DNA of 64,000 nucleotides from an uncultured Eggerthellaceae bacterium (GTDB taxonomy: Bacteria > Actinomycetota > Coriobacteriia > Coriobacteriales > Eggerthellaceae). Where the stretch lies: assembly GCA_947650915.1 (NCBI GenBank), contig CANSWY010000001.1, positions 62,001-126,000 on the forward strand, read 5' to 3'. Each line of letters begins with the position of its first letter. The first letter of the stretch is position 1. Shown here one piece after another: positions 1 through 64,000 of the stretch. Below the pieces are notes generated by a model that saw only the letters and a program-made list of their open reading frames with translations, was not told the DNA's origin and ran no database searches. Position numbers and translations under genes: made by a program.

Positions 1-297
1 GAGGGTGCATGCCTTCAAGTCTTCAGAGGCGATGTCCTTCCCATCCACGCGTATGCGCTCTTCGAAGCGCGTGAGGTAGGGACTGGTGAAGATCCCGGTC
101 TTGAGACCGGCGGAGCGGCAGATGGCATCAAGGCATGCGCAGGTGGACCCTTTGCCGTTGGTGCCCGCCACATGCACGCAGCGCAAGCGCGCTTCAGGGT
201 GTTCCAGCAGCTCCATGAGGCGCTGGATGCGCGAAAGCTCCAGGCTCACTTTCTGCCAGCGCGGTTCGTTCAGGTATGCAACAGGATCGAAGCCCAT
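1..297 (-). CDS. folC: Folylpolyglutamate synthase / dihydrofolate synthase, N-terminal part (cut by window edge)
   Basis: Ninety-nine N-terminal codons are visible. The product would add glutamate to (dihydro)folate in the cytoplasm. The P-loop typical of Mur ligase-like FolC enzymes is clear at about residues 46-54 (HVAGTNGKGST), followed by the family signature TSPYLTRFEERI. The ATG at 297 fits the usual FolC N-terminus, in which a short helix (RIQRLMELLEHPE) precedes the P-loop. It is transcribed away from glmU, leaving about 117 bp for divergent promoters. The C-terminal ligase domain lies outside the window. Confidence 0.93.
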   Translation of the reverse strand, partial: MGFDPVAYLNEPRWQKVSLELSRIQRLMELLEHPEARLRCVHVAGTNGKGSTCACLDAICRSAGLKTGIFTSPYLTRFEERIRVDGKDIASEDLKACTL

Positions 298-414
298 GGG
301 GTGTCAGGGTAGCACGGACGATGGCCGCGCGCCTGCCTGATGAGGTCAGAGCTGAGACGCTTGTGGAATAATGTGGGCTGCTCCCAACAAGCTGACGTAC
401 TAGGAGGCTCATCC

Positions 415-1806
415 ATGAGAGAAGCAGCCATCGTGCTCGCCGCGGGCGCAGGCACGCGCATGAAGTCCAAGAAGCCGAAGGTGCTCCATGAGATCTTGGG
501 ACGTCCTTTGGTGATGTGGCCCATCGCGGCGCTGGCGGAAGCGGGCGTGGACGAGGTCACCGTGGTGACAGGTCCGGATGACGCCGCCATCCAAGAGGCG
601 GTCTCAGGGACGGCGGGCGTGGCCATCCAACAGGAGAAGCTGGGCACGGGAGACGCCGCGAAAGCCGCCATGGCCACGGAGGCGCTCAAAGGCTTCGAAG
701 GCAGCGTCGTGGTGGTCTACGGGGATTGCCCCCTCATCACGGCCGACACCATCCGCAGCCTGCTGGATGCGCGCGCACGGGAGGACGCGGGGTGCGTGGT
801 GCTCACGTTCCGCGCAGAGGATCCGTTCGGCTATGGGCGCATCGTGCGTGAGGATTCGTTCACGGAGGCATCTCCTTCAGGGGAGGTGGTGGCCATCGTG
901 GAGCAGAAGGATGCCGATGAGGCGCATGCGGCCATCACGGAATGCAACTCCGGATTCTATTGCTTCGATGCTGCGGCGCTCAGGGATGCGCTCGCGCGCA
1001 TCACGAACGACAATGCGCAGGGTGAGTACTATCTGACCGATGCCATCGCGCTTCTGCGGGAAGACGGGCGCAAAGTGGTGGCCCTTGAGACGGCGTGCGT
1101 GGAGGATTGTTTCGGCGTCAATTCGCGCGTGCAGCTGGCTGAGGCTGCCCGCATCATGCAGCAGCGCATCAACCGTGCGCACATGGAGGCGGGAGTCACG
1201 ATGCTGGCGCCGGAGCTGGTCTGGATCGGGCCTGACGTCACGCTGGCGCGTGACGTTGAGATCTTGCAGAACGTGACCCTCATGGGCAGTACGCGCATCG
1301 GTGAGGATTCCCTCATCGGGCCGGATTCGCGCCTCACGGACACGGTGGTGGGTGCGGGTTGCACCGTTGATGAAACGGTGGCCGTGGAGGCGCAGTTGGA
1401 TGACGGCGCGACAGCTGGGCCGCGCGCCTATCTGCGCCCGGGCGCGCATCTGTGCGCAGGGGCCAAGGCGGGCACCCATGTGGAGATCAAGAAATCCATC
1501 ATCGGTGCCGGTTCCAAGGTGCCGCATCTGTCCTACATAGGGGATGCCATGGTGGGCACGGGGGTGAACATCGGAGCCGGGTCCATCACCTGCAACTATG
1601 ATGGTGCGATGAAGCATGCCACCACTATCGGGGATGGCGCGTTCATCGGTTCTGACACCATGATGGTGGCGCCCGTTGCCATCGGGCGGGATGTCACGGT
1701 GGGCGCAGGATCGGTCATCACGAAGGATGTCCCGGATGAGGCGTTGGCGGTGGCGCGGGCTCGTGAGAGCATCTACGAGGGCTGGACGCCGCGCCACCGG
1801 AAATGA
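415..1806 (+). CDS. glmU: Bifunctional GlmU: GlcN-1-P acetyltransferase / UDP-GlcNAc pyrophosphorylase
   Basis: A cytoplasmic enzyme of 463 aa that makes UDP-GlcNAc for peptidoglycan by acetylating glucosamine-1-phosphate and then uridylating it. The nucleotidyltransferase signature LAAGAGTRMKSKKPK is at residues 8-22. From about residue 250 the protein turns into hexapeptide repeats of a left-handed beta-helix, with GTHVEIKKS and NIGAGSITCNYDG typical of the acetyltransferase half. I chose the ATG at 415 because AGGAGG sits just upstream and the reading frame before it has no family similarity. It leads a glmU-prs-pth run, an order common in Gram-positive bacteria. Confidence 0.97.
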   Translation: MREAAIVLAAGAGTRMKSKKPKVLHEILGRPLVMWPIAALAEAGVDEVTVVTGPDDAAIQEAVSGTAGVAIQQEKLGTGDAAKAAMATEALKGFEGSVVVVYGDCPLITADTIRSLLDARAREDAGCVVLTFRAEDPFGYGRIVREDSFTEASPSGEVVAIVEQKDADEAHAAITECNSGFYCFDAAALRDALARITNDNAQGEYYLTDAIALLREDGRKVVALETACVEDCFGVNSRVQLAEAARIMQQRINRAHMEAGVTMLAPELVWIGPDVTLARDVEILQNVTLMGSTRIGEDSLIGPDSRLTDTVVGAGCTVDETVAVEAQLDDGATAGPRAYLRPGAHLCAGAKAGTHVEIKKSIIGAGSKVPHLSYIGDAMVGTGVNIGAGSITCNYDGAMKHATTIGDGAFIGSDTMMVAPVAIGRDVTVGAGSVITKDVPDEALAVARARESIYEGWTPRHRK

Positions 1807-1878
1807 CATTCCTCGGTGCTGGCGGGCTTGCCAGCGCATACAATGCGTGATGTCACCTGATTCGAAGGGGAGTTCCAC

Positions 1879-2859
1879 ATGACGGAGATGCAGAAGTCGC
1901 TGGCGTTGTTCTCGGGATCCATCAGCCCTGAATTGGCTGAGCGCATCGCGGATCAGCTGGGGGTGGATCTGGGCAACGTGAAGCTGGAGAAGTTCGCCAA
2001 CGGAGAGATCTACGCACGCTACATGGAAAGCCTGCGCGGGGCTGATGTGTTCCTCATCCAGTCCGTCGCCGGCAACGGGGATGCGGATGTGAATGACGCT
2101 CTCATGGAGCTCCTCATCATGGCGGATGCTGCCAAGCGCGCTTCTGCCCGCACCATCACTGCGGTCATCACCCATTACGGTTACGCGCGCCAAGACCGCA
2201 AAGCCGCCGCGCGCGAGCCCATCACGGCGAAGCTGGTGGCGAACCTCATCACCACCTCCGGCATCACGCGCGTCATGACCATAGATCTGCATCAAGGCCA
2301 GATCCAAGGCTTCTTCGACATGCCGGTGGACCATCTGACGGCGCTTCCCATCCTGGCTGACTACTTCAAGGCGAAGGGTTTTCCGTGCGAGAAGGTCTGC
2401 GTGGTGTCTCCGGACGTGGGACGCGCGAAGGCGGCGAAGAAGCTCTCTGACATGCTGGAGGCTGATCTGGCCATCATGCACAAGGGGCGCCCTGGCCACA
2501 ACAAGGCAGAGATCACGGCCCTCATCGGAGACGTCGAAGGCAAGATCTGCATCATCAACGATGACATGATAGACACCGGCGGCACCATCGTTGCTGCTGC
2601 GGACACGCTGAAGCAAAAGGGCGCAGAGGCGGTCTACATCTGCTGCACGCATCCGGTGTTCTCCGGTCCCGCCTATGAGCGGCTGGAGAACGCTCCGGTG
2701 GAAGAGATCGTGGTCTGCGACACCATCCCCGTGCCCGAGGAGCGCCAGACGGGCAAGATTCGCGTGGTGAGCGTGGCTCCGCTGTTCGCCCGCGCCATCG
2801 CGAACGTGTACAACAACGGTTCGGTCAGCTCCCTCTTCGATCCGGACTTCGCTCTGTAA
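1879..2859 (+). CDS. prs: Ribose-phosphate pyrophosphokinase (PRPP synthetase)
   Basis: A 326-aa enzyme that makes PRPP from ribose-5-phosphate and ATP for nucleotide, His and Trp synthesis. It shows the family N-terminus (LFSGSISPELAERIADQLG), the FANGEIYARY segment, the flexible loop GYARQDRKAAAREPITAKL and the PRPP-binding loop NDDMIDTGGTI at about residues 227-237. Length matches class I Prs. The start follows a GGGGAG ribosome site. It ends 3 bp before pth, so the two genes are probably cotranscribed. Confidence 0.97.
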   Translation: MTEMQKSLALFSGSISPELAERIADQLGVDLGNVKLEKFANGEIYARYMESLRGADVFLIQSVAGNGDADVNDALMELLIMADAAKRASARTITAVITHYGYARQDRKAAAREPITAKLVANLITTSGITRVMTIDLHQGQIQGFFDMPVDHLTALPILADYFKAKGFPCEKVCVVSPDVGRAKAAKKLSDMLEADLAIMHKGRPGHNKAEITALIGDVEGKICIINDDMIDTGGTIVAAADTLKQKGAEAVYICCTHPVFSGPAYERLENAPVEEIVVCDTIPVPEERQTGKIRVVSVAPLFARAIANVYNNGSVSSLFDPDFAL

Positions 2860-2862
2860 ACG

Positions 2863-3447
2863 GTGCTCATCGGGAAGAAAGAACCGGTCTCTTGGCTCAT
2901 CGCAGGCCTGGGGAATCCGGGCGAGGAATACGCGGAGACCAGGCATAACGCCGGTTTCCAGGTGGCGGAAGCGCTGGCAGAGGATGTGGGGGCACGATTC
3001 TGGAAGACGGAATGCGGCGCGCGCACGGCACGGGGGCGCTTGGCCGGTGAAGAGGTCTTGTTCGCCCTGCCGCAGAGCTTCATGAACACCTCTGGCGGCC
3101 CAGTGTCCAAGCTCTGCCGCGAATACGGCGTGGCACCCGATCGTTTGGTCGTCATCCATGACGAACTGGACATCCCCGCTGGCACCATCCGTGTGAAGTT
3201 CGGCGGCGGGCACGCCGGCCACAACGGGCTGCGCTCCCTTTGTGACAAGCTGGGAACGCGGGATTGGTACCGCGTGCGCATCGGCATCGGTCGCCCGCCC
3301 GGGCGCATGCCGGTGGCTGATTTCGTGCTGAAGAGCCCGCGCGGGGAAGAGGCTGACCTGTTCAACCAAGCCGTGCAGGAGGGAGCGCGAGCGGTGCCCT
3401 ATCTCATGGAGCATGGTCTGGCTGAGACGCAGGCGAGGTTCAACTGA
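2863..3447 (+). CDS. pth: Peptidyl-tRNA hydrolase
   Basis: A 194-aa esterase that frees tRNA from prematurely released peptidyl-tRNA. It has the hallmark GLGNPGEEYAETRHNAGF, with the catalytic His at residue 28, and later the family motifs FMNTSGGPV and HDELDIPAGTIRVKFGGGHAGHNGLRS. It starts with GTG 3 bp after prs, so the protein carries about ten residues before the usual start of the fold. Its stop overlaps the next start (TGATG), suggesting translational coupling. Confidence 0.96.
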   Translation: MLIGKKEPVSWLIAGLGNPGEEYAETRHNAGFQVAEALAEDVGARFWKTECGARTARGRLAGEEVLFALPQSFMNTSGGPVSKLCREYGVAPDRLVVIHDELDIPAGTIRVKFGGGHAGHNGLRSLCDKLGTRDWYRVRIGIGRPPGRMPVADFVLKSPRGEEADLFNQAVQEGARAVPYLMEHGLAETQARFN

Positions 3448-4061
3448 TGGCGTACCGGACGGTGGAGGGTGCCGTTGAGGCGGAAGTGGTGGAGAAGAAG
3501 TCCCGCTTCATCGCGCATCTGGCCCACGTGGAAACGGAAGAGGAAGCTCTGGCCTTTCTGGATGGAGTGAGGTCAGAGAACCAGCAAGCGCGCCACAACG
3601 TCTATGCCTATCTCCTGCGTAGCGGGCGCACGCGTTACTCCGATGATGGGGAGCCTGCGCAAACCTCAGGCATGCCCACGTTCCAGGTGCTGGAACGTGC
3701 GGGCTTGGCGGACGTCATCTGCGTCACCACGCGGTATTTCGGGGGCGTGCTCTTGGGCACGGGCGGCTTGGTGCGCGCCTACACCCAAGCGGCTCAAGCG
3801 GCGCTCGCCATCGCGCGCATCGTGTCAGTGGAGCGCTGCGTGGACATCAGCGTGAGCGTGCCTTACCCCGAACACGATGCAGTGGTGCGCCGCATCCAGG
3901 AAGCCGGAGCGCGGGTGCAAGGGTCTGCTTATTCAGATAAGGTGCAGCTGGATGTGCGCGTGCTGGAAGCCGACGCGGATGCGCTCATGCGCGCCCTCAC
4001 CGAAGCCTCCCGTGGCCAAGCCGCCTTGGAAGCCACCGCTCCCTTCGACGCGCCCTTCTGA
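3447..4061 (+). CDS. YigZ/IMPACT family protein
   Basis: This 204-aa protein has the IMPACT-family core: an N-terminal KKSRFIAHLAHVETEEEALAFL segment, then RYSDDGEPAQTSGMP and TTRYFGGVLLGTGGLVRAYTQAAQAAL, followed by a C-terminal DUF1949-like domain. The family is linked to translation factors and stress, but the biochemical role in bacteria is not settled. The ATG overlaps the pth stop codon by one base, so it is the last gene of the glmU-prs-pth unit. The ORF ends shortly before a large inverted repeat that may act as its 3' boundary. Confidence 0.92.
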   Translation: MAYRTVEGAVEAEVVEKKSRFIAHLAHVETEEEALAFLDGVRSENQQARHNVYAYLLRSGRTRYSDDGEPAQTSGMPTFQVLERAGLADVICVTTRYFGGVLLGTGGLVRAYTQAAQAALAIARIVSVERCVDISVSVPYPEHDAVVRRIQEAGARVQGSAYSDKVQLDVRVLEADADALMRALTEASRGQAALEATAPFDAPF

Positions 4062-4189
4062 GTCAGTTCCACAGATCAAGCTTCTCTCTCTTGCTGGAAG
4101 CGCATGGCTGACAGCCGTCGCTGAAACCCTTCGGTTTGAGTTGCATCCATTCCTGCTTTGGGGCAGTCGGTGGATCCTTTGGGCAACCG

Positions 4190-4326
4190 CATGTGCAGAA
4201 GGGATGTGCAAAAGGGACGTCCCAAATCGCACATAGAGGTGTTTTTTCGGTGTTCATCATCTTTTTCTATGTGCGATTTGGAACGTCCCTTTTGCACATC
4301 CAATTTGGAACGTCCCTTCTGCACAT
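4190..4326. repeat. GGGACGTCCC-core compound inverted repeat, copy 1
   Basis: Two 34-bp arms at 4204-4237 and 4266-4299 are inverted copies with one mismatch, separated by 28 bp. Partial outer copies flank them (4190-4203 and 4300-4326). Each arm is close to a palindrome itself: ATGTGC...GGGACGTCCC...GCACAT. The left arm carries GGGACGTCCC, the right arm GGAACGTCCC. The same architecture recurs near 28976 and 51900. The rest of the 378-bp gap (4062-4440) shows no gene. The repeat lies downstream of the YigZ-type gene and beyond the end of a convergent gene, so it could act as a terminator. Confidence 0.88.
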
Positions 4327-4440
4327 CGGCGGACGATGCGGTTCAGGAATCGTTTGGAGCGAGGTCCATATGCTGTCTGGATGCTGGCAGCGAACGATCG
4401 GAGCGGATGCATGTTCCGCCCTGTGACCCTCGGATCGCGT

Positions 4441-4908
4441 TCAGAGGGCTTGTAGGGTGCGGATGGTGGATTGGGCGCTGGCGGGAACGGAGAGGGTGAC
4501 GGCGCCTGCCGCAGTCTGGACGGTGACGATGGACGGGTCATCGTAGGTGGTGAGCGTGATGGCGGTGCCCTCATGGTCCAAGTCAACGCTCCCGGTGGGA
4601 ACGGCACCGACAGGCAGCGTGGCCACCTGCCAGCTTTGGATGTCCAGGTCATCTATCATGGCGTCCACCATGGTTTCCGGAAGCCCTGTCATCTGGGATA
4701 TGGATGCGGTGTTGTCCCGCAGGAGCGTGTCTGCTTTCTCCTTGATGCCGATGGCATTCAGGGCCGCGTTCGCAGCACCGGCGCCCGCCTGATCCGCAGC
4801 TTGGGAAATGGGGTTGTCCACCCCGTTCTTCGCCAGCAGCACGCCGCCGCCGAGGATCACGATGCAGGCCAAGAGCAGCGCGGCCATCGCTTTCATGAGC
4901 TTCTTCAT
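4441..4908 (-). CDS. Hypothetical exported or membrane-anchored protein
   Basis: A 155-aa protein I do not recognise. The N-terminus (KKLMKAMAALLLACIVILGGGVLLA) is a signal peptide or single membrane anchor. The remainder is Ala/Thr/Asp-rich and predicted extracytoplasmic, with no catalytic motif that I can see. The sequence just before the ATG has no strong ribosome site, so the start is less certain than the frame. It lies in the same direction as the phosphofructokinase gene but 67 bp downstream of it. Confidence 0.7.
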   Translation of the reverse strand: MKKLMKAMAALLLACIVILGGGVLLAKNGVDNPISQAADQAGAGAANAALNAIGIKEKADTLLRDNTASISQMTGLPETMVDAMIDDLDIQSWQVATLPVGAVPTGSVDLDHEGTAITLTTYDDPSIVTVQTAAGAVTLSVPASAQSTIRTLQAL

Positions 4909-4975
4909 GGGTGGGGATTCTACCTCATGGGCCTGAAGCGCGTCTGAAAGGGTGGCCGCACAGTTGGAAGATGCG

Positions 4976-6187
4976 TCAGCGCAGGTTGTAGGGCTTCACC
5001 GTCTTCGGCATCCCGTCCGATCCGTAGATGATGGCGGGCTCTCCAGCCACCAACGGGCGGAAGTAATCAAGAGCCTCTTCGGTCACGCCAAGGTACCCGG
5101 GGCGGATCCAGTCCTCAGGGAAGGCTTTCACGTAGTTCGCGAACTCTGCGGCGGGACCGGCGAAGTATTCGGCATTGTAAGCGCCCGCGTTCGTTCGACC
5201 GCGCTTCACGCCCACCACTTGGGCGGTGAACGCAGGGTCGGCGGAGCGCATGTGCGCGGTAAGGCCCAGCTCATATGCTTCCGTCACGTCCACCTTCGAT
5301 TGCGCGAAGTTCGAAGAGCGGGCCGCGCGCGAAAGGTCCTGCACCACGCCGCGCGGGGCGATGCCCGCATCCACGATCATCTGCTTCAGCGTGAGGGCGG
5401 CTCCTCCCAGCACAGCGTGCGCGAAGCCGTCGTTGGCGCTCTCGCCGGCGGACAGGTACGTGCCATCAGCGTAGCGCGCCCCTTCGCTCACCACGATGTA
5501 GCAGGAACCTTGATCGTCCATCTTCTGCTGCACGCAAGCGAGGAACTCATCGCGCTGGAAGCTGATCTCAGGCAGCACCAGAAGGTCCACATCCCCGGAC
5601 AGGCAGCAGCTGGCTGCCAGCCATCCGGCGTCCCGCCCCATGGTTTCCAGCACGAAGACCTCCGGGCGCGTGTAGGCGTCGTAATCCAGCTTGGTGGCGT
5701 GGCATACCAAGTTCGCCAGCTTCGCGGCCGAAGGGAACCCCGGGCAATGGTCTGGGGGGACCAGATCGTTGTCCACTGTCTTCGGGATGCCGATGAAGCG
5801 CTTGCTGGAACCGGCAGCGGCTGCCCATTCCGAGAGCGCATCCACGGTGTCCATGGAATCATTGCCGCCGATGTAGAAGAACGTGTCCACATCATGTTCG
5901 TCCATCACTTCGAGGAGACGCGTGAAATCAGCGTCTTGACCGCGCTTCAGCTTGTAGCGGCAGGTGCCCAGAGCGGATGAGGGCGTCTGCTTGAGGATCT
6001 CCAGTTCATCTCCAGGCACCTCTGTCAGGTCATAAAGGGAACCGGCCAGCACGCCCTCTATGCCATGGATGCCGCCCAGCACGCGCTGGTAGAGAGGGTT
6101 CAGTTGGTTCGCTCTGATGACGCCGGCCAAAGAGGCGTTGATGACGGCGGTCGGTCCGCCCGATTGCGCTACGAGACAGTTCCCCAT
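4976..6187 (-). CDS. Phosphofructokinase, probably pyrophosphate-dependent
   Basis: A 403-aa glycolytic enzyme that phosphorylates fructose-6-phosphate. Features of the PPi-using clade are PKTVDNDL (Lys instead of the Gly of ATP enzymes) and GGNDSMDT, where Asp replaces the Gly that makes room for ATP. The N-terminal loop AQSGGPTAVINASLAG and the substrate loop ETMGRDAGWLAA are also present. I chose the ATG at 6187 because GGAG sits upstream and the protein then begins at the nucleotide-binding strand; the frame itself is open to 6211. PPi dependence is inferred from motifs only. Confidence 0.92.
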   Translation of the reverse strand: MGNCLVAQSGGPTAVINASLAGVIRANQLNPLYQRVLGGIHGIEGVLAGSLYDLTEVPGDELEILKQTPSSALGTCRYKLKRGQDADFTRLLEVMDEHDVDTFFYIGGNDSMDTVDALSEWAAAAGSSKRFIGIPKTVDNDLVPPDHCPGFPSAAKLANLVCHATKLDYDAYTRPEVFVLETMGRDAGWLAASCCLSGDVDLLVLPEISFQRDEFLACVQQKMDDQGSCYIVVSEGARYADGTYLSAGESANDGFAHAVLGGAALTLKQMIVDAGIAPRGVVQDLSRAARSSNFAQSKVDVTEAYELGLTAHMRSADPAFTAQVVGVKRGRTNAGAYNAEYFAGPAAEFANYVKAFPEDWIRPGYLGVTEEALDYFRPLVAGEPAIIYGSDGMPKTVKPYNLR

Positions 6188-6368
6188 GGGTTCGCTCCTT
6201 CTCCCTCTCATCGGTCACGGTTTTTGCGATTATAGGCGGTGCGCTGCAGATGCTGGACGCGATCTGCGAGCGTTCATCATTCCGTTTTTCATGTGATGTC
6301 CCGCGCGCGTTCGGCATCTGTGCGAAAATGAAACGAAAAGGATTCGAGAGGCACAAGAGGCTCATCTG

Positions 6369-9300
6369 ATGACGACTCGTTTCAGGATGCGCGCATGCGC
6401 TCCGGATGCTGTGGCGCGCATATGCCAGGCGCATCCCATGCCCGGGTTCATGGCGCGCACGCTCGCGAACAGGGGCATCCAGACGCCGGAGGCTGTGGAG
6501 GCGTTCTTGCACCCGTCGCTTGCGCGCGATTGGCTGAATCCCTATGACCTGCCGGACATGGAACGCATCGCAAGCCAGCTCTGTCAAGCAATCGATGATC
6601 AGCAACACATCGTCGTGTTCGGTGATTTCGACTTGGATGGCATCTCGGCCACCACGGTGCTCACGCGCGGTCTGCGCCAGGTGGGCGCGCGCGTCACGCC
6701 CTTCATCCCGAAACGTGCCGAAGAGGGTTACGGCCTCACGCTGGCTGCGTTCGAACGCCTGCGCCCGCTGGGTCCTGATCTGATCATCACTGTGGACTGC
6801 GGGATCGCCTGCAAGGACGAGGTGGCCGCCATCCAGGAGGCTGGCATCCAGGTCATCGTGACGGATCACCACGAAGCGGGAGACCTGGTTCCCGAAGGCA
6901 TCCCGGTGTGCGATCCGAAGGCGGTGCCCGGACATCCCTCAGCCGTGCTCGCAGGCGTGGGCGTGGCGCTCAAGGTGGTGCAAGCGGTGGGGGGACGCCG
7001 TGGATATCCCCATCTGTGGCGCGAATACACCGATCTGGCCACGTTGGGCACCGTGGCCGATCTCATGCCCATGGTCGGAGAGAACCGCGCGCTGGTCTCT
7101 GATGGCCTTGAGCGTTTGAATGCGGCACCGCGGCCCTGCATAGCTGCTCTCATAGGTTGTGCGAAGCCGGATGGGAAGCCCCTCACGTCCACGAACTTGA
7201 GCTTCTCGCTCATACCGCGGCTCAATGCAGCGGGCCGGATGGGGGATGCTGACTGCGCGCTGGACCTCTTGATGACGGATGACTACGATGAGGCCTGCGC
7301 GCTGGCTGCCAAGCTGGAAGGGATCAACGACAGTCGCCGCGAGACGGAGGCAGAGGTGGCTGAGGCCGCTAAAGCGCAGGCTGCGCAGAAGCATGTGGGC
7401 GGCCGATCCATCGTGGTGTCTGGAGAGGGCTGGCATGAAGGCGTTAAGGGCATCGTGGCCTCGCGACTGGTGGGCGTCTATCACGTGCCCGCCATGTTGT
7501 TCTCCATCGTGGATGGGGAAGCGCGTGGATCGGGCCGTTCCTATGGCGGCGTGAACCTGTTCCAGGCGGTGGAGAGCGCTTCAAGCCTGCTCACCCGTTT
7601 CGGAGGCCATGGGGCGGCCGTGGGCGTCACGCTTCCTGCAGAGAACCTCCCTGCGTTCGAGCGCGCGCTGGAAGAGCACATGCAGTCTCTTCCCGCTGAG
7701 CAGTTCGAGAGCCGCGTGGATGTGGATGCGGAAGTGCGCTTGGCTGACCTCACGTTGGAGAACGTGGCGCAGCTGGAGCAGTTGGCTCCGTTCGGCCAGG
7801 AGGCGCCGGAGCCGCGCTTTCTGGTTCGCAACGTCTCTCTTGCGAACGGAAGAGCCGTGGGCGCGAGCAAGAATCATTTTTCTTTTCAGCTGAGCGATGG
7901 CCGCACGAACGTGTCCGCCATCATGTTCAACTGTGCGGATCTGGATGCTTATCTTGCCAGTGACCGCTTGGCTGACGTGGCTTTCACGGTTCAGGTGGAT
8001 GAATGGCGCGGCCGCAAGAGCGTGAAGGCCATGGTGGACGCCATTGCGCCGGCCAGGCCGTGCGCTGCCTTGCGCGACATGATGGATCCGCGCGTGGCGG
8101 AATTCTTCGATGAGCTGTTCGATGCGTGCGATGGCGGAGAAGTGGCGGTCATGGACCGCACGGCCATGAGCGCTGACGCTGCACAGGAGAACGGAGACCT
8201 CCTGTGTGCCCGTGAAGGGTGGGAGCGTCTTGCGCGCGAAGACCCAGCGGCGCTGGAGCGTGAATTGGTGGCCGCCATCATCGGCACCCGCAGCCTCCAC
8301 CCAGCGCAAGCAGAGATCCTGCGGCGCTTGAAGAGCGGCCAGTCCACTTTGGGCATCATGGCCACAGGGCGCGGCAAATCGCTCGTGTTCCAAGTGCATG
8401 CCGCACTGTTGGCCCTGGGATCCGGCAAGGCCAGCCTTTTCGTCTATCCGTTGCGCGCGCTCATGGCTGATCAGGCATTCCATCTTGAGCGCCAGTTCGC
8501 TCGGTTCGGATTGGTGTGCCGCGTGTTGAACGGGGAATGCAGCCAGCGGGAGCGCGAAGAGACCTACGCGGGCCTGGCGGACGGTTCGGTGGACATCGTC
8601 ATGACCACACCTGAATACCTCTCATTCCACGCCGATCGCATCTCTCAGTGCGGGCGCATCGGGTTCATGGTGGTGGATGAGGCGCATCACATCGGGCAGG
8701 CGAAGGCAGGCCAACGCCCGGCCTATGCGCACCTGGGAGATGTGGTGGGCAAGCTGGGCGCGCCCACGGTCCTGGCGCTCACAGCCACGGCCCCGGCGGA
8801 GGTGGCGCGGGCTGCCATGGCGGCGCTCTCCATCCGTGAGCGCGTGGTGGATGACGCCAGCCGTGACAACCTGCACGTGGATGATCAGCGCAACATCCGC
8901 GGGCGCGATGATTATCTGGCCCACATCGTGGCCAGTGGCGGCAAATGCGTCATCTATGTGAACTCCCGCGAACAGTCCGTGGGCGTGGCGCGCCGTCTGC
9001 GCCGCCGCGTGCCCCAGCTGGCGCTCCAGATCGGTTTCTACAACGCCGCGCTCTCGCGCGATGAGCGCAAGCGCATCGAAGACCTGTTCCGGACGGGCCA
9101 GATGCAGGTGCTGGTAGCCACGTCCGCGTTCGGTGAAGGGATAGACATCCCTGACATCCGCCATGTGGTGCTCTACCACATGCCGTTCTCCGACGTGGAA
9201 TTCAACCAGATGAGCGGGCGTGCGGGCCGGGACGGCCAGGATGCATGGGTGCATCTGCTGTACGGCCGCGCTGACGTTTCGATCAATGAGGGCATCTTGG

Positions 9301-9719
9301 AGGACATGACGCCGTGCCGTGACGTCATGGCGCAGATCTACCGGCGCATGAAGGCGCTCCAAGCGCAGCGCCCGGGCCAGACCGTGTCCTTGGCGGCATC
9401 GGAGTTGGCGCGCTTGGCCAGCGATGACGGCCGTCTGGTCTCTCCGCAGGCTGCACGGTGCGGGATATCCGTGTTCACCGAGCTGGGTCTCATCGAATCC
9501 ACGCGTTCGTTCCAAGGCGGCTTCGAGGTGCATGGGTTCCGCGTGCGCGAAGGCGCCTCGAAGGTGGAGCTCACGGATTCGGTGCGCTACCAGGAAGGGC
9601 TTGATGAACAGGTGGGTTTCAAGCAGTTCTGCGAGTGGGCTATGATGTGCGATATGGCGGGGTTGGCGTGTCGGATCACGCATCCGATCACGCCCGATGA
9701 TGAGGATGCGCGAAGATGA
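6369..9719 (+). CDS. RecJ exonuclease fused to a RecQ-like helicase
   Basis: The 1,116-aa product joins two repair activities. Residues about 20-570 match RecJ: GDFDLDG (86-91), VDCGIA, DHHE (166-169), the DHHA1 region GEGWHEGVKGIVASRL and the GGHGAAVG loop, then an OB-fold segment. Residues about 640-1010 match a RecQ-type SF2 helicase: ATGRGKS (Walker A, Lys670), DEAH (770-773), TATAP, TSAFGEGIDIP and QMSGRAGRDG. The two parts are one uninterrupted frame. The helicase lacks an obvious RecQ zinc or HRDC domain. Its stop overlaps the rel start (ATGA), so the two genes are coupled. No ribosome site stronger than AAGAGG precedes the ATG. Confidence 0.9.
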   Translation: MTTRFRMRACAPDAVARICQAHPMPGFMARTLANRGIQTPEAVEAFLHPSLARDWLNPYDLPDMERIASQLCQAIDDQQHIVVFGDFDLDGISATTVLTRGLRQVGARVTPFIPKRAEEGYGLTLAAFERLRPLGPDLIITVDCGIACKDEVAAIQEAGIQVIVTDHHEAGDLVPEGIPVCDPKAVPGHPSAVLAGVGVALKVVQAVGGRRGYPHLWREYTDLATLGTVADLMPMVGENRALVSDGLERLNAAPRPCIAALIGCAKPDGKPLTSTNLSFSLIPRLNAAGRMGDADCALDLLMTDDYDEACALAAKLEGINDSRRETEAEVAEAAKAQAAQKHVGGRSIVVSGEGWHEGVKGIVASRLVGVYHVPAMLFSIVDGEARGSGRSYGGVNLFQAVESASSLLTRFGGHGAAVGVTLPAENLPAFERALEEHMQSLPAEQFESRVDVDAEVRLADLTLENVAQLEQLAPFGQEAPEPRFLVRNVSLANGRAVGASKNHFSFQLSDGRTNVSAIMFNCADLDAYLASDRLADVAFTVQVDEWRGRKSVKAMVDAIAPARPCAALRDMMDPRVAEFFDELFDACDGGEVAVMDRTAMSADAAQENGDLLCAREGWERLAREDPAALERELVAAIIGTRSLHPAQAEILRRLKSGQSTLGIMATGRGKSLVFQVHAALLALGSGKASLFVYPLRALMADQAFHLERQFARFGLVCRVLNGECSQREREETYAGLADGSVDIVMTTPEYLSFHADRISQCGRIGFMVVDEAHHIGQAKAGQRPAYAHLGDVVGKLGAPTVLALTATAPAEVARAAMAALSIRERVVDDASRDNLHVDDQRNIRGRDDYLAHIVASGGKCVIYVNSREQSVGVARRLRRRVPQLALQIGFYNAALSRDERKRIEDLFRTGQMQVLVATSAFGEGIDIPDIRHVVLYHMPFSDVEFNQMSGRAGRDGQDAWVHLLYGRADVSINEGILEDMTPCRDVMAQIYRRMKALQAQRPGQTVSLAASELARLASDDGRLVSPQAARCGISVFTELGLIESTRSFQGGFEVHGFRVREGASKVELTDSVRYQEGLDEQVGFKQFCEWAMMCDMAGLACRITHPITPDDEDARR

Positions 9720-12007
9720 CGGGCAAGGCAGAAGCATTGGCGAAGTTCAAGACGCCGGATGAGGCGTTCGCGGAGCTGGATGAGCTTTCCGGCGGGTACA
9801 TGACCGCGCAAGAGCGGGACATGCTCACGCGCGCGTTCCGGTTCGCCTCTGCCGCCCATGAGGGCCAGAAGCGCAAATCCGGTGAGCCGTTCATCGTCCA
9901 CCCCATTGAAGTGGCCATCATCCTGGCCGATCTGCGCATGGATGCCGAAACGGTGTGCGCGGCGCTCCTCCATGACACCGTGGAGGACACGGAGGTCACC
10001 GCAGAAGTGGTGGAAGAGGAGTTCGGTCCGGATGTGCGCCAGCTGGTGGAAGGTGTCACGAAGATCACGCGCATCGAGGTGGAATCCCTCTCAGATGAAC
10101 AGGCGGCCACCATCCGCAAGATGCTCGTGGCCATGAGCAAGGACATCCGGGTCATCGTCATCAAGCTGGCCGACCGCCTTCATAACATGCGCACGCTGGC
10201 ATCGCTGCGCGAAGATAGGCGCATCTTCAAATCCCGCGAGACGTTGGACATCTATGCTCCCATCGCGCACCGTTTGGGCATCAATTCCATCAAGTGGGAG
10301 CTGGAGGACCTGGCGTTCTTCTACTTGGAGCCGAACAAGTACAAGCAGGTCAGCCGCATGGTGACGGACACGCGCGCGGAGCGGGAGGAATACCTCTCCA
10401 ACGTGGTGGACATCATTGAGGCCGAAATGGAGAAGGTGGGCGTGGACGCGAAGGTGATGGGGCGCCCGAAGCACCTGTATTCCATCTATCAGAAGATGTC
10501 GAAGAAGGGCAAGGGCTTCTCTGAGATCTACGACCTCATCGCCGTGCGCATCATCGTGCCTTCGGTGAAGGATTGCTATTCGGCGCTGGGCGCGGTGCAC
10601 ACGCTCTGGCACCCCATGCCCGGGCGTTTCAAAGACTACATCGCCATGCCGAAGTACAACATGTACCAGTCCCTCCACACCACGGTGATGGGGCCGGCGG
10701 GGCGCCCCTTGGAAGTGCAGATCCGCACCGAAGAGATGCACCGGGCCAGTGAATACGGGGTTGCCGCGCATTGGCGCTACAAGGAGGGTGGCGGCAAAGT
10801 CAGTTCGGATGAGTTGGACAAGCAGCTGGCATGGCTGAGGGAGATGGTGGACTGGCAGGATGACACGGAGGATTCGCGCGAGTTCCTGAAGTCCCTCAAG
10901 ATGGATCTGGACAACGCGGAGGTGTACGTTTTCACGCCGAACGGGGACGTGAAGACGCTGCGTGCAGGTGCCACGCCGGTGGATTTCGCCTACGCCGTGC
11001 ACACGGAGGTGGGGAACCACTGCGTGGGCGCGAAAGTGAACGGCTCCATCGTGCCGCTCACCTATGAGCTGAAGGTGGGCGACCGCGTGGAGGTGCTCAC
11101 TTCCAAGAACGCCTCGCCTTCGCGCGACTGGCTGAACATCGTGCAGACGCCTTCTGCTCGCAACAAGATCCGCAGCTACTTCTCCAAAGTGACGCGTTCC
11201 ACTGACTTGCAGGACGGCCGTGACATGCTGATGCGCGAGCTGCGCAAGCATGGGATCGGCTTGTCCTCGGCTCGCACGGGCAAGGCGCTCAAGGGCGTGT
11301 CTGAAGCCATGGGATTCGCTGACACTGATGACATGTACGTGCAGCTGGCGCGCGGCAAGGAGAGCGCGCAGCATGTGGCGAACCGCCTGCTGAAGATCCT
11401 GGTGGATTCTGCGAACGCAGAGGCGGAGAAGCCGCGCGTGGGCGCTGGCGAGGGATCAACGGGCATCATGGCGCCCATGCTCACCAGCGTGAAAGGCCAC
11501 AAGCGGCATGAGACGCATTCGTCCAACGGCATCGTGGTGAAAGGCGTGGATGACATCCTGGTGCGCCTGTCGCGCTGCTGCAACCCGGTGCCGGGCGATG
11601 AGATCGTCGGCTTCGTGACGCGGGGGCGCGGCGTCAGCGTGCATCGGGCAGATTGTCCGAATGCGGATGACCTGCGCCGCAACCCCGAGCGCATCATCGA
11701 AGTGCAATGGGAGGGCACGCCTTCTGCCTCCGCGCTCTACAAGATAGAGATCTACGTGGAAGCGCTCGACCGCATGAACCTTTTGCTGGATGTCACGCGC
11801 GTGTTGTCAGAGGTGGGCGCGAACGTCATCTCCTGCACCACCAACACCCATCGCGATGGTGTGGTGGAGATGCGCTTCCTCTTCGAAGTGGGGGACATCA
11901 CCAAGATAGAGAACGCGATAGAGGGTCTGAAAGAGATAGATGGCGTGTTCGATGCGCGGCGGATGCTGCCGGGAGAGGCAGTGGGCGCTGCGAAGGGAGG
12001 ACAGTGA
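9716..12007 (+). CDS. rel: Bifunctional (p)ppGpp synthetase/hydrolase
   Basis: A 763-aa RelA/SpoT homologue that controls the stringent response. In order: HD hydrolase domain (HPIEVAIILADLRMD, LLHDTVEDTE, KLADRLHNMRTL), synthetase domain (YNMYQSLHTTVMGP), TGS domain (VYVFTPNGDVKTLRAGATPVDFAYAVH), a Cys-rich region (RLSRCCNPVPGDEIVGFVTRGRGVSVHR) and a C-terminal ACT domain. An intact HD box and an intact synthetase loop suggest both activities. It overlaps the recJ-recQ fusion by 4 bp and is followed 1 bp later by a metallo-hydrolase gene. Confidence 0.97.
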   Translation: MTGKAEALAKFKTPDEAFAELDELSGGYMTAQERDMLTRAFRFASAAHEGQKRKSGEPFIVHPIEVAIILADLRMDAETVCAALLHDTVEDTEVTAEVVEEEFGPDVRQLVEGVTKITRIEVESLSDEQAATIRKMLVAMSKDIRVIVIKLADRLHNMRTLASLREDRRIFKSRETLDIYAPIAHRLGINSIKWELEDLAFFYLEPNKYKQVSRMVTDTRAEREEYLSNVVDIIEAEMEKVGVDAKVMGRPKHLYSIYQKMSKKGKGFSEIYDLIAVRIIVPSVKDCYSALGAVHTLWHPMPGRFKDYIAMPKYNMYQSLHTTVMGPAGRPLEVQIRTEEMHRASEYGVAAHWRYKEGGGKVSSDELDKQLAWLREMVDWQDDTEDSREFLKSLKMDLDNAEVYVFTPNGDVKTLRAGATPVDFAYAVHTEVGNHCVGAKVNGSIVPLTYELKVGDRVEVLTSKNASPSRDWLNIVQTPSARNKIRSYFSKVTRSTDLQDGRDMLMRELRKHGIGLSSARTGKALKGVSEAMGFADTDDMYVQLARGKESAQHVANRLLKILVDSANAEAEKPRVGAGEGSTGIMAPMLTSVKGHKRHETHSSNGIVVKGVDDILVRLSRCCNPVPGDEIVGFVTRGRGVSVHRADCPNADDLRRNPERIIEVQWEGTPSASALYKIEIYVEALDRMNLLLDVTRVLSEVGANVISCTTNTHRDGVVEMRFLFEVGDITKIENAIEGLKEIDGVFDARRMLPGEAVGAAKGGQ

Positions 12008-12008
12008 G

Positions 12009-12683
12009 ATGCTGGATCTGAAGACCGTGCACGGGCTGTGCGTGGATGTGGACTGCCTCATCATGGGACCGCTGCAGAACAATGTGTATCTCATATCGGA
12101 TGATGAAGCTGCGCTGGTGGTGGATCCCACAGAGAACGCAGAGGCCATCCTCTCCGCCTTGGGCGGCAAGAAGTTGGCGGCCATCGTGCTCACGCACGGG
12201 CATTGGGACCACACGGGGGCGGCGGCTGAGCTGCGCCGGCTTTCCGGGGCTCCGGTGATCGCTGGTGTGGCGGATGCGGACCAGATCGAGCGCCCTTCAG
12301 GCATCGGCACGTCTCGTGTGTCCGATCCGTGCCCGGTGGATGTGCGCGTGAAGACGGGGGACGTGGTGCGTGCGGGCGGCATGCAATGGAAGGTGCTGGA
12401 GACGCCCGGGCACTCTCCTGGGTCCATCTGCTTGTTCATCGTGCCGCCGTTCGGGAACCATGCGGACGGCCTGCCCGTCCTCGTGTCCGGGGACACGCTC
12501 TTCAAGGGCACGTTCGGCCGCACTGATTTCGAGGGCGGATCCATGCGGGAGATGGGCAGGTCCATGAAGCGGCTGGCTGCGCTCCCGGATGACGTAGCGG
12601 TGCTGCCTGGCCACAATGATCTGACCACCATAGGCAACGAACGGAGCACGTTCGCCTTGTTCGGCGACGAACCGGAAGAGTAG
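12009..12683 (+). CDS. Metallo-beta-lactamase fold hydrolase (glyoxalase II-like)
   Basis: A 224-aa protein with the zinc motif HGHWDH, followed by the later ligands in TPGHSPGSICL, SGDTLFKGTFGRTD and LPGHNDLTTIG. This arrangement is that of YcbL/glyoxalase II-like hydrolases. The exact thioester substrate cannot be read from sequence. The ATG at 12009 is preceded by GGAGGA at the end of rel. An upstream in-frame ATG at 11940 is rejected because it lies inside rel. Placement after rel is common in Gram-positive genomes. Confidence 0.9.
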   Translation: MLDLKTVHGLCVDVDCLIMGPLQNNVYLISDDEAALVVDPTENAEAILSALGGKKLAAIVLTHGHWDHTGAAAELRRLSGAPVIAGVADADQIERPSGIGTSRVSDPCPVDVRVKTGDVVRAGGMQWKVLETPGHSPGSICLFIVPPFGNHADGLPVLVSGDTLFKGTFGRTDFEGGSMREMGRSMKRLAALPDDVAVLPGHNDLTTIGNERSTFALFGDEPEE

Positions 12684-12726
12684 AGCCTTACAATAGTCCG
12701 GCAATGTGCATGCAGGTGCGGCCATC

Positions 12727-13812
12727 ATGGCCACGTCTTCGATGGAGGGCTCGTTGGATCTCAGCTGGTCGTTCTTCTTCACGCAGCTTCTGAGCAATCC
12801 GCTCCTTCTGGTGGTGGCCGTGCTCAATCTGGGCGTCATCATCGTGAATGGGGCCACGGATGCCCCCAACGCCATCGCCACGGCGGTGTCCACGCGTGCC
12901 ATGACGCCGCGTCGAGCCATCATCATGGCAGCCATCTGCAACTTCGTGGGCCTTCTGGTCATCTCGCTCGTTTCGCCAGCAGTGGCGCAGACCATCTTCG
13001 GCATGGTTGATTTCGGTGGGAATGCCCATCAAGCGCTGGTGGCGCTCATGGCAGCCATGGTGGCCATCATCGTTTGGGGGGCCACGGCCTGGTGGTTCGG
13101 CATCCCCACCTCCCAATCGCACTCTTTGATCGCAGGCCTCACGGGGGCTGCGATCGCGCTCATGAACGGCATCGACGCAATCAATTGGAATGAGTGGATC
13201 AAGGTCATCTATGGCATCCTCCTCTCCACGCTCATGGGCTTCGCGCTGGGTTGGATCAACTTCAAGGTCATCAGGCGTGCGTTCGCGAATGCGAACCGCC
13301 AGCATGCGAACGCCTTCTTCAAGTGGGCGCAGATCCTGGCAGGCGCAGGCGTGGCCTTCATGCACGGTGCCCAGGATGGACAGAAGTTCATGGGCATCTT
13401 CATTCTGGCCATCATGATGGCGGCAGGTTTGGGCATGAGCACTGATGCGCTCAGCTCGCTTCCGGTGTGGCTCATGCTGCTCTGCGCGCTCACCATGGGC
13501 GTGGGCACGGCTGTGGGCGGGGAGCGCATCATCAAGAGCGTGGGTGTTGACATGGTGAAGCTGGAGGCGTTCCAGGGCTTCGCGGCCAGCCTCTCCACAT
13601 GCGTCAGTTTGGCGGTGGCCACGTTCGGCGGTCTGCCGGTCTCCACCACGCATACGAACACCACGGCCATCATGGGCGTGGGCGCTGCGAAGAATCCCAA
13701 GAGCGTGAAATGGTCCATCGCCATAGACATGGTGAAGACGTGGGTGCTCACGTTCCCAGGCTGCGGGCTTTTGGGATTCGTGTTCGCTAAGATATTCCTG
13801 ATCATTCTCTGA
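12727..13812 (+). CDS. pit: Low-affinity inorganic phosphate transporter, PiT family
   Basis: An integral membrane protein of about 361 aa that imports phosphate or metal phosphate. The PiT signatures occur twice, as usual: NGATDAPNAIATAVSTRAM in the N-terminal half and AGVAFMHGAQDGQKFMG plus STTHTNTTAIMGVG in the second half. I see roughly nine or ten hydrophobic segments. I prefer the ATG at 12727 with AGGTG 9 bp upstream; a GTG at 12706 would add seven residues. The next gene encodes the DUF47 partner, supporting the assignment. Confidence 0.93.
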   Translation: MATSSMEGSLDLSWSFFFTQLLSNPLLLVVAVLNLGVIIVNGATDAPNAIATAVSTRAMTPRRAIIMAAICNFVGLLVISLVSPAVAQTIFGMVDFGGNAHQALVALMAAMVAIIVWGATAWWFGIPTSQSHSLIAGLTGAAIALMNGIDAINWNEWIKVIYGILLSTLMGFALGWINFKVIRRAFANANRQHANAFFKWAQILAGAGVAFMHGAQDGQKFMGIFILAIMMAAGLGMSTDALSSLPVWLMLLCALTMGVGTAVGGERIIKSVGVDMVKLEAFQGFAASLSTCVSLAVATFGGLPVSTTHTNTTAIMGVGAAKNPKSVKWSIAIDMVKTWVLTFPGCGLLGFVFAKIFLIIL

Positions 13813-13829
13813 GGAAAGGATCTTAGGCC

Positions 13830-14459
13830 GTGGGGAAGAAGAACAAGTTCAACTATTTCAAGGCGTATGAGAAGCTCACCGCTTTGGCGGTCCAGGAATC
13901 GGATCTGATGATAGAGACGCTGCGCTCGTTCAAGGATGCTGAAGCGCTCCAGGATGCCATGGTGCCCATGCATGAATTCGAGAACCAGGGCGATGACATC
14001 AATCACGCCATCTTCGAGAGCGCGGCCGTTGATTTCATGCCCCCTATCGACCGCGAAGACGTGGTGGAGCTGGCGTCGGCTTTGGACAACGTGTTGGATT
14101 ACATCGACGACGTCATCGCGCACATGTACATGTACTCGGTCAAGGACATCCCAGACAACGCCATGAAGATGGCCGGCCTCATCCGCGATTCAGTAAAGGC
14201 CCTGGACAAGATGATCTGCGAATTTCACAATTTCAAGAAGAACAAGAAGTTCCGCCAGCTTTTGGTGGACATCAATTCATTCGAAGAGCAGGCGGACCAG
14301 CTGTACACCGAAGCCATGCACCACCTTCACACGAAGGAGAACGCAGAGGTCATGCATGTCCTTGTCTGGTCGCGCATCTACGAGCGGATGGAGAAGTGCT
14401 GCGATGCTTGCGAACATGCCGCAGACATCGTGAGCACCATCGTGCTGAAGAACATGTGA
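13830..14459 (+). CDS. DUF47 (PhoU-like) accessory protein of the Pit transporter
   Basis: A 209-aa all-helical cytoplasmic protein of the DUF47/PhoU-like family. Typical traits are an acidic, helix-rich sequence with FNYFKAYEKLTALAVQ, the metal-ligand-rich HEFENQGDDINHAIFE and RIYERMEKCCDACEHAADIV near the C-terminus. Such proteins sit beside PiT transporters and are thought to control their activity. It starts with GTG after AGGAAAGG, 17 bp behind the transporter gene, so the pair is an operon. Confidence 0.92.
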   Translation: MGKKNKFNYFKAYEKLTALAVQESDLMIETLRSFKDAEALQDAMVPMHEFENQGDDINHAIFESAAVDFMPPIDREDVVELASALDNVLDYIDDVIAHMYMYSVKDIPDNAMKMAGLIRDSVKALDKMICEFHNFKKNKKFRQLLVDINSFEEQADQLYTEAMHHLHTKENAEVMHVLVWSRIYERMEKCCDACEHAADIVSTIVLKNM

Positions 14460-14510
14460 TCTGGGTTTGGCGATGCGATGTGTTGCGAGGATGGAGGCGA
14501 GTTGCTTCGA

Positions 14511-14957
14511 TCAGAGCAGCTGCACGTCGTAGACCAGTCCGTGTTCTGACTCCAGCATGGCGAAGAATTCAGCAGGAGAGAAAACAGGCATCTTCGCGGC
14601 TTGAAAACCGTCCTCATCTCGTGTGAGCAGATAGTCCGCGTCGATGTTCTCGGCGCAGAGCGCGATGAGGCAATTCTCATAATCATTCCATGATCTGCGC
14701 GATGCTTCTGCGACCTCTTCGTGGCTCACCTTGCAGACATTGATGAAATTGAGGCTTTCGATGAAAGCGCTTTGCAGGTCTGCGGAACTGATGGTCTTTC
14801 GGAGGATGTGGAACACGTCAGCGTATGACTGCGGAGCAGCCCAGAGTTCGATATCGCCGAACGCCTGCATCGCGCAGAGTTTTTCGCAAGCAGAGAAGAA
14901 CGGCTCCCGTCTTCCGAAATAATCCAGCAGCACATTGGTGTCGATCAGAGCACGCAA
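14511..14957 (-). CDS. PIN-domain toxin (VapC-like RNase)
   Basis: A 148-aa PIN-domain protein. The first acidic residue is in ALIDTNVLLDYFGRREPF, a later pair in WNDYENCLIALCAE and the last in YLLTRDEDGF, giving the expected metal-binding acidic quartet. The probable role is RNA cleavage as a toxin. Its ATG lies inside the 3' end of the antitoxin gene (13-bp overlap), typical of toxin-antitoxin operons. The C-terminus is longer than that of minimal VapC proteins (about 130 aa). Confidence 0.85.
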   Translation of the reverse strand: MRALIDTNVLLDYFGRREPFFSACEKLCAMQAFGDIELWAAPQSYADVFHILRKTISSADLQSAFIESLNFINVCKVSHEEVAEASRRSWNDYENCLIALCAENIDADYLLTRDEDGFQAAKMPVFSPAEFFAMLESEHGLVYDVQLL

Positions 14958-15265
14958 TATTTCTCCTCCAAAGCCTTGATCAGCAATTCGTCATCGGTCT
15001 GGCCTTCCCAGAATGACGCAGGGACTGCGAACGTGGTGCGCACTGTACGCGCCTTCAGCTCCTTCCGCTGTTCTTCATCCAATGTTTTGATCCCAGAAGG
15101 GATCTGTGATCCTGCATCACTCGGTTGCGGAAGCTTTCCTTCAGAGAGCACGTACCGATAGGCTGCATTGATGAGATCGGTAGGCGTTGCGCCTATCTTT
15201 TCGAGAACGGCCCGGCCCTGCTCCTTTATCCCTGAAGGCACCCGTGCGGTGACGATGGCATCCAT
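14945..15265 (-). CDS. RelB/DinJ-like antitoxin
   Basis: A 106-aa protein with a short ribbon-helix-helix-like N-terminus (IVTARVPSGIKEQGRAVLEKIGATPTDLINAAYRYV) resembling RelB/DinJ antitoxins. The flexible C-terminal half would wrap and neutralise the PIN toxin. It precedes the toxin and overlaps it. GGGAGG lies upstream of the ATG. RelB/DinJ partners are usually RelE/YafQ-type toxins, so pairing with a PIN toxin is a mixed arrangement. Confidence 0.82.
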   Translation of the reverse strand: MDAIVTARVPSGIKEQGRAVLEKIGATPTDLINAAYRYVLSEGKLPQPSDAGSQIPSGIKTLDEEQRKELKARTVRTTFAVPASFWEGQTDDELLIKALEEKYCVL

Positions 15266-15288
15266 GAAACCCTCCCTTCACTATGATG

Positions 15289-15317
15289 ATAATACGGTAA
15301 TACAATTCATGGTGCAA
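15289..15317 (-). promoter_or_regulatory. Promoter and putative operator of the toxin-antitoxin operon
   Basis: On the minus strand, TTGCAC and TATTAT are separated by exactly 17 bp, a good -35/-10 pair, about 25 bp before the antitoxin ATG. A direct repeat (TAATACGG/TAATACAA on the plus strand, 15291-15306) overlaps it and could be the antitoxin's operator. The local sequence is clearly more AT-rich than its surroundings. Confidence 0.55.
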
Positions 15318-15368
15318 GGAGGGCTTCAAGATTCTCATGAGATCTTTCGCGATCGGAGCAGTTGACGG

Positions 15369-16295
15369 TCACTCTACGCTCACGATGAGGGGGCGGGTGG
15401 GGTTGCCGTCGAAATCCGTGCCGCGGGTGGCGGTGGCCATGTCGAACCCTTCATCCATCATGAGCGGCATCTCTGTGCGGGCGCGCGCCTGAGCGCGGCG
15501 GTACAGATCCCAGAAGCTGTCAGTGCGCACCTCATCCGTGCCTGGATGAGTCCAGGGTTCGTGTTCGTGGTTGTCGAAGGGGCTCTCCTCCAAGAACTGG
15601 TTGCGATGGCTCATGGCGCGCGCGATGGAGTGCTTGCGGAACACGCGTTCGGCCAGTCCTATGATGCCGCGCTTCACTCCCTTGGGCGAACGCAGCGCCA
15701 TCAACACCAACCGATAGGCATCCAGGCTCGTGGCATAAGCGTCTGGGCGCAGGTCTGCATCCAGCGCGCACTTCGCCACGTACTTGTGCATGAGGGAGAT
15801 GATGTGCGCTGTCTGAGGGGACGCTTCAAGGGCCAGCGCGGTGTCGAAGGAAGCGATGGTGGCGCCGTCGATCTGGCTCAAGGCCAGGATGTCCAGATCG
15901 GCTTCCATCTCCGCGTGCACTTCCGGGCCATCATTCTGCCCCAAGCCTTCCACGCCGGCATTCAACAGCTCTTTCTGTTGCGCATAGATGAGCGGGTGCA
16001 CCGCAGAATCCAACAGGAAGTGGCAGTACAACCCGCGCACGTAGGACTGCCCTGTGCTGCGCATGCCCTCCGGCAGCATGTTCGCGGCGTCTTTCATGCA
16101 TGAGATCAGCAGTGCCGCATCGGCTTTGTGCATGGCGGAACCCACTGAGGCGGATGCTGGGTTGAAGAAGAGCACATCAGGTCCTTGGTTTCCCAGCATG
16201 AACGCTTCGAAATCCTCACGGGCGGGGAAGAGGGTTGGATCGGCTTGTTCGTAGAGCGTGCGGCCGAAAAGGTAATGGGTGATGACAGCGGCCAT
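15369..16295 (-). CDS. Zinc-dependent phospholipase C-like family protein
   Basis: A 308-aa protein resembling the zinc-dependent phospholipase C domain family. His/Asp-rich segments typical of the zinc site are spread through it: THYLFGRTLYEQ, GNQGPDVLFF, GLYCHFLLDSAVHPLIY and EVHAEMEADLD. No signal peptide is evident, so it may be cytoplasmic. I chose the ATG at 16295, directly preceded by AGGAGG; the frame is open further upstream but that part covers the start of lysC on the other strand. The substrate is unknown. Confidence 0.83.
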   Translation of the reverse strand: MAAVITHYLFGRTLYEQADPTLFPAREDFEAFMLGNQGPDVLFFNPASASVGSAMHKADAALLISCMKDAANMLPEGMRSTGQSYVRGLYCHFLLDSAVHPLIYAQQKELLNAGVEGLGQNDGPEVHAEMEADLDILALSQIDGATIASFDTALALEASPQTAHIISLMHKYVAKCALDADLRPDAYATSLDAYRLVLMALRSPKGVKRGIIGLAERVFRKHSIARAMSHRNQFLEESPFDNHEHEPWTHPGTDEVRTDSFWDLYRRAQARARTEMPLMMDEGFDMATATRGTDFDGNPTRPLIVSVE

Positions 16296-16434
16296 GGGCT
16301 GCCTCCTGTCTGTGGAGCCGTTTCGCCTGATTATAGGCCGCACGCAGCGCATGTTGTGCAGCTTGCATGGTTTTACCTGTATGATGGGCCCTCGACACAA
16401 CCCATCCACAACAAGGGGTGCAGCGGACGAGAAG

Positions 16435-17712
16435 ATGGCACTGATAGTAGCGAAATTCGGAGGCACGTCGGTCGCGTCCCCAGAGCGGATCAAAGGCGTT
16501 GCGGACCGCCTGGTCAAGATCCGTGAACGGGGCGATGAGGTGGTGGCCGTGGTGTCCGCCATGGGCAAGACCACGGATGAATTGATGGCGTTGGCGGCTG
16601 CCGTGAACGGGAACCCTCCCGCGCGTGAGCTGGACCGCCTGCTCTCCACCGGGGAACAGGTCTCCATGACGCTTTTGGCATTGGCGTTGGAAGCGAAGGG
16701 CCACAAAGCCATCAGCTACACCGGGCGCCAGGCCGGCATCGAGACGAACGGCATCCACAACAAAGCGAAGATCGTGAAGGTGCACAACGAGCGCATCCGC
16801 CGCGCCCTGGACGCCGGATTCATCCCAGTGGTGGCCGGATTCCAAGGCATCGATGAGAACGGCGACATGACCACGCTGGGACGCGGCGGTTCTGACACCA
16901 CGGCGGTGGCTGTGGCGTGGGGCATCGGCGCTGACATCTGTGAGATCTACTCTGACGTTGACGGCGTCTACACCACCGACCCGCGCATCGCGCCTCGCGC
17001 GCGCAAGCTGGAGAGCGTCTCCTATGATGAGATGCTGGAGCTTTCCAGTGTAGGGTCAGGCGTGCTGCAGATGCGCGCCGTTGAATTCGCGAAGAAATGG
17101 GGGGTGGTCATCCATGCGCGCTCAGCGTTCTCGGACGCCCCTGGCACGCTGGTCAAGGAGGAGAGCGCCATGGAACAAGCCGTCATCACCGGCATCGCTC
17201 ATGACACGTCAGAAATGAAGGTCACCATCCGCCATGTGCCGGACACCACCGGCGTTGCGGCCATGGTGTTCACGGCCCTTGCTGACAGCATGGTGAACAT
17301 GGACATGATCATCCAGAACACTTCCTTGGACGGGGCCACGGACATCTCGTTCACGTGCCCGGAAGCCGATCTGCCCCGGGCGGTGGAGGCCATTGAGAGC
17401 GTGCTTCCTCAGATAGGCGCGGCCGGTTGGGATGTGGATGAGGACATCGCGAAGGTGAGCTTGGTGGGCACGGGCATGAAATCGTCCCCCGGCGTGTCTG
17501 CGCGGGCGTTCCGCACCATGTCGGAGAACGACATCAACATCCTTGCCATCTCCACGTCTCCCATCCGGTTGTCCATGGTGATCGAAGCGGCGGAAGCGCA
17601 ACGTGCGGTGCAGGTGCTGCACACCGCGTTCGACCTGGATTCAGAAAGCGTGTTCGAAGAGACGCAGCTCTCCGCTGAGGAGATTGCTGACAAGATGAAG
17701 AAGGGCAGGTAG
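16435..17712 (+). CDS. lysC: Aspartate kinase
   Basis: A 425-aa enzyme that phosphorylates aspartate, the first step to lysine, diaminopimelate, threonine and methionine. It begins with VAKFGGTSVASPERIKGVA, has STGEQVSMTLLA, GRGGSDTTAVA and SDVDGVYTTDPRI, and ends in two ACT domains (VTIRHVPDTTGVAAMVF, KVSLVGTGMKSSPGVSARAF) that normally mediate feedback inhibition. The ATG at 16435 gives the canonical N-terminus; the ORF is open upstream but without similarity. asd follows after 5 bp. Confidence 0.97.
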   Translation: MALIVAKFGGTSVASPERIKGVADRLVKIRERGDEVVAVVSAMGKTTDELMALAAAVNGNPPARELDRLLSTGEQVSMTLLALALEAKGHKAISYTGRQAGIETNGIHNKAKIVKVHNERIRRALDAGFIPVVAGFQGIDENGDMTTLGRGGSDTTAVAVAWGIGADICEIYSDVDGVYTTDPRIAPRARKLESVSYDEMLELSSVGSGVLQMRAVEFAKKWGVVIHARSAFSDAPGTLVKEESAMEQAVITGIAHDTSEMKVTIRHVPDTTGVAAMVFTALADSMVNMDMIIQNTSLDGATDISFTCPEADLPRAVEAIESVLPQIGAAGWDVDEDIAKVSLVGTGMKSSPGVSARAFRTMSENDINILAISTSPIRLSMVIEAAEAQRAVQVLHTAFDLDSESVFEETQLSAEEIADKMKKGR

Positions 17713-17717
17713 GAGCC

Positions 17718-18764
17718 ATGGCGAACGGTCAGATGCCCACGCATCCGGTGGTGGCGGTGGCAGGTGTCACGGGCGCGGTGGGGCGTGAATTCCTGAAGGT
17801 GCTCCATGAGCTGGATTTCCCGGCAGCTGAGGTGCGCGCGCTGGCTTCTGTCCGGTCTGCGGGCACCGCTCTGCCGTTCGACGGCTGTGGGCTGGTGCCC
17901 GCAGGGGACCTGGTGGTGCAGGAGATGTGCCCGGAGTCCTTCCAGGGCGTGGATATCGCGCTCTTCTCTGCGGGGGCCGGGGTGTCCAAGCAGATGCGCC
18001 AAGCAGTGGTGGACGCGGGCGCGGTCATGATCGACAACTCCAGCGCGTTCCGCATGGATCCGGATGTGCCGCTGGTGGTGCCCGAGGTGAACCCGGAAGA
18101 TGTGGAATGGCACTCCGGCGTCATCGCGAATCCGAATTGCTCCACCATCCAGATGGTGGTGGCGCTGAAGCCGTTGGATGGGCTCTCTCCCATCAAGCGC
18201 GTGGTGGTGTCCACCTACCAGGCGGCTTCCGGAGCAGGCGCGGCAGCCATGGATGAGCTGTACGACCAGACACGGGAATTCTTGGATGGCGTGCCGGATG
18301 AGGAGCTGACGGTACAGGCGTTCCAGCACCGAATCGCCTTCAACGCCATTCCCCACATCGATGTCTTCTTGGACGATGGCTCCACCAAAGAGGAATGGAA
18401 GATGGTGGTGGAGACGAAGAAGATCATGCACCGGGAGAGCCTGGAGGTGGCTGCCACTTGCGTGCGCGTGCCGGTCCTGCGCTGCCACGGCGAAGCGGTG
18501 AACGTGGAATTCGAAAGCGATGTGAGCGTAGATGATGCCCGTCGTGCCCTTGAGGCCGCCCCCGGTGTTGCCGTGATGGACGATCCTGCGCGCAATGAGT
18601 ATCCCATGCCCGGCCTTTTGGCGAACACCACGCCGGTCTTCGTGGGGCGCATCCGTAAAGATGTCAGTGTGGAGCACGGCATCGCATTCTGGGATGTGGC
18701 GGATCAGATCCGCAAGGGTGCGGCGTTGAATGCGGTGCAGATCGCCCAGTTGTTGCTGCCGTAA
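17718..18764 (+). CDS. asd: Aspartate-semialdehyde dehydrogenase
   Basis: A 348-aa NADPH enzyme that reduces aspartyl phosphate. It shows the nucleotide-binding start VAVAGVTGAVGREFLKVL, the active-site Cys in NPNCSTIQMV, and later TYQAASGAGAAAMDEL and RVPVLRCHGEAVNVEF. AGGAGC precedes the ATG. It forms an operon with lysC upstream and tlyA, which begins at the very next base after the stop. With dapL at 22290 it supplies meso-diaminopimelate and lysine. Confidence 0.97.
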   Translation: MANGQMPTHPVVAVAGVTGAVGREFLKVLHELDFPAAEVRALASVRSAGTALPFDGCGLVPAGDLVVQEMCPESFQGVDIALFSAGAGVSKQMRQAVVDAGAVMIDNSSAFRMDPDVPLVVPEVNPEDVEWHSGVIANPNCSTIQMVVALKPLDGLSPIKRVVVSTYQAASGAGAAAMDELYDQTREFLDGVPDEELTVQAFQHRIAFNAIPHIDVFLDDGSTKEEWKMVVETKKIMHRESLEVAATCVRVPVLRCHGEAVNVEFESDVSVDDARRALEAAPGVAVMDDPARNEYPMPGLLANTTPVFVGRIRKDVSVEHGIAFWDVADQIRKGAALNAVQIAQLLLP

Positions 18765-19496
18765 GTGAAGAAGCTTCGTCTGGATGCGCTCTTGGTGGAG
18801 CGCGGGCTGTTCTCTTCAGCGGATGCGGCGGCGCGGGCGGTGTATGCGCGCGAGGTGCGCGTTGACGATGCGTACGCCGCAAGCCCTGCGACGTTGGTGG
18901 CGCCCGATGCCGACATCTTCGTGAAAGGCGGCAAACGCTTCGTCTCGCGGGGAGGGGAGAAGCTGCAAGGGGCGCTGGATGCGTTCAACATCAGCGTGGA
19001 GGGCAAGCGCTGCGTGGATATCGGTTCGTCCACGGGCGGATTCACGGATTGCCTGTTGCAGGCGGGCGCGGCAGAGGTTGCGTGCGTGGACGTCAACTAC
19101 GGACAGCTGGCATGGAAGGTGCGCCAGGATGCGCGCGTGCGCGTGTTCGAGCGCACGAACATCAGACATGCATCCCCTGGGGAGCTGGGCGCGCCATTCG
19201 ATGTCATCGTGATAGACGTGAGCTTCATCGGGCTGGCTTCCTTGGCGCCCGTGTTCCCGGGCCTGTCCCATGTGGGCACCCTTTTCTTGGGGCTGGTCAA
19301 GCCACAGTTCGAGTCACGGCCCGATGAAACGGATGGCGGCGTGGTGCGCGATGAGGCGGTGCGGGAGCGCACGGTGGCAGAAGTGCGGGATGCGCTCGAG
19401 CGCGTGGGATTCAAGGTGCAGGGCGTGGTGGAATCGCCCATAACCGGTCCGAAGGGCAACGTGGAATACCTCGTTCGTGCCGCATACGGCATCTGA
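18765..19496 (+). CDS. tlyA: TlyA family rRNA (cytidine-2'-O)-methyltransferase
   Basis: A 243-aa protein with an N-terminal S4 RNA-binding domain (RLDALLVERGLFSSADAAARAVYAREV) and an FtsJ-like methyltransferase domain (CVDIGSSTGGFTDCLL, DVIVIDVSFIGL, LVKPQFES). TlyA enzymes methylate 16S and/or 23S rRNA; which target applies here cannot be told. The GTG start abuts the asd stop codon without a gap, so translation is probably coupled. Confidence 0.93.
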   Translation: MKKLRLDALLVERGLFSSADAAARAVYAREVRVDDAYAASPATLVAPDADIFVKGGKRFVSRGGEKLQGALDAFNISVEGKRCVDIGSSTGGFTDCLLQAGAAEVACVDVNYGQLAWKVRQDARVRVFERTNIRHASPGELGAPFDVIVIDVSFIGLASLAPVFPGLSHVGTLFLGLVKPQFESRPDETDGGVVRDEAVRERTVAEVRDALERVGFKVQGVVESPITGPKGNVEYLVRAAYGI

Positions 19497-19534
19497 CGGC
19501 TGCGTGCTTCAGATGCGCCTGCGCGCACAAGCGG

Positions 19535-19540
19535 TATAAT
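19535..19540 (+). promoter_or_regulatory. TATAAT -10 element of the symporter gene
   Basis: A perfect TATAAT lies about 113 bp before the symporter start in an intergenic region. No convincing -35 is visible at the ideal distance. Transcription from here would give a 5' leader of roughly 105 nt that contains the hairpin at 19600-19648. Confidence 0.45.
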
Positions 19541-19599
19541 CATCCCGCATTGGAGGAAATGCGCCCTCATCCCGTATGCATCTTCATCGCACTCTGAAC

Positions 19600-19648
19600 G
19601 CTCCCTTGTCACGGCATGCTGGATGGAAGCGCATTCGTGAAAGGGAGC
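19600..19648 (+). promoter_or_regulatory. Leader hairpin that sequesters the symporter ribosome-binding site
   Basis: GCTCCCTT (19600-19607) pairs with AAGGGAGC (19641-19648), and TCACG with CGTGA just inside, giving about 13 pairs with one bulge. The right arm contains the Shine-Dalgarno sequence AAAGGGAG of the gene starting at 19653. The stem would hide that site unless opened. It does not look like a glycine riboswitch. Confidence 0.5.
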
Positions 19649-19652
19649 ATGC

Positions 19653-21248
19653 ATGGATCTCACTGCAATGAACGATGCGCTCGTGTCCTTCACGGGCGTC
19701 GTCGACGACTTCATGTACACCTATATCCTGGTGATATTGCTCGTCGCCGTGGGCATCTGGTTCACCATCCGCACGAAGGTGGTCCAGATCCGCTGCATCA
19801 AGGACATGTTCACGTCCCTCACGGCATCCAGCGACCGCATCAAGGACGAAGGGGCGGCGGATGCTGCTGTTGAACAGAAGAGCGATGGAGACGTGTTCAT
19901 GGCCGAGAGCGGCGGCGAAGAGCAGGGCCGGCATGGAAAGAAGAAGCGCATCTCGTCGTTCCAGGCGCTCATGGTGTCCACGGCATCGCGCGTGGGCACG
20001 GGCAACATCGTGGGCATCGCCACGGCCATCGCCATGGGCGGCCCGGGCGCGGTGTTCTGGATGTGGCTCATGGCCATCATCGGTTCCGCCTCTGCGTTCA
20101 TCGAATCCACGCTGGCGCAGATCTGGAAGGTGAAGAATCCGGATGGCACGTTTCGCGGTGGTCCGGCTTATTACATCCAGCAGGCTTTGGGCCAGCGTTG
20201 GCTGGGCATCGTGTTCGCGGTGGCGCTGATCTTGTGCTTCGCGTTCGGCTTCAATGGGTTGCAGACGTTCAACATCACGTCTGCTCTTGATTACTACGTG
20301 ATCCCGGAACACCAGTTCACGGTGAACGCGCTGATGGGCTTGCTCATCGTGATCGCCACGGCGCTGGTGATCTTCGGCGGCATGCACCGCATCTCTGTCA
20401 TCACGTCGGTCATCGTGCCCGTCATGGCGGTGGCTTACATCCTGGTGGCGCTCTGGACCACCGTGGCCAACATCGGCGAGCTGCCGGCCATCCTGCAGCT
20501 CATCTTTTCAGAAGCGTTCTCTGGGGAATCGTTCGCGGGCGGCTTCGCGGGATCGTGCCTCATGCTGGGCATCAAGCGCGGCCTGTTCAGCAACGAGGCC
20601 GGCATGGGTTCTGCACCGAACGCGGCAGCCACGGCCGATGTGTCCCATCCTTGCAAGCAGGGCTTGGTGCAGAGCCTGTCCGTCTACATTGACACACTGC
20701 TCATCTGCACGTGCTCCGCGTTCATGATGCTGGTGTTCTATGTGCAGGATCCGGAGCTGGCCACCACCTTGAACGGCATGGCGCTCGTGCAGATGGCCAT
20801 GAACAACTCCATCGGGGAAGTGGGCATCCACCTGATCACGGCGGCCATTTTCGTGTTCGGCTTCTCCAGCCTGGTGGGCAACTATTTCTATGCTGAGGGC
20901 AACATCACGTTCATCAAGAACAACAAGACGGTGCTCTTCTGGTTCCGCATCATCTGTTTGTGCTTCATCATGTACGGCGCGGTGAACAGCTTCGATCTGG
21001 CGTGGAACCTGGCTGACATCTTCATGGGCTTCATGGCCATCATCAACCTGGTCACCATCTTGATCTTGGGCAAGTGGGCGCTGAAGGCGCTGGATGATTA
21101 CTCGCGCCAGAAGAAGGCGGGCGTGAACCCGGTGTTTCATGCAGAGAGCATCCCCGGGCTTCCGAAGACGGAATGCTGGGGTGAAGACGACGTGGCAGCG
21201 TTCAGCACGGTCGCGGCGGTCAAGCCCGTTGACGATGCCCGCGTCTGA
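19653..21248 (+). CDS. Alanine/glycine:cation symporter family protein (AGCS)
   Basis: A 531-aa membrane transporter of the sodium:alanine symporter family. Family motifs include SRVGTGNIVGIATAIAMGGPGAVFWMW, GGPAYYIQQALGQRW and GIKRGLFSNEAGMGSAPNAAA. It has about eleven hydrophobic segments and a charged insertion at residues 55-110. It would import alanine or glycine with Na+ or H+. The ATG follows AAAGGGAG, which is buried in a predicted hairpin. The end overlaps the next gene by 14 bp. Confidence 0.94.
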   Translation: MDLTAMNDALVSFTGVVDDFMYTYILVILLVAVGIWFTIRTKVVQIRCIKDMFTSLTASSDRIKDEGAADAAVEQKSDGDVFMAESGGEEQGRHGKKKRISSFQALMVSTASRVGTGNIVGIATAIAMGGPGAVFWMWLMAIIGSASAFIESTLAQIWKVKNPDGTFRGGPAYYIQQALGQRWLGIVFAVALILCFAFGFNGLQTFNITSALDYYVIPEHQFTVNALMGLLIVIATALVIFGGMHRISVITSVIVPVMAVAYILVALWTTVANIGELPAILQLIFSEAFSGESFAGGFAGSCLMLGIKRGLFSNEAGMGSAPNAAATADVSHPCKQGLVQSLSVYIDTLLICTCSAFMMLVFYVQDPELATTLNGMALVQMAMNNSIGEVGIHLITAAIFVFGFSSLVGNYFYAEGNITFIKNNKTVLFWFRIICLCFIMYGAVNSFDLAWNLADIFMGFMAIINLVTILILGKWALKALDDYSRQKKAGVNPVFHAESIPGLPKTECWGEDDVAAFSTVAAVKPVDDARV

Positions 21249-21663
21249 GGAGCGTTCTTGGCGAACGCAACTGATGCGGGCTGTGTTCGCTCTGGTGTTC
21301 GCTTGGAACGTGCTCTGCGCGCTCCAGTTCGTGATCGCCCCTGCATACTTTGCAGGGGCGTATCAGCTTTCGGGTGCAGCAGGAGAGGTGGCAGTGCGTG
21401 GAATGGGCGTGGCGTTCCTCATGTGGAATGCCACCTACCCGGCGTTCATCGTGCGCCCGCATCGCTTCAAGCCGCTGGGGGCGGTGGTGCTGGTGCAGCA
21501 AGCCATCGGTTTTCTGGGTGAAGCGTTCATCCTGCTGAGCTTGCCCGGTCAAGGGTTCGAGCTCCTCAGCGCATCCATCCTGCGCTTCATGGCCTTCGAT
21601 GGTGCGGGGTTCGCCTTGATGGCGGCAGCCTACTGGCTCTGCTTCAGAAGGGCTTCTACTTGA
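21235..21663 (+). CDS. Hypothetical membrane protein, four predicted helices
   Basis: A 142-aa protein with four hydrophobic segments (FALVFAWNVLCALQFVIAP, GVAFLMWNATYPAFIV, LGAVVLVQQAIGFL, GFALMAAAYWLCF). I do not recognise the family. The ATG at 21235 lies inside the end of the symporter gene, so it is probably translated from the same message. Its 3' end overlaps a small gene on the opposite strand by 34 bp. Confidence 0.72.
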   Translation: MPASEERSWRTQLMRAVFALVFAWNVLCALQFVIAPAYFAGAYQLSGAAGEVAVRGMGVAFLMWNATYPAFIVRPHRFKPLGAVVLVQQAIGFLGEAFILLSLPGQGFELLSASILRFMAFDGAGFALMAAAYWLCFRRAST

Positions 21664-21800
21664 GCACGCCCCTTTTTGCAATGGGGGTCCTTGAGGGGGC
21701 ACTTCCTTTTGCAGCCCGTGCAGTGCATGCCCTTGAGCGGGTTCTTCTGCCTCTTGGGCTTCTTCTCTTTCTTGTCCTTCTTCTTGTCTTTCTTGGACAT
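21630..21800 (-). CDS. Small Lys-rich protein with a Cys cluster
   Basis: A 56-aa protein, very basic at the N-terminus (KKDKKKDKKEKKPKRQK) and carrying CTGCKRKCPLKDPHC, four Cys and one His that could bind a metal. GGAG lies 8 bp before the ATG at 21800. An in-frame extension to 21887 is rejected because it overlaps the PAP2 gene and lacks a ribosome site. The gene lies 10 bp after that PAP2 gene in the same direction. Function unknown. Confidence 0.65.
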   Translation of the reverse strand: MSKKDKKKDKKEKKPKRQKNPLKGMHCTGCKRKCPLKDPHCKKGRAQVEALLKQSQ

Positions 21801-21810
21801 GGAGCTCCTC

Positions 21811-22266
21811 TCAGATGAACGGGTAGGCCAGGGCGTAACCCACCGCGCAGAGGACGAATGCGAACACGGCTCCGGCCACCACGTCACGGGCGTGGTGCGC
21901 GCCGCCCTTCACGCGGATGGCCGCCATCGCGCAGCCCACGATGCAGAGCACCATCCCCACCGGTTCGCACACCAGAAGCCAGCTGGATGCGATGATGAAG
22001 AGAGATGCCACGTGCCGTGAAGGGAAGGACTTGCCCTTGGTCTGTTTGTCCAGAAGGTTCGGCGCATCGGTTGACTCATAGGGCCGTTCTGCGTTGATGA
22101 GCGCGCGCAGCCCCGTGATGATGAGGAAGCTGGCAGCGGGCACGATGATGCAGGCAAGCAGAAGCGATGGGCGCACGATGGCCACATATGCCAACAGTGC
22201 GGGATAGGTGGCGTAGCCTATTCCGGTGAGCACCTTGTCCGCGCGCCTCAGCTGTTGTGCCGTCAT
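21811..22266 (-). CDS. PAP2 family membrane phosphatase
   Basis: A 151-aa integral membrane lipid phosphatase-like protein. The three PAP2 signature parts are seen: KQTKGKSFPSRHVAS (KX6RP is degenerate, SRH is intact) and RVKGGAHHARDVVAGA (the SRX5HX3D-like block, with HHARD). Likely substrates are undecaprenyl pyrophosphate or phosphatidate-type lipids at the outer face. Short for the family but with four or five hydrophobic helices. It lies just downstream of dapL in the same direction. Confidence 0.87.
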   Translation of the reverse strand: MTAQQLRRADKVLTGIGYATYPALLAYVAIVRPSLLLACIIVPAASFLIITGLRALINAERPYESTDAPNLLDKQTKGKSFPSRHVASLFIIASSWLLVCEPVGMVLCIVGCAMAAIRVKGGAHHARDVVAGAVFAFVLCAVGYALAYPFI

Positions 22267-22289
22267 CTGTTGCGGCTTTTCTGGGAGCG

Positions 22290-23507
22290 TCAGAGGATGG
22301 CCTGGATGCGCTTCACGGCTTCCTTCGTCTGGTCGGGATCACCGAAGCCGGTGAGGCGGATGTAGCCTTCACCGGCCGGCCCGAAGCCGGCACCCGGTGT
22401 GGTGATGACATGCGCTTCTTCCAGCAGCTTGTTGAAGAAATCCCAGCTGCCCATGCCCTCGGGCGTCTTGCACCAGACATACGGGCTGTTCTGGGCGCCG
22501 TACACCTCAAGCCCGCAGGCCTCCAGCCCGTCACGGATCACTTTCGCGTTCGCCAGGTAACCAGCAATGACCTCTTCCACCTGGCGCGCGCCTTCAGGCG
22601 TGTAGATGGCCGCGGCGCCTTTCTGGATGATATAGGACGCGCCGTTGAACTTCGTGGTCTGCCGGCGGTTCCACATGGCGTTCAGGCTCTGTCCCTGGCG
22701 CACCAGTTCGTGCGGGACCACGGTGTATCCGCAGCGCATGCCGGTGAAGCCGGCAGTCTTGGAGAAGCTGCGGAATTCGATGGCGCAGGTCTTCGCGCCC
22801 TCCACTTCGTAGATGGAGTGCGGGATGGCCTCTTCGGTGATGAACCGTTCGTAGGCGGCATCGAACATGATGATGGCATCCGTTTCGTTCGCATGGTCCA
22901 CCCAGGCCTTCAGCTGCTCTCTGGTGAGCACGGTGCCGGTGGGGTTGTTCGGGGAGCATAGATAGATGATGTCCACGGGCGCGTCCGGAATGGCGGGGCA
23001 GAAGCCGTTCTCTGAGGTGGTGGGCATGTAGTGGATGTCCGTCCACGCCTCTGCATCCACGTCGTATTCGCCAGCGCGGCCAGCCATGGCGTTGCTGTCC
23101 ACGTAGACGGGATAGACCGGATCGCACACGGCCACCTTGTTGTCCACTGCGAAGATGTCCCCGATGTTGCCGCAGTCTGATTTCGCGCCGTCCGAGATGA
23201 ACACTTCATCAGCGCTCAGCTGCACGCCGCGCGTCTTGAAATCCGCCTCCACGATGGCATCGCGCAAGAATGCGTAGCCTTGTTCTGGACCGTATCCCTT
23301 GAATGAAGCGCTCGCGGTCTGCTCATCCACTGCTTCGTGCATGGCTTGCACCACGGCAGGCACCAGCGGTTGCGTCACGTCGCCTATGCCCAGTTTGATG
23401 ATCTTGGCATCCGGGTTCGCATCCTGGAACGCTGCGGTGCGCCGTGCGATCTCAGCGAAGAGGTAGCTTCCGGGCAGTTTCTCGTAGTTCTCGTTGATCT
23501 TGGCCAT
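22290..23507 (-). CDS. dapL: LL-diaminopimelate aminotransferase
   Basis: A 405-aa PLP enzyme that converts tetrahydrodipicolinate directly to LL-diaminopimelate, by-passing acylated intermediates. Family marks are the N-terminus INENYEKLPGSYLFAEIARR, IKLGIGDVTQPL, FISDGAKSDCGNIGDIF, CSPNNPTGTVLTREQL and the PLP lysine in RSFSKTAGFTGMRCGYTV. Length matches the DapL family. AAAGGA lies before the ATG. It shares a short divergent promoter region with the radical SAM gene. Confidence 0.97.
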   Translation of the reverse strand: MAKINENYEKLPGSYLFAEIARRTAAFQDANPDAKIIKLGIGDVTQPLVPAVVQAMHEAVDEQTASASFKGYGPEQGYAFLRDAIVEADFKTRGVQLSADEVFISDGAKSDCGNIGDIFAVDNKVAVCDPVYPVYVDSNAMAGRAGEYDVDAEAWTDIHYMPTTSENGFCPAIPDAPVDIIYLCSPNNPTGTVLTREQLKAWVDHANETDAIIMFDAAYERFITEEAIPHSIYEVEGAKTCAIEFRSFSKTAGFTGMRCGYTVVPHELVRQGQSLNAMWNRRQTTKFNGASYIIQKGAAAIYTPEGARQVEEVIAGYLANAKVIRDGLEACGLEVYGAQNSPYVWCKTPEGMGSWDFFNKLLEEAHVITTPGAGFGPAGEGYIRLTGFGDPDQTKEAVKRIQAIL

Positions 23508-23569
23508 GATGGTCCTTTCTTGAACGCGCGTGCGCGACAGGTCTGCAACAGGTGTCTTTTCAGAGCGTA

Positions 23570-23583
23570 GAGATTATAATCTC
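23570..23583. promoter_or_regulatory. Palindromic bidirectional -10 element
   Basis: GAGATTATAATCTC is a perfect 14-bp palindrome containing TATAAT on both strands. It lies between dapL (minus) and the radical SAM gene (plus). On the plus strand the TATAAT ends 8 bp before the ATG at 23589, so the transcript would begin at or next to the start codon. No ribosome site is present there. Confidence 0.5.
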
Positions 23584-23588
23584 GGCTC

Positions 23589-24872
23589 ATGGAAAACGAT
23601 GCATTGAAGCGGGCGCGCGATGCGTATGCGCGCGTGGAAGAGCGCTACATAGAGGCGCTTGAAGAAAAGGGTCTCATCTTCGATGAGCCATATGCGCACA
23701 CCGAAGAGAAGGAGCGCCTGCTGGAAGAGCTCAGGCAGCGCGGCGTGACGTTCCGCAACGCCGGTGCCAGCTTGTCCTGGGGTCATCTGTCTCCTGCATG
23801 CGTGGAGTGCACGGGAGTGGACGGTTCTGAGACGTTCTCCACCACGTTCAAATGCCACCGGGATTGCTATTTCTGCTTCAACAGGAACCAAGCTGATTAT
23901 GAGCGGTTCTTCCGGGAGGGGTGCCCCTGGGAAGAGGGCCTTGAGCGCAGCGCTTCTGAGAACGAGAGCCTGGCGTGCATCGGGCTCACGGGCGGTGAGC
24001 CGCTGCTGGATGTGGATGATTCCATCCGTTTTCTGGAAGCAGCGAAGGAGAAGTTCCCGAATGCGCATCTGAGGATGTACACCTCAGGGGACCTGCTCAC
24101 CAAAGAGATGGCGGTCCGCTTGCGCGATGCGGGGCTGGATGAGATCCGCTTCAGCGTGAAGGACGATGATGCGCCGCGCATGCAGCAGAAGGTGCTGGAC
24201 GCCATCCGGCTGGCAAAGCGGCATATCCCATCCGTCATGGCGGAGATGCCGGTCATCCCGGGTGCGGAAGAGCACATGAAAGACCTGCTGCGCGCCTTCG
24301 ATGAAGCGGGCGTGGAGGGCATCAACCTGTTGGAGTTCTGCTTTCCGTTCTGCAACTGGGAAGAATTCGAGCGTCGTGGCTTCAAGTTGAAACGACCGCC
24401 GTTCGAGGTGATGTACGACTACGGCTATTCAGGCGGCTTGGCCGTGTCCGGTTCAGAAGAGCTCATCTTGTCCCTCATGGTGTGGGCGCTGGATGAGGGC
24501 TTGGGATTGGGGCTGCATTACTGTTCCCTTGAGAACAAGCACCGTTCTGAGATTCGTCAGAAGAACGAACGTGCCCGCGGGCTGCATCCCTGCCTTGAAG
24601 TGGATGAGGGGTCCTTCTTCTTGCAATGCGGCAAGGCGTTCGGGCCTGATGTGCCGCTCGTGCGCAAGGCGCTCGCTGCTGCGGGATGCACGGATGTGGT
24701 GGAGGATGCAGAAGAGGATTCCTTGGCGTTCCCGCCCTCATTCATGGAAGATGTGCGCGGCTTGCGCCACGCAGATGGAACGCCGGTCCAGCTGCAGGTG
24801 GCCTACTACGTGTACGAGGTGGAGGACGATGGCGCGTACTTCATAGACGTGGCCATCCGCGATGCGGGCTGA
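23589..24872 (+). CDS. Radical SAM protein of unknown substrate
   Basis: A 427-aa protein with the radical SAM cluster motif CHRDCYFC (CX3CX2C), the GGEPLLD motif in IGLTGGEPLLDVDDS and a TIM-barrel-like continuation. Earlier Cys residues (SPACVECTG) and later ones (FCFPFCNW, GLHYCSLENKH) could serve extra clusters. The reaction is unknown. It seems leaderless: TATAAT is 8 bp upstream and there is no Shine-Dalgarno sequence. rpoN ends 18 bp downstream on the other strand. Confidence 0.88.
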   Translation: MENDALKRARDAYARVEERYIEALEEKGLIFDEPYAHTEEKERLLEELRQRGVTFRNAGASLSWGHLSPACVECTGVDGSETFSTTFKCHRDCYFCFNRNQADYERFFREGCPWEEGLERSASENESLACIGLTGGEPLLDVDDSIRFLEAAKEKFPNAHLRMYTSGDLLTKEMAVRLRDAGLDEIRFSVKDDDAPRMQQKVLDAIRLAKRHIPSVMAEMPVIPGAEEHMKDLLRAFDEAGVEGINLLEFCFPFCNWEEFERRGFKLKRPPFEVMYDYGYSGGLAVSGSEELILSLMVWALDEGLGLGLHYCSLENKHRSEIRQKNERARGLHPCLEVDEGSFFLQCGKAFGPDVPLVRKALAAAGCTDVVEDAEEDSLAFPPSFMEDVRGLRHADGTPVQLQVAYYVYEVEDDGAYFIDVAIRDAG

Positions 24873-24890
24873 GGGCACCTCCAGCTCCGG

Positions 24891-26183
24891 TCACTCGTAG
24901 ATCTTTCGTTTAGTGGTGGAGAGGATTCCCAGCGCCGTGCGGTATTTGTTGACCGTGCGGCGTGAGACGTCCATGCCCCGTTCGGCCAGGAGCGTGACCA
25001 GCTTCGCATCGCTCAAGGGATGGCGCTTGTCCTCGGTGTCCACCAGTTCTTGGATGGCCTGCTTGACGGCAAGGGATGACGCGTCATCGTGAGTGAGCGA
25101 GCCGCCCACGCCGGAATGGAAGAAGTAGCGCAGGCTGATGATCCCTTTGGGCGTGTCCAGCGTGATGCTGTTCGCCACACGGCTCACCGTGGATTCGCTG
25201 AGGCCGGTCATTTGCGCCACATCCGCCATGGCCAGCGGCTTGAGCGCGGCGATGCCGTCACTGAAGAATCCGCTTTGATGCTGCACCACCGCGTTCGTGA
25301 CGGATATCACCGCCGCCTTCCTCAGGTCGACGGCGCGGATGAAGCCTTGAGCTTCACGCAAGAGCTCCCGCATCCGTGCTGCGGCGTGCACATCGATGAC
25401 GGGGTCATCCAGCGCGTCTGCGTATCCTCGGTCCAGCATCACGTTCGGGAGGAGGCCCGTGCGCACTTTGACCGCCCAGGTCCCTTCATGGCGCACCACC
25501 ACCGCTTCCGGTAGGGCGGTGGGGGATGAGCGATCGAAGCGTGCAGCGGGATGGGGGTCGAGGCGTCGGATCTTGTCCATAGAGCGCCGCACCATCGCAG
25601 GCGTGGTCTTGAGCGCGGATGCGATCTGCTGGATGCGGCCTTCAGCCAGAGCTGGGAGGTGGTTCTCGATGATCGAACGCGTGAGATCGTCATCATCGTT
25701 CGCGGAGATGAGCTGGGCCAGCAAGCATTCCTGCAAGCTGCGCGCCCCGATGCCGGCAGGCGTGCATTCGGTCTGCAGCTTCTTCAGCAACGTCTCCACT
25801 CGGTTCGGGTGCGTGCCCAGCATGTCGGCCACGATGTCCGTGTCCATGCGCAGATACCCGCGCTCATCGATTCCATTCATGAGCATGCGCGCGATGGCGC
25901 GGTCAAGGGGGCTGCGCAGATCCATCATCAGCTGGGTGAGCAGCTCCACCTCCAGGCTGGATTCTTTGTCCGGCGTTCGTGCCGCTAGGCTCTCGAATTC
26001 CTCCAGGGGCGCGTGCTGGTCATGGGGCGGATCCTTGATTCTGAGGAACGGATTCTCCATGGCTGCGCCCATCATGAGCGCGCGCAGATCCAGCACGGAC
26101 ATGGCCATGATCTGTACGCCGATGCGCACTTCTGGCGTGAGCTGTATCTGCTGGACCTGTTCCAGCACGAGGTTCGGACACAT
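24891..26183 (-). CDS. rpoN: RNA polymerase sigma-54 factor
   Basis: A 430-aa sigma-54. Region I is recognisable as NLVLEQVQQIQLTPEVRIGVQIM. The core-binding domain follows, then the helix-turn-helix around MTGLSESTVSRVANSITLDTP, and the RpoN box at residues 407-416 reads SRRTVNKYRT (consensus ARRTVAKYRE). I chose the ATG at 26183, with GGGGGA 8 bp upstream, because it puts region I at the N-terminus; the frame is open to 26258. The partner activator is divergent next door. Sigma-54 is absent from most Actinobacteria. Confidence 0.94.
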   Translation of the reverse strand: MCPNLVLEQVQQIQLTPEVRIGVQIMAMSVLDLRALMMGAAMENPFLRIKDPPHDQHAPLEEFESLAARTPDKESSLEVELLTQLMMDLRSPLDRAIARMLMNGIDERGYLRMDTDIVADMLGTHPNRVETLLKKLQTECTPAGIGARSLQECLLAQLISANDDDDLTRSIIENHLPALAEGRIQQIASALKTTPAMVRRSMDKIRRLDPHPAARFDRSSPTALPEAVVVRHEGTWAVKVRTGLLPNVMLDRGYADALDDPVIDVHAAARMRELLREAQGFIRAVDLRKAAVISVTNAVVQHQSGFFSDGIAALKPLAMADVAQMTGLSESTVSRVANSITLDTPKGIISLRYFFHSGVGGSLTHDDASSLAVKQAIQELVDTEDKRHPLSDAKLVTLLAERGMDVSRRTVNKYRTALGILSTTKRKIYE

Positions 26184-26397
26184 GCGCACATCCCCCTTTG
26201 CACCCATGCGGTCGCTCAGATGTCGAAGGCGGCTACAGGGCCGTCTTCTTTCATCCAAGATTACTCGTTCTGCATCAAGCTGTGACGGATCGCATCCGAG
26301 CAGTCTCAGTTTGAAAGAGGATTCTCAAAATCAGACGCTTCGGTGCCTCGTTTTGAGCTTTGCAGCCTCTCGCAAGGCGTTGTAGCAGCTCGTGAAC

Positions 26398-26413
26398 TGG
26401 CACGGTTCTTTCA
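26398..26413 (+). promoter_or_regulatory. Sigma-54-like promoter site 1
   Basis: TGGCACGGTTCTTTCA keeps the -24 half (TGGCACG) perfectly and has TTTCA where TTGCA is expected at -12. The spacing is canonical. The same sequence with one change recurs at 29221, and the identity continues downstream (ACTCATGG). The predicted start is near 26424. It faces the activator gene across an intergenic region of 526 bp (26184-26709) that holds no other gene. Confidence 0.55.
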
Positions 26414-26423
26414 ACTCATGGGA

Positions 26424-26580
26424 GCAGAAGAGCATGCCCCCTAGACTGCTCTTTGCTGCACCATGCAGGAGCTGGGACCCCTTGATGCACGGCAGCTCAA
26501 GCGTTCCATCCTCATCCTGGCTCCCGCCTTCTTTCAGGCTGATGCGCCCGCGCCCCCACGCGGCGCATCAGCGCTTTTTT
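26424..26580 (+). ncRNA. Predicted short transcript or attenuated leader
   Basis: A transcript starting 12 bases after the -12 position of the sigma-54-like site would run to the terminator ending at 26580, giving about 157 nt. It contains further potential pairings (GAGCAG near 26422 with CTGCTC near 26447). It could be a small RNA or the leader of the activator mRNA. This is a prediction from signals alone. Confidence 0.3.
26538..26580 (+). terminator. Rho-independent terminator ahead of the activator gene
   Basis: GCTGATGCG (26538-26546) pairs with CGCATCAGC (26564-26572); additional C/G pairs extend the stem inward. It is followed by GC and six T residues (26575-26580). The orientation is plus-strand, yet no protein-coding gene on this strand ends before it, so it must end a leader or small RNA. 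Confidence 0.72.
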
Positions 26581-26709
26581 GCAGAAGGCGTTGCTCCGGA
26601 GCGGCTCTTTGATGCGGCGCTCTTCTCGGCGTGAGACGGCGCGGGGAAAACAAGGTATCTTGTCTCGGTGCAACCGATGCAGGATCTGCCACGGAGGGGA
26701 GACCGGACA

Positions 26710-28920
26710 ATGAATGCATACGGATCCGATGTGCACCAGATCGTGGCCATGAATCTGACAGGAGACGTTCTCAGCAACAAGAAGGAATGGGAGGGCATTG
26801 CTTCTGCGCGCCGAGATTTCATCGAACGGGGCGTCCTTCCCGGTGTTGAAGGATGGTCGAGGCCCGAGGTGGTGGATTCGTGGGCGCGTTGCCTGGAGAT
26901 GGGGATCGATCCTGAAGCATCCAGGTTGGCGAATCCGCTCTCTGATGCTGATTTCGCAGAGGTCATGGACATCTACGCCGATCTCATAGAAGCAGCACGC
27001 CCGCTCATCGGCATCATCGACGATCTGGGCCTTTCCAATGACTACATCTTCGAATTGGTGAGCCGCAACGGGGTCACTGTCTTGAAGACGGGCAACATGG
27101 ACCTGCATCAGATCGTGGCCAAGCGGAGCTCCATGAACGAGTCCACTATGGGCACCAATGCGCACACGCTGTGCATGAAATACGCCAGACCCATGCAGCT
27201 GGTGGGAGTGGAGCATTTCTGCAGCGCGCTGCATGGCATCGCAGCCATCGCGGCGCCGGTGTTCGACAAGAACGGCTTGGTGGTGGCTTCCATGCTCCTG
27301 ACCCAACCGTTGCCCGATGAGCCGTGGACCCCTGAATACCGGAAGCTGCTCTCGCATGCACTGGGGTTCATCACCTCCATCTGTTCCGCACTGGAGCACC
27401 AGATGAGCTTCCAGGACAGCCTCATCCGCATCGCGGATGTGGATGAGCGCTTGGAGGCAGCAGAAGCCTCTGGTAAGCGTGCGCGCCATGTGCTGGACAT
27501 CGCCATCGGTTCGAGCGATGATCCCATCCTCGTGCTGGATTCCTCAGGTCTCATCCAGCATGCCAGCCCTGAAGCGGTGCATCTGCTGCGCACCACCATG
27601 GCGGATGTGGTGGGACGCCCGGTCGATTCCGTTCTGGGCCTTGAGTGGCCTGAAGCGTTCGAGCCGCTGATGAAGAGCCAGGGGGTAGAGGTGACGACGA
27701 AAGCGGCCTCGAAGGTGCTGGGCGTGCGCGGCAATGCGGTCCGCAACGGTGCCGGGGAGGCGCTGGACGGTTTCGTGGCGCGCATCTCGGAGGTGCAAGA
27801 GCCCAAGGCTTCGTCATCCGGGCGGTCGGGGGAAGTTGCTACCATCACGTTCGACGACATCCTGGGCACCAGCCTGGCCATCCGTGAAACCGTGTCCTTG
27901 GCGCATCGTTACGCCATGACAGCGGAGAACGTCCTCATCATCGGCGAAAGCGGTACGGGCAAGGAATACTTTGCGCAAGCCATCCATAATGCTTCCCGTC
28001 CTGCAGGCCCTTTCATGTCGGTCAACTGCGCCGCCATCCCGCCGCGGCTCATTGAAAGCGAGCTGTTCGGATATGAGAGCGGCGCGTTCACGGGGGCCGA
28101 CCGTGCAGGGAAGCCCGGCAAGATAGAGTTGGCCCAAGGCGGCACGCTCTTTTTGGACGAGATAGGGGACATGCCGCTTGAGCTGCAAGCCACGCTTTTG
28201 CGTGTGCTGGAGAACAAGAGCGTGATGCGCTTGGGCGGCAAGTCGTATCGCAAGGTTGATTTCCGCGTAGTGGCTGCCACCAACAGGAGCCTGGCCCGGA
28301 TGGTGGAGGAAGGGGCGTTCCGCGAGGATCTGCTGTACCGCCTCTCCATCCTGACCGTCAACATCCCGCCCTTGCGCATGCGTACGGGGGACACGATGTT
28401 CTTCGCCTATTACTATCTGAACGAATGCCGCCGCAAGGCGCACGAAGGGCCCGTGAAGTTCAAGCCAGAGGTGGAGCGCCTCTTGAGCGAGTTCCCCTGG
28501 CCGGGCAATGTGCGCCAGATCAAGAACGCTATCTATTCGGCATTCTATGCAGCGGTGGGCGAGGAGATAGGCACTGCCGATCTGCCGCAGTATCTGCGCG
28601 ATGGCAACAGTGCCCCGTTCGCGGATTTCAAGGGGCTGTCCTACGGTGCGAAGTACACTCCGGAGGGCGTGAAGATCGAAGAACGGGGCGTCTTGAACGA
28701 TGAGCCTGTTCCTGAGCAGACGCTCTCCCAAGGAAACGCCGTGGAGAAGCCGGGCGCTTTGCGCATCCCTGAAGAGATGCTGCGCATGGATGCGGTGGAG
28801 GAATCCGCCATCCGTCTGGCCCTCACCTATGCGCAGGGCAATGTGGCGAAAGCCGCGGAGATCTTGCAGATCAGTAAAGCCACGCTCTATCGGAAGATCA
28901 AGGAATACAAACTGAAATAG
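26710..28920 (+). CDS. Sigma-54-dependent activator, AcoR-like (GAF-PAS-AAA+-Fis HTH)
   Basis: A 736-aa enhancer-binding protein. The N-terminal sensor (residues about 30-240) resembles the GAF-type region of AcoR/DhaR activators, then comes a PAS-like segment (about 260-350). The AAA+ domain has Walker A GESGTGKE (412-419), the sigma-54 contact loop GAFTGA (458-463) and Walker B TLFLDEIGDMP. A Fis-type helix-turn-helix (NVAKAAEILQISKATLYRKIKEYKLK) ends it. No phosphoreceiver is present, so a small molecule probably signals through GAF/PAS. The ATG at 26710 follows GGAGGGGAG. It lies just before the molybdoenzyme operon, its probable target. Confidence 0.93.
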   Translation: MNAYGSDVHQIVAMNLTGDVLSNKKEWEGIASARRDFIERGVLPGVEGWSRPEVVDSWARCLEMGIDPEASRLANPLSDADFAEVMDIYADLIEAARPLIGIIDDLGLSNDYIFELVSRNGVTVLKTGNMDLHQIVAKRSSMNESTMGTNAHTLCMKYARPMQLVGVEHFCSALHGIAAIAAPVFDKNGLVVASMLLTQPLPDEPWTPEYRKLLSHALGFITSICSALEHQMSFQDSLIRIADVDERLEAAEASGKRARHVLDIAIGSSDDPILVLDSSGLIQHASPEAVHLLRTTMADVVGRPVDSVLGLEWPEAFEPLMKSQGVEVTTKAASKVLGVRGNAVRNGAGEALDGFVARISEVQEPKASSSGRSGEVATITFDDILGTSLAIRETVSLAHRYAMTAENVLIIGESGTGKEYFAQAIHNASRPAGPFMSVNCAAIPPRLIESELFGYESGAFTGADRAGKPGKIELAQGGTLFLDEIGDMPLELQATLLRVLENKSVMRLGGKSYRKVDFRVVAATNRSLARMVEEGAFREDLLYRLSILTVNIPPLRMRTGDTMFFAYYYLNECRRKAHEGPVKFKPEVERLLSEFPWPGNVRQIKNAIYSAFYAAVGEEIGTADLPQYLRDGNSAPFADFKGLSYGAKYTPEGVKIEERGVLNDEPVPEQTLSQGNAVEKPGALRIPEEMLRMDAVEESAIRLALTYAQGNVAKAAEILQISKATLYRKIKEYKLK

Positions 28921-28975
28921 CCCGTCTGTATGTACGAAAGGGATGCCCCAAATCGCACAGAGCGAAAGGCTGTCC

Positions 28976-29075
28976 GCATGTGCAGAAGGGACGTCCCAAA
29001 TTGCACATAGGAATAGATGACGCGCACGCAAGCGGTCGTCCTATGTGCAATTTGGAACGTCCCTTCTGCACATGC
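28976..29075. repeat. GGGACGTCCC-core compound inverted repeat, copy 2
   Basis: Arms of 37 bp (28976-29012 and 29039-29075) are inverted copies with a single mismatch around a 26-bp loop. As in copy 1 the left arm has GGGACGTCCC and the right arm GGAACGTCCC. A degenerate piece (28936-28960) precedes it. It lies between the activator's stop codon and the sigma-54-like site of the next operon, a place where it could insulate or terminate. Confidence 0.88.
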
Positions 29076-29220
29076 CTGGGCAGCTTCGATGCAAAATGAA
29101 ACGCGTTCGATCGTTTGCTTCGCATTATGAGAACGCTTCTGGCCATGCAGTTCGCAGGCCTTCAACGAAAAGCCCAGAACAGATGCGGTTTCCGAACGCC
29201 CTTCCAACGTGATGCCGAAT

Positions 29221-29236
29221 TGGCACGCTTCTTTCA
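29221..29236 (+). promoter_or_regulatory. Sigma-54-like promoter site 2 (molybdoenzyme operon)
   Basis: TGGCACGCTTCTTTCA differs from site 1 at a single base and shares the downstream ACTCATGG. It keeps the -24 consensus and has TTTCA at -12. The predicted start is near 29247, about 79 bp before the first gene. The leader then contains a small hairpin (GCGGATA 29253-29259 with TATCCGC 29267-29273). The 405-bp gap 28921-29325 contains only this, the repeat and no other gene. Confidence 0.6.
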
Positions 29237-29325
29237 ACTCATGGAGACAAGCGCGGATACCAGCCTTATCCGCAACTGTTTTCGAGTCCGGCAGAAGGCG
29301 TCGGACCCCATGAGAGGAGGAAGCA

Positions 29326-29499
29326 ATGACGGAGAAGGAGAGGAAGGATCTGGATAGGGATTTCCAGCAGAATCGCAAGGACGCGAAGATGGCTGATCCA
29401 GAGAAGAACAAGCAGGCCTGGCAGCAAAAAGCCCAGGACGCCTCTGGTCGCGACTGGACGAAGCCGTTCCGCCCGACGTTGAAAGACGGAGAGGTCTAG
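29326..29499 (+). CDS. Small charged protein leading the molybdoenzyme operon
   Basis: A 57-aa protein, rich in Lys, Asp, Gln and Arg, with no Cys and no hydrophobic stretch (start TEKERKDLDRDFQQNRKD, end PFRPTLKDGEV). GAGGAGG lies directly upstream of the ATG. It is the first gene after the sigma-54-like promoter and is 39 bp before the molybdoenzyme gene. I do not recognise it. It could be a chaperone or a small subunit for the enzyme; nothing in the sequence decides. Confidence 0.75.
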   Translation: MTEKERKDLDRDFQQNRKDAKMADPEKNKQAWQQKAQDASGRDWTKPFRPTLKDGEV

Positions 29500-29538
29500 G
29501 AATCCCCAGAAGACTGAAGAGTCAGGAGTAAAGAAGCT

Positions 29539-31893
29539 ATGGTTACGAACGCTAAGCTTGGAAACGAACTGGAAGGCGTCAATAAAGACGTCTACAAAAC
29601 AGACTGGCAATGGCAGGAAGGCGAATACACGGTCACCCGCACCAACATGTGGACCGCGCCGGGTTGCCACAACGGCTGTTCTGTCCTGTACTACACCAAG
29701 GACAACAAGGTGGAGAAGATCGAAGGCGACCCGCTGTCTCCGTACAACCAGGGCCGTCTTTGCATGCGCTGCCTTGACGTGGTGGAGACGTTCTACCATC
29801 CCGACCGCCTGAAGTACCCGCTGAAGCGCGTGGGTGAGCGCGGCGAGAACAAGTGGGAGCGCATCACGTGGGACGAGGCCTACGATGACATCGTGGAGCA
29901 CGTGCGCGAGATTCAGGAGAAGTGGGGCCCTGAGGCCATCGTCTCCATGCAGGGCACCGGCCGCAACATCTGTTGGCAGACCCCGTATTTGAGCTATGCA
30001 GGCTTCGGCAGCCCGAACTTCGTGCTGGGCTTCCTCTCAGGCGACGCATGCTATCTGCCCCGCACCACCATCGGCCACTGCTTCATGGGCGATTTCTTCG
30101 TGGCTGACATGTCCCAGCACCTTGAGAAGCGCTATGACGATCCGGAGTACGTGTATCCGGAATACATCCTGAATGTGGGCAACAACGCGCTGGTCTCCAA
30201 CGGTGACGGCTTCTTTGGCCACTGGATCGTGGATGTCATGAAGCAAGGCGGCACGAAGCTGATCGTGCTTGACCCCTCTTGCACGTGGCTCGCCTCCAAG
30301 GCTGAGTACTGGCTGCAGGTCCGTCCCGGCACGGATGCGGCAGTTGTCATCGCCATGCTGAACACCATCATCGAAGAGGATCTCTACGATCACGACTTCG
30401 TCGAGAACTGGTGCTATGGCTTCGAAGAGCTGGCAGAGCGCTGCAAGGAATACCCGGCTGAGCTTGCTGCCGAGATCTCTGGCGTTGATGCTGAGCTCAT
30501 CCGCCAGGCTGCCCGCGCCTTCGCTGGTGCGAACCCTGGCACCATCCAGTGGGGCCTCAAGGTGGACCAGACGGTCTGCGGCATCCCGCTGGCCCAGGCG
30601 CTCCTGTCCATGGGTGCCATCTGTGGCGACATCGACGTTCCTGGCGGCATGATGATCCCGCGTTGCGCCTACGATATCCCGGATTCCTACGGCTGCGGCA
30701 TGTGGAACCTCTCTGACGAGATGCTGGGCAAGATGCTGGGCGTTGAGACCTCTCCGTTGCACGCGCTCGGCTTTGACCCCACGGCCAACGGCGACACGGT
30801 CCTCCAGGCCATCGAGACGGATGAGCCCTATCCCATCAAGATGCTGTTCATCCAGTCCACCAACCCCATCGCCAACATGGCTGCTGACGCTCCGCGCGTG
30901 TATCGTGCCATGAAGAGCGTGTACTACAACGTGGTGGTGGATGTCTTCATGACCCCTACGGCCATTGCGTGCGCTGACATCGTCCTTCCTTGCGGCATGT
31001 CCTCTGAGCGCAACTCCGCTCGTGTGTGGTGGTGGCCGCTGCGCTCCATCGTCAAGGTGTCCGACTACGAAGAGGCGAAGTCCGATGAGCAGATCATCCT
31101 TGAGCTGGGCAAGCGCCTCAATCCCAGGCTCTTCCCGTGGGAGAACGATACCGAGCTCATGACCTGGTGGATCCAGTCCGGCAACCGCTTCCATGCTGGT
31201 TGGCCGCACAAGACCGACGAGACGTTCCCGGAGCTGTGCGAGAAGGTCATCGACTGGCCGGACGACTGGGCTTACCGCAAGTACGAGCTGGGCTGGCTGC
31301 GCGACGACGGACAGCCGGGCTTCAACACCAACACCGGCAAGTGTGAGCTGTTCAACACGCTGTTCGACGCCTGGGGCTTCGATCCGATGCCGTACTACGA
31401 AGAGCCGCCTGAGAGCCCCGTCTCCACGCCGGATCTGTTCAAGGAATACCCGTTCGTGCTGACCACCGGTGCTCGCACCTGGGAGTACTTCCACTCCGAG
31501 GAGCGCATGGTGCCGCGTCTGCGCGAATCCCATCCCGATCCGCTGACCGATCTGCATCCGGACACCGCTGCCAGCATCGGCGTGTGCGAAGGCGACTGGA
31601 TCTGGGTGGAGAACATGCGCGGCAAGTGCAAGCAGCGCGTGCGCATCAACCCCTCGCTCAAGCCGGACACCGTCCGCTCCGAGCACGGCTGGTGGTTCCC
31701 GGAGACCGAAGGCGCTGAACCGAACCTCTTCGGTGTGTTCGACTCCAACATCAACAACCTCACCGTGCAGGGCGTCACCGGTCCTACGCTCTATGGTGCG
31801 CCTTACGCGAACCAGATCTGCAAGATTTATCCGGTCACGAAGGAGAACGACTGCTCGCCGAGCGACATCGTGACTCGTCAGGGAGGATTCTAA
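29539..31893 (+). CDS. Molybdopterin (Mo/W-bisPGD) oxidoreductase, acetylene hydratase/catechol dehydroxylase-like
   Basis: A 784-aa catalytic subunit of the DMSO reductase superfamily. The N-terminal Fe-S region has Cys43, Cys47, Cys75 and Cys78 (PGCHNGC, GRLCMRC), followed by the usual HPDRLKYPLKR and WDEAYDDI. Cys171 in GDACYLPR is the best candidate metal ligand. The middle part has the cofactor-binding DPSCTWLASKA and GTDAAVVIAMLN; the C-terminal domain has LTTGARTWEYFHSEERM. There is no twin-arginine signal, so it is probably cytoplasmic. Context (ferredoxin subunit, MFS transporters) fits enzymes that dehydroxylate catechols or transform other aromatics. The substrate is unknown. Confidence 0.9.
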   Translation: MVTNAKLGNELEGVNKDVYKTDWQWQEGEYTVTRTNMWTAPGCHNGCSVLYYTKDNKVEKIEGDPLSPYNQGRLCMRCLDVVETFYHPDRLKYPLKRVGERGENKWERITWDEAYDDIVEHVREIQEKWGPEAIVSMQGTGRNICWQTPYLSYAGFGSPNFVLGFLSGDACYLPRTTIGHCFMGDFFVADMSQHLEKRYDDPEYVYPEYILNVGNNALVSNGDGFFGHWIVDVMKQGGTKLIVLDPSCTWLASKAEYWLQVRPGTDAAVVIAMLNTIIEEDLYDHDFVENWCYGFEELAERCKEYPAELAAEISGVDAELIRQAARAFAGANPGTIQWGLKVDQTVCGIPLAQALLSMGAICGDIDVPGGMMIPRCAYDIPDSYGCGMWNLSDEMLGKMLGVETSPLHALGFDPTANGDTVLQAIETDEPYPIKMLFIQSTNPIANMAADAPRVYRAMKSVYYNVVVDVFMTPTAIACADIVLPCGMSSERNSARVWWWPLRSIVKVSDYEEAKSDEQIILELGKRLNPRLFPWENDTELMTWWIQSGNRFHAGWPHKTDETFPELCEKVIDWPDDWAYRKYELGWLRDDGQPGFNTNTGKCELFNTLFDAWGFDPMPYYEEPPESPVSTPDLFKEYPFVLTTGARTWEYFHSEERMVPRLRESHPDPLTDLHPDTAASIGVCEGDWIWVENMRGKCKQRVRINPSLKPDTVRSEHGWWFPETEGAEPNLFGVFDSNINNLTVQGVTGPTLYGAPYANQICKIYPVTKENDCSPSDIVTRQGGF

Positions 31894-31894
31894 G

Positions 31895-32239
31895 ATGGCT
31901 GAGAAGTACGGACTCTTCATCGATTACACCTGGTGCACCGCCTGCCGCTCCTGCGTTATGGCCTGCAAGGTGGAGCATGGCTGGAAGGCGGGCGAAGCGA
32001 ACGGGATCGTCCTGTTCGAAGATGGCCCGACCATGATGGCGAACGGCAAGTACGAGTACAACAACCTGCCCGTGTTCACGTCCCAGTGCGACCTGTGCGC
32101 TGACCGCACGGCCATGGGGAAGCTCCCCACCTGCGTGCACCACTGCCAGTCCGCGTGCATGAAGTACGGCACGGTGGATGAGCTGGCAGAGCTCGTCAAG
32201 GAAACGCCCCGCTCATGGCTGTACGTGCCTGAGCAGTAA
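31895..32239 (+). CDS. Ferredoxin-like electron-transfer subunit, two [4Fe-4S] clusters
   Basis: A 114-aa protein related to the Fe-S subunits of molybdopterin enzymes but about half the size of DmsB. Cys14, 17, 20 and 24 form CX2CX2CX3C; Cys65, 68, 80 and 84 (with Cys88 nearby) form the second set. It should pass electrons to the large subunit just upstream. GGGAGG precedes the ATG, 1 bp after the previous stop. There is no membrane anchor gene, so the partner donor is soluble or unknown. Confidence 0.92.
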   Translation: MAEKYGLFIDYTWCTACRSCVMACKVEHGWKAGEANGIVLFEDGPTMMANGKYEYNNLPVFTSQCDLCADRTAMGKLPTCVHHCQSACMKYGTVDELAELVKETPRSWLYVPEQ

Positions 32240-32248
32240 AGCTTGATC

Positions 32249-32302
32249 CCTTGCGGGCTGGTGGCTGAGCCGCTGGTCCGCAAGGACCCTCGGATAGTTT
32301 TT
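32249..32302 (+). terminator. Intra-operon hairpin with trailing T-run
   Basis: CCTTGCGG (32249-32256) pairs with CCGCAAGG (32278-32285). A run of five T follows after 11 bases, too far for a standard terminator. It may attenuate or stabilise the mRNA between the enzyme genes and the zinc-ribbon genes. Confidence 0.35.
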
Positions 32303-32313
32303 AAGGAGACGCT

Positions 32314-32577
32314 ATGTGCTTCAGACCAGCAGCTTCAGTGACCATCGTCAAATGCCTTGAGTGCGACACCTTCAACAAGCCCACCGACGCCACCTGCAAG
32401 AAGTGCGGCGCGGATCTGGCTGCTTCCAAGAAGGCGGCCGAAGATGCCATCGCAGCGACCACGCCTGCCGCTCCGGCTGAGATCTCTCTCAAGCCGAAGG
32501 GGCTCGACGACGCCCCTGCGGCTCCGGGCGCGCCTGCTGCCCCGAGCGCTCCCAAGGCGCCTGGCGCTCCTCAGTGA
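32314..32577 (+). CDS. Zinc-ribbon protein with Ala/Pro-rich tail
   Basis: An 87-aa protein. Cys14-X2-Cys17 and Cys28-X2-Cys31 form a zinc ribbon (CLECDTFNKPTDATCKKC). After a short Ala/Lys helix, the last 30 residues are low-complexity Ala/Pro (APAAPGAPAAPSAPKAPG). AAGGAG precedes the ATG. Function unknown; its place inside the molybdoenzyme operon suggests a role with that enzyme, for example in assembly or electron transfer. Confidence 0.72.
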   Translation: MCFRPAASVTIVKCLECDTFNKPTDATCKKCGADLAASKKAAEDAIAATTPAAPAEISLKPKGLDDAPAAPGAPAAPSAPKAPGAPQ

Positions 32578-32642
32578 GAACGTCAGATTGATGCGTGATC
32601 GGCGCATCTGCACCCTTTCGCTTGAGTTGAAAGGAAGATGAG

Positions 32643-32978
32643 ATGCCGAATTGCAGAACATGCAGTCCTTGGTGTCAGCGTTGCCATAAGAAGGCGGAGT
32701 TCAAGTTTCCCGTCGAGTGCCCCGATTGCGGTTGGTACAACCCCTACGAGCGCGAAGCGTGCGCGAAATGCGGGCGGAAGCTCGAACACGATGACACCAA
32801 GGCGGTCACGCATCTGAATGCTGAAGTCAAGAAAGCATGCTTTTTCTGCACTCCCTTCGAGAAGCCGCTGTGCGGCGATTGTTTGAAAGAGGGACGCACC
32901 AAGATCTGCCCCTCATGCAATGGTTACGTCCTAGGGAGCAGGAAGACATGCAGGAAATGCGGATACGAATTCGAGTGA
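32643..32978 (+). CDS. Multi-zinc-ribbon protein with 16 cysteines
   Basis: A 111-aa protein with eight CXXC or CX3C pairs: Cys4/7, 11/14, 26/29, 40/43, 66/69, 77/80, 89/92 and 103/106. These could make up to four zinc ribbons or rubredoxin-like knuckles. GAAAGGAAG precedes the ATG. It is not a recognised family to me. Together with the smaller zinc-ribbon gene 65 bp upstream it is the distinctive extra content of this operon. Confidence 0.78.
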   Translation: MPNCRTCSPWCQRCHKKAEFKFPVECPDCGWYNPYEREACAKCGRKLEHDDTKAVTHLNAEVKKACFFCTPFEKPLCGDCLKEGRTKICPSCNGYVLGSRKTCRKCGYEFE

Positions 32979-33100
32979 TGACCCGCATTTCCCTTTGACT
33001 TGAGCCTACCTTGATCCATAAGGCAGGCTGCGGCGGACATTCTACAAGAAGCCCTAGATCTCCTACAAAGAACACTTGTGGTCGAGAAGGGACATGGGAT

Positions 33101-34384
33101 ATGTCTAACAAGCAAAAAACGACAACCACTGCATGGTTGATCGTGATCATCGCGTTTCTGGGCGGTCTGGCCTTGGCCAGTGCGCAGAACAAGGTTCCAC
33201 CTGTCATCGACGTGGTCATGTTGGACTTCGGTATCGGCGAGACCGATGCGGGCTGGCTGACCTCAGTATTCACCATCATGGGCATGATCACTGCCCTGCC
33301 AGCATCTTGGCTTCTCCAGCGCTTGGGTGCCAAGAAGATCGGCGTCATATCCTTGGCGTGCTGCGCCATCGGTTGCGCCATCGGCGCATTCTGCACTGAA
33401 TTCTGGCAGCTGCTCCTCACCCGCATCATCGAAGGTGTGGGTGTGGGCATGATCGCCGTGGTCGGGCCTGCCATCATCGCCATGTGGTTCCCCGCTGAGA
33501 AGCGCGGCTTCCCCATGGGCGTGTGGGGCTCTTGGATGATGGCTTCCCAGACGTTGTTGTTCTTCTTCGGCGGCGGCATCGCCGCGAACTGGGGATGGCA
33601 GGGCGTGTGGTGGTTCGTGTTCATCCTCTGCGTCATCGCTCTGGTGCTGTACCAGTGGAAGGTAAAAGAGCCGGATGGGGATATGCCGAACTATGCAGAA
33701 GGCGAAGATCCTGAGGAGTTCCACTTCGGAGAGGGCTTCAAGTCCGGCTCCACCTGGGTGCTCACGGCAGCCGGTTTGATCTTCTGCTTCTGCTGCTTCG
33801 GGTTCGCCACCTACATATCGCTCTATTGGGCGCAGGAGTTCTTCGGCGGTGACATGAACCAGTCCAACTGGTGGGTCTCCGTCATGTATGCGCTGGAGGT
33901 GCCCATTGTCATCCTGTTGGGTTGGGTGATGAACCATATCAAGCTGGGGAACAGGCGCTTCATGGGTGTCATCGGCTTCGCGCTATATACCTTCATCCTG
34001 TTCTTCTGCTTCAGGATGGATGATCCGGCGCTCCTGCTCCCGTTCATCATCATCTACCCGTTCCTGGAAGGCGCCATCCCCACGGCCTACTGGACGCTGG
34101 TGGCGTCAACTGCCAAGAAGCCTGAGTATGCGGGCACGTCCATCGGCATCCTGAACGTGGGCCTGAACATCGGCACGCTCCTCGGGCCTCCGATCACCGG
34201 GTTCTTCATTGAGAATTACGGATGGGCTGCTGCCACCGTGCCGCTGGCCATCGCCTCCATCGTGGGCGCCATCCTCTTCTTCTTCGTGAAGACGTACTAC
34301 CACGGCCATTCTGAAGGGGTCATGACGAAGGAAGAGCAGGAGATCATGGCGAAGCAGCAGGCTGAGCTCGCTGCGAAGAGCTGA
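33101..34384 (+). CDS. MFS transporter 1 of the molybdoenzyme locus
   Basis: A 427-aa major facilitator with twelve predicted helices. The MFS loop motif is degenerate (QRLGAKKIGVIS), followed by RIIEGVGVGMIAVVGPAIIAMWFPAEKRGFPMGVW, which resembles NarK/OFA-type carriers of organic or inorganic anions. I chose the ATG at 33101, after GAAGGG, rather than 33011. It probably imports the enzyme's substrate or exports its product. It is homologous over its length to the next transporter. Confidence 0.9.
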   Translation: MSNKQKTTTTAWLIVIIAFLGGLALASAQNKVPPVIDVVMLDFGIGETDAGWLTSVFTIMGMITALPASWLLQRLGAKKIGVISLACCAIGCAIGAFCTEFWQLLLTRIIEGVGVGMIAVVGPAIIAMWFPAEKRGFPMGVWGSWMMASQTLLFFFGGGIAANWGWQGVWWFVFILCVIALVLYQWKVKEPDGDMPNYAEGEDPEEFHFGEGFKSGSTWVLTAAGLIFCFCCFGFATYISLYWAQEFFGGDMNQSNWWVSVMYALEVPIVILLGWVMNHIKLGNRRFMGVIGFALYTFILFFCFRMDDPALLLPFIIIYPFLEGAIPTAYWTLVASTAKKPEYAGTSIGILNVGLNIGTLLGPPITGFFIENYGWAAATVPLAIASIVGAILFFFVKTYYHGHSEGVMTKEEQEIMAKQQAELAAKS

Positions 34385-34533
34385 CCTGCTGAGAAGGAAT
34401 GCAAGAGAGGGCTGGATCGGGCAGAGGAAGCGAGCGCGCCTCCTCTGCCTGCGTTCAGGCCCCTGAGACATCGAGCCTGCTGGATGCATCCGTGGGATGC
34501 GGACGGAGACTGGCTCGGATGCGAGGTTGTGAG

Positions 34534-35760
34534 ATGAACACGAAGAAGGCCTGGGTGGTGGCGCTGGCCACCATCTTCGCAGGCATCGCGCTGGCGCTGG
34601 TGCAGAACAAGGTGGCGCCATGCATGCTGGTGCTCCAGGAGGCGCTGAACATAGATATGGCTACCGTAGGGTGGCTGAGCTCAGTGTTCTCATTGGTGGG
34701 CATCGTGATCGCCATCCCCGCGGCGGTCATCTTGAACAAGATCGGTCCGAAGAAGGGCGGCATCATCGCGCTGGCTTGCGCGATCGGCGGGTCTTTCTTG
34801 GGATTGGCCGTGGAGAACACGGCGGTCTTGATGATCAGCCGCGTGATCGAGGGCATGGGCGTTGGCCTCATGTCGGTCATCGGGCCTGCGGTCATCGCCA
34901 TGTGGTTCCCGGAGACGAAGCGCGGGCTTCCCATGAGCATTTGGGCGGTGTACCAGATGTGCGCGCAAGCGGTCATGTTCTTCTTGGGCGGCGTGCTCAC
35001 GATGAACTTCGGCTGGCAGGGCATGTGGTGGTTCGGCGCCATCGCCTGCATCGTGGCGCTCATCTTCTACGTGGCATGCGTGAAGAGTCCCCGCCCGGAA
35101 GAGAGCCATGCGGATGTGGAGAGCGAAGAGGTCTCCATCGCGGAAGGCGTGAAATCCCCGTTCCCTTGGTTGATGTCCTTGGTCACCATGTGCTTCTGCA
35201 TCGCGTGCTTCGGTTTCGTGAACTGGGTGGCCACCTGCTGGACGGACATCTACGGCTGGAGCGTGGATGAATCGAACAACTGGGTAGCCTGCTTCTCTCT
35301 GGGCGCCGTGGTGGCAGCGCTGGTGTGGGGTTCCATCCTGAACAAGGTGCGCAACCAGAAGGTGTTCGGTTCTCTCATGCTGGTCCTCTATGGCGTGGTG
35401 GTGCTCTGGGGCATGGTGTTCGGCAACCCGATGCTCATCGTGCCATTCGTGATCGTGTATGCGTTCGCGGATGCAGGGTTCCCCTGCGTGCTCTGGACCA
35501 TGACGGCGCTCACGGTGAAGAAGCCGGAGCTGGCGGGCGTGGCCCTTGGCGTGGTGTCCATCGGCTTTAATCTGGGCATCCTCTTAGGGCCGCCGCTCAT
35601 CGGCGCGGTGGCGCAATCCTTCGGCTGGACGGCTGCGGCGTTCACTATGTGCGGCTTCTGCGTCCTGGGCGCGGTGCTGCTCATGCCGCTGAAGCTCTAT
35701 TCGCAGGAACAGGCCGTTCAGGCCAAAGAATCCTGTGACGTCATAGAGAACGCGGCTTGA
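34534..35760 (+). CDS. MFS transporter 2 of the molybdoenzyme locus
   Basis: A 408-aa twelve-helix major facilitator, clearly a paralogue of the previous one (shared blocks: QNKV, IEGMGVGLMSVIGPAVIAMWFPETKRGLPMS, NFGWQGMWWF). I chose the ATG at 34534, where the first helix begins (KKAWVVALATIFAGIALALVQNKV); the frame is open to 34399. A pair of paralogous carriers suggests an antiporter-like division of labour or two related substrates. Its stop overlaps the TTG start of the LRR gene (TTGA). Confidence 0.9.
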   Translation: MNTKKAWVVALATIFAGIALALVQNKVAPCMLVLQEALNIDMATVGWLSSVFSLVGIVIAIPAAVILNKIGPKKGGIIALACAIGGSFLGLAVENTAVLMISRVIEGMGVGLMSVIGPAVIAMWFPETKRGLPMSIWAVYQMCAQAVMFFLGGVLTMNFGWQGMWWFGAIACIVALIFYVACVKSPRPEESHADVESEEVSIAEGVKSPFPWLMSLVTMCFCIACFGFVNWVATCWTDIYGWSVDESNNWVACFSLGAVVAALVWGSILNKVRNQKVFGSLMLVLYGVVVLWGMVFGNPMLIVPFVIVYAFADAGFPCVLWTMTALTVKKPELAGVALGVVSIGFNLGILLGPPLIGAVAQSFGWTAAAFTMCGFCVLGAVLLMPLKLYSQEQAVQAKESCDVIENAA

Positions 35761-37724
35761 TATCGCAGAGGAAAAGACTGGAAGACGCTGGAGCGGCAGG
35801 GCGTGCACGGGTCCTGCCCTTCGGCATCGTGATGCGGGATCTGAAGGAGAGGAGCGTTCAGGTGCACCTGCCAACAGGGCAGAAGGCTGCTGGAGAGCGC
35901 ACGGACGGTGCGATCCCTGGCGTGCGCCTGAGCCCGGTGGAGCTTCGGAACCTGGCGCTGATAGATGATCCTGCCCTTGTGGGGATGCAAAGAGGAGGTG
36001 TCTCTGGACGTGCGTCTGCTGGTGCGCCGCTAGAGGTATCTCCTGTGTGCATCGAAGAGGATCCCACCGTGCTCGGCCGCGTCGTGGGGGATGAGGTGCT
36101 CATAGGGCCTGAGATCGCTTCCATCAAGGCGGGGCAGGATGGTCCTGTGGCTCATGTTCGCGTGACCGTGAGCCCGGACAACCCTCATTTCTCCACCGAT
36201 GGCTTCGCCATCTACACCAAGGACGGTTCAAAGCTCGTATGCATGGTGGTGCCCTGTGAGAGCTATCGCGTCATGGATGGATGCCGCCGCATCGGCGCGC
36301 GGGCGTTCGACGGGGCGGAGAAGCTGTGCGCGGTGGAGCTTCCCTGCGGGCTTGAGAGCATCGGGCGATTGGCGTTCGCGAAATCCGGGATCAGCTCCAT
36401 CCGCCTTCCGGATTCAGTCAAGGTGGTGGATGAAAAGGCCTTCTACGGGTGCAAGGAGCTGGTGAGCTGCCGCATGGGCCAAGGTGTGCAGGAGATCGGC
36501 GCGCTGGCGTTCGCGCTCTCCGCTTTGGAGCGCATCGTGCTGCCGGCCTCCGTGCGCTCACTTTCATCTGATGCCTTCGATAAGACGCCAGCCATGCGCG
36601 CAGCCCACGCTGAGGCCATCCAGGTGTCAGCGGACAATGAGCGCTACGTCCTGGATGCGGAAGGCGGCTTGTACGAAGAGGGAAGGTTCACGGGCCTCCT
36701 GAGCTGCGTTGCGGAGTACACGGTGGCAGCGGGATGCGCGGAGGTGCTGCCGCAGGCGTGCTGCCGGAACCTCTATCTGCGCGCCGTGACGCTGCCGAGC
36801 GGTCTTGTGAGCGTCGGCGATGACGCGTTCCGGGGCTGCAAGAACCTCCAGCACATGAGCATTCCTGAAACCCTCACACGGATCGGTGCCCACGCGTTCA
36901 TGGACACGGCTCTTCGTTCGCTGCGCCTTCCCGCTGCGCTGGATGATCTAGGCGAAGGTGCGTTGTTGGTGGGCGGCGAGAATTCGGCGCGGATGCGGCG
37001 GCCGCTCCAGCACGTTGAGGTGGATGCGCGCAATGAACGCTTCTATCTGGAGAGCGGGCTGCTCTGCGAGAGGGGCGCGGGTGACGGGGGTGCTGACAAG
37101 GTGCTCTTGTACGTGGGGCCGGAGGCGCGCGTGACCATTCCGGATGCGGTGAACCGGATCGCGCCCTATGCGTTCATGGGCGCGCACGGGGTGGAGCACC
37201 TCATCATGCACGGCCATATGCACAGCATCTGCCAAGGGGCGCTCTCTGTAGCACGCTCCATCCCGCAGGTGACCGTGGAGGTGGACGGGGTTTGGAGGTC
37301 GCTGCCCATCCCCTCGCTCTCGCCACGGTTCCGCACTTATACGGACCTGTTCACCACTGAAGACGGGCGCACCGTCTTCGTCTTCCCATATTATGACGCT
37401 TGGGTCACGAATGCGTGCGATGTCCATGAGTTCGCGCCGGCCGCGGTGGCCCGCCTGCGCGATCCGGTCTGGATGGATGAGGAGGTGCGCGAGCTGTACC
37501 GGGGGATCTTGCGGCGCAAGCAGGCAATGGTGTGCGCATGCTTTGCGGATGCGGGAGACTTGGAGGCTTTGGAAGATCTCAGGAACTGGGGCGTTCTGGA
37601 GGATGCAGCTCTGGAGGATGCGTTGGCAGCTGCTGTCCAGGAAGGCGAAGGGCAAGCTGTGGGGTGCCTGTTGGAGCTCAAGCGCCGTGCAGGCGCGGGC
37701 ACTGGACTGGATCTGAGCATCTGA
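35757..37724 (+). CDS. Intracellular BspA-type leucine-rich repeat protein
   Basis: A protein of up to 655 aa with LRR_5 (BspA-like) repeats at about residues 160-500, e.g. CRRIGARAFDGAEKLCAVELP, LESIGRLAFAKSGISSIRLP, LTRIGAHAFMDTALRSLRLP and VNRIAPYAFMGAHGVEHLIM. There is no signal peptide or anchor, unlike most BspA proteins, so it is likely cytoplasmic. The C-terminal 120 residues are helical. The start is uncertain: TTG at 35757 overlaps the MFS stop; GTG/ATG at 35829/35832 are alternatives. Its stop overlaps the VWA gene start (TGATG), so the two are coupled. Confidence 0.82.
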   Translation: MISQRKRLEDAGAAGRARVLPFGIVMRDLKERSVQVHLPTGQKAAGERTDGAIPGVRLSPVELRNLALIDDPALVGMQRGGVSGRASAGAPLEVSPVCIEEDPTVLGRVVGDEVLIGPEIASIKAGQDGPVAHVRVTVSPDNPHFSTDGFAIYTKDGSKLVCMVVPCESYRVMDGCRRIGARAFDGAEKLCAVELPCGLESIGRLAFAKSGISSIRLPDSVKVVDEKAFYGCKELVSCRMGQGVQEIGALAFALSALERIVLPASVRSLSSDAFDKTPAMRAAHAEAIQVSADNERYVLDAEGGLYEEGRFTGLLSCVAEYTVAAGCAEVLPQACCRNLYLRAVTLPSGLVSVGDDAFRGCKNLQHMSIPETLTRIGAHAFMDTALRSLRLPAALDDLGEGALLVGGENSARMRRPLQHVEVDARNERFYLESGLLCERGAGDGGADKVLLYVGPEARVTIPDAVNRIAPYAFMGAHGVEHLIMHGHMHSICQGALSVARSIPQVTVEVDGVWRSLPIPSLSPRFRTYTDLFTTEDGRTVFVFPYYDAWVTNACDVHEFAPAAVARLRDPVWMDEEVRELYRGILRRKQAMVCACFADAGDLEALEDLRNWGVLEDAALEDALAAAVQEGEGQAVGCLLELKRRAGAGTGLDLSI

Positions 37725-39379
37725 TGGCGCGCATCTTGGACAACACGCCCATCTTGGAAGGCGACGTGGCGCTCGCTCGGCATGAGGAGCGCCAGAGGCT
37801 CGGTCTGGGCCACGCTTCCCAAAGAGGCGATGGCGGTGATGTTGTCGACCTCATCACCGAAGAGCGCACGCAGAAGAAGCTGGAGCGATATGAGGCGTGC
37901 CGCCCTGTGGCGCTTGAGATCCTGGAAGAGGCGCGGCGCGCGCTGGCGGTGCGGTTCCGTTTCCTGGATGCAGCGCTTTGGCGGATGCCCCTTGAGCCCC
38001 GGTTCGATCTGTATGGCATCGCCAGTGATGGCCGCGCGTTCTATTTCGACCCGGTGTACGTGGTGGACCGGTTCAAGCTCTCCTTCAACGAAGTGGTGCG
38101 CGATGTCATCCACTGCCTGTTCCACTGCATCTTCCGTCATCCGTTCATGTTGTATTCGGTGCTGCGCCAGCCATGGGATGTGGCGTGCGACATCGCCATC
38201 GAGGCCATGATCTTGGATCTGGTGGGGGAGGCGTACCCGGTCAACATGGATCGGCGCGCGAAGGAGGCGCTGAAGGTGCTGAGCGCGCATGTGGGCGGTG
38301 CCATCACGGCGGAGCGGCTGTACTGGTTCTTCGGCAACGAGGGCAACAAGACCGATCTGAAGTCCTTGGCACCCATGTTCTATCACGATTCCCACAGCCT
38401 CTGGTATGGGGATGAGGATGAGCGCATGGACCCTGACGGTTCGGGGGCGGGGTGCCCTGAAGACGATGAGGGCGCAGCGGAGGGGCCAGGGCAGCAGTCC
38501 TTGGAATCCGAAGCGCTGGATGACATCGTGTCTGCGGAGCCGGACGCCTCTGATGCGAAAGACGGAGCGGAGGCACCTGTGGGCGGCGCATCGGATGAAG
38601 CAACGCGCCAAGAGCAAGAGGAGCTCTCTCAAGAATGGGAGGACATCAGCCAGCGCATGCAGATGGACTTGGAGGCCCGTCTGGCGAAGCGGGGCGAGGG
38701 CGTTGGCAACCTGATCTGCCAGCTGCGCGCGCTCAACCGCGAGGTGGGGGACTATGCGGAGTTCCTGCGCCGGTTCGCCACGTTGCATGAGACACTGCGC
38801 GTGAACGATGACGAGTTCGACTACATCTATTACACCTTCGGTCTTGACCGGTATGGGAACATGCCGCTGATAGAGCCTTTGGAATACAAGGAAGACAGGC
38901 GCGTGCATGACTTCGCCATCGCCATAGACACCTCTGAATCCTGTTCGGGCGAGGTGGTGCAGGCGTTCATGGAGAAGACGTACAACATCCTGCGGTCATC
39001 CGAGAGCTTCCATGACCGCGTGAACATCCACCTCATCCAATGCGATGCAGCCGTGCAGGAGGACACGAAGATCACCTCTCTCAGCCAGCTTGAGCGCCAT
39101 CTGGAGAAGATGGAGCTCAAAGGGTTCGGCGGGACGGATTTCAGGCCCGTGTTCGAATACGTGGACGCGCTCATCGCAAAGGGTGAATTCACTGACCTGC
39201 GCGGTCTGATCTATTTCACGGATGGCGAAGGGGTCTTCCCGAAAAAGCCCCCTGCCTACGACGCAGCGTTCATCTTCTTGGACGACGGATTCACGGATCC
39301 GGAGGTGCCCCCGTGGGCCATGAAGATGCTGCTGGATGCGAGGGGGCTGAACGATGGACGGCCTGCGGACAAAGGCTGA
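37724..39379 (+). CDS. DUF2201-type VWA protein with degenerate metallopeptidase motif
   Basis: A 551-aa protein. The N-terminal half resembles the DUF2201 putative metallopeptidase domain, but the expected HEXXH reads HCLFHCIFRH (His130, His134, His139), lacking the catalytic Glu. An acidic low-complexity linker (about 235-300) follows. The C-terminal VWA-like domain has a full MIDAS: DTSES (Asp402), GGTD and YFTDGEG. Such proteins pair with MoxR ATPases. The ATG overlaps the LRR stop codon. The stop codon lies inside the first unit of the palindromic repeat array. Confidence 0.85.
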   Translation: MARILDNTPILEGDVALARHEERQRLGLGHASQRGDGGDVVDLITEERTQKKLERYEACRPVALEILEEARRALAVRFRFLDAALWRMPLEPRFDLYGIASDGRAFYFDPVYVVDRFKLSFNEVVRDVIHCLFHCIFRHPFMLYSVLRQPWDVACDIAIEAMILDLVGEAYPVNMDRRAKEALKVLSAHVGGAITAERLYWFFGNEGNKTDLKSLAPMFYHDSHSLWYGDEDERMDPDGSGAGCPEDDEGAAEGPGQQSLESEALDDIVSAEPDASDAKDGAEAPVGGASDEATRQEQEELSQEWEDISQRMQMDLEARLAKRGEGVGNLICQLRALNREVGDYAEFLRRFATLHETLRVNDDEFDYIYYTFGLDRYGNMPLIEPLEYKEDRRVHDFAIAIDTSESCSGEVVQAFMEKTYNILRSSESFHDRVNIHLIQCDAAVQEDTKITSLSQLERHLEKMELKGFGGTDFRPVFEYVDALIAKGEFTDLRGLIYFTDGEGVFPKKPPAYDAAFIFLDDGFTDPEVPPWAMKMLLDARGLNDGRPADKG

Positions 39380-39525
39380 AGCCTTTGCTACGGCGGCTGC
39401 GTACGGAACGGTCTTCGTAGCGCAGGCTTCAGCCTGCGAAGGGAGGAGAGATGGAACGCTCCGTAGCGCAGGCTTTAGCCTGCGATCATTGGGGATAAGG
39501 ACAAAGGCTGAAGCCTTTGCTACGG
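39367..39525. repeat. Array of four AGGCTGAAGCCT palindromic repeats
   Basis: Copies at 39367-39393 and 39499-39525 are identical 27-mers (GGACAAAGGCTGAAGCCTTTGC and on to TACGG). Two related copies in inverse orientation lie at 39416-39440 and 39461-39487 (CGTAGCGCAGGCTTCAGCCTG; the second has a T for C). Each unit is a short palindrome beside a CGTAGC end. They are extragenic except that the first supplies the last codons and stop of the VWA gene. Spacers are 22, 20 and 11 bp, unlike CRISPR. Confidence 0.85.
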
Positions 39526-39577
39526 AAGGGAGAGGAAGAACCGTGGTGCGGGAGGATGAACGGATGAGGAGGGGCTC

Positions 39578-41089
39578 ATGGACATACGGCAAGCGAAACA
39601 GCAGGTGAAGGACACGGTGGAGGCGTATCTGGCGTGCGACGCGGACGGTGAGCCGCTGCTGGCGCGTTCGCAGCAGCGCCCGGTGTTCTTGGTGGGCGCG
39701 CCGGGCATCGGCAAGACGGCCATCATGGCCCAGATCGCCGACGAGCTGGATCTGGGGCTGGTGTCCTATTCCATGACGCACCACACCCGTCAGAGCGCGC
39801 TGGGTCTGCCTTTCATCGCCCATCAGGAATATGCAGGTCTGGAATACGATGCATCTGAATACACCATGTCAGAGATCATCGATTCCGTGTACCAGTGCAT
39901 GCGCGACACCGGGCGCGAGCGCGGCATCCTGTTCCTGGATGAGATCAACTGCGTGTCCGAGACGCTCTACCCTTCCATGTTGCAGTTCCTGCAATTCAAG
40001 ACGTTCGGGCGCCATGAGGTGCCCCAGGGCTGGATCGTGGTCACGGCGGGGAACCCTCCTGAGTACAACCGCAGCGTCCATGAGTTCGATATCGTGACGC
40101 TGGACCGCGTGAAGCGGATCTGCGTGGAACCTGATCTTGCGGCATGGAAGGCGTATGCGGCGGACAAGGGCGTGCATCCGGCGGTGCTCACGTTCTTGGA
40201 GGCGAAGAAGGACCGCTTCTATTCTGTCCGCACCACCCTTGACGGCAAGGAGTTCGTGACCGCGCGCGGCTGGGACGACCTGTCCGACATCATGCGCGCC
40301 TACGAGCGCTTGGGCAAGGAGGTGGACGAGGCGCTCATCTCCCACTACGTGCAGGATCCGAAGATCGCCGGGGAGTTCGCTGCCTACTATGAGCTGTTCC
40401 AGAAGTACCGGGATGACTACCGCATCGAAGCCATCCTTGAGGGGAAGACGCCAACGGATGTGGTGGAGCGCGCTCAAGAGGCGGAATTCGATGAGCGCCT
40501 TTCACTCATCGGGCTCATGCTGGACGCGCTGGAACCGGAGTTCCGCGCCATCATGGAGCGCACGGACGTCATCCTGGGCGTGCGGGATGCACTGCGCGAT
40601 GTGAAGGTGAGGGCGCTGGATGGTGGCCGTGACGCCGCGTCCGTGCCCGATGCACTGGCGGATGCCATCGCGCAGAGGGTCCAGGCGCGCGAGGCGCTGA
40701 TCGTCTCCGGTGCTCATGCGGCCAAGCGCCGCATCGCGCGTGCGGAGCTTGATGTGCTGGAGCGTTTTGGACGCGAATTGGGTGCAGGCAGCGGAGATGC
40801 GCAGGCGGACATGGAGGCGCTGGAAGGCATGTTCGCGCAGGAGGCGGCTGTGGACGGCGCGGTGGACGCACAAGAAGCGCGCCTCGGTGCCGCGTTCGAT
40901 TTTTTGGCAGCGGCCTTCGGAGACGCCCAGGAGATGCTCATCTTCGTGACCGAGCTCACCCAGCGCACGCCCTCTGCGCGCTATCTGGCGCAGTTCGGCA
41001 GCGCATCGTATTTCAGCCACAACCAGCCCATGATCCTGTCGGACAGTCATCGGCGCTTGCGCAGCTTGGTGGAAGAACTCGAACTGTAG
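39578..41089 (+). CDS. MoxR-like AAA+ ATPase
   Basis: A 503-aa ATPase. Walker A is GAPGIGKT (residues 40-47), Walker B GILFLDEIN (116-124), and sensor 1 is the Asn in VVTAGNPPEYN. The order of these motifs and the SALGLPFI insert are as in MoxR-type ATPases. The C-terminal 200 residues are helical and Ala-rich. GAGGAGGGG precedes the ATG. It is the expected motor for the VWA protein upstream; the repeat array separates the two genes. Confidence 0.88.
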   Translation: MDIRQAKQQVKDTVEAYLACDADGEPLLARSQQRPVFLVGAPGIGKTAIMAQIADELDLGLVSYSMTHHTRQSALGLPFIAHQEYAGLEYDASEYTMSEIIDSVYQCMRDTGRERGILFLDEINCVSETLYPSMLQFLQFKTFGRHEVPQGWIVVTAGNPPEYNRSVHEFDIVTLDRVKRICVEPDLAAWKAYAADKGVHPAVLTFLEAKKDRFYSVRTTLDGKEFVTARGWDDLSDIMRAYERLGKEVDEALISHYVQDPKIAGEFAAYYELFQKYRDDYRIEAILEGKTPTDVVERAQEAEFDERLSLIGLMLDALEPEFRAIMERTDVILGVRDALRDVKVRALDGGRDAASVPDALADAIAQRVQAREALIVSGAHAAKRRIARAELDVLERFGRELGAGSGDAQADMEALEGMFAQEAAVDGAVDAQEARLGAAFDFLAAAFGDAQEMLIFVTELTQRTPSARYLAQFGSASYFSHNQPMILSDSHRRLRSLVEELEL

Positions 41090-41120
41090 ATCTTGGCAGC
41101 AATGCAGAAAGGAGACGAAC

Positions 41121-41960
41121 ATGGCGACCTATACGCTCTCAAGCTATGATCCGGTGGAGGTGAAGCTCCCCAAGCCGCAGGTGCCTCCCAGCTTGGTGGA
41201 TGCCCAGATAGAAAAGCTCATGGAGCCGTTCTCGGAGTTCCACGAAGTGGCGGAGGAGCGCGGCGTGCTGCCAGGCGATCACCTGGTGGTCACCACGCGC
41301 GATGCGGCTCTTGACGGGAATCCGGCGAACAACTTCGTCATGCAGCATTCCGTTTACCACGTGGGCGCAGGCGAGATGCCGAAGGCCTTCGATGATGAGC
41401 TCATCGGCGTGAAGCCGGGGCAGACCAAGCAGGTGGAAGCCAAGATCCGCATGCCGCTGGCGCAGGATGGAGCGGCGTCCGTGCTCACGATGGAAGTTGA
41501 CGTGGAGAAGATCTTGCGCGCGCAGGCGCCCGAGCTGACGGATGCGTTCATCGCCGAGCACTTCGCGCCCGCTACGAACCTGGAGGAGTTCCGCCAAGGC
41601 GTGGCGGCGCAGTTCGGGTTGCCGGACATGGCGAAGGATGACCCGCATTTCCCGGACATCGTCTTGTCTGAACTGGCGAAACGGTTGGTGGAAGATCCCG
41701 ACCCGGCGGACAGGATGGAGGGCATGCCCGATGATGCGCTGCGCATCATGTGCGCCACCGATGCGTTGGCTGACCATCTGGACATCCAACTTGACCGGGA
41801 ACAGGTCATCGCCCAGATGCCCGATGATGACCCTGCGCAGCGCGAACAGATCTATCAGCAGCTGGTGGACCAGGGCAAAGAGGATGAAGCGGCTGTGTTC
41901 GCGCGCCGCGAGGCGGCGCTCTCGTGGCTGGTGAACAATTCCAGCGTTTCCTACGAGTGA
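41121..41960 (+). CDS. Trigger-factor-like FKBP/peptidyl-prolyl isomerase protein
   Basis: A 279-aa protein resembling the PPIase and C-terminal substrate-binding parts of trigger factor (PGDHLVVTTRDAALDG, GEMPKAFDDELIGVKPGQTKQVEAKIRMP, LTDAFIAEHFAPATNLEEFRQGV). The ribosome-binding N-domain with its GFRxGK motif is missing, so it is not the housekeeping Tig. AAAGGAGA precedes the ATG. It follows the AAA+ gene by 31 bp, in what looks like one operon, and is followed by a strong hairpin. Confidence 0.82.
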   Translation: MATYTLSSYDPVEVKLPKPQVPPSLVDAQIEKLMEPFSEFHEVAEERGVLPGDHLVVTTRDAALDGNPANNFVMQHSVYHVGAGEMPKAFDDELIGVKPGQTKQVEAKIRMPLAQDGAASVLTMEVDVEKILRAQAPELTDAFIAEHFAPATNLEEFRQGVAAQFGLPDMAKDDPHFPDIVLSELAKRLVEDPDPADRMEGMPDDALRIMCATDALADHLDIQLDREQVIAQMPDDDPAQREQIYQQLVDQGKEDEAAVFARREAALSWLVNNSSVSYE

Positions 41961-41992
41961 GCAAGGCGGAACGAGAAGCTTTGCTTGAAATG

Positions 41993-42037
41993 CGAGAAGG
42001 CCCTTCTGCGCTGATGCGGTGCAGAAGGGCCTTCTCG
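41993..42037. terminator. Perfect 17-bp-stem hairpin between convergent genes
   Basis: The arm at 41993-42009 (CGAGAAGGCCCTTCTGC) and the arm at 42021-42037 are exact inverse copies with an 11-bp loop. It lies between the trigger-factor-like gene (plus) and a small gene (minus). There is no T-run, but the position suits a shared terminator. Confidence 0.7.
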
Positions 42038-42058
42038 TGGACGGTGAGGGCTGGAATA

Positions 42059-42208
42059 TCAGATCCCGTGCGTGCGGGAAGCCTCATCTTCGAATTCAGC
42101 CACGCTGATGCCGCCTTCGGCTTCAATGGCCCTGCGCGCAGCCTCAGCTGACTTCGCGTCTTGTGCTGCCTGCTTCTCAGCGATGCGCTCTTCTGCATCC
42201 ATTTTCAT
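42059..42208 (-). CDS. Small acidic helical protein
   Basis: A 49-aa protein, Ala/Glu-rich and predicted helical (DAEERIAEKQAAQDAKSAEA, then SVAEFEDEASRTHGI). AGGAGG lies a few bases before the ATG at 42208; a second ATG two codons later is possible. I do not recognise it. The good ribosome site, a downstream hairpin and the free-standing position support a real gene. Confidence 0.6.
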   Translation of the reverse strand: MKMDAEERIAEKQAAQDAKSAEAARRAIEAEGGISVAEFEDEASRTHGI

Positions 42209-42347
42209 CTGCCTCCTCATGATCGGCTATCTTCCAGGTACGCGTCCATCTTAGGAAGGCATGGCGGGACATTTCGCCACTGCGGGCGGTTGTTGATGGG
42301 GGACAGCCTCTGGTTGCCGGAACGTCATGGATAGTGCCTCAGTGCTT

Positions 42348-42380
42348 CAGTTTGAGACGGGTCTTCCGTGTCTCAAACTG
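42348..42380 (-). terminator. Hairpin overlapping the end of the spermidine synthase-like gene
   Basis: CAGTTTGAGAC (42348-42358) and GTCTCAAACTG (42370-42380) form a perfect 11-bp stem that includes the stop codon of the minus-strand gene. No T-run follows on that strand. Confidence 0.5.
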
Positions 42381-43143
42381 AGAAAGGGATGGCGTTCTTG
42401 AAGGAGATGTCTGCATTCGTGGCCAGCACGATGCAGTTGTCAGCGCCGCCGAAGCGGTCGTCTGTGGCATCGATGGTGCAGACGTGAGCGAACCTTTCGC
42501 CGAGCATCGTCATCAATGCGAAGAGCTGGTACGGGCTTTCACGGGCAAGGTCCACGATCACGTTCTGGGCGTAGACGCCTTGGGGATGCAGGGTGCGCAC
42601 CACGTGATCGAAGAAGGCATCGGTCGCGGTCTGTTCGGGGGTGCATGCGGCTTGGAAGACGTCGTTGATGATGGCGTCGTAGCGCGCATCGGTCTGTGAA
42701 AGGAACACCGCCGCATCGTCCACGATGATGCGCAGATCGCCTTCGCGGCCCTGACGGGCCAACAGCGCTTCCAGCTTGTCCAGATAGAAGCTCTCCCGTG
42801 CGATCCCTACGATCTGCGGATCCGCTTCCACCACATCCAGCTGCACGTCCGTGCGCTCCGTCAGCACGTGCTTGGGCCAAGCGAAGCCGCCCCCGCCCAG
42901 CATGAGCGCCCTCCAGGGGCGTCCCTCTGGCACGGGCGCTTCGAAGACTGCATCGAAGCCCCGGTAGTAGGCGAATGCAAGCTCCGCCCAGTCATCCCCT
43001 TCATAGCTCCCGCTCTGGTAAGTGCCTTCAAGGCGCAAGATGCGCACGCGCCGTCCCTGCTCATCGGGCATGACGATGATGTCAGCGCGTCCGAACCGGG
43101 TGTCGGAGCTCCTCTTTGAAAGGGTGCGGTCAAAAAAGCCCAT
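42373..43143 (-). CDS. Spermidine synthase-like (fused-MFS-type fold) methyltransferase family protein
   Basis: A 256-aa Rossmann-fold protein of the spermidine synthase-like family: LMLGGGGFAWPKHVL (cofactor loop), LDVVEADPQIVGIAR and IIVDDAAVFLSQTDARYDAIINDVF. True polyamine synthase activity is uncertain because many such proteins are uncharacterised. The ATG at 43143 overlaps the stop of the upstream methyltransferase gene; a longer frame to 43257 is rejected as it lies inside that gene. Confidence 0.82.
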   Translation of the reverse strand: MGFFDRTLSKRSSDTRFGRADIIVMPDEQGRRVRILRLEGTYQSGSYEGDDWAELAFAYYRGFDAVFEAPVPEGRPWRALMLGGGGFAWPKHVLTERTDVQLDVVEADPQIVGIARESFYLDKLEALLARQGREGDLRIIVDDAAVFLSQTDARYDAIINDVFQAACTPEQTATDAFFDHVVRTLHPQGVYAQNVIVDLARESPYQLFALMTMLGERFAHVCTIDATDDRFGGADNCIVLATNADISFKNAIPFSV

Positions 43144-43895
43144 CAGACCACCTGCAGCACCAGGTAGCGGTTGAGGTCGCCCGTTTTGCCGTCTGCGCAG
43201 AAGCTGCTCAGCACGCGTGCACCGTGCTCTTCTGTAAAGCGGGCCGCGCCAGCGCATTCCGCATCCGAGAAATCGTGACAGAACCGGAAGGCTTCCTCAG
43301 CGTCCTGCCAGCCGAGAAAGCGGTCTGCATCATCATCCAGCACGATGCTGAGCGCTTGCTCTGCGGCAGCGGTGAGGTGCCGGGCCTTCTTCGCAAGGCG
43401 CTCGTCTTTGCCGAATTGCCAGAGGGAGATGATGCAAAGGCCGCCCGGTTTGGTGGCTCCCAGAAGCGCTTCGACCATGCGGCGTCTGAGATCCGGGCGA
43501 GGGAGATGGTGCAGAAAGCCGAAGCACACTGCAAGGTCACAGGCAGGAACGCCGATGGAGCCGAAGTCGTGTCCGGCATCCAACATCTCGATGAGGTCTG
43601 CGCAGACGCGCTCTGTCTGCATGGCGTCAGGCGTTGGAGCGGCCAGCAGTTCAGGGCATGCGTCAACGGCGTATGCAGCAGCGGGATATAACCCGTGGCC
43701 GGTCAGGAATTGTTCGAAACGCAGGTTGCCGCAAGCGGCGTCCAGCACCGTGAACGACTGAGGGAGGGCCGCCAGATGGGGGAGCAACCGCTCCCATCCT
43801 TGCCAGGCCTGCTGGCGTGTTGACGCGAACGAGGCGGCGTGTTCCGCATAGAAGCGGTTCGTGGCCTGGCAGATGGTGTGCGTCGTGTCATCCAT
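43143..43895 (-). CDS. Trm9-like SAM-dependent methyltransferase
   Basis: A 250-aa class I methyltransferase. The N-terminal block NRFYAEHAASFASTRQQAWQGW matches the YxxxAxxFSxTRxxxW signature of the Trm9/ABH8 tRNA methyltransferases. Motif I is VLDAACGNLRF, and a post-motif HHLPRPDLRRRMV and KPGGLCIISLWQ follow. Trm9 methylates 5-carboxymethyluridine at tRNA position 34. The gene is divergent from Elp3, the enzyme that starts that modification, with only 23 bp between starts. This supports a tRNA role, which is inference. Confidence 0.8.
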   Translation of the reverse strand: MDDTTHTICQATNRFYAEHAASFASTRQQAWQGWERLLPHLAALPQSFTVLDAACGNLRFEQFLTGHGLYPAAAYAVDACPELLAAPTPDAMQTERVCADLIEMLDAGHDFGSIGVPACDLAVCFGFLHHLPRPDLRRRMVEALLGATKPGGLCIISLWQFGKDERLAKKARHLTAAAEQALSIVLDDDADRFLGWQDAEEAFRFCHDFSDAECAGAARFTEEHGARVLSSFCADGKTGDLNRYLVLQVV

Positions 43896-43904
43896 GCCAG
43901 CCAG

Positions 43905-43910
43905 TATAAT
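43905..43910 (+). promoter_or_regulatory. TATAAT -10 element of elp3 (leaderless)
   Basis: TATAAT lies 8 bp before the Elp3 ATG, the distance expected when transcription begins at the start codon. There is no Shine-Dalgarno sequence. The same geometry is seen at the radical SAM gene at 23589. Confidence 0.5.
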
Positions 43911-43918
43911 CCCCTGCC

Positions 43919-45820
43919 ATGGAATCAGCTTTGAGAGAGATAGCGGACAAGATCAGGGGCGGGGGATCGCTCTCCCAGAAGCAGCTGGATCGCATCTTGC
44001 GAGAGCGGAGCCGTGCCTCATCCGATCCGGCACGGCGGTTGTCCAAGCGTTATGCGATGGCGTTCTATCTCCGAGAGCGCGAATCGGCCAGCCCATTCTG
44101 GGAGTCCTTGCGCTTGAGCGCAGCGGACGATGAGGCGCTCGTGCGTCTCCTGCGCACGAAGCCGCGGCGCACGGCATCCGGCGTTGCCACGGTCACCGTG
44201 CTCACGAAGCCGTGGCCCTGCGGGCGGGATTGCATATATTGTCCGAACGACGTGCGCATGCCGAAGAGCTATCTGGCTGATGAGCCTGCATGCCAGCGTG
44301 CTGAACGCTGCTCTTTTGACCCGTATCTCCAGGTGGGGGCGCGTCTTTCCACTTTGTCTGCCATGGGCCACAACACGGACAAAGTGGAGCTCATCGTGCT
44401 GGGCGGCACCTGGTCGGACTACCCGGAGGACTATCGTCTCTGGTTCATGTGCAATCTGTTCCGTGCGCTGGATGACTTCGGCACCGAAGCGCTTAGTGCG
44501 GAGATGTCGCGTCGGCAGCAGCTGCTTTATCAGGCGGCTGGACAGCTCCTCCCGTCAGGGATGGCCGCAAGCGCTGAGCATGCGTTTCAGATGGCGCAGC
44601 TCCAGCACGAGGTGGACGCTGGCGCGCTCTCGTTCACTGAAGCATGGGAACGCTTGAGGCCTGTGCGCGAGGTGATGGCGCCTGCATTCGGTGATGCCTT
44701 TTCCTGGGAAGACCTTGGGCGTCTGCAGCAAGGAAACGAGGAGGCGCAGGCCCGGTGCGTGGGCCTGGTGGTAGAGACGCGGCCTGACATGGTGACGACG
44801 GATGCGCTCTGCGAGCTGCGCGCGCTGGGCGTCACGAAGCTGCAAGTGGGCGTCCAGAGTTTGGATGACGGCATCCTTCGCGCCAACGGCCGAGGAGGCA
44901 CGGTGGCGGAGGTTGAGCATGCGCTGGCGTTGATGCGCTTGTTCGGGTTCAAATCCCATGTGCATCTGATGGCGAACCTGGTGGGCACCACCCCTCAGGT
45001 GGATCTGGCCCAATATCGCACGCTCATGGAGGATGGGCGCTTCATGCCGGATGAGGTGAAGCTCTATCCGTGCGCTCTGGTCCAGAGCGCTCATCTGACG
45101 GAGCTGCATGAGCGCGGCGGTTGGCAGCCGTATTCAGAAGAGGAGCTGACTGCGCTCCTCTCCGCCTGCGTCCGGGCCACGCCCGAGCACGTGCGCATAT
45201 CCCGGATGATCCGCGACATCCCGTCAAATGACATCCTCACCGGCTGCAAGAAGACGAACCTGCGACAGATGGTGGAAGAGCGCGCGCGGGCTGAGGCGGG
45301 GAAGGACGCCATCTCAGAGATGCGCATGCGTGAAGTGGCCACGGACGAGGTGGATGCGGACGGTCTGGCGTTGCAGGTGGAACGCTATGCCACGGCGAAC
45401 ACCGAAGAGGCGTTCCTGCAATGGGTGGACGGTGCGGGCAAGCTGGCAGGGTTCTTGCGGTTGTCGTTGCCGGATCAGCAGGTCATCCGTGAAGAGCAGC
45501 AGCGTTGCGCTCCGTTTCCCGTCAGGGAAGGGGAGGCGATGATCCGCGAGGTGCACGTCTATGGGCGCACCTCGCGGATCCATGAAAGCTCAGAGGGCAA
45601 CCAGCATCAAGGCCTGGGCCGCGCCTTGGTGGAGCGCGCCTGCCAGATGGCGGCGGACGTTGGCTTCACAGCGGTGAACGTCATCAGCGCTGTGGGCACG
45701 CGTGCTTATTACCGCAGCCTCGGATTCGAAGACGCTGGCCTCTATCAACGAAGGAAGCTCGCCTCGGAGGTGCTGGCTTGCCAGCACCTTGTGCGACCTG
45801 GCGCTACAGCGCGCCTTTGA
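43919..45820 (+). CDS. elp3: Elp3 family tRNA U34 carboxymethyl-modifying radical SAM/acetyltransferase
   Basis: A 633-aa Elp3 homologue. The radical SAM motif is Cys101-X3-Cys105-X2-Cys108 (CGRDCIYCPND), followed by Elp3-specific LIVLGGTWSDYPEDYRLWF, VVETRPDMVT, VQSLDDGILRANGRGG and the C-terminal GNAT domain (IHESSEGNQHQGLGRALVERAC, GTRAYYRSLGF). It uses acetyl-CoA and SAM to install a carboxymethyl group on wobble uridine. Its end overlaps thrH by 17 bp on the opposite strand. Elp3 occurs in only some bacteria. Confidence 0.94.
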   Translation: MESALREIADKIRGGGSLSQKQLDRILRERSRASSDPARRLSKRYAMAFYLRERESASPFWESLRLSAADDEALVRLLRTKPRRTASGVATVTVLTKPWPCGRDCIYCPNDVRMPKSYLADEPACQRAERCSFDPYLQVGARLSTLSAMGHNTDKVELIVLGGTWSDYPEDYRLWFMCNLFRALDDFGTEALSAEMSRRQQLLYQAAGQLLPSGMAASAEHAFQMAQLQHEVDAGALSFTEAWERLRPVREVMAPAFGDAFSWEDLGRLQQGNEEAQARCVGLVVETRPDMVTTDALCELRALGVTKLQVGVQSLDDGILRANGRGGTVAEVEHALALMRLFGFKSHVHLMANLVGTTPQVDLAQYRTLMEDGRFMPDEVKLYPCALVQSAHLTELHERGGWQPYSEEELTALLSACVRATPEHVRISRMIRDIPSNDILTGCKKTNLRQMVEERARAEAGKDAISEMRMREVATDEVDADGLALQVERYATANTEEAFLQWVDGAGKLAGFLRLSLPDQQVIREEQQRCAPFPVREGEAMIREVHVYGRTSRIHESSEGNQHQGLGRALVERACQMAADVGFTAVNVISAVGTRAYYRSLGFEDAGLYQRRKLASEVLACQHLVRPGATARL

Positions 45821-46403
45821 TGGCGTCCAGCAGCTCTTCATACTCCGTGAAGGCGGGCACATCAGGATATTCGGCTTGCAGGGCCTCGGTGGTGCGGAAG
45901 AAGAATCCGGCCTTCGAATAGAGGATCATCTGCACGTCGTTGTATGAATCGCCTGAAGCGATGGTCTCAAGGCCCGCTTCGTGCAATGCGCGCACGGTGG
46001 TGAGCTTCGTTTCCTTGCAGCGCATCTTGAAGCCGGTCACTTCGCCATCATCGGCCACCACCAGCTCATTGCAGAAGATGGTGGGCCATCCCAGTTTCTG
46101 CATCAGCGGGCGGGCGAACTGGGAGAAGGTGTCAGAGATGATGATCACCTGAGCCATCGTGCGCAACTCGTCCAAGAACTCCTTGGCACCGGGCATCGGG
46201 TCCATCTGGGCGATGACGGCTTGGATGTCAGCCAGCTTGAGACCGTGTTCCCTCAAAAGCCCCAGGCGGAATTCCATGAGCTTGTCATAGTCAGGCTCAT
46301 CGCGCGTGGTGCGCTTGAGGCCTTCGATGCCGGTGGCTTCTGCGAATGCGATCCAGATCTCAGGGACCAGCACGCCTTCAAGGTCAAGACAGACGACATT
46401 CAT
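45804..46403 (-). CDS. thrH: ThrH-type phosphoserine phosphatase / homoserine phosphotransferase
   Basis: A 199-aa HAD-superfamily enzyme. Motif I is CLDLEGVLVPEIW (as in ThrH, where it reads DLEGVLxPEIW), motif II IIISDTFSQF and motif IV SGDSYNDVQM. ThrH acts on phosphoserine and can transfer phosphate to homoserine, linking serine and threonine synthesis. The ATG at 46403 has GAGGAG 9 bp upstream; a start three codons earlier is possible. The longer frame to 47237 is a shadow. Confidence 0.92.
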   Translation of the reverse strand: MNVVCLDLEGVLVPEIWIAFAEATGIEGLKRTTRDEPDYDKLMEFRLGLLREHGLKLADIQAVIAQMDPMPGAKEFLDELRTMAQVIIISDTFSQFARPLMQKLGWPTIFCNELVVADDGEVTGFKMRCKETKLTTVRALHEAGLETIASGDSYNDVQMILYSKAGFFFRTTEALQAEYPDVPAFTEYEELLDAIKGAL

Positions 46404-46538
46404 GATGCGCATCTCCTCTTCGCTGCTTCGGTGGGTTATCCTGTTCACTATACGTTCCTCGGGCGTCCGCGATGCGCGTGCCTGGGGTTTTTCGGCAGAT
46501 TCGGCTGGTCTTACGGCGAAGGTGGAACGCGGCGCACA

Positions 46539-47846
46539 ATGAAGGCTGAGAGGCTCACACCACAAGAAACCGCATCGATCGCAGCTGCGGGCTCGAAGAA
46601 GCTGGACATCCTGGCTGGCTGGATGGATGGACAGCTCACTTGCTCCCACTGCAAGAAATGCACGCGCCGCTGCGACATCTTGGAAGGGCCGGGGCTGGAC
46701 ATGGGGCAGATCATCGAAGCCCACGGCCGCATCATGGCGCTCCCTGAAGAAGAGCAAGTGCCAGCGCTCTTGCAGCTCGTGCAGGATGACCATGAGCTCT
46801 ATCACACGCTCCGACGGTGCTGCTTCTGCGGGCACTGCACGGCAGCGTGCCTTCGTCACATCGGCGCGCCTGAGCACATGCGGGCCTGGCGGGAGCTGTT
46901 CATGCGCGCGAACCTCATGCCGCCTGAGGCTTCCAAGCTGGTCATGGTGGACAACGAATGGCACATCTTCAGCGCGTACCGTGCCATCTATGGGGTGTCG
47001 TATCCGGAGGCGGTCACGCTGGATGCGGCAGCCGAGCAGGGTCCGGGGGTGGTGGACACGCTCTTCTTCCCGGGCTGTTCGCTGGTCTCCTATGCGCCCC
47101 AGGTGGTGCGTGCGGTGGGAGCGTGGCTCTCCGATTCGGGCATCTCCTGGGCGCTGTCTGACGCGTGTTGCGGCAGCCCTCTCATGAGCGCCGGGCTCTT
47201 CCAGCGCGCCCATGACCTGCGCGCCGGCATCATCCATAAGATGCAGGAGGCGGGCATCACGCGGATGGTCACCATCTGTCCGGGATGCGCGGATGAGTTC
47301 CGTCCCGACATGCCCGCGGGCATGGAGCTGGTGCCGCTGCCAGAGCTTCTGCTGTCAGAGGCCCAAGCGCGCATCACGCGCGGAGAGGCATCCGGGTTCA
47401 GCCCCCTTGACATCTCTTCGGTCACGTTCTTCGATTCGTGCCATGACCGGGAAGACGCGCGCAATGCCAATGCCTTGCGTCAGCTGTTCGCTCAGTTCCT
47501 GCCTCGAACGGTCCAGGCGGAAATGGACCACGCCAAGCGCGGCACGCTCTGTTGTGGGGCGGGAGGAGCGGTGGGTTCGTATGACGCTGACATCACAGAT
47601 GAACGCGTCTGGCGCGTCATCGCGGAAGCGAAGCGCACGGAGGCCGATGCGCTCATCACCATGTGTCCCACGTGCACCTATACCGTGGCGCAGGCGTGCC
47701 TTGCGCGGCCGGATGAGGGCATTGCGAACTATCATTATCTGGAGGCCCTCTTCGGCGTGAAGATCGATTGGGATGAGGTCTTCGCACAGTTGGGCGCCAT
47801 GTGGACGGGTGAATACGGCCCGTGGCTCAACCAGACGTTCTTCTAG
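46539..47846 (+). CDS. HdrBC-like (Fe-S)-binding oxidoreductase subunit
   Basis: A 435-aa protein fusing HdrC- and HdrB-like parts. The N-terminal pair CSHCKKCTRRCD and CCFCGHCTAACL should bind two [4Fe-4S] clusters. Two CCG domains follow: FPGCSLVSYAPQ...ACCGSPL with CPGCADEF, and DSCHDRED...LCCGAGGAVGSYD with MCPTCTYTV. Proteins of this type pass electrons in anaerobes, e.g. in disulfide reduction or as partners of respiratory enzymes. No catalytic partner is adjacent. The ATG at 46539 is chosen because upstream codons overlap thrH and its promoter. Confidence 0.9.
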   Translation: MKAERLTPQETASIAAAGSKKLDILAGWMDGQLTCSHCKKCTRRCDILEGPGLDMGQIIEAHGRIMALPEEEQVPALLQLVQDDHELYHTLRRCCFCGHCTAACLRHIGAPEHMRAWRELFMRANLMPPEASKLVMVDNEWHIFSAYRAIYGVSYPEAVTLDAAAEQGPGVVDTLFFPGCSLVSYAPQVVRAVGAWLSDSGISWALSDACCGSPLMSAGLFQRAHDLRAGIIHKMQEAGITRMVTICPGCADEFRPDMPAGMELVPLPELLLSEAQARITRGEASGFSPLDISSVTFFDSCHDREDARNANALRQLFAQFLPRTVQAEMDHAKRGTLCCGAGGAVGSYDADITDERVWRVIAEAKRTEADALITMCPTCTYTVAQACLARPDEGIANYHYLEALFGVKIDWDEVFAQLGAMWTGEYGPWLNQTFF

Positions 47847-47861
47847 ACGAGGTGGTGTTCG

Positions 47862-48704
47862 ATGCCTGACAGAGATGACGCACCCCAGATCCTCTATGAC
47901 GGACGCAATCGCTCCGAAGGGGGTCAGCAACGCTCGTTCGGAAATCGGGGGCAGATCACCAGCCGCCCTTCGCGTGAGAGCATCGTGTCCGCATACGCGG
48001 CTCAAGATGCAGCCCGTGCCCGCAACGCGCGCATGCGCTCGCAAGAGACGGCCAAGAGCTACAACGAGAATTCCTTGCGCTTGAAGGAGCGCGAGAATCA
48101 GCGTCGCATTCTGGAGGCGCAACGGGCGGAGGAGGAGCGGCTTGAGGCCCAGCGACGCCAAGCCAGGCGTGAGATGGAGGCGGCGAACGCGCGCACCACG
48201 TCCGGCATCCATGAGCAGGAAGCGCATGGGATCCACCGGGCTCACCGTGTGGCGAGGCCCCTCACCTCCCAGGAAAGCCGCACGCGCACGCAGGTTTCAC
48301 GTGAGGGTTATGAGCGTGAACGGGAAGTCCGCGACGCCTTGTCGGCTGCGCGGGGCACCCGCACCACCAACCGAGAGGTCATTGACGGCCGTGGCAGCAT
48401 CGATTCGCGTGCGTTCAATGAGCGCAACCAGTTGGTTTCATATTCAGTGGAAGAATCCGACAAGCCTGATCCCATGATCGACACATCCAACCCCAAAGCG
48501 AAGTGGCATTCTCATTCTGGGGATGGTGCTTCCCGGGGGCGCGTGTCCCGGCGCACGGACCTAGGATCGCTCTCTGACGCCATCAGCGGCAGGGCGAACT
48601 ACGGCCGCGCGAATGCGTTCGCCAGCTTGCCGCCGTTCGTGAAGGTGGCCATTCCGGTGTTGGCCATCCTCATCATCGTCTTAGTGGCCATCGTCTTCTT
48701 TTAG
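47862..48704 (+). CDS. Hypothetical tail-anchored coiled-coil protein
   Basis: A 280-aa protein of unknown function. Residues 40-110 are Arg/Glu/Gln-rich and look coiled-coil (LKERENQRRILEAQRAEEERLEAQRRQ), the middle is polar and Arg-rich, and the last 20 residues (VKVAIPVLAILIIVLVAIVFF) form a single C-terminal membrane anchor. GAGGTGG lies before the ATG. It starts 16 bp after the HdrBC-like gene, so they may share a transcript. Confidence 0.75.
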   Translation: MPDRDDAPQILYDGRNRSEGGQQRSFGNRGQITSRPSRESIVSAYAAQDAARARNARMRSQETAKSYNENSLRLKERENQRRILEAQRAEEERLEAQRRQARREMEAANARTTSGIHEQEAHGIHRAHRVARPLTSQESRTRTQVSREGYEREREVRDALSAARGTRTTNREVIDGRGSIDSRAFNERNQLVSYSVEESDKPDPMIDTSNPKAKWHSHSGDGASRGRVSRRTDLGSLSDAISGRANYGRANAFASLPPFVKVAIPVLAILIIVLVAIVFF

Positions 48705-48705
48705 G

Positions 48706-48723
48706 CCGCTCCAGATGGAGCGG
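48706..48723. terminator. Short GC hairpin between convergent genes
   Basis: CCGCTCC and GGAGCGG form a 7-bp stem with an AGAT loop, two bases after the coiled-coil gene and 10 bp before the end of uppP. There is no T-run, so this is a weak call. Confidence 0.4.
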
Positions 48724-48733
48724 GGATGTTCTG

Positions 48734-49669
48734 TCATGCCATCAGCATGCGCGCGCCGAAGTATCCCAACACAGCCAGTCCTAAGATGATGCGGTACACG
48801 CCGAACGCCGTGAAGTCGTTCTTCTTGATGTAGCCCATCAGGAATTTGATGGATGCGATGGACACCAGAAACGCCGTGACCACGCCCACCACCAGCACCG
48901 CGATCTCCGTGGATGTCATGGAAAGCCCCAGCTCCAACACGTATTTCACCGTCTTCAAAAGCCCCCAGCCGAACATGATGGGTATGGCCAAGAAAAAGGT
49001 GAACTCAGCAGCAGCGGTTCGGGAGCAGCCGCAGAGCATGCCACCGATGATGGTGGAGCCGGACCGCGACGTCCCGGGCACGATGGCCAAGACCTGGAAC
49101 AGTCCGATCTTGAAAGCCGTCTTCGCATCGATATCGTCCACGGTCTTCACGGAAAAGAGCGCCATTTCGGCATCGTCCCCATCCATGCCCGCGCCGATGC
49201 GCGCGTGTTTCCCGCGGGGCGGCGTCGTGGCCAGCGCAGCCGCCTCGCGCTTGCGGTTGTGCCGCTCCAGCACGATGAACGCGATCCCGTAGACGATGAG
49301 CGCCGCAGCCACCGTCCAGGCATTATGGAAGTGCTCTGTGAAGAAATCATCCAGCGCCACTCCTACGATCGCTGCGGGGATGCAGCCGATCACCACCATG
49401 CCCCACAGCCGCCATGTGCTGCGCTTCTGTTCCGCGGTCTTCTTGGGGGAAAGCGGATTGAGCTTGTGGAAGTACAGGATGATGACGGCCAGGATGGCAC
49501 CGATCTGGATGACCACCAGGAACAGTTCGCGGAACGCATCGGAAACCTGCAGCTTCACGAATTCGTCCACCAAGATCATGTGGCCGGTGGATGAGATGGG
49601 AAGCCATTCAGTGATGCCCTCCACCACACCGATGAGCAGCGCCTTCAACGCCTCGATGATCATGTCCAT
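48734..49669 (-). CDS. uppP: Undecaprenyl-diphosphatase (bacitracin resistance protein)
   Basis: A 311-aa membrane enzyme that recycles undecaprenyl pyrophosphate. The two catalytic motifs are intact: EGITEWLPISSTGHMIL near the N-terminus and VPGTSRSGSTIIGGML later. A polar loop of about 50 residues (REAAALATTPPRGKHARIG...) separates the halves, longer than in E. coli. I chose the ATG at 49669; the frame is open to 49717 without similarity. It provides lipid carrier for wall synthesis. Confidence 0.95.
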   Translation of the reverse strand: MDMIIEALKALLIGVVEGITEWLPISSTGHMILVDEFVKLQVSDAFRELFLVVIQIGAILAVIILYFHKLNPLSPKKTAEQKRSTWRLWGMVVIGCIPAAIVGVALDDFFTEHFHNAWTVAAALIVYGIAFIVLERHNRKREAAALATTPPRGKHARIGAGMDGDDAEMALFSVKTVDDIDAKTAFKIGLFQVLAIVPGTSRSGSTIIGGMLCGCSRTAAAEFTFFLAIPIMFGWGLLKTVKYVLELGLSMTSTEIAVLVVGVVTAFLVSIASIKFLMGYIKKNDFTAFGVYRIILGLAVLGYFGARMLMA

Positions 49670-49879
49670 GGAAATGCAGCCTCTCTGTTCGTTCGTGAAT
49701 CTGCCATGATGACGCAACCGGCATCCGACGGCAACAGGCAGCGTTGCGCTTCACGGCAAGGCAACGGCTCGGTCACGGCCGAGCGGCAGCGTTCGTTCAT
49801 GCGCCCGCTGTTTGGCATGCGCGCCTCTATAGTGCACAAGGGGCATCGTGCCCACCTTCGATGGCTTGAGGAGGCCTTG

Positions 49880-50650
49880 ATGGACACGCTCTATGACATG
49901 CACTGCCACCTTGATTTCGCAGAAGGCAGCGAAGCGGTGGCGCGCGCATCCGATGCGGCGGGCATCCGTGCGCTTTCCTGCACGGTCATTCCGTCCAGCT
50001 ATGTGGCGGATCAGGAGAAGTTCCATGGGTGCGCCAATGTGCGGCTCTCTTTGGGCATGCACCCCTGGTGGGTGGCCGATCAGCGCATCTCTGAGGTGGA
50101 CATCGCCCGCTTCGAACAGCTGCTGCCCGAATCCGGATTCGTCGGGGAGGTGGGGCTTGACCTCGCTGGTTCCCGCAAGGCGACGAAAGCGCGCCAGCTG
50201 GAAGTGCTCACGCGCATTTTGCAAGGCGTGCACGAGGCAGGGGATGGGCGCGTGATCACGTTCCATGCCGTCCAGTCGGCGACGCTGCTCATGGATCTGT
50301 TGGATGACCTGGGCACGCTCAAGGCCAACGTGGCGCTCTTCCATTGGTTCCAGGGGTCGCATGAGGAGTTCGGGCGTGCGGTGGCGAGCGGCGCCTATCT
50401 GTCCGTGGGCGTGCGCATGATGGCCACCGAACGTGGCTCCCAGTTCGCTGCTGCCATCCCTGATGAACAGCTGCTGGTGGAGACGGATGCTCCGGCCCAT
50501 GAGGGCAGCCTGTGGGATGTGGGGATGTGGCAACAGGACATCCGCAACGCGGTCAAGGGCCTGGCCGATCTGCGCGGGTGCGGTTCTGAGCACATCGCGC
50601 GCCTCGTTGCCGCGAATGCTGAAAGAGCGCTCACGGCCCCCGAGCTCTGA
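49880..50650 (+). CDS. TatD family metal-dependent hydrolase
   Basis: A 256-aa TIM-barrel hydrolase. Metal motifs are MHCHLDF, SLGMHPWW, GEVGLDLAG, ITFHAVQS and ETDAPAH, in the order seen in TatD DNases. The ATG at 49880 follows GAGGAGG; the ORF is open to 49706 with no similarity before it. The substrate might be DNA ends or another phosphodiester. It is shorter at the C-terminus than E. coli TatD. Confidence 0.88.
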   Translation: MDTLYDMHCHLDFAEGSEAVARASDAAGIRALSCTVIPSSYVADQEKFHGCANVRLSLGMHPWWVADQRISEVDIARFEQLLPESGFVGEVGLDLAGSRKATKARQLEVLTRILQGVHEAGDGRVITFHAVQSATLLMDLLDDLGTLKANVALFHWFQGSHEEFGRAVASGAYLSVGVRMMATERGSQFAAAIPDEQLLVETDAPAHEGSLWDVGMWQQDIRNAVKGLADLRGCGSEHIARLVAANAERALTAPEL

Positions 50651-50747
50651 CCCTCCGCCGTCCTTTCAGGTGTATCATATCGCCCACGCGCAGACAGGGC
50701 ATGCCCTTTGAGCGCTAGAGCCTCATTGGATCCGAAAGGACGAAGAG

Positions 50748-51029
50748 ATGCCAGATACCAACCAGGCACTCGAAGAAATCGAGAAGCATCGTCGTGACAT
50801 CGACGAGATCGACCAGCAGCTCGTGGAGCTGCTGAACAAGCGCGCGGGACATTCGCTGGTCATCCGCGGGTTGAAACCGGAGGCCAAGATGGGCCTGTTC
50901 GACGCGCGCCGCGAAGAGGAGATACTGACGAAGGTGTCCGGATACAACAACGGTCCTCTCTACAACGAGAACCTGCGTGAGATCTACACCACCATCTTGA
51001 AGGTCATGAAGGAGACGCCGTCAGTATGA
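50748..51029 (+). CDS. Chorismate mutase, AroQ type
   Basis: A 93-aa all-helical enzyme that converts chorismate to prephenate for Phe/Tyr synthesis. AroQ signatures are RRDIDEIDQQLVELLNKRAGHSLVIRGLK and the later AREEEI-like RREEEILTKV. GAAAGGACGAAGAG precedes the ATG. It overlaps the DAHP synthase gene by 4 bp (ATGA). A separate mutase just before a type I-beta DAHP synthase recalls fused enzymes in which the mutase domain senses prephenate. A 12-bp palindrome AGGGCATGCCCT (50696-50707) lies in the leader. Confidence 0.92.
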   Translation: MPDTNQALEEIEKHRRDIDEIDQQLVELLNKRAGHSLVIRGLKPEAKMGLFDARREEEILTKVSGYNNGPLYNENLREIYTTILKVMKETPSV

Positions 51030-51826
51030 GCCAAGAAGCCATCCCCCCCATCCCGGATCTGGGGCAGCGCACAGATGAGATCACCATCTATGCTGGCCCC
51101 TGCTCCGTGGAATCCGAAGAACAGTTCAACGAAGTGGCTGAATGTGTGAAAGGCCTGGGGCTCCACTGGATCCGTGGCGGCGCGTTCAAGCCGCGCACGA
51201 ACCCGCATTCGTTCCAGGGCCTTGGCGAAGAGGCGCTGAGGATCATGAAGGACGCTGGTGAGCGCTATGGGCTGCTCACGTTGACGGAGGTCATGGATTC
51301 CGCCCATTGCCAGCTGGTGGCTGACTATGTGGACGGCCTGCAGGTGGGCGCGCGCAACTTCCAGAACTTCAGCTTGTTGAAGAAGATCGGCGAGGTGACG
51401 GCAGATACCCACCAGATGGTGCTCTACAAGCGCGGTTTCGCGGGCACCATCGCTGAGTGGCTGGCCGCGTGCGATTACATCTCCGATCACGGGAACCAGA
51501 ACATCGTGCTCTGTGAGAGAGGCATCCGCACGTTCGAAACCGCCACGCGCTTCACGTTGGACATCGCGGCGGTGCCGGTCATCCACAAGCAGTCGCTCTA
51601 TCCGGTCTGCATCGATGTGTCCCATCCGGCGGGCCAACGCGACCTGGTGCCGGCCCTTGCGAAGGCCGCTGTGGCAGCGGGCGCTGACAGCCTCATGATA
51701 GAGGTGCACCCCAACCCGCCCGTGGCGCTCTCTGATGGCCCGCAGCAGCTCACGCCTGCCCAGTTCGAAGCGCTGGTGGCAGAGCTGCGCCAGATCGCAG
51801 AAGTGCTGGGCAAAAAGATCGTCTAG
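51026..51826 (+). CDS. aroF: 3-Deoxy-7-phosphoheptulonate (DAHP) synthase
   Basis: A 266-aa enzyme that condenses PEP with erythrose-4-phosphate, the first step of aromatic synthesis. Class I-beta marks are YAGPCSVESEEQFNE, IRGGAFKPRTNPHSFQGLGEE, TEVMDS, GARNFQNFSLLKKIG, LCERGIRTFE, IDVSHPAGQRDLV and IEVHPNPPVALSDGPQQL. No regulatory domain is fused; the neighbouring chorismate mutase may supply it. Its end leads into repeat copy 3. Confidence 0.95.
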   Translation: MSQEAIPPIPDLGQRTDEITIYAGPCSVESEEQFNEVAECVKGLGLHWIRGGAFKPRTNPHSFQGLGEEALRIMKDAGERYGLLTLTEVMDSAHCQLVADYVDGLQVGARNFQNFSLLKKIGEVTADTHQMVLYKRGFAGTIAEWLAACDYISDHGNQNIVLCERGIRTFETATRFTLDIAAVPVIHKQSLYPVCIDVSHPAGQRDLVPALAKAAVAAGADSLMIEVHPNPPVALSDGPQQLTPAQFEALVAELRQIAEVLGKKIV

Positions 51827-51839
51827 ATCAGCTCCAAAA

Positions 51840-52036
51840 AAGGGATGTCCCGAATCGCACATGGATGTGCAGAAGGGACGTCCCGAATTGGATGTGCAGA
51901 AAAAATGTGCATAAGGGACGTCCCAAATTGCACATAGGAACAGTCTTTCAGTGCGCGACCTTCCTCCTATGTGCGATTTGGAACGTCCCTTATGCACATT
52001 TTTCTGTTGCGCGCGCTTTCGGGCGCTCCTTCTGCA
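51840..52036. repeat. GGGACGTCCC-core compound inverted repeat, copy 3
   Basis: Main arms at 51901-51939 and 51965-52003 (39 bp each) match with two differences, again GGGACGTCCC on the left and GGAACGTCCC on the right. Two degenerate half copies precede (51840-51900) and one follows (52026-52036). It fills the start of the 413-bp gap 51827-52239 after aroF; the rest of that gap holds the left recombination arm and a minus-strand promoter-like sequence. Confidence 0.88.
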
Positions 52037-52066
52037 CATTCACTTGAGGCGCACCGGTGGATTTTG

Positions 52067-52086
52067 CGGCGAAATCAGCATTTCGT
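52067..52086 (+). repeat. Left inverted-repeat arm (recombination site candidate)
   Basis: Begins CGGCGAAATC and ends GCATTTCGT; contains the dyad CGAAAT/ATTTCG around CAGC. Confidence 0.75.
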
Positions 52087-52147
52087 TCCTTTGAGCCGCG
52101 TTCTGATGCGTTTTCCGCCCATGAAAGGGGAGAGAATCATCTGCAAC

Positions 52148-52176
52148 AGTCTAAGCCATCCCCTGGTCGTTTGCAA
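52148..52176 (-). promoter_or_regulatory. Outward-facing promoter-like sequence inside the segment
   Basis: On the minus strand TTGCAA and TAGACT are 17 bp apart. In the present orientation it points left towards the repeat after aroF, where no gene follows. After inversion between the arms its start point would lie near position 53087 and face the adhesin gene. The match to consensus is moderate (4/6 and 4/6). Confidence 0.4.
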
Positions 52177-52239
52177 TGACGCCCGAGCGCATCCGTGATG
52201 GTGAGGGGCTGAAGGACCATATGCGAACAAGGGGGATCG

Positions 52240-53082
52240 ATGGGGTATTTGATCACAGAGCGGCTCCTGCAGAAATACGCAGACCATCTGCGGAGCATCG
52301 ATCGGAGCGAGGGAACCATACAGAAGTACTGCCGGGATGCTCGCAACGCAGCCCGCTGGCTGGAAGGTCGTCCGGTCACTGCTGCCCTTCTCGCTCAGTG
52401 GCGCGATGGGCTCATAGAGGGCGGCTACGCTGCTGTGACCGTGAATTCCATGGTGTCAGCGGTCAATGGGCTTTCAGGGTACGCGGGGCACCAGGAAGCC
52501 AGGATCCGGTTCTTGAGGGTGCAGCGTTGTTTGTTCCGAGATGATGAGAAGCAGCTCACCCTTGCAGAATATGAACGGCTGGTGCGCACTGCTCGCGCGT
52601 TGGGGCGCACTCGTTCGGCGCTGGTGGTGGAAGCGCTGGCCTCGACGGGCATGCGCGTGTCCGAGGTGCGCTTCCTCACTTGTGAAGCCCTGCGACGTGG
52701 GCGCGTGGACATCAGGCTCAAAGGCAAAGTGCGCACGATCCTCCTGCCTGAGGATTTGTGCGTGCGTCTGGAACGGTACCGTTCATGCCACAAGATGATC
52801 TCTGGCCCCATCTTCCGTACTGAATCTGGGCGCCCCCTTTCGCGCAGACAGATCTGGAGAGATATGAAGGCGCTCTGCGGCCCAGCCCGTGTCGAGCCAT
52901 CGAAAGTCTTCCCACACAACCTGCGCCATCTTTTCGCCACGGTCTTCTATCAAGCCTGCCATGACTTGGCGGGATTGGCGGACGTCTTGGGCCATTCCTG
53001 CCTTGAGACCACGCGCATCTACTTGAAGGTGCCAAAGAACATCCATGCAGCTCGGATCAATGGACTCCCGCTTCTGATCTGA
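52240..53082 (+). CDS. Tyrosine recombinase (integrase/invertase family)
   Basis: A 280-aa XerC/D-like recombinase with an N-terminal SAM-like DNA-binding domain (LLQKYADHLRSIDRSEGTIQKY) and a catalytic domain. Catalytic residues seen: Arg in STGMRVSEVR, Lys in LKGKVRTI, HNLRH, the second His in GHSCLETTR, and the nucleophile Tyr in TRIYLK. GGGGGA precedes the ATG. It stands alone, with no excisionase, phage or plasmid genes, and is enclosed by inverted repeats 153 bp before and 59 bp after. This suggests a dedicated DNA invertase. Confidence 0.92.
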   Translation: MGYLITERLLQKYADHLRSIDRSEGTIQKYCRDARNAARWLEGRPVTAALLAQWRDGLIEGGYAAVTVNSMVSAVNGLSGYAGHQEARIRFLRVQRCLFRDDEKQLTLAEYERLVRTARALGRTRSALVVEALASTGMRVSEVRFLTCEALRRGRVDIRLKGKVRTILLPEDLCVRLERYRSCHKMISGPIFRTESGRPLSRRQIWRDMKALCGPARVEPSKVFPHNLRHLFATVFYQACHDLAGLADVLGHSCLETTRIYLKVPKNIHAARINGLPLLI

Positions 53083-53141
53083 TGTGCCCCTCGCGGCTCT
53101 TTTCGGGCAGCCGTTCTAGGTGTCATGTCGCTCTCGGAGCG

Positions 53142-53161
53142 ACGAAATGCTGATTTTGCCG
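53142..53161 (-). repeat. Right inverted-repeat arm (recombination site candidate)
   Basis: Reads ACGAAATGCTG...TTTTGCCG, the inverse of the left arm except one base. It contains an ATG (53147) with GGAG 7 bp upstream in the present orientation; after inversion AAGGA would lie 5 bp upstream instead. Confidence 0.75.
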
Positions 53162-53229
53162 TGCGGATGGCAGAGCCTTCGCTTCTTTGTGCCTGCGACG
53201 AAGCCAGGACTGCAAAGGCGGGCATTGAG

Positions 53230-56200
53230 ATGGGAAGAAGCGGCATTCGACCAGCGGCCATTCCAGCAACGCATCCGTTGAGGATCAGAAAGAAGCGGAC
53301 ACGCCTGCTGCAACGCATCTTCACGATGGCCCTTGCCATGCTCCTTGTCTGTCCGGCATCGGCATTCGCGGCCGTCGATGCGGGTGGAGCGGATCTGCCA
53401 GCTGAAGGCGCTCCCTCCCAAGGGTCTGACGGTCCTGGCTCTTTTGATGAAGGGACGCACGGCGCTGATGAAGGAGCGTCGGATGGCGGTCAAGACGCAG
53501 ATGATGCGCTGGGTGATGACCTCTCCCAGGCAGGAACGCCTTCAGATGAGGGATCTGATGGATCAGAGGATGCGACAGATGGGGAGCCAGTCGACGAGGA
53601 CGGCATCGCCCCTCGATCCATCGATCTGAATGATCCCGCGAATGCTTCGATCCTGGCAAGCCATGTGGTCGAAGGCCTCAATCCCCCGAACACCACGATC
53701 AACCTCTTCGACTACGACACTGGCAGGCGAGGGGGCGAGGCGATCGATGGCGTGGCGAACGTGCCGGGGAGCAATTCCATCACAGCGGGAACCGATACGC
53801 TGGGATTCACCGGTTCACGGAGCGCAGCTGACAATTACCGGGTGTGGCTCGATGATCCCGATGGCATCAACTACGGCCGCTTGTTGACCTTCGGTGATGG
53901 CATGCGTCACATGGGCTACTGGAATCAAGGGCTCGTGAAGGCGTATGGGTCCTTCGCGAACCGCAATCCTGGGATGCAGAACATCGTCATGTCCACTTTG
54001 GTGGATGGATTCCCTTGCTTGAGCGATGCGGTCAACCCTTCTTCCTATCCGTCATGGTTGCAGACCGGTGACTATGATGCTCACACGCAACTGTACGCGG
54101 ATGCGCGGCGCGACAACGGTTCGCTCATCTACGACGTGGCCGGAGACAAGAACATCTCTAACGGCGTGCAATATCTGGCGGTCGATCCAGGCGATGTCGC
54201 TGGTGCTCCAGCGAACGCGGCCTCAGGTGGAGGCCAGGATCTCAGCGAGGATGCCCGATCCCTTTCCTATCTTTTCGACCCTGATGAGCACGCTGCGGGA
54301 AAGGTGGCTAGCCACACGGACGTGAACGGCCTGTTCCAGATCGATGACAAGGGCTACTACTATTACAACATGCGCGACAACTATGCGTGGTATGACGAGT
54401 CGTCCAACAGCTTCGTGCTCTATGACCAGCCGGCCGGTCTGCGCACTGATGCTCCGGCTGGGAGCACTGATACGCGTCTGACCACAGGCAACTTCTTCCC
54501 GTTCAATTCTCCCGCTGATGCGTTCTCGATCACTGCGGACGGGCAGTTGGTGAACGCCCTGAATGCGAACAACGACAAGACGCAGAACAGCGCTCCGGTG
54601 AATCATCATCTCGGCCTCACGGTGCAGACCGATTTCCGTCAGCCCGTGAACGGCACGGTCGGGTCCGAGCCCATGACCTTCGAATTCATCGGCGATGACG
54701 ATCTGTGGGTGTTCATCGATGATGTGCTGGTGCTCGACATCGGGGGCATCCACTCCGAGCTTTTCGGCACCATCGATTTCTCTACCGGAGAGGTGCGCGT
54801 GGGCACCGCGTTCGACAGCGGCGGCAAGCCCACCATCAATGATGACAACATCGTCACGTCCATCAAGGAGATGTTCGAGGTGGCGGGCGTGGATACCAGC
54901 ACCGGCTTCACCGGGAACACGTTCGCCTCCAACACCTCTCACACGCTCAAGATGTTCTATCTGGAGCGCGGCAATTACGATTCTTCGCTGGCCATGCGCT
55001 TCAATCTGCAACCTGAGCTCTTCCAGCAGATCAAGAAGGTCGATCAGGATGGGGAGCCCGTGTCGGGTGCGGCTTTCGATCTGTATGCCGTCGATGCCAC
55101 GAGCGCCTCTGATGTCGCTTCCGCCACGCTTGATGATGTGACGGAAGGGGGTCTGCTCACCTCATTGGTCACGGACAGCGACGGGACCGCGCGCTTCATG
55201 GATGGCTCGAATCCTTTCAATTTCGCGGACCGCGTCACTGATGAGGCCTCAAGCCAGCTCTATATCCTCAAGGAGACGAGCGCGCCTGCGGGGTACCGGA
55301 TGATGCCCGTGCCGCTCCTTTTGCGCTATGACCGGGAAACGGGCACGTTCATCGTGAACAATCGTTACGAGACCGGGTCATATGCCAGCTTCAACAGCTA
55401 TGTGAACCAGATCTCCAATGAGAGCCTCACCTTCGGTGCGTATGACCCGGACACGGGGCACATCGCGGCCACCGATGCGCGCGTTCCTCTCGATCAGCAG
55501 GGGGGCGGCTTGGTGGTGGCTGTGCCCACCATCAAGCAGAGCGCAGCGTCGCAGGATCGATGGGAGCCCCTCTACGGCAGCAACAACCAGAAACTGGAGA
55601 CCATCGTCTACGATCCGACGGATGTGCATGCGATGCGTGACGCCATGTTGCGCGCCGTGCTGCAGCAAGCGTATTTGAGCTCCGAAGACGATGCGGTGCC
55701 AGGATGGTATCTGACGTGGAACGCCGCTGAGAGGCGGATGCGCTCATACCATACCGAACACGGTCCTGATGGGGACCGGGTGGTCTGCACGCTCTCCGAC
55801 CTTCCGGGAACGCCTTCGCGCTATATCCTGAACAACCCTGACGGGGACATGCAGATGGTCTACGGCATCCTGAGCAAGGAGGTCTTCGGGGCTGACGGTG
55901 CGAACATGACCTCGGCCCAGAAGTATGCTCATCTGGCGGAACTCGTGAAGGCGCAGCTCGTCGGGATAGATGACCCTTCTCCGGAGCAAGTGCAGGCAGC
56001 GGTCTCGTCGGTGGCTGCGACCATCGGCGCGCAGACCACCTCAGGCGCTGGAGGGGTTCACGCGACGCGTGGCTTCAATGCGATCGACACGAGTGATGGG
56101 ACTCAATTCGAGCGAAATTTCCGAACCGTGATCAACATGCCCAACGAGCAGCGTGAGTTGCGCGTATGGAAGGTCGATCAACACGGAAAGCGGGTGAATG

Positions 56201-59200
56201 GAGCAGTGTTCGCTCTGTTCGAGAGCGCCTCCGATGCTGCCTCCGCGTCGGATGCTGAGGTGGATGGGCAAGATGTCGTCACGCGCGTCACTGCTGCGAA
56301 TGGATCGGTGCTCCATCCGGTGGCTGCTGGCGTCACGGGCGATCTCACCGGCGCGCACACCAAATACCAAGGCGATGACCTTGAGGGAATGCTCATCTTT
56401 GCTCCGTATGTGGACGATGGGCCAGGTGGTGCGCATACCACCTGGAACCAGGGGGATGACAGCAACAACGGCAAGGTTCTCTATCTCAAAGAGGTGAAGG
56501 CTCCCACCGGTTTCGAGGCGAACGACACCGTCATCACGGTGGTGATCGGGCAGTACGGGATCTACGCTGATGCGGGCAACGAATTCGATGGCGTGGATGT
56601 CCTGGCCGGTGTGGGCAAACTGGCCACCACGATGAGCAAGTATGCGGCTTCCCCCAACGTGAACCTCACCCTGAGGTACATCATCTCCACGTGGCAATCG
56701 CAGCAAAGCGGCGTGGTGCCCTCCGGAGCCACCAGCATCCCATTCGAAGACTTCAATCAGGGCTGGACCTCAGATGCGTCGAATCAGATTGATCTGACCT
56801 ATGGGAAGAATGCCATCATCGATTACGGCTCGGAGCAGCCATTCACAGAAGAGCAGCTGGCGGCCGGCGTCGGGTACGTGGACGCGAAGGGAAGAGAGCG
56901 GCCGTTGTTCTGCGCGACATCGGGTTTCGTGCGCACGCAGGTGACGCAGGACACGGATGCGATGCTCGCTGCACAAGCAGGCGAATATCCCGGCGTCAAT
57001 GGGGATGCCTTGCGGGGTCAAGACCTCACCAACCTCTTCATGATCCGCAATACCGTCAAGGTGACGGATACGCGCCATGCGGCCCCTCAGATCAAGAAGG
57101 TGGATCAGGACGGAGATTCAGTCGCGGGGGCCGTCTTCGAGCTCTATCCCGTGGATGCGCCAGCGGGCATGGACGAGGCGGCGCTTGCAGAGGCGACGTT
57201 GACAGATGTGCAGGGCGGCATCGCTTCTGCACCCCTTGCTCGGTTGGTGACCGATGGCACGGGAACCGCTGAGTTCTCTGAATTGGGCGCAGATGGCCAG
57301 CCCACGGGTTCGTTGGTCGATTTCCCTGTCCGAGCGGTGGACAAAGGGCTTAAAGGGGGAAGGCTGTATGTGCTCCGGGAGGCGCAGGCTCCCCCCGGAT
57401 ACCGCGCATTGCTCACCGATCTGCTCTTGCGCTTTGAACCGACCACCAGCATGCTCATAGTGAACGACCGCTATGACACGGGTGCGAGCGGCAGTTTCGC
57501 ATCGTTCGTCGCAGTCGATTCTGACATCCATTACGGTTCATACGCAGACGGATCCGTCTCGCCCCAAGCTGACATCGTCAGCCCTCAAGTGCAACAAGAA
57601 GGCTTGATCGTGGCTGTTCCACTGGTCAAGAGCGATGACAGCTGGCTTCCGCTCCATGGAGATGTGACGGGTGGATACACCGCGTCCAGCGGCACTGATG
57701 AGCGCGCCATCTTCGAGGCGGCTCTACTCCAGGCGGCATCTGGTAAGAGTCCGTGGCATCTCGACTGGAACGATTCCATCAGCGCGCTGTCGGGATATCT
57801 TGAGGGGCTTCCCGGAACGGCAGACCGGTATCGCCTGAAGAATCCGGACGGCGACATGCAGATGGTGTATCTCTGCATCAGCCCGGAGGCCTTGGGCAAA
57901 GTGGGCGTTGGGGGCATCGGCGACAGCGCTCGGCGTTACGAGGCCCTCGGCGCTGCATGCGCCTCCGATGTCTCTTCTGCGCTCGCTCAGATGATGGCGG
58001 TCCCGAACGGCGTGCGCATCATCGATTCATCTGACCTCGATCGCAACTTCCAAGCGCTCGTCTACATCCCGAATGGCGTGCGCCAGCTGAGGCTATGGAA
58101 GGTGGACCAAGAAGGCGGAAGGCTGGATGGCGCGGTGTTCGCTTTGTTCGAAGACGCTGCTGACGCTGAGCGGGCTTGTTCGGCCACCGTGGACGGAGGT
58201 GCGGTGACGCGCATCCAGGATGCGAACGGCTCGCCCGTCGCCGCGTTCGCGTCCGGCGTGACCGGGGTCTCGGGCGCTGATGATCCGGTGGGATCCCAGC
58301 ACGGCTCGCTCGTGTTCGCGCCGGATGTGGATGACGGGCCAGGGAGCGCGCACACCATGTGGATCGATTCTGACGGAAAGGATCTGATGGGCCGGATCCT
58401 TTATCTGAAAGAGGTGAAAGCTCCTGACCATTATCTGGCGAATGAGACGGTCATTCCTGTCGTCATCGGACGTTATGGCATCTATGTCGATGCGGGAAGC
58501 GCAGAAGATGGCGTGGATGCGCTCGCGGGCGCAGGTGCGCTGGCAGCTCCTTTGCGCAAGCTCGCCTCATCGCCAGAAGTGAACCTCACGTTGCGCTATC
58601 TCCTTTCTGCAGCCCAGGTGCAAGACAGCCTTGCCCTTGATGGCGGTGATGATCGCATAGATGGAGGCTCGGTGGATTTCGATGCGTTCGATCAGGCGTG
58701 GCGATCCTCGTACTTGGCAGGCGATGACGCTGCACAGAAACTGATGCACCTCGTGTATGGACGATCGAATGCACTGGTGGATTATGGAACGGAGCAGCCG
58801 TTCACCGAAGAAGAGCTGATGGATGGCGTGGGCTATGTCGATGCGCAAGGCGTCGAGCGTCCGTTGTTCACCACGTCGGAGGGTTTCATTCGCACGCGCC
58901 TTGAGCAGGATGGAGATGCGCTCCGTGCTGCGCAGGCATCAGGTCCTTACGCGGGCGTGCAGGCGGATGAGCTTGGTGACAAGGATCTCACGCCGCTGTT
59001 CATGATCGAGAACACGGTGCGCGTGATCGATCTTCCGGATCCCGACGATCCGCCTGGTCCTGGTCCGGATCCTGGCACGGACCCGGATGGGCCTGGGAAC
59101 CCGGGCCAGCCGTCGGGCACGCCACAGGGCACTTCATTCCCCGACACGGGCGATCGCATGGGCGGTGCATTGCTGGCGCTCGCAGTCTTGATCGCGCTGG

Positions 59201-59334
59201 CTGGCGCTGCGCTCATCGTCGACCGCACGATGATGCGTGCGATGCAGCAGAATGCGCTCTTCACGGGAAGGCCTTCCGCTGGTGCCCACGTGCGCAAGGG
59301 CAAGAGGACGGACAGGCCGCATTTCCGCAGATGA
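53230..59334 (+). CDS. Large cell-wall-anchored adhesin (fibro-slime and SpaA/CnaB-like domains)
   Basis: About 2,034 aa. A signal peptide (RIRKKRTRLLQRIF...ASAFA) ends near residue 47. An acidic region follows, then a fibro-slime/PA14-like domain (about 215-590; FIGDDDLWVFIDDVLVLDIGGIH). From residue 599 two tandem units of about 650-690 aa each hold two SpaA/CnaB-like domains (starts near 599, 977, 1286, 1618; KKVDQDG, LKETSAPAGY, LKEVKAPTGF), which usually form isopeptide bonds. A Pro/Gly/Asp-rich wall spacer, the sorting motif FPDTG (1970-1974), a membrane helix and an unusually long basic tail end it. Start uncertain: ATG 53125, 53167, 53230 or TTG 53278; the last gives a textbook 31-residue signal peptide. 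Confidence 0.88.
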   Translation: MGRSGIRPAAIPATHPLRIRKKRTRLLQRIFTMALAMLLVCPASAFAAVDAGGADLPAEGAPSQGSDGPGSFDEGTHGADEGASDGGQDADDALGDDLSQAGTPSDEGSDGSEDATDGEPVDEDGIAPRSIDLNDPANASILASHVVEGLNPPNTTINLFDYDTGRRGGEAIDGVANVPGSNSITAGTDTLGFTGSRSAADNYRVWLDDPDGINYGRLLTFGDGMRHMGYWNQGLVKAYGSFANRNPGMQNIVMSTLVDGFPCLSDAVNPSSYPSWLQTGDYDAHTQLYADARRDNGSLIYDVAGDKNISNGVQYLAVDPGDVAGAPANAASGGGQDLSEDARSLSYLFDPDEHAAGKVASHTDVNGLFQIDDKGYYYYNMRDNYAWYDESSNSFVLYDQPAGLRTDAPAGSTDTRLTTGNFFPFNSPADAFSITADGQLVNALNANNDKTQNSAPVNHHLGLTVQTDFRQPVNGTVGSEPMTFEFIGDDDLWVFIDDVLVLDIGGIHSELFGTIDFSTGEVRVGTAFDSGGKPTINDDNIVTSIKEMFEVAGVDTSTGFTGNTFASNTSHTLKMFYLERGNYDSSLAMRFNLQPELFQQIKKVDQDGEPVSGAAFDLYAVDATSASDVASATLDDVTEGGLLTSLVTDSDGTARFMDGSNPFNFADRVTDEASSQLYILKETSAPAGYRMMPVPLLLRYDRETGTFIVNNRYETGSYASFNSYVNQISNESLTFGAYDPDTGHIAATDARVPLDQQGGGLVVAVPTIKQSAASQDRWEPLYGSNNQKLETIVYDPTDVHAMRDAMLRAVLQQAYLSSEDDAVPGWYLTWNAAERRMRSYHTEHGPDGDRVVCTLSDLPGTPSRYILNNPDGDMQMVYGILSKEVFGADGANMTSAQKYAHLAELVKAQLVGIDDPSPEQVQAAVSSVAATIGAQTTSGAGGVHATRGFNAIDTSDGTQFERNFRTVINMPNEQRELRVWKVDQHGKRVNGAVFALFESASDAASASDAEVDGQDVVTRVTAANGSVLHPVAAGVTGDLTGAHTKYQGDDLEGMLIFAPYVDDGPGGAHTTWNQGDDSNNGKVLYLKEVKAPTGFEANDTVITVVIGQYGIYADAGNEFDGVDVLAGVGKLATTMSKYAASPNVNLTLRYIISTWQSQQSGVVPSGATSIPFEDFNQGWTSDASNQIDLTYGKNAIIDYGSEQPFTEEQLAAGVGYVDAKGRERPLFCATSGFVRTQVTQDTDAMLAAQAGEYPGVNGDALRGQDLTNLFMIRNTVKVTDTRHAAPQIKKVDQDGDSVAGAVFELYPVDAPAGMDEAALAEATLTDVQGGIASAPLARLVTDGTGTAEFSELGADGQPTGSLVDFPVRAVDKGLKGGRLYVLREAQAPPGYRALLTDLLLRFEPTTSMLIVNDRYDTGASGSFASFVAVDSDIHYGSYADGSVSPQADIVSPQVQQEGLIVAVPLVKSDDSWLPLHGDVTGGYTASSGTDERAIFEAALLQAASGKSPWHLDWNDSISALSGYLEGLPGTADRYRLKNPDGDMQMVYLCISPEALGKVGVGGIGDSARRYEALGAACASDVSSALAQMMAVPNGVRIIDSSDLDRNFQALVYIPNGVRQLRLWKVDQEGGRLDGAVFALFEDAADAERACSATVDGGAVTRIQDANGSPVAAFASGVTGVSGADDPVGSQHGSLVFAPDVDDGPGSAHTMWIDSDGKDLMGRILYLKEVKAPDHYLANETVIPVVIGRYGIYVDAGSAEDGVDALAGAGALAAPLRKLASSPEVNLTLRYLLSAAQVQDSLALDGGDDRIDGGSVDFDAFDQAWRSSYLAGDDAAQKLMHLVYGRSNALVDYGTEQPFTEEELMDGVGYVDAQGVERPLFTTSEGFIRTRLEQDGDALRAAQASGPYAGVQADELGDKDLTPLFMIENTVRVIDLPDPDDPPGPGPDPGTDPDGPGNPGQPSGTPQGTSFPDTGDRMGGALLALAVLIALAGAALIVDRTMMRAMQQNALFTGRPSAGAHVRKGKRTDRPHFRR

Positions 59335-59438
59335 GCCGTGCTGTTCAAGAGCGCATGTCCGCTGGAGCGGGTTGAGAGCGCCCGTGCTGGATTTTTGTCG
59401 CACGCACGCTATCATGGGGTATTCCACTCCCAAGCTGA

Positions 59439-61790
59439 ATGAAAGGCGGGCTGCCCGTGCCCTTGGACATAGACACGCTCAACGATCCGCAATGTGAAGC
59501 CGTCCTGACCACTGAAGGACCGCTGCTGGTGTTGGCTGGCGCCGGCTCTGGCAAGACGCGCGTGCTCACCTATCGCATCGCGCACATGATCGAGGACGGC
59601 ATCGCGCGGCCGTGGGAGATCTTGGCCATCACGTTCACGAACAAGGCCGCTGCAGAGATGCGCGAGCGCCTCTCTGGCCTCATCGGCGGGTCGGCCCGCG
59701 GCATGTGGGTGTCCACGTTCCACAGCATGTGCGTGCGCATCTTGCGCCAGGACGCTGAGAGGATCGGCTACACCCGCACGTTCACCATCTACGACACCGA
59801 TGACCAGAAGCGCCTGGTGAAGACCATCATGGCGGAATTGGACCTGAACCCCAAGCTCTTCCAAGTGAACGGCATCATGAACCGCATCTCCAAGGCGAAG
59901 AACGAACTGATCGTGCCGGGTGAGTTCGCGAAGGATGCCATGGACATCCAGGACAAGGCGGCTGCGCGCGTGTACGAGGCCTACCAGAAGCGCCTGAGGG
60001 CAGCGAACGCCATGGATTTCGATGATCTTCTGATGTATGCCTATCTACTGTTCAAACATCACCCGGAAGTGCTCACGGCCTATCAGGAGCGCTTCAAATA
60101 CGTGCTGGTGGACGAATACCAGGACACGAACCACGCTCAGTACGCCATCACGCAGATGCTGGCGGCGAAGAGCCGCAACATCATGGTGGTGGGCGATGAC
60201 GACCAGTCCATCTATTCCTGGCGTGGCGCGGACATCCGCAACATCTTGGAATTCGAACAGGATTACCCGGATGCCAAAACGGTGAAGCTGGAACAGAACT
60301 ACCGCTCCACGGGCACCATCCTGAAGGCGGCGAACGAGGTGATCGCGCACAACTCATCGCGCAAGCCCAAGCGCCTGTTCACGGATGCCGGGGACGGGGA
60401 CAAGATCTCCGTCTATGTGGCCGCCGATGAACGGGATGAGGGCCGTTGGATCGCTGGCGAGATAGAGAAGCTGCATGAGAGCGGCAAGGGCTACAGCCAG
60501 ATGGCGCTCTTCTATCGCACGAACGCGCAATCACGCGTGCTGGAAGACATGCTCTTGCGCGCGGGCGTGCCGTACCGAATCGTGGGCGGCACGAAGTTCT
60601 TCGACCGCGCCGAGATACGCCACGTGATGGCGTATCTGTCCTTGGTGGAGAATCCGGCCGATGACGTCGCGTTCGAGCGCGTGGTGAACGTGCCGCGCCG
60701 CGGCATCGGGGCCACCACGGTGGACAAGATCCGCGCCTATTCAGGGCAGCTGGGCATCCCGTTCTCTGCGGCGGCTGAGATGCTGTTGGTGGATGAGGAC
60801 GTGCGGCCGGCCGTGAAGAAGTCCTTGGGAGAATTCCTTGAGATCTTCCGTGAGGCCCGCACGTTCTCGGGCGATCTGCGCAAGGTGATAGAGCGCATCG
60901 TGGAGATGACGGGCCTCATCGCCGCTTATGAGGCGGAGGGCACTGATGAAGCGCGGGGCCGCGTAGAGAACGTGAAGGAGTTCTTCGGCGTGGTCACGGA
61001 GTTCTCAGAGACGCACGAAGCGGAGGATGCGCTCTATGCGCCGCCTGCAGCGGATGCGGGCGCGGAGGCGGAACCGGTGCGCGAGCTGCATGGGGATTCC
61101 CTTCCGGACTTCCTGGAGTGGGTGCGCTTGCGCACGGATCTGGACGCGGTCACCGAAGAGGGGCAAGCGGTCACGCTCATGACGGTGCATTCCGCCAAAG
61201 GCCTTGAGTTCGACACGGTCTTCGTGGCAGGCATGGAAGAGGGCATTTTCCCGCACATGACCTCCATCAGTGAAGCAGCAGGGTATGAGGAAGAGCGCCG
61301 ACTGGCTTACGTGGCCATCACGCGGGCTCGCAAGAAGCTGTATCTGTGCTGTGCGCAGACGCGCAAGCTCTTCGGCCAGACGAACGCCAACCAGATGTCC
61401 AGCTTCCTGCGCGACATCCCGCAGGAGCTGCGCGAGACGAAGGGCTTGGGTTCGGCGGGCTTTTCCGGCAGCGGCTGGGAGAAGCGCGGCAGCCGCCGCG
61501 GCATCTCCGGTTCCGGCACCGAAGCCGGGGGCGGCCGTGTGTTCGGCCAGTCCAGCGCGTCCGGTTCCCGCAGCCGCTCATACGCATCCGCTTCCCGAGG
61601 GACCGCTTCTGACGGCAAGCGCGCGGGCGCGAAGGAGACGTTCAAGACCGGAGATGTGGTGGATCACAAGACGTTCGGCCGCGGCAAGGTCATCAAGGCC
61701 GCATCGGATGTCGTCTATGTCAAGTTCGACAACACCGGCTCCACCAAGAAGCTTCTGAAGGATTACGCTCCCATCGTGAAGATCGGGTAG
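59439..61790 (+). CDS. pcrA: ATP-dependent DNA helicase PcrA/UvrD
   Basis: A 783-aa SF1 helicase for repair and removal of recombinases. Motif Q/N-terminus LNDPQCEAVLTTEGPLLVLAGAGSGKTRVLTYRIAHM (Walker A), then TFTNKAAAEMRERL, DEYQDTNHAQY, GDDDQSIYSWRGAD, QNYRSTGTIL, TVHSAKGLEFD and YVAITRARKKLYL. A Ser/Gly/Arg-rich stretch leads to a C-terminal Tudor-like module (FKTGDVVDHKTFGRGKVI) as in PcrA. ATG 59439 is used; GTG 59457 has the better-placed AAAGGCGGG and may be the real start. Confidence 0.96.
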   Translation: MKGGLPVPLDIDTLNDPQCEAVLTTEGPLLVLAGAGSGKTRVLTYRIAHMIEDGIARPWEILAITFTNKAAAEMRERLSGLIGGSARGMWVSTFHSMCVRILRQDAERIGYTRTFTIYDTDDQKRLVKTIMAELDLNPKLFQVNGIMNRISKAKNELIVPGEFAKDAMDIQDKAAARVYEAYQKRLRAANAMDFDDLLMYAYLLFKHHPEVLTAYQERFKYVLVDEYQDTNHAQYAITQMLAAKSRNIMVVGDDDQSIYSWRGADIRNILEFEQDYPDAKTVKLEQNYRSTGTILKAANEVIAHNSSRKPKRLFTDAGDGDKISVYVAADERDEGRWIAGEIEKLHESGKGYSQMALFYRTNAQSRVLEDMLLRAGVPYRIVGGTKFFDRAEIRHVMAYLSLVENPADDVAFERVVNVPRRGIGATTVDKIRAYSGQLGIPFSAAAEMLLVDEDVRPAVKKSLGEFLEIFREARTFSGDLRKVIERIVEMTGLIAAYEAEGTDEARGRVENVKEFFGVVTEFSETHEAEDALYAPPAADAGAEAEPVRELHGDSLPDFLEWVRLRTDLDAVTEEGQAVTLMTVHSAKGLEFDTVFVAGMEEGIFPHMTSISEAAGYEEERRLAYVAITRARKKLYLCCAQTRKLFGQTNANQMSSFLRDIPQELRETKGLGSAGFSGSGWEKRGSRRGISGSGTEAGGGRVFGQSSASGSRSRSYASASRGTASDGKRAGAKETFKTGDVVDHKTFGRGKVIKAASDVVYVKFDNTGSTKKLLKDYAPIVKIG

Positions 61791-61799
61791 GAGGACGCC

Positions 61800-63155
61800 A
61801 TGCCGAAGACCGTCATCGTTGTGGGACACAAGAACCCTGACAACGATTCCATCAGCGCTGCGGTGGGCTATGCCTATCTGAAGAACCGCCTGGCGGAGCG
61901 CACTGGAGACGATGTGCGCTATGTGCCGGCGTGCCTGGGTCCGCTGCCGCCGGAGAGCGCATGGATCCTGGCCCAGAACGGCATCGAGGCGCCGCAACGC
62001 ATCAGCCATGTGCACACGCGCGTGAGCGACGTCATGACGGAAGATCCCATCTCCATCAAGCGGGACGCCAGCATGCTGGAAGCGGGGCGGGCGCTGCGCA
62101 AGCACAACATCCGGTCTTTGGTGGTGGAAGACGACGAAGGCCGCTTCCAAGGCCTCATCTCCACCCGCGCCATCGCGGAGCGCTACATCACGGCAACGGA
62201 TGAGCTGGAGGACGGCAATCCGGAATCCACCATGGCCGTGGCGTCATCGCTCATAGAATCCCTCTCACAGAAAGTGCACGAGCTGATGTTCACCAACGCC
62301 ATGCGCCTTGAGGCGGAAGACGTGCTGCATGATGTGGTGGATGATCTGATCGCCAGCGAGCTGCGCGAAGCGGTGGTGCTGGACGAGGCGGGGCACGCCA
62401 TCGGCATCGTCACGCGCTCGGATGTGGCCACGCCCCCCAAGCGCAGCGTCATCCTGGTGGATCACAACGAGGTGCGCCAGGCGGTCACGGGCATCGAATC
62501 AGCGGATGTGATGGAGGTCATCGACCACCACCGCATCGCAGACATCACCACCGCCAATCCCATCAAGTTCATCAACCGCCCCATCGGCTCCACGGCCACG
62601 CTGGTCACGCTCGAGTTCCGGGAGAGCGGCGTGGACATCCCGAAGGGCATCGCCTCTGTGCTCCTGTCCGCCATCATGACGGACACGGTCATCTTGAAGT
62701 CTCCCACGGCCACGCAGGTGGATCGGGAACAAGTGGACCATCTGGCGCCCATCGTGGGCGTGGATCCCACGGAATTCGGCCTCTCGGTGTTCCGCGCGCG
62801 CGGCGGGGATGCCGACATGCCCGTGGAAGAGCTGGTGGAAGCCGATTCCAAGGAGTTCCAGCTGGATGACAGCACCATCTTGATAGCGCAGCATGAGACA
62901 GTTGACCTGGCGGCAGTGATGGAGCGCGAAGAAGAGATCCGCGAGCACATGCGCAGCCTCATCAAGAACCGCGGCTATGAGACGGTGGTGCTCATGGCCA
63001 CGGACATCCTGGCGGAGGGTTCCCAGCTTCTGGCTGAAGGCAACCGCAAAGTGGTGAACCGGGCGTTCGGCATCGAATGCACGGGCGAGGGCGGCACGTG
63101 GATGCCGGGCGTGCTCTCGCGCAAGAAGCAAGTGGCCGCGAAGTTGCTGGGGTAG
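61800..63155 (+). CDS. ppaC: CBS-containing manganese-dependent inorganic pyrophosphatase (family II)
   Basis: A 451-aa DHH-family pyrophosphatase. GHKNPDNDSISAAVGYAYL starts it, two CBS repeats occupy about residues 75-215 (VSDVMTEDPISIKRDASMLEAGRALRKHNIRSLVV, EAVVLDEAGHAIGIVTRSD), then LVDHNEVRQAV, EVIDHHRIADI and the C-terminal DHHA2 part ending SRKKQVAAKL. The CBS pair normally binds adenine nucleotides to tune activity. AGGAGG precedes the ATG. PPi hydrolysis would compete with the PPi-type phosphofructokinase at 4976. Confidence 0.94.
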   Translation: MPKTVIVVGHKNPDNDSISAAVGYAYLKNRLAERTGDDVRYVPACLGPLPPESAWILAQNGIEAPQRISHVHTRVSDVMTEDPISIKRDASMLEAGRALRKHNIRSLVVEDDEGRFQGLISTRAIAERYITATDELEDGNPESTMAVASSLIESLSQKVHELMFTNAMRLEAEDVLHDVVDDLIASELREAVVLDEAGHAIGIVTRSDVATPPKRSVILVDHNEVRQAVTGIESADVMEVIDHHRIADITTANPIKFINRPIGSTATLVTLEFRESGVDIPKGIASVLLSAIMTDTVILKSPTATQVDREQVDHLAPIVGVDPTEFGLSVFRARGGDADMPVEELVEADSKEFQLDDSTILIAQHETVDLAAVMEREEEIREHMRSLIKNRGYETVVLMATDILAEGSQLLAEGNRKVVNRAFGIECTGEGGTWMPGVLSRKKQVAAKLLG

Positions 63156-63160
63156 GCGCC

Positions 63161-64000
63161 ATGGATGCGAACAGGACGCTCGCGCTCTTCGAGCGCTTGG
63201 TGGAAATAGAGAGCCCTTCATGGCATGAGGCGGAGATGGCGCGCGCCTGCGAGGCGGAGCTGCAGGATCTGGGGTTCACGGTCACCTTCGACGGCTCTGC
63301 GGAGCAGACCGGATCGGATGTGGGCAATCTCATCGCGCATCGCTCGGGGAATGCGGATGGGGCAGTGGCGTTCTCGGCGCACATGGACACCGTCAAGCCT
63401 TGCGCGGGCATTTGCGTCATGCGCGTGGAAGACGAGCGGGGAGAGGTGCTCTGTTCGGGCGGGGACACCATCCTCTCCGCTGACGACAAGGCCGGCGTCA
63501 CGGCCATCTTCGAAGGCATCCGATCCATGCTGGAAGCGGGAGGCCCGCTGCCGGATGTCTGGGTCATCCTCACCACATGCGAGGAGCAGAGCCTCCTGGG
63601 TTCGGGCGCGCTCAAGGCGGCGGATGTGCCCCAGGGGGTGGACTGCTTCGTTCTGGATGCGGATGGAGCGCCGGGATCGGTGGTGTGCAACGCTCCCTGC
63701 CACCACACCATGGATGTGGCCATCTGCGGCAAGAGTGCCCATGCGGGGGTGGAACCGGAGGCGGGCGTATCCGCCATCCAGGTTGCGGCGCGCGCCATCG
63801 CTGACATGCAGCTGGGGCGGCTTGATGGCGCCACTACGGCGAACGTGGGCGTGATCGAAGGCGGCGTTGCCACCAACATCGTGGCGGATGCCTGCTCGTT
63901 CCAGGCCGAATGCCGCTCGCTCTTTCCGGAGCGCGCCGATGAAGCGAAGCGCCAGATGACGGACGCGGTGACGCGTGCATGTGAACGTGCGGGCGCTCAC
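63161..64000 (+). CDS. M20 family metallopeptidase, peptidase T-like (cut by window edge)
   Basis: The first 280 codons of a PepT-like aminotripeptidase, open at the right edge. Motifs are FSAHMDTVKP (first His/Asp), LSADDKAGVTAIFEG, TTCEEQSLLGSGAL with the Glu-Glu pair, VLDADG and the lid-domain GKSAHAGVEPEAGVSAI. The ATG at 63161 follows a weak site (GGGGTAGG) 5 bp after the pyrophosphatase stop, so it is probably in the same operon. The C-terminal zinc ligand is outside the window. Confidence 0.9.
   Translation, partial: MDANRTLALFERLVEIESPSWHEAEMARACEAELQDLGFTVTFDGSAEQTGSDVGNLIAHRSGNADGAVAFSAHMDTVKPCAGICVMRVEDERGEVLCSGGDTILSADDKAGVTAIFEGIRSMLEAGGPLPDVWVILTTCEEQSLLGSGALKAADVPQGVDCFVLDADGAPGSVVCNAPCHHTMDVAICGKSAHAGVEPEAGVSAIQVAARAIADMQLGRLDGATTANVGVIEGGVATNIVADACSFQAECRSLFPERADEAKRQMTDAVTRACERAGAH

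Follow-up and report, generated by a model that had tools for sequence, protein, structure and literature searches.

An LRR–VWA–MoxR–trigger-factor-like gene cassette of Coriobacteriales and its genomic linkage to an acetylene-hydratase-like molybdoenzyme

The window, a 64,000-nucleotide stretch of a genome from an uncultured Eggerthellaceae bacterium (contig CANSWY010000001.1), carries four co-directional genes for a BspA-type LRR protein, a VWA protein, a MoxR-type AAA+ ATPase and a trigger-factor-like (TF-like) protein (Table 1). The cassette is real: a sequence-only reading had placed the four genes correctly, and its assignments of the LRR protein, the MoxR-like ATPase and the VWA protein with a complete MIDAS all hold. 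It had also described the junctions as tight, which is true of the LRR and VWA genes, which overlap at position 37724, but not of the VWA and MoxR genes, which lie 198 nt apart. That gap is taken up by a palindromic repeat of which the genome carries 46 dispersed copies. The same spacing is 9 nt in L033 and 60–61 nt in four other loci of this type. The cassette was further said to start on the stop codon of the upstream transporter; the TTGA overlap exists and is also kept in L033, the LRR protein of which is 64% identical to that of the window, but the TTG start codon is weak, and GTG at 35829 or ATG at 35832 are possible alternatives. Inspected by eye, the LRR protein shows no evident signal peptide.

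Table 1. Genes and features of the molybdoenzyme and cassette region, in window coordinates
Feature	Position	Strand	Evidence or remark
Sigma-54-dependent regulator	26668..28920	+	Matches NCBIfam sigma-54 regulators
Molybdoenzyme catalytic subunit, acetylene-hydratase / catechol-dehydroxylase family	29539..31893	+	Pfam Molybdopterin 3.1e-23
Small 4Fe-4S partner subunit	31895..32239	+	Fer4_11 3.4e-06
Small zinc-ribbon-like protein, enzyme operon	32643..32978	+	Pfam DZR 0.0039, weak, below cut-off
MFS transporter 1	33011..34384	+	MFS_1 6.7e-57
MFS transporter 2	34399..35760	+	MFS_1 1.9e-50; stop codon overlaps LRR start
BspA-type LRR protein	35757..37724	+	Pfam LRR_5 5.6e-39
VWA protein	37724..39379	+	DUF2201 6e-12 and DUF2201_N 8.6e-09
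Intergenic stretch with repeat-element palindromes	39380..39577	.	~190 nt longer than L033 counterpart
MoxR-type AAA+ ATPase	39578..41089	+	AAA_5 9.1e-07
TF-like chaperone	41121..41960	+	TIGR00115 7e-21, model positions 106-264

Across Coriobacteriales, the LRR/VWA/MoxR set takes three forms. Form A, that of the window, has the order LRR–VWA–MoxR–TF-like in all 7 of its loci, and the trio recurs in form B; the earlier concern that these genes might rarely occur together elsewhere thus does not apply within this group. In form B, MoxR is fused to a methyltransferase and the TF-like gene is missing; form C is the outgroup, in which the LRR is usually divergent. The form-B extension, first guessed to be TF-like because of its length, proved to be a methyltransferase, and the idea of a fused TF-like domain was rejected. 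The same ArsM-like methyltransferase is encoded by a separate gene after the TF-like gene in four form-A loci (L043, L044, L045 and L050). Form A is a clade in the tree (100/99), as are A and B together, including three partial loci (100/100); L041 was too short to be included, and the B label of L075 and L079 is a judgement. Among loci with 2.5 kb of upstream sequence, the LRR gene adjoins the VWA gene in 6/6 form-A, 14/14 form-B and 24/30 form-C loci. The form-B order of enzyme, small subunit, two small ORFs, LRR, VWA and MoxR–methyltransferase is seen in L037 (enzyme partly visible), L039, L041 (cut inside MoxR), L042, L047, L048 and L082. The small subunit follows the enzyme in the window, L043, L044, L045, L050 and L100, and also in L096–L099. 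Homologues of the sigma-54 regulator lie beside the cassette or enzyme in L043, L044, L045 and L050 (window regulator 42–43% identical to the L043, L044 and L050 copies), and without a cassette in L096, L098 and L102.

The VWA protein combines an N-terminal DUF2201_N metallopeptidase-like domain with a C-terminal VWA domain, the fold of which (residues ~350–546) was seen in a structure comparison using that domain only. Its MIDAS is complete at all five positions in 57/57 relatives. The DUF2201_N motif HxxxH....H is retained in the window protein, and the Glu of HExxH is gone: both His residues are present in all 57 Coriobacteriales sequences, and the Glu position is occupied by L, M, V, C, I, T, S or A in every one. 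HExxH is intact in the distant relatives L092–L094. Judged by these motifs, the N-terminal domain is a pseudo-metallopeptidase that has lost its catalytic Glu, and for that reason an active protease role was rejected. Like DUF2201/DUF2201_N proteins (putative metallopeptidase plus VWA-like), the protein matches both Pfam domains above the cut-off; it differs in the missing Glu and in its LRR partner. A profile search of PDB sequences with the VWA protein returned no credible relative (best E 0.089), and relatives were found in 9 of 296 genomes phylum-wide; Eggerthellaceae account for 7 of these 9 and for all the strong matches. The Walker A pattern is present in 57/58 MoxR homologues and Walker B in 51/58. 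Literature searches for DUF2201 together with MoxR, and for MoxR together with Eggerthella, found nothing.

The MoxR/VWA pairs NorQ/NorD, CoxD/CoxE, CbbQ/CbbO and RavA/ViaA act in metal insertion or activation of client proteins. The cassette resembles them in that a MoxR-type AAA+ gene adjoins a VWA gene with a full MIDAS and, in forms A and B, in a link to a metalloenzyme operon, which here is one of genomic position alone. It differs in its DUF2201_N pseudo-peptidase domain, its constant LRR partner, the added TF-like chaperone and/or methyltransferase, and the gene order vwa–moxR. To our knowledge, and for NorQ/NorD within the available part of the source, bis-pterin molybdoenzymes such as the candidate client here are not among the clients of these pairs. 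MoxR and VWA proteins also occur with a variable third component in ternary conflict (immunity-like) systems, a three-component plan set out in the available part of PMC7159879, and the LRR protein, which is less conserved than any other cassette component, could be such a sensing component. We consider this very improbable. The PADLOC hits of the window proteins are confined to weak P-loop ones, and with nothing notable there a defence system was rejected; the match to the bpMoxR Pfam family (18.8 bits), which bears on the beta-propeller subtype only, is under the 27-bit cut-off; Pfam reports no effector domain in the four cassette proteins; and the cassette is linked to a metabolic operon. 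As to the third component of such systems, the general Pfam scan of the four proteins names no VMAP, iSTAND or FtsH domain, and neither 'leucine-rich' nor 'trigger factor' appears in the available part of that text. The form-B fusion protein has a PADLOC mad2 hit (1.4e-09), which falls on its methyltransferase part.

From its sequence, the fourth protein is a trigger factor minus the N-terminal ribosome-binding domain. It has no Pfam match and does match NCBIfam, scoring 74.5 against the TIGR00115 equivalog cut-off of 180.2. This match and the predicted structure (pLDDT 86.9; structural matches to trigger factors 7zgi and 1w26) indicate an FKBP-like fold followed by a C-terminal domain, as in trigger factor (tig), from which the protein differs in the missing domain, the sub-cut-off score and its genomic tie to form A. 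The motif GFRxGKxP, which we take to be the ribosome-binding signature, is absent from 7/7 aligned form-A proteins. In our reading of the alignment, the IPGF and YH positions of Escherichia coli trigger factor are not kept, and the active site is apparently degraded. Of the earlier description as a PPIase lacking the ribosome-binding domain, the missing domain (TIGR00115 aligns from position 106) and the fold stand; 'PPIase' is to be read as a description of the fold.

Within a 149-genome sample, close TF-like homologues occur only in five genomes, which are the five with form A, all with an enzyme at least 91% identical; they score at least 419 bits, compared with a best score of 73.6 bits among the other 144. 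This distribution bears on whether the cassette is two unrelated modules, with the trio acting in remodelling and only the trigger-factor paralogue, co-transcribed with it, serving the molybdoenzyme. Trigger-factor paralogues do lie near cassette-less molybdoenzymes, as in G000 (contig C20, L103), and in G067 and G071 seven of the nine listed outside the cassette are within 6 kb of a molybdoenzyme (background ~0.23; 6 of 8 matches for G067, and 9 of the 11 listed in the two genomes are outside the cassette). However, the form lacking the ribosome-binding domain is absent at comparable score from the other 144 genomes; being confined to form-A genomes, it travels with the trio, and we regard two modules as improbable.

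The neighbouring enzyme is of the type that removes hydroxyls from plant compounds; its best PDB match is acetylene hydratase (2e7z, 4.9e-92), followed by 2vpw (1e-60). It is 91–92% identical to the enzymes beside four other form-A cassettes, and an orthologue is present in every form-A genome examined. Molybdoenzymes were found within ~8 kb of 15/18 testable A and B loci compared with 3/27 form-C loci (Fisher 1.4 × 10−6), and of 13/16 compared with 2/26 when both flanks had to be at least 5 kb (Fisher 1.9 × 10−6), although the loci are not phylogenetically independent. In all 15 positive A/B loci the enzyme is on the cassette strand. It lies upstream in 6/6 form-A loci with flanking sequence (the window, L043, L044, L045, L050 and L033, scored through the longer L100, as the shorter L033 alone reads negative) and near 9/12 form-B loci; none was seen near L038, L074 and L077.

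The main test comprises 45 of 61 listed loci (7 A, 17 B and 37 C by initial labels). Loci with flanks <5 kb and no visible molybdoenzyme were left out: L034 (A); L036, L046 (same contig as L038), L071 (small subunit at the contig edge, not scored positive), L073 and L080 (B); and L035, L049, L051, L052, L053, L075, L079, L089, L090 and L091 (C). L041 was counted as B by sequence; L037, L041 and L065 were kept despite one short flank because the enzyme was visible, which favours positives, and the strict test omits them.

Molybdoenzymes are numerous in these genomes (PF00384 has 69 matches in G071 and 85 in G067), so that the background chance of a molybdoenzyme neighbour within 10 kb is 0.31–0.35, and proximity in a single genome is weak evidence. 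Simple chance is nevertheless rejected for forms A and B because of the synteny and the form-C control; in G067 and G071 themselves, A/B loci are 4.4–6.7 kb from a molybdoenzyme and C loci 14.2 and 46.7 kb. The same observations are relevant to a general LRR–VWA–MoxR remodelling unit with some other client, the A/B loci of which sit beside molybdoenzymes through shared regulation or hitch-hiking. The high background, the unlinked form-C loci of the same genomes and four genomes with the enzyme and no cassette favour it, whereas the gene order conserved across genera, the uniform co-direction and the restriction of linkage to one clade do not; we judge such a unit somewhat unlikely. The four genomes (G053, G073, G081 and G133; assemblies 78–86% complete) have an 84–85% identical enzyme, the small subunit and two MFS genes, with the regulator in two, but no cassette on the enzyme contig and no VWA match genome-wide. 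As these genomes lack the cassette and most form-C loci have no molybdoenzyme nearby, serving a molybdoenzyme can at best be ascribed to the A/B branch and not to the core trio. The first reading's suggestion that the cassette possibly serves the molybdoenzyme is thus partly supported, the link being strong for forms A and B.

Enzymes of the acetylene-hydratase/catechol-dehydroxylase family require accessory proteins specific to their gene clusters. According to the available part of PMC11887054, catechols from the diet and the host are substrates of the catechol dehydroxylases that gut Coriobacteriia possess; Dadh is hard to express (>20 constructs failed in several hosts), with locus-specific accessory genes being essential; and those of DadhD-I of Eggerthella lenta encode helicase-domain, hypothetical, TorD-like and ferredoxin proteins. 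The cassette likewise places locus-specific proteins beside an acetylene-hydratase-like molybdoenzyme; in contrast, neither 'MoxR' nor 'trigger factor' appears in the available text. The neighbouring molybdoenzyme is the probable client, and we give about even chances to the A/B cassette being a machine dedicated to assembling or activating it. In favour of this are the linkage of the A/B clade to one enzyme family, the conserved gene order, the matching distribution of form A, the close TF-like protein and the enzyme, the proximity of other trigger-factor paralogues to molybdoenzymes, and the need of this enzyme family for accessory proteins. The TF-like protein, kept off the ribosome by loss of the binding domain, would hold the apo-catalytic subunit; the LRR and pseudo-metallopeptidase/VWA proteins would form an adaptor that docks the client; and a MoxR hexamer would pull or twist the VWA adaptor, as NorQ reportedly does NorD, opening the enzyme for Mo-pterin loading or for release of a stuck state. 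The ArsM-like methyltransferase would be part of the kit in form B and four form-A loci. The roles proposed earlier, with the LRR protein as target recogniser, the PPIase as folding aid and metallation as a possible task, are likewise inferences. The kit is a concrete candidate for maturation factors that are still missing for soluble members of the catechol-dehydroxylase family and, if the scheme is correct, bis-pterin molybdoenzymes would join the targets of MoxR/VWA remodelling. Counting against a dedicated machine are the cassette-less enzyme genomes, the three enzyme-less form-B loci, the unlinked form C, the high background and L102, the enzyme contig of the form-A genome of L034, which shows no cassette beside the enzyme. 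A further point against it is that LRR identity is 42–47% between genera compared with 91–92% for the enzyme, which is odd if the LRR protein reads the enzyme surface.

The Fe–S cysteines are all lost from 7/8 full-length form-B enzymes and 9/10 form-B small subunits, and their status matches between enzyme and small subunit in the eight form-B loci in which both are visible. As the machine is retained there, Fe–S insertion is disfavoured as its job. More tentatively, the cassette may represent an undescribed class of molybdoenzyme activase, in which a MoxR ring bearing an adaptor made of the LRR and pseudo-peptidase-VWA proteins works together with a trigger-factor chaperone acting off the ribosome and with an ArsM-like methyltransferase. 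It would be dedicated to acetylene-hydratase/catechol-dehydroxylase-like enzymes, including the Fe–S-less branch, in which it may stand in for some of the steps by which such enzymes usually mature. The Fe–S-less enzymes, which like the pseudo-peptidase domain and the methyltransferase partner or fusion were absent from the sequence-only reading, are a natural control that separates Fe–S insertion from other assembly steps. In the form-B locus L072, enzyme and small subunit both keep their Fe–S cysteines.

The four cassette genes of the window (see table) proved to be those named by the sequence-only reading, encoding a BspA-type LRR protein, a DUF2201 VWA protein, a MoxR AAA+ ATPase and a trigger-factor-like protein; its placing of the cassette start on a transporter stop codon also held, as the LRR start overlaps the MFS stop here and in the related locus L033. 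Two of the junctions that it called tight were borne out (a 1-base overlap between LRR and VWA genes, and 31 nt between MoxR and the trigger-factor-like gene), but the VWA–MoxR gap is 198 nt, compared with 9 nt in L033 and 60–61 nt in loci L043, L044, L045 and L050.

Coordinates of the features discussed (window positions unless stated)
Feature	Position	Strand
Minus-strand ORFs with peptide-like repeat	27814-29411	-
Molybdoenzyme	29539-31893	
LRR	35757-37724	+
VWA	37724-39379	+
VWA–MoxR gap with palindromic repeat	39380-39577	
MoxR	39578-41089	+
Trigger-factor-like	41121-41960	+
REP-like repeat copy (contig C2)	46291-46314	

A search of 149 genomes of the order matched the VWA protein in 40, and one of 296 genomes of the phylum matched it in 9, with strong matches in Eggerthellaceae only. 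Neighbourhoods of these loci, plus named contigs, define three layouts in Coriobacteriales. Form A, that of the window, has the four genes in order (LRR, VWA, MoxR, trigger-factor-like) in all 7 loci. Form B is LRR-VWA-MoxR, in which MoxR carries a C-terminal ArsM-like methyltransferase domain (Methyltransf_31, 6e-15; best NCBIfam model arsenite methyltransferase, 5.1e-19, under the cut-off); four form-A loci (L043, L044, L045 and L050) encode this methyltransferase on its own, 3′ of the trigger-factor-like gene, and the genome of the window itself has a form-B paralogue (contig C2, L042). Form C is VWA-MoxR, with LRR divergent in 22 of the 30 loci with upstream sequence, co-directional in 2 and absent in 6. 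A MoxR tree of 56 rows recovers form A (100/99) and A+B plus three partial loci (100/100); form B alone is weaker (78/71), and its 15-row core reaches 100/99.

The neighbouring molybdoenzyme has as its nearest solved relative acetylene hydratase, reported in PMC7028382 to be the closest relative of catechol dehydroxylases. The same paper describes Gordonibacter enzymes adjoining a small 4Fe-4S protein and MFS transporters, a layout shared by the window. The enzyme is 91–92% identical between the window and four relatives, well above VWA (60–63%) and LRR (42–47%) in the same comparison set. All five form-A genomes in the 149-genome sample carry it (hypergeometric 2e-7, ignoring kinship); the L033 genome has it at 95% over a fragment adjoining the cassette, and the L034 genome at 89–94% on contigs other than the cassette's, with no cassette adjoining the enzyme on contig L102.

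These genomes have so many molybdoenzymes that proximity in any one of them proves little. The sequence-only reading had proposed to test whether the cassette always co-occurs with molybdoenzymes; linkage within about 8 kb was seen in all form-A loci (6/6), in most of form B (9/12) and in few of form C (3/27); with both flanks at least 5 kb, the counts are 13/16 for A+B versus 2/26 for C. In seven form-B loci (L037, L039, L041, L042, L047, L048 and L082) the gene order runs from the enzyme through its small subunit and two small ORFs to LRR, VWA and the MoxR–methyltransferase fusion, the L037 enzyme being visible only in part and L041 being cut inside MoxR. L072 and L081 instead have the enzyme downstream of the cassette, and none is in view in L038, L074 and L077. 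Four genomes with an 84–85% identical enzyme and its transporters have no cassette on the enzyme contig and no VWA match, so the cassette is not a constant requirement of the enzyme; given form C, the core trio has another life. These loci (L096–L099), from another family, have much the same operon (enzyme, small subunit and two MFS genes), two also having the sigma-54 regulator, and the sequence identity suggests transfer or strong constraint.

By analogy with NorQD, the cassette may be a machine dedicated to assembling or activating the enzyme next to it, a proposition that we consider evenly balanced. MoxR would act with its VWA partner on the adjoining molybdoenzyme, much as the NorQD ATPase is reported in PMC13036017 to twist its VWA partner and let metal in. 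Dehydroxylases of this family require locus-specific accessory genes, according to PMC11887054. The terms 'MoxR' and 'trigger factor' are absent from the main texts of PMC7028382, PMC12771579 and PMC11887054, and none of the titles and abstracts listed by the literature searches describes such a cassette.

The VWA protein combines an N-terminal DUF2201_N domain with a C-terminal part that has a VWA fold by structure comparison. An alignment of 57 Coriobacteriales relatives (58 less a duplicate contig) shows no variation at any of the five MIDAS positions. Both histidines of HExxH are kept and its glutamate is gone in 57/57, with a third histidine retained in 55, a downstream aspartate in 56 and a downstream glutamate in 56; distant relatives (L092–L094) have HExxH intact. 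The DUF2201_N domain therefore looks like a pseudo-peptidase, which may still hold a metal.

Form B holds an informative anomaly. All four N-terminal cysteines are lost in 7 of 8 full-length form-B enzymes and the ferredoxin cysteines in 9 of 10 small subunits, the losses coinciding in every locus that shows both (Fe-S-less enzyme with cluster-less ferredoxin-like partner in L039, L041, L042, L047, L048, L081 and L082); L072 retains both sets. The presumed metal-ligand cysteine, which aligns with the tungsten-ligand cysteine of acetylene hydratase, is kept. Fe-S insertion is thus an unlikely job for the machine, since it persists after the clusters have gone; pterin or metal loading, folding or reactivation remain.

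The fourth protein had been called a PPIase without a ribosome-binding domain. The domain is indeed absent (trigger factor aligns from position 106 on), but isomerase activity appears doubtful because conservation is missing at the residues that line up with the IPGF and YH region of E. coli. Its predicted model (pLDDT 86.9) best matches the trigger factors 7zgi and 1w26. Outside the cassette, 7 of the 9 trigger-factor-like genes listed (genomes G067 and G071) lie at most 6 kb from a molybdoenzyme, against a background of about 0.23 (binomial 8e-4). One paralogue in the window's own genome is also near a molybdoenzyme (L103), and a full trigger factor and SlyD-like FKBP lie 3′ of the form-B cassette in L039, L042 and L082. 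Whether or not the cassette is present, such paralogues turn up repeatedly near molybdoenzymes (L103, L042, L082 and G067/G071), and their recruitment to these enzymes may be a wider habit in these bacteria.

The extra VWA–MoxR DNA of the window holds a palindromic repeat with 46 copies genome-wide (at most 3 mismatches), versus 0 for a reversed control. Two copies of this REP-like element sit at the junction, one overlapping the VWA gene end, and one lies just 5′ of the VWA gene of the C2 paralogue. Translations of the minus-strand ORFs and of L042 have in common a recurring peptide-like repeat, LCAIWDVPSAH, a hint that a second DNA repeat is dispersed in the genome.

Follow-up and report, generated by a model that had tools for sequence, protein, structure and literature searches.

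Does the segment preceding the gene of a large adhesin in the window (the whole 64-kb stretch of DNA analysed) act as an inversion switch that encodes its own invertase, as the first-pass annotation had proposed, or do its inverted ends mark something else? Invertible promoters beside a recombinase gene are a classic arrangement. Surface-protein phase variation has been studied well in Bacteroides, Clostridioides and enterobacteria, whereas little work has been done on it in Coriobacteriia; a description of the present promoter-switch family in Coriobacteriia was not found in the literature, the coverage of which was incomplete. The analysis makes it likely that the locus is a site-specific inversion (phase-variation) switch for the adhesin, in which a promoter would drive the adhesin gene after the flip. 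Switches of this kind are already known; what is new, as judged by sequence comparison, is the position of the enzyme gene inside the flipping segment, as against outside it in all 15 clear relatives found. The features of the locus are compiled in Table 1.

Table 1. Features of the recombinase-adhesin locus, in window coordinates.
Feature	Position	Strand	Remarks
Left recombination site (arm)	52067..52086	+	Partial dyad with asymmetric centre CAGC; dyad consensus common to relatives' sites
Right recombination site (arm)	53142..53161	-	59 bp past the recombinase stop, where relatives usually have their first site
Predicted invertible segment of 1,095 bp with the recombinase gene inside	52067..53161		Prediction based on the arms, whose asymmetric cores are identical and inverted, and on comparison with relatives
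Promoter-like TTGCAA-17-TAGACT	52148..52176	-	Points away from the adhesin as assembled; weak by plain consensus
Tyrosine recombinase gene, 280 aa	52240..53082	+	Phage_integrase match; R139, K161/K163, H226, R229, H252, Y261
Large surface protein, 2,034 aa, predicted target gene	53230..59334	+	Fibro-slime and SpaA domains; SpaH/EbpB pilin model; FPDTG anchor

Recombination sites and recombinase of the window

The left arm (CGGCGAAATCAGCATTTCGT, plus strand) and the right arm (CGGCAAAATCAGCATTTCGT, minus strand) differ at one of 20 positions; with more mismatches allowed, the match can be lengthened to 29 nt with 83% identity (52067-52095 and 53133-53161). The asymmetric core AAATGCTGATTT is the same in both inverted arms, as in the site pair of an inverton, and each arm holds a partial dyad around a non-palindromic centre (ACGAAAT-GCTG-ATTTTGC). 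Exact matches to the degenerate site number two in the 1.98-Mb assembly, namely both arms, and no further copy was detected there within two mismatches, the next best having three; the chance expectation for such sites in the 64-kb window is 0.02. An inverted pair matching at 19 of 20 positions appeared in none of 2,000 dinucleotide shuffles of the 1.4-kb region, and the arm pair is not a product of chance. A second canonical site was searched for between the recombinase and the adhesin and not found, and the viral contigs contained no exact match to the site. The first-pass description of the arms, as partial dyads with an asymmetric centre that enclose a single complete tyrosine recombinase gene, is thus borne out by the sequence, in which the pair is unique at the level of the assembly.

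The sole gene between the arms encodes a protein matching Pfam Phage_integrase (7e-23), in which all catalytic residues (Table 1) are present. It is Xer-like and scores under the cut-offs of the XerA/C/D models, and its closest structures are XerD and XerC-like. The domain, the catalytic residues and a dyad common to the sites of the enzyme's relatives together indicate an intact, cognate tyrosine recombinase.

Related recombinases and their switches

Relatives of the recombinase were sought in 138 family, 398 class and 397 order genomes (overlapping sets), in one genome-contig scan, which returned a single relative, and in plasmid and phage records; all those found show roughly 30-56% identity. 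Recombinases located just before inverted-repeat-flanked segments, in Coriobacteriia and Clostridia, are 38-53% identical to that of the window. The 15 clear loci (L031, L046-L050, L056, L068-L071 and L100-L103) have inverted site pairs matching at 18-20 of 20 positions and enclosing 207-346 bp, with the pair starting anywhere from a small overlap with the end of the recombinase gene to 75 bp past its stop. Diverged site pairs occupy the same place in L045 (16/20) and L067 (14/20). With a few departures, the relatives' sites follow the dyad NACRNAAT-N4-ATTNYGTN, and the dyad of the window is common to them: the site reads AACGAAAT-ACAC-ATTTTGTA in L031 (a Clostridia genome), AACGAAAT-GTTG-TTTTTGTC in L100 (a Pusillibacter plasmid) and GACGAAAT-GCTG-ATTTTGCC in the window. 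The genes downstream of these switches encode mostly surface proteins of VWA, Cna_B, FctA, SLH or LPXTG types, and those of L031 resemble, by eye, a polysaccharide locus. Because 15 relatives show the sites, the segments and the surface or polysaccharide loci, the recombinase family can be tied to NACRNAAT-N4-ATTNYGTN sites and promoter-sized invertible segments.

Several of the related loci have peculiarities of their own. Three sites, not two, occur at L102:5872-6176 and L100:6833-7140, so that inversions there could be nested or alternative, or deletions could arise. L031 has two related recombinase genes that point the same way (6099-6941 and 9989-10843); they are about 3 kb apart, near one switch and the polysaccharide-like locus. 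The recombinase gene of L055 is truncated, while that of L066, the closest relative in the genome searches (56%), appears frameshifted near the catalytic tyrosine, and no sites were seen there. The recombinases of L052 and L054 form a separate clade; inverted repeats of hsdS-like coding sequence lie on either side of them, an arrangement that recalls type I restriction shufflons. Finally, L045 at first resembled the enclosed layout of the window because of GGTGCCTGGCACC palindromes at -63 and +888; it was rejected as a second locus with the recombinase inside, as these palindromes are also present at other places on the contig and both of its dyad sites are downstream.

The layout of the window is different: its left arm lies ~153 bp upstream of the recombinase gene instead of both sites following it. 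Such an enclosed recombinase was found in the window only, all 15 clear relatives having theirs outside the segment. In the phylogenetic tree, the recombinase falls in the same clade as the canonical ones and is nested among them (support 100/99), on a long branch (1.03) and with L100 as its nearest neighbour (53% identity). Since it is nested in this way, the enclosed layout is probably derived.

Orientation of the segments and the candidate promoter

L046 and L047 have inner segments that align directly with each other (score 38, matched in none of 1,000 shuffles). That of L048, by contrast, aligns better with L046 when inverted (27, against 14 direct; a score reached in two of 1,000 shuffles); its alignment with L047, again inverted, is less clear (23.5, against 18 direct; reached in ten of 1,000 shuffles). 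The best promoter in all three segments is TTGCAA-17-CATAAT, which points towards the surface locus in L046 and L047 but in the opposite direction in L048. This difference is natural evidence for the inversion of segments of this kind, although the opposite orientations were seen only between related species, at homologous loci. Wider DNA similarity of the window segment to the segments of the relatives was not significant in any case.

In these same three loci, a c-di-GMP-I riboswitch (RF01051, 45-58 bits) was identified at L046:8991-9083 (+), L047:7230-7323 (-) and L048:8703-8796 (+). As it starts a few bases after the invertible promoter segment, switch and riboswitch would be arranged in series before the surface locus; in C. 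difficile cmrRST the riboswitch is located upstream of the inverton instead (PMC8844915). The leader of the window gave no Rfam match to such a riboswitch.

The promoter-like element of the window matches the consensus at only 8 of 12 positions, for which reason a plain consensus scan misses it; by PWM, it reaches p = 0.03 against shuffles of its own segment. Its TTGCAA -35 hexamer and 17-nt spacing recur in the invertible segments of three relatives, and the joint TTGCAA-17 motif, which was written knowing the window's hexamer, occurs once in the 64-kb window and in one of 20,000 shuffles of the region. The first-pass claim of a promoter now facing away from the adhesin stands in part: the element is present on the minus strand, with a hexamer and spacing found in three relatives, but it is weak by consensus. 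Its role as a promoter is plausible, and its activity, like the OFF state of the assembled orientation, is a prediction.

The adhesin gene and its genomic setting

The adhesin scores above the cut-off of the model for LPXTG-anchored SpaH/EbpB pilins, and FPDTG followed by a hydrophobic stretch is found at its C-terminal end. Its open frame extends back to an in-frame ATG at 53125, inside the segment; judging by where its secretion signal lies, 53230 or a later position is the more likely start. Because the secretion signal sits well downstream of the right arm, inversion would probably leave the protein unaltered. The right arm ends just 68 bp before the adhesin start, and no consensus promoter was found in this interval.

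The sole other genome of the genus (G001) has aroF and pcrA, 88-89% identical to those of the window, ~30 bp apart (L096, near base 3863, reverse strand) and without the recombinase-adhesin block; recombinase segment and adhesin thus make up an extra block here, or one lost in G001. Homologues of the adhesin with ~40-64% identity occur in eight family genomes, and neither a recombinase nor repeats were found in their available upstream sequence (up to 1.5 kb), so that the pairing of switch and adhesin is not fixed. The earlier suggestion that the switch travels as one unit is thus supported only in part: it agrees with the absence of the whole block between aroF and pcrA in G001, but the adhesin homologues lack a switch and the enclosed layout was found in the window alone. 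The 209 bp after aroF (51832-52040) consist of a palindromic intergenic repeat of the TGTGCATAAGGGACGTCCC type, to which more than 40 places across the 2-Mb genome are related. No phage match was obtained for the DNA upstream of the recombinase.

Proposed mechanism and alternative explanations

In the mechanism that we propose, the recombinase would act on the two 20-bp sites and invert the 1,095-bp segment between them, its own gene included. The candidate promoter near the left end (52176-52148, minus strand), which as assembled faces away from the adhesin, would be placed by inversion 150 bp upstream of the ATG at 53230 and would drive the adhesin gene from there. Since the recombinase gene's own promoter should also be within the segment, the enzyme is expected to be produced whichever way the segment lies. 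Inversion of this copy, activity of its promoter and the OFF state of the assembled orientation are all inferred. The proposal of a switch for the adhesin, made in the first-pass annotation, gains support from the 15 clear loci, which agree with the window in recombinase family, kind of site, the place of such a site behind the recombinase gene and the surface locus that follows, as well as from the opposite orientations observed between species.

A real switch might also have been captured in its ON state, with the adhesin expressed by read-through from the recombinase gene and turned off by inversion. The two genes lie on one strand, 147 bp apart, with no terminator-like site found between them on that strand, and the promoter facing away is weak by consensus; against this, the relatives carry their promoter in the small segment and not in the recombinase gene, and the shared TTGCAA-17 element of the window points away from the adhesin, which leaves the read-through explanation rather unlikely. 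Still less probable is a former switch whose copy in the window no longer inverts. This could be conceived because the recombinase is on a long branch, because in several near relatives the sites are diverged or missing (L044, L045, L066 and L067) or the gene is broken, and because the layout is unlike that of all relatives; however, the arms still match at 19 of 20 positions with identical cores, and the open reading frame and its catalytic residues are intact.

As for a small mobile element with the arms as its terminal inverted repeats, inverted ends around one recombinase gene do resemble one, and the genome of the same genus lacks the region. However, what G001 lacks comprises the adhesin as well, and the ends of that block therefore do not coincide with the arms. 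The first-pass annotation had itself named homologous elements with the same inverted-repeat ends, inserted at unrelated sites, as the finding that would speak for such an element: the genome contains a single copy, and no relative is bounded by such ends, the relatives' sites flanking the neighbouring promoter segment and not the recombinase. On these two grounds the mobile element, to which the viral contigs also offered no exact site match, was discarded as highly improbable.

Comparison with known systems

The window and the 15 relatives agree in recombinase family and dyad site; in all of them a site follows the recombinase gene at the same place, with a surface locus further downstream. 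They differ in that both sites of the relatives lie downstream of the recombinase and enclose 207-346 bp, whereas in the window one site is upstream and the gene is inside a segment of 1,095 bp. The link between this recombinase clade and NACRNAAT-N4-ATTNYGTN makes such switches findable by sequence in many gut bacteria, and the comparison points to genomes in which ON and OFF states could be measured. By function, the proposed switch is like E. coli fimS/FimB and C. difficile RecV, in which a tyrosine recombinase flips a promoter segment between inverted repeats and thereby switches surface structures.

The tyrosine recombinase PsrA, which inverts DNA between short inverted repeats in vitro (PMC7096588), is a distant sequence relative of the window recombinase (29.8% identity to a plasmid psrA). 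It exchanges coding parts of type I restriction hsdS genes, whereas the segment of the window would move a promoter before an adhesin; the hsdS-associated recombinases of L052 and L054 belong to a clade separate from that of the window. In Eggerthella lenta, a 2026 preprint describes inversions of 1.9-2.0 Mbp at a 16-bp repeat, with no recombinase beside the breakpoints (PMC13174815). They resemble the present case as inversions at short inverted repeats that affect the cell surface in the same bacterial class, and differ from it in the repeat, the megabase scale and the lack of a neighbouring recombinase.

The invertible H segment of Salmonella is ~1 kb long and carries the promoter of the adjacent surface-structure gene. 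The gene of its invertase, Hin, lies inside the segment (PMC5903667), and the window likewise has a recombinase gene within a predicted invertible segment of ~1 kb beside a surface-structure gene. The window would work like Hin without being a member of that system: Hin belongs to the serine recombinases and has an enhancer and Fis, while the enzyme of the window is a tyrosine recombinase. Tentatively, the locus may be regarded as a tyrosine-recombinase counterpart of Hin, namely an adhesin switch in which the enzyme gene and the promoter would invert together and the orientation would set the direction of recombinase transcription. Were this the case, one state would direct recombinase transcripts towards the adhesin and the other in the opposite direction, and switching could be coupled to the state of the adhesin, in a family that otherwise keeps its enzyme outside the segment; the enclosed layout would thus allow testing whether an enzyme gene inside the segment alters switching behaviour.
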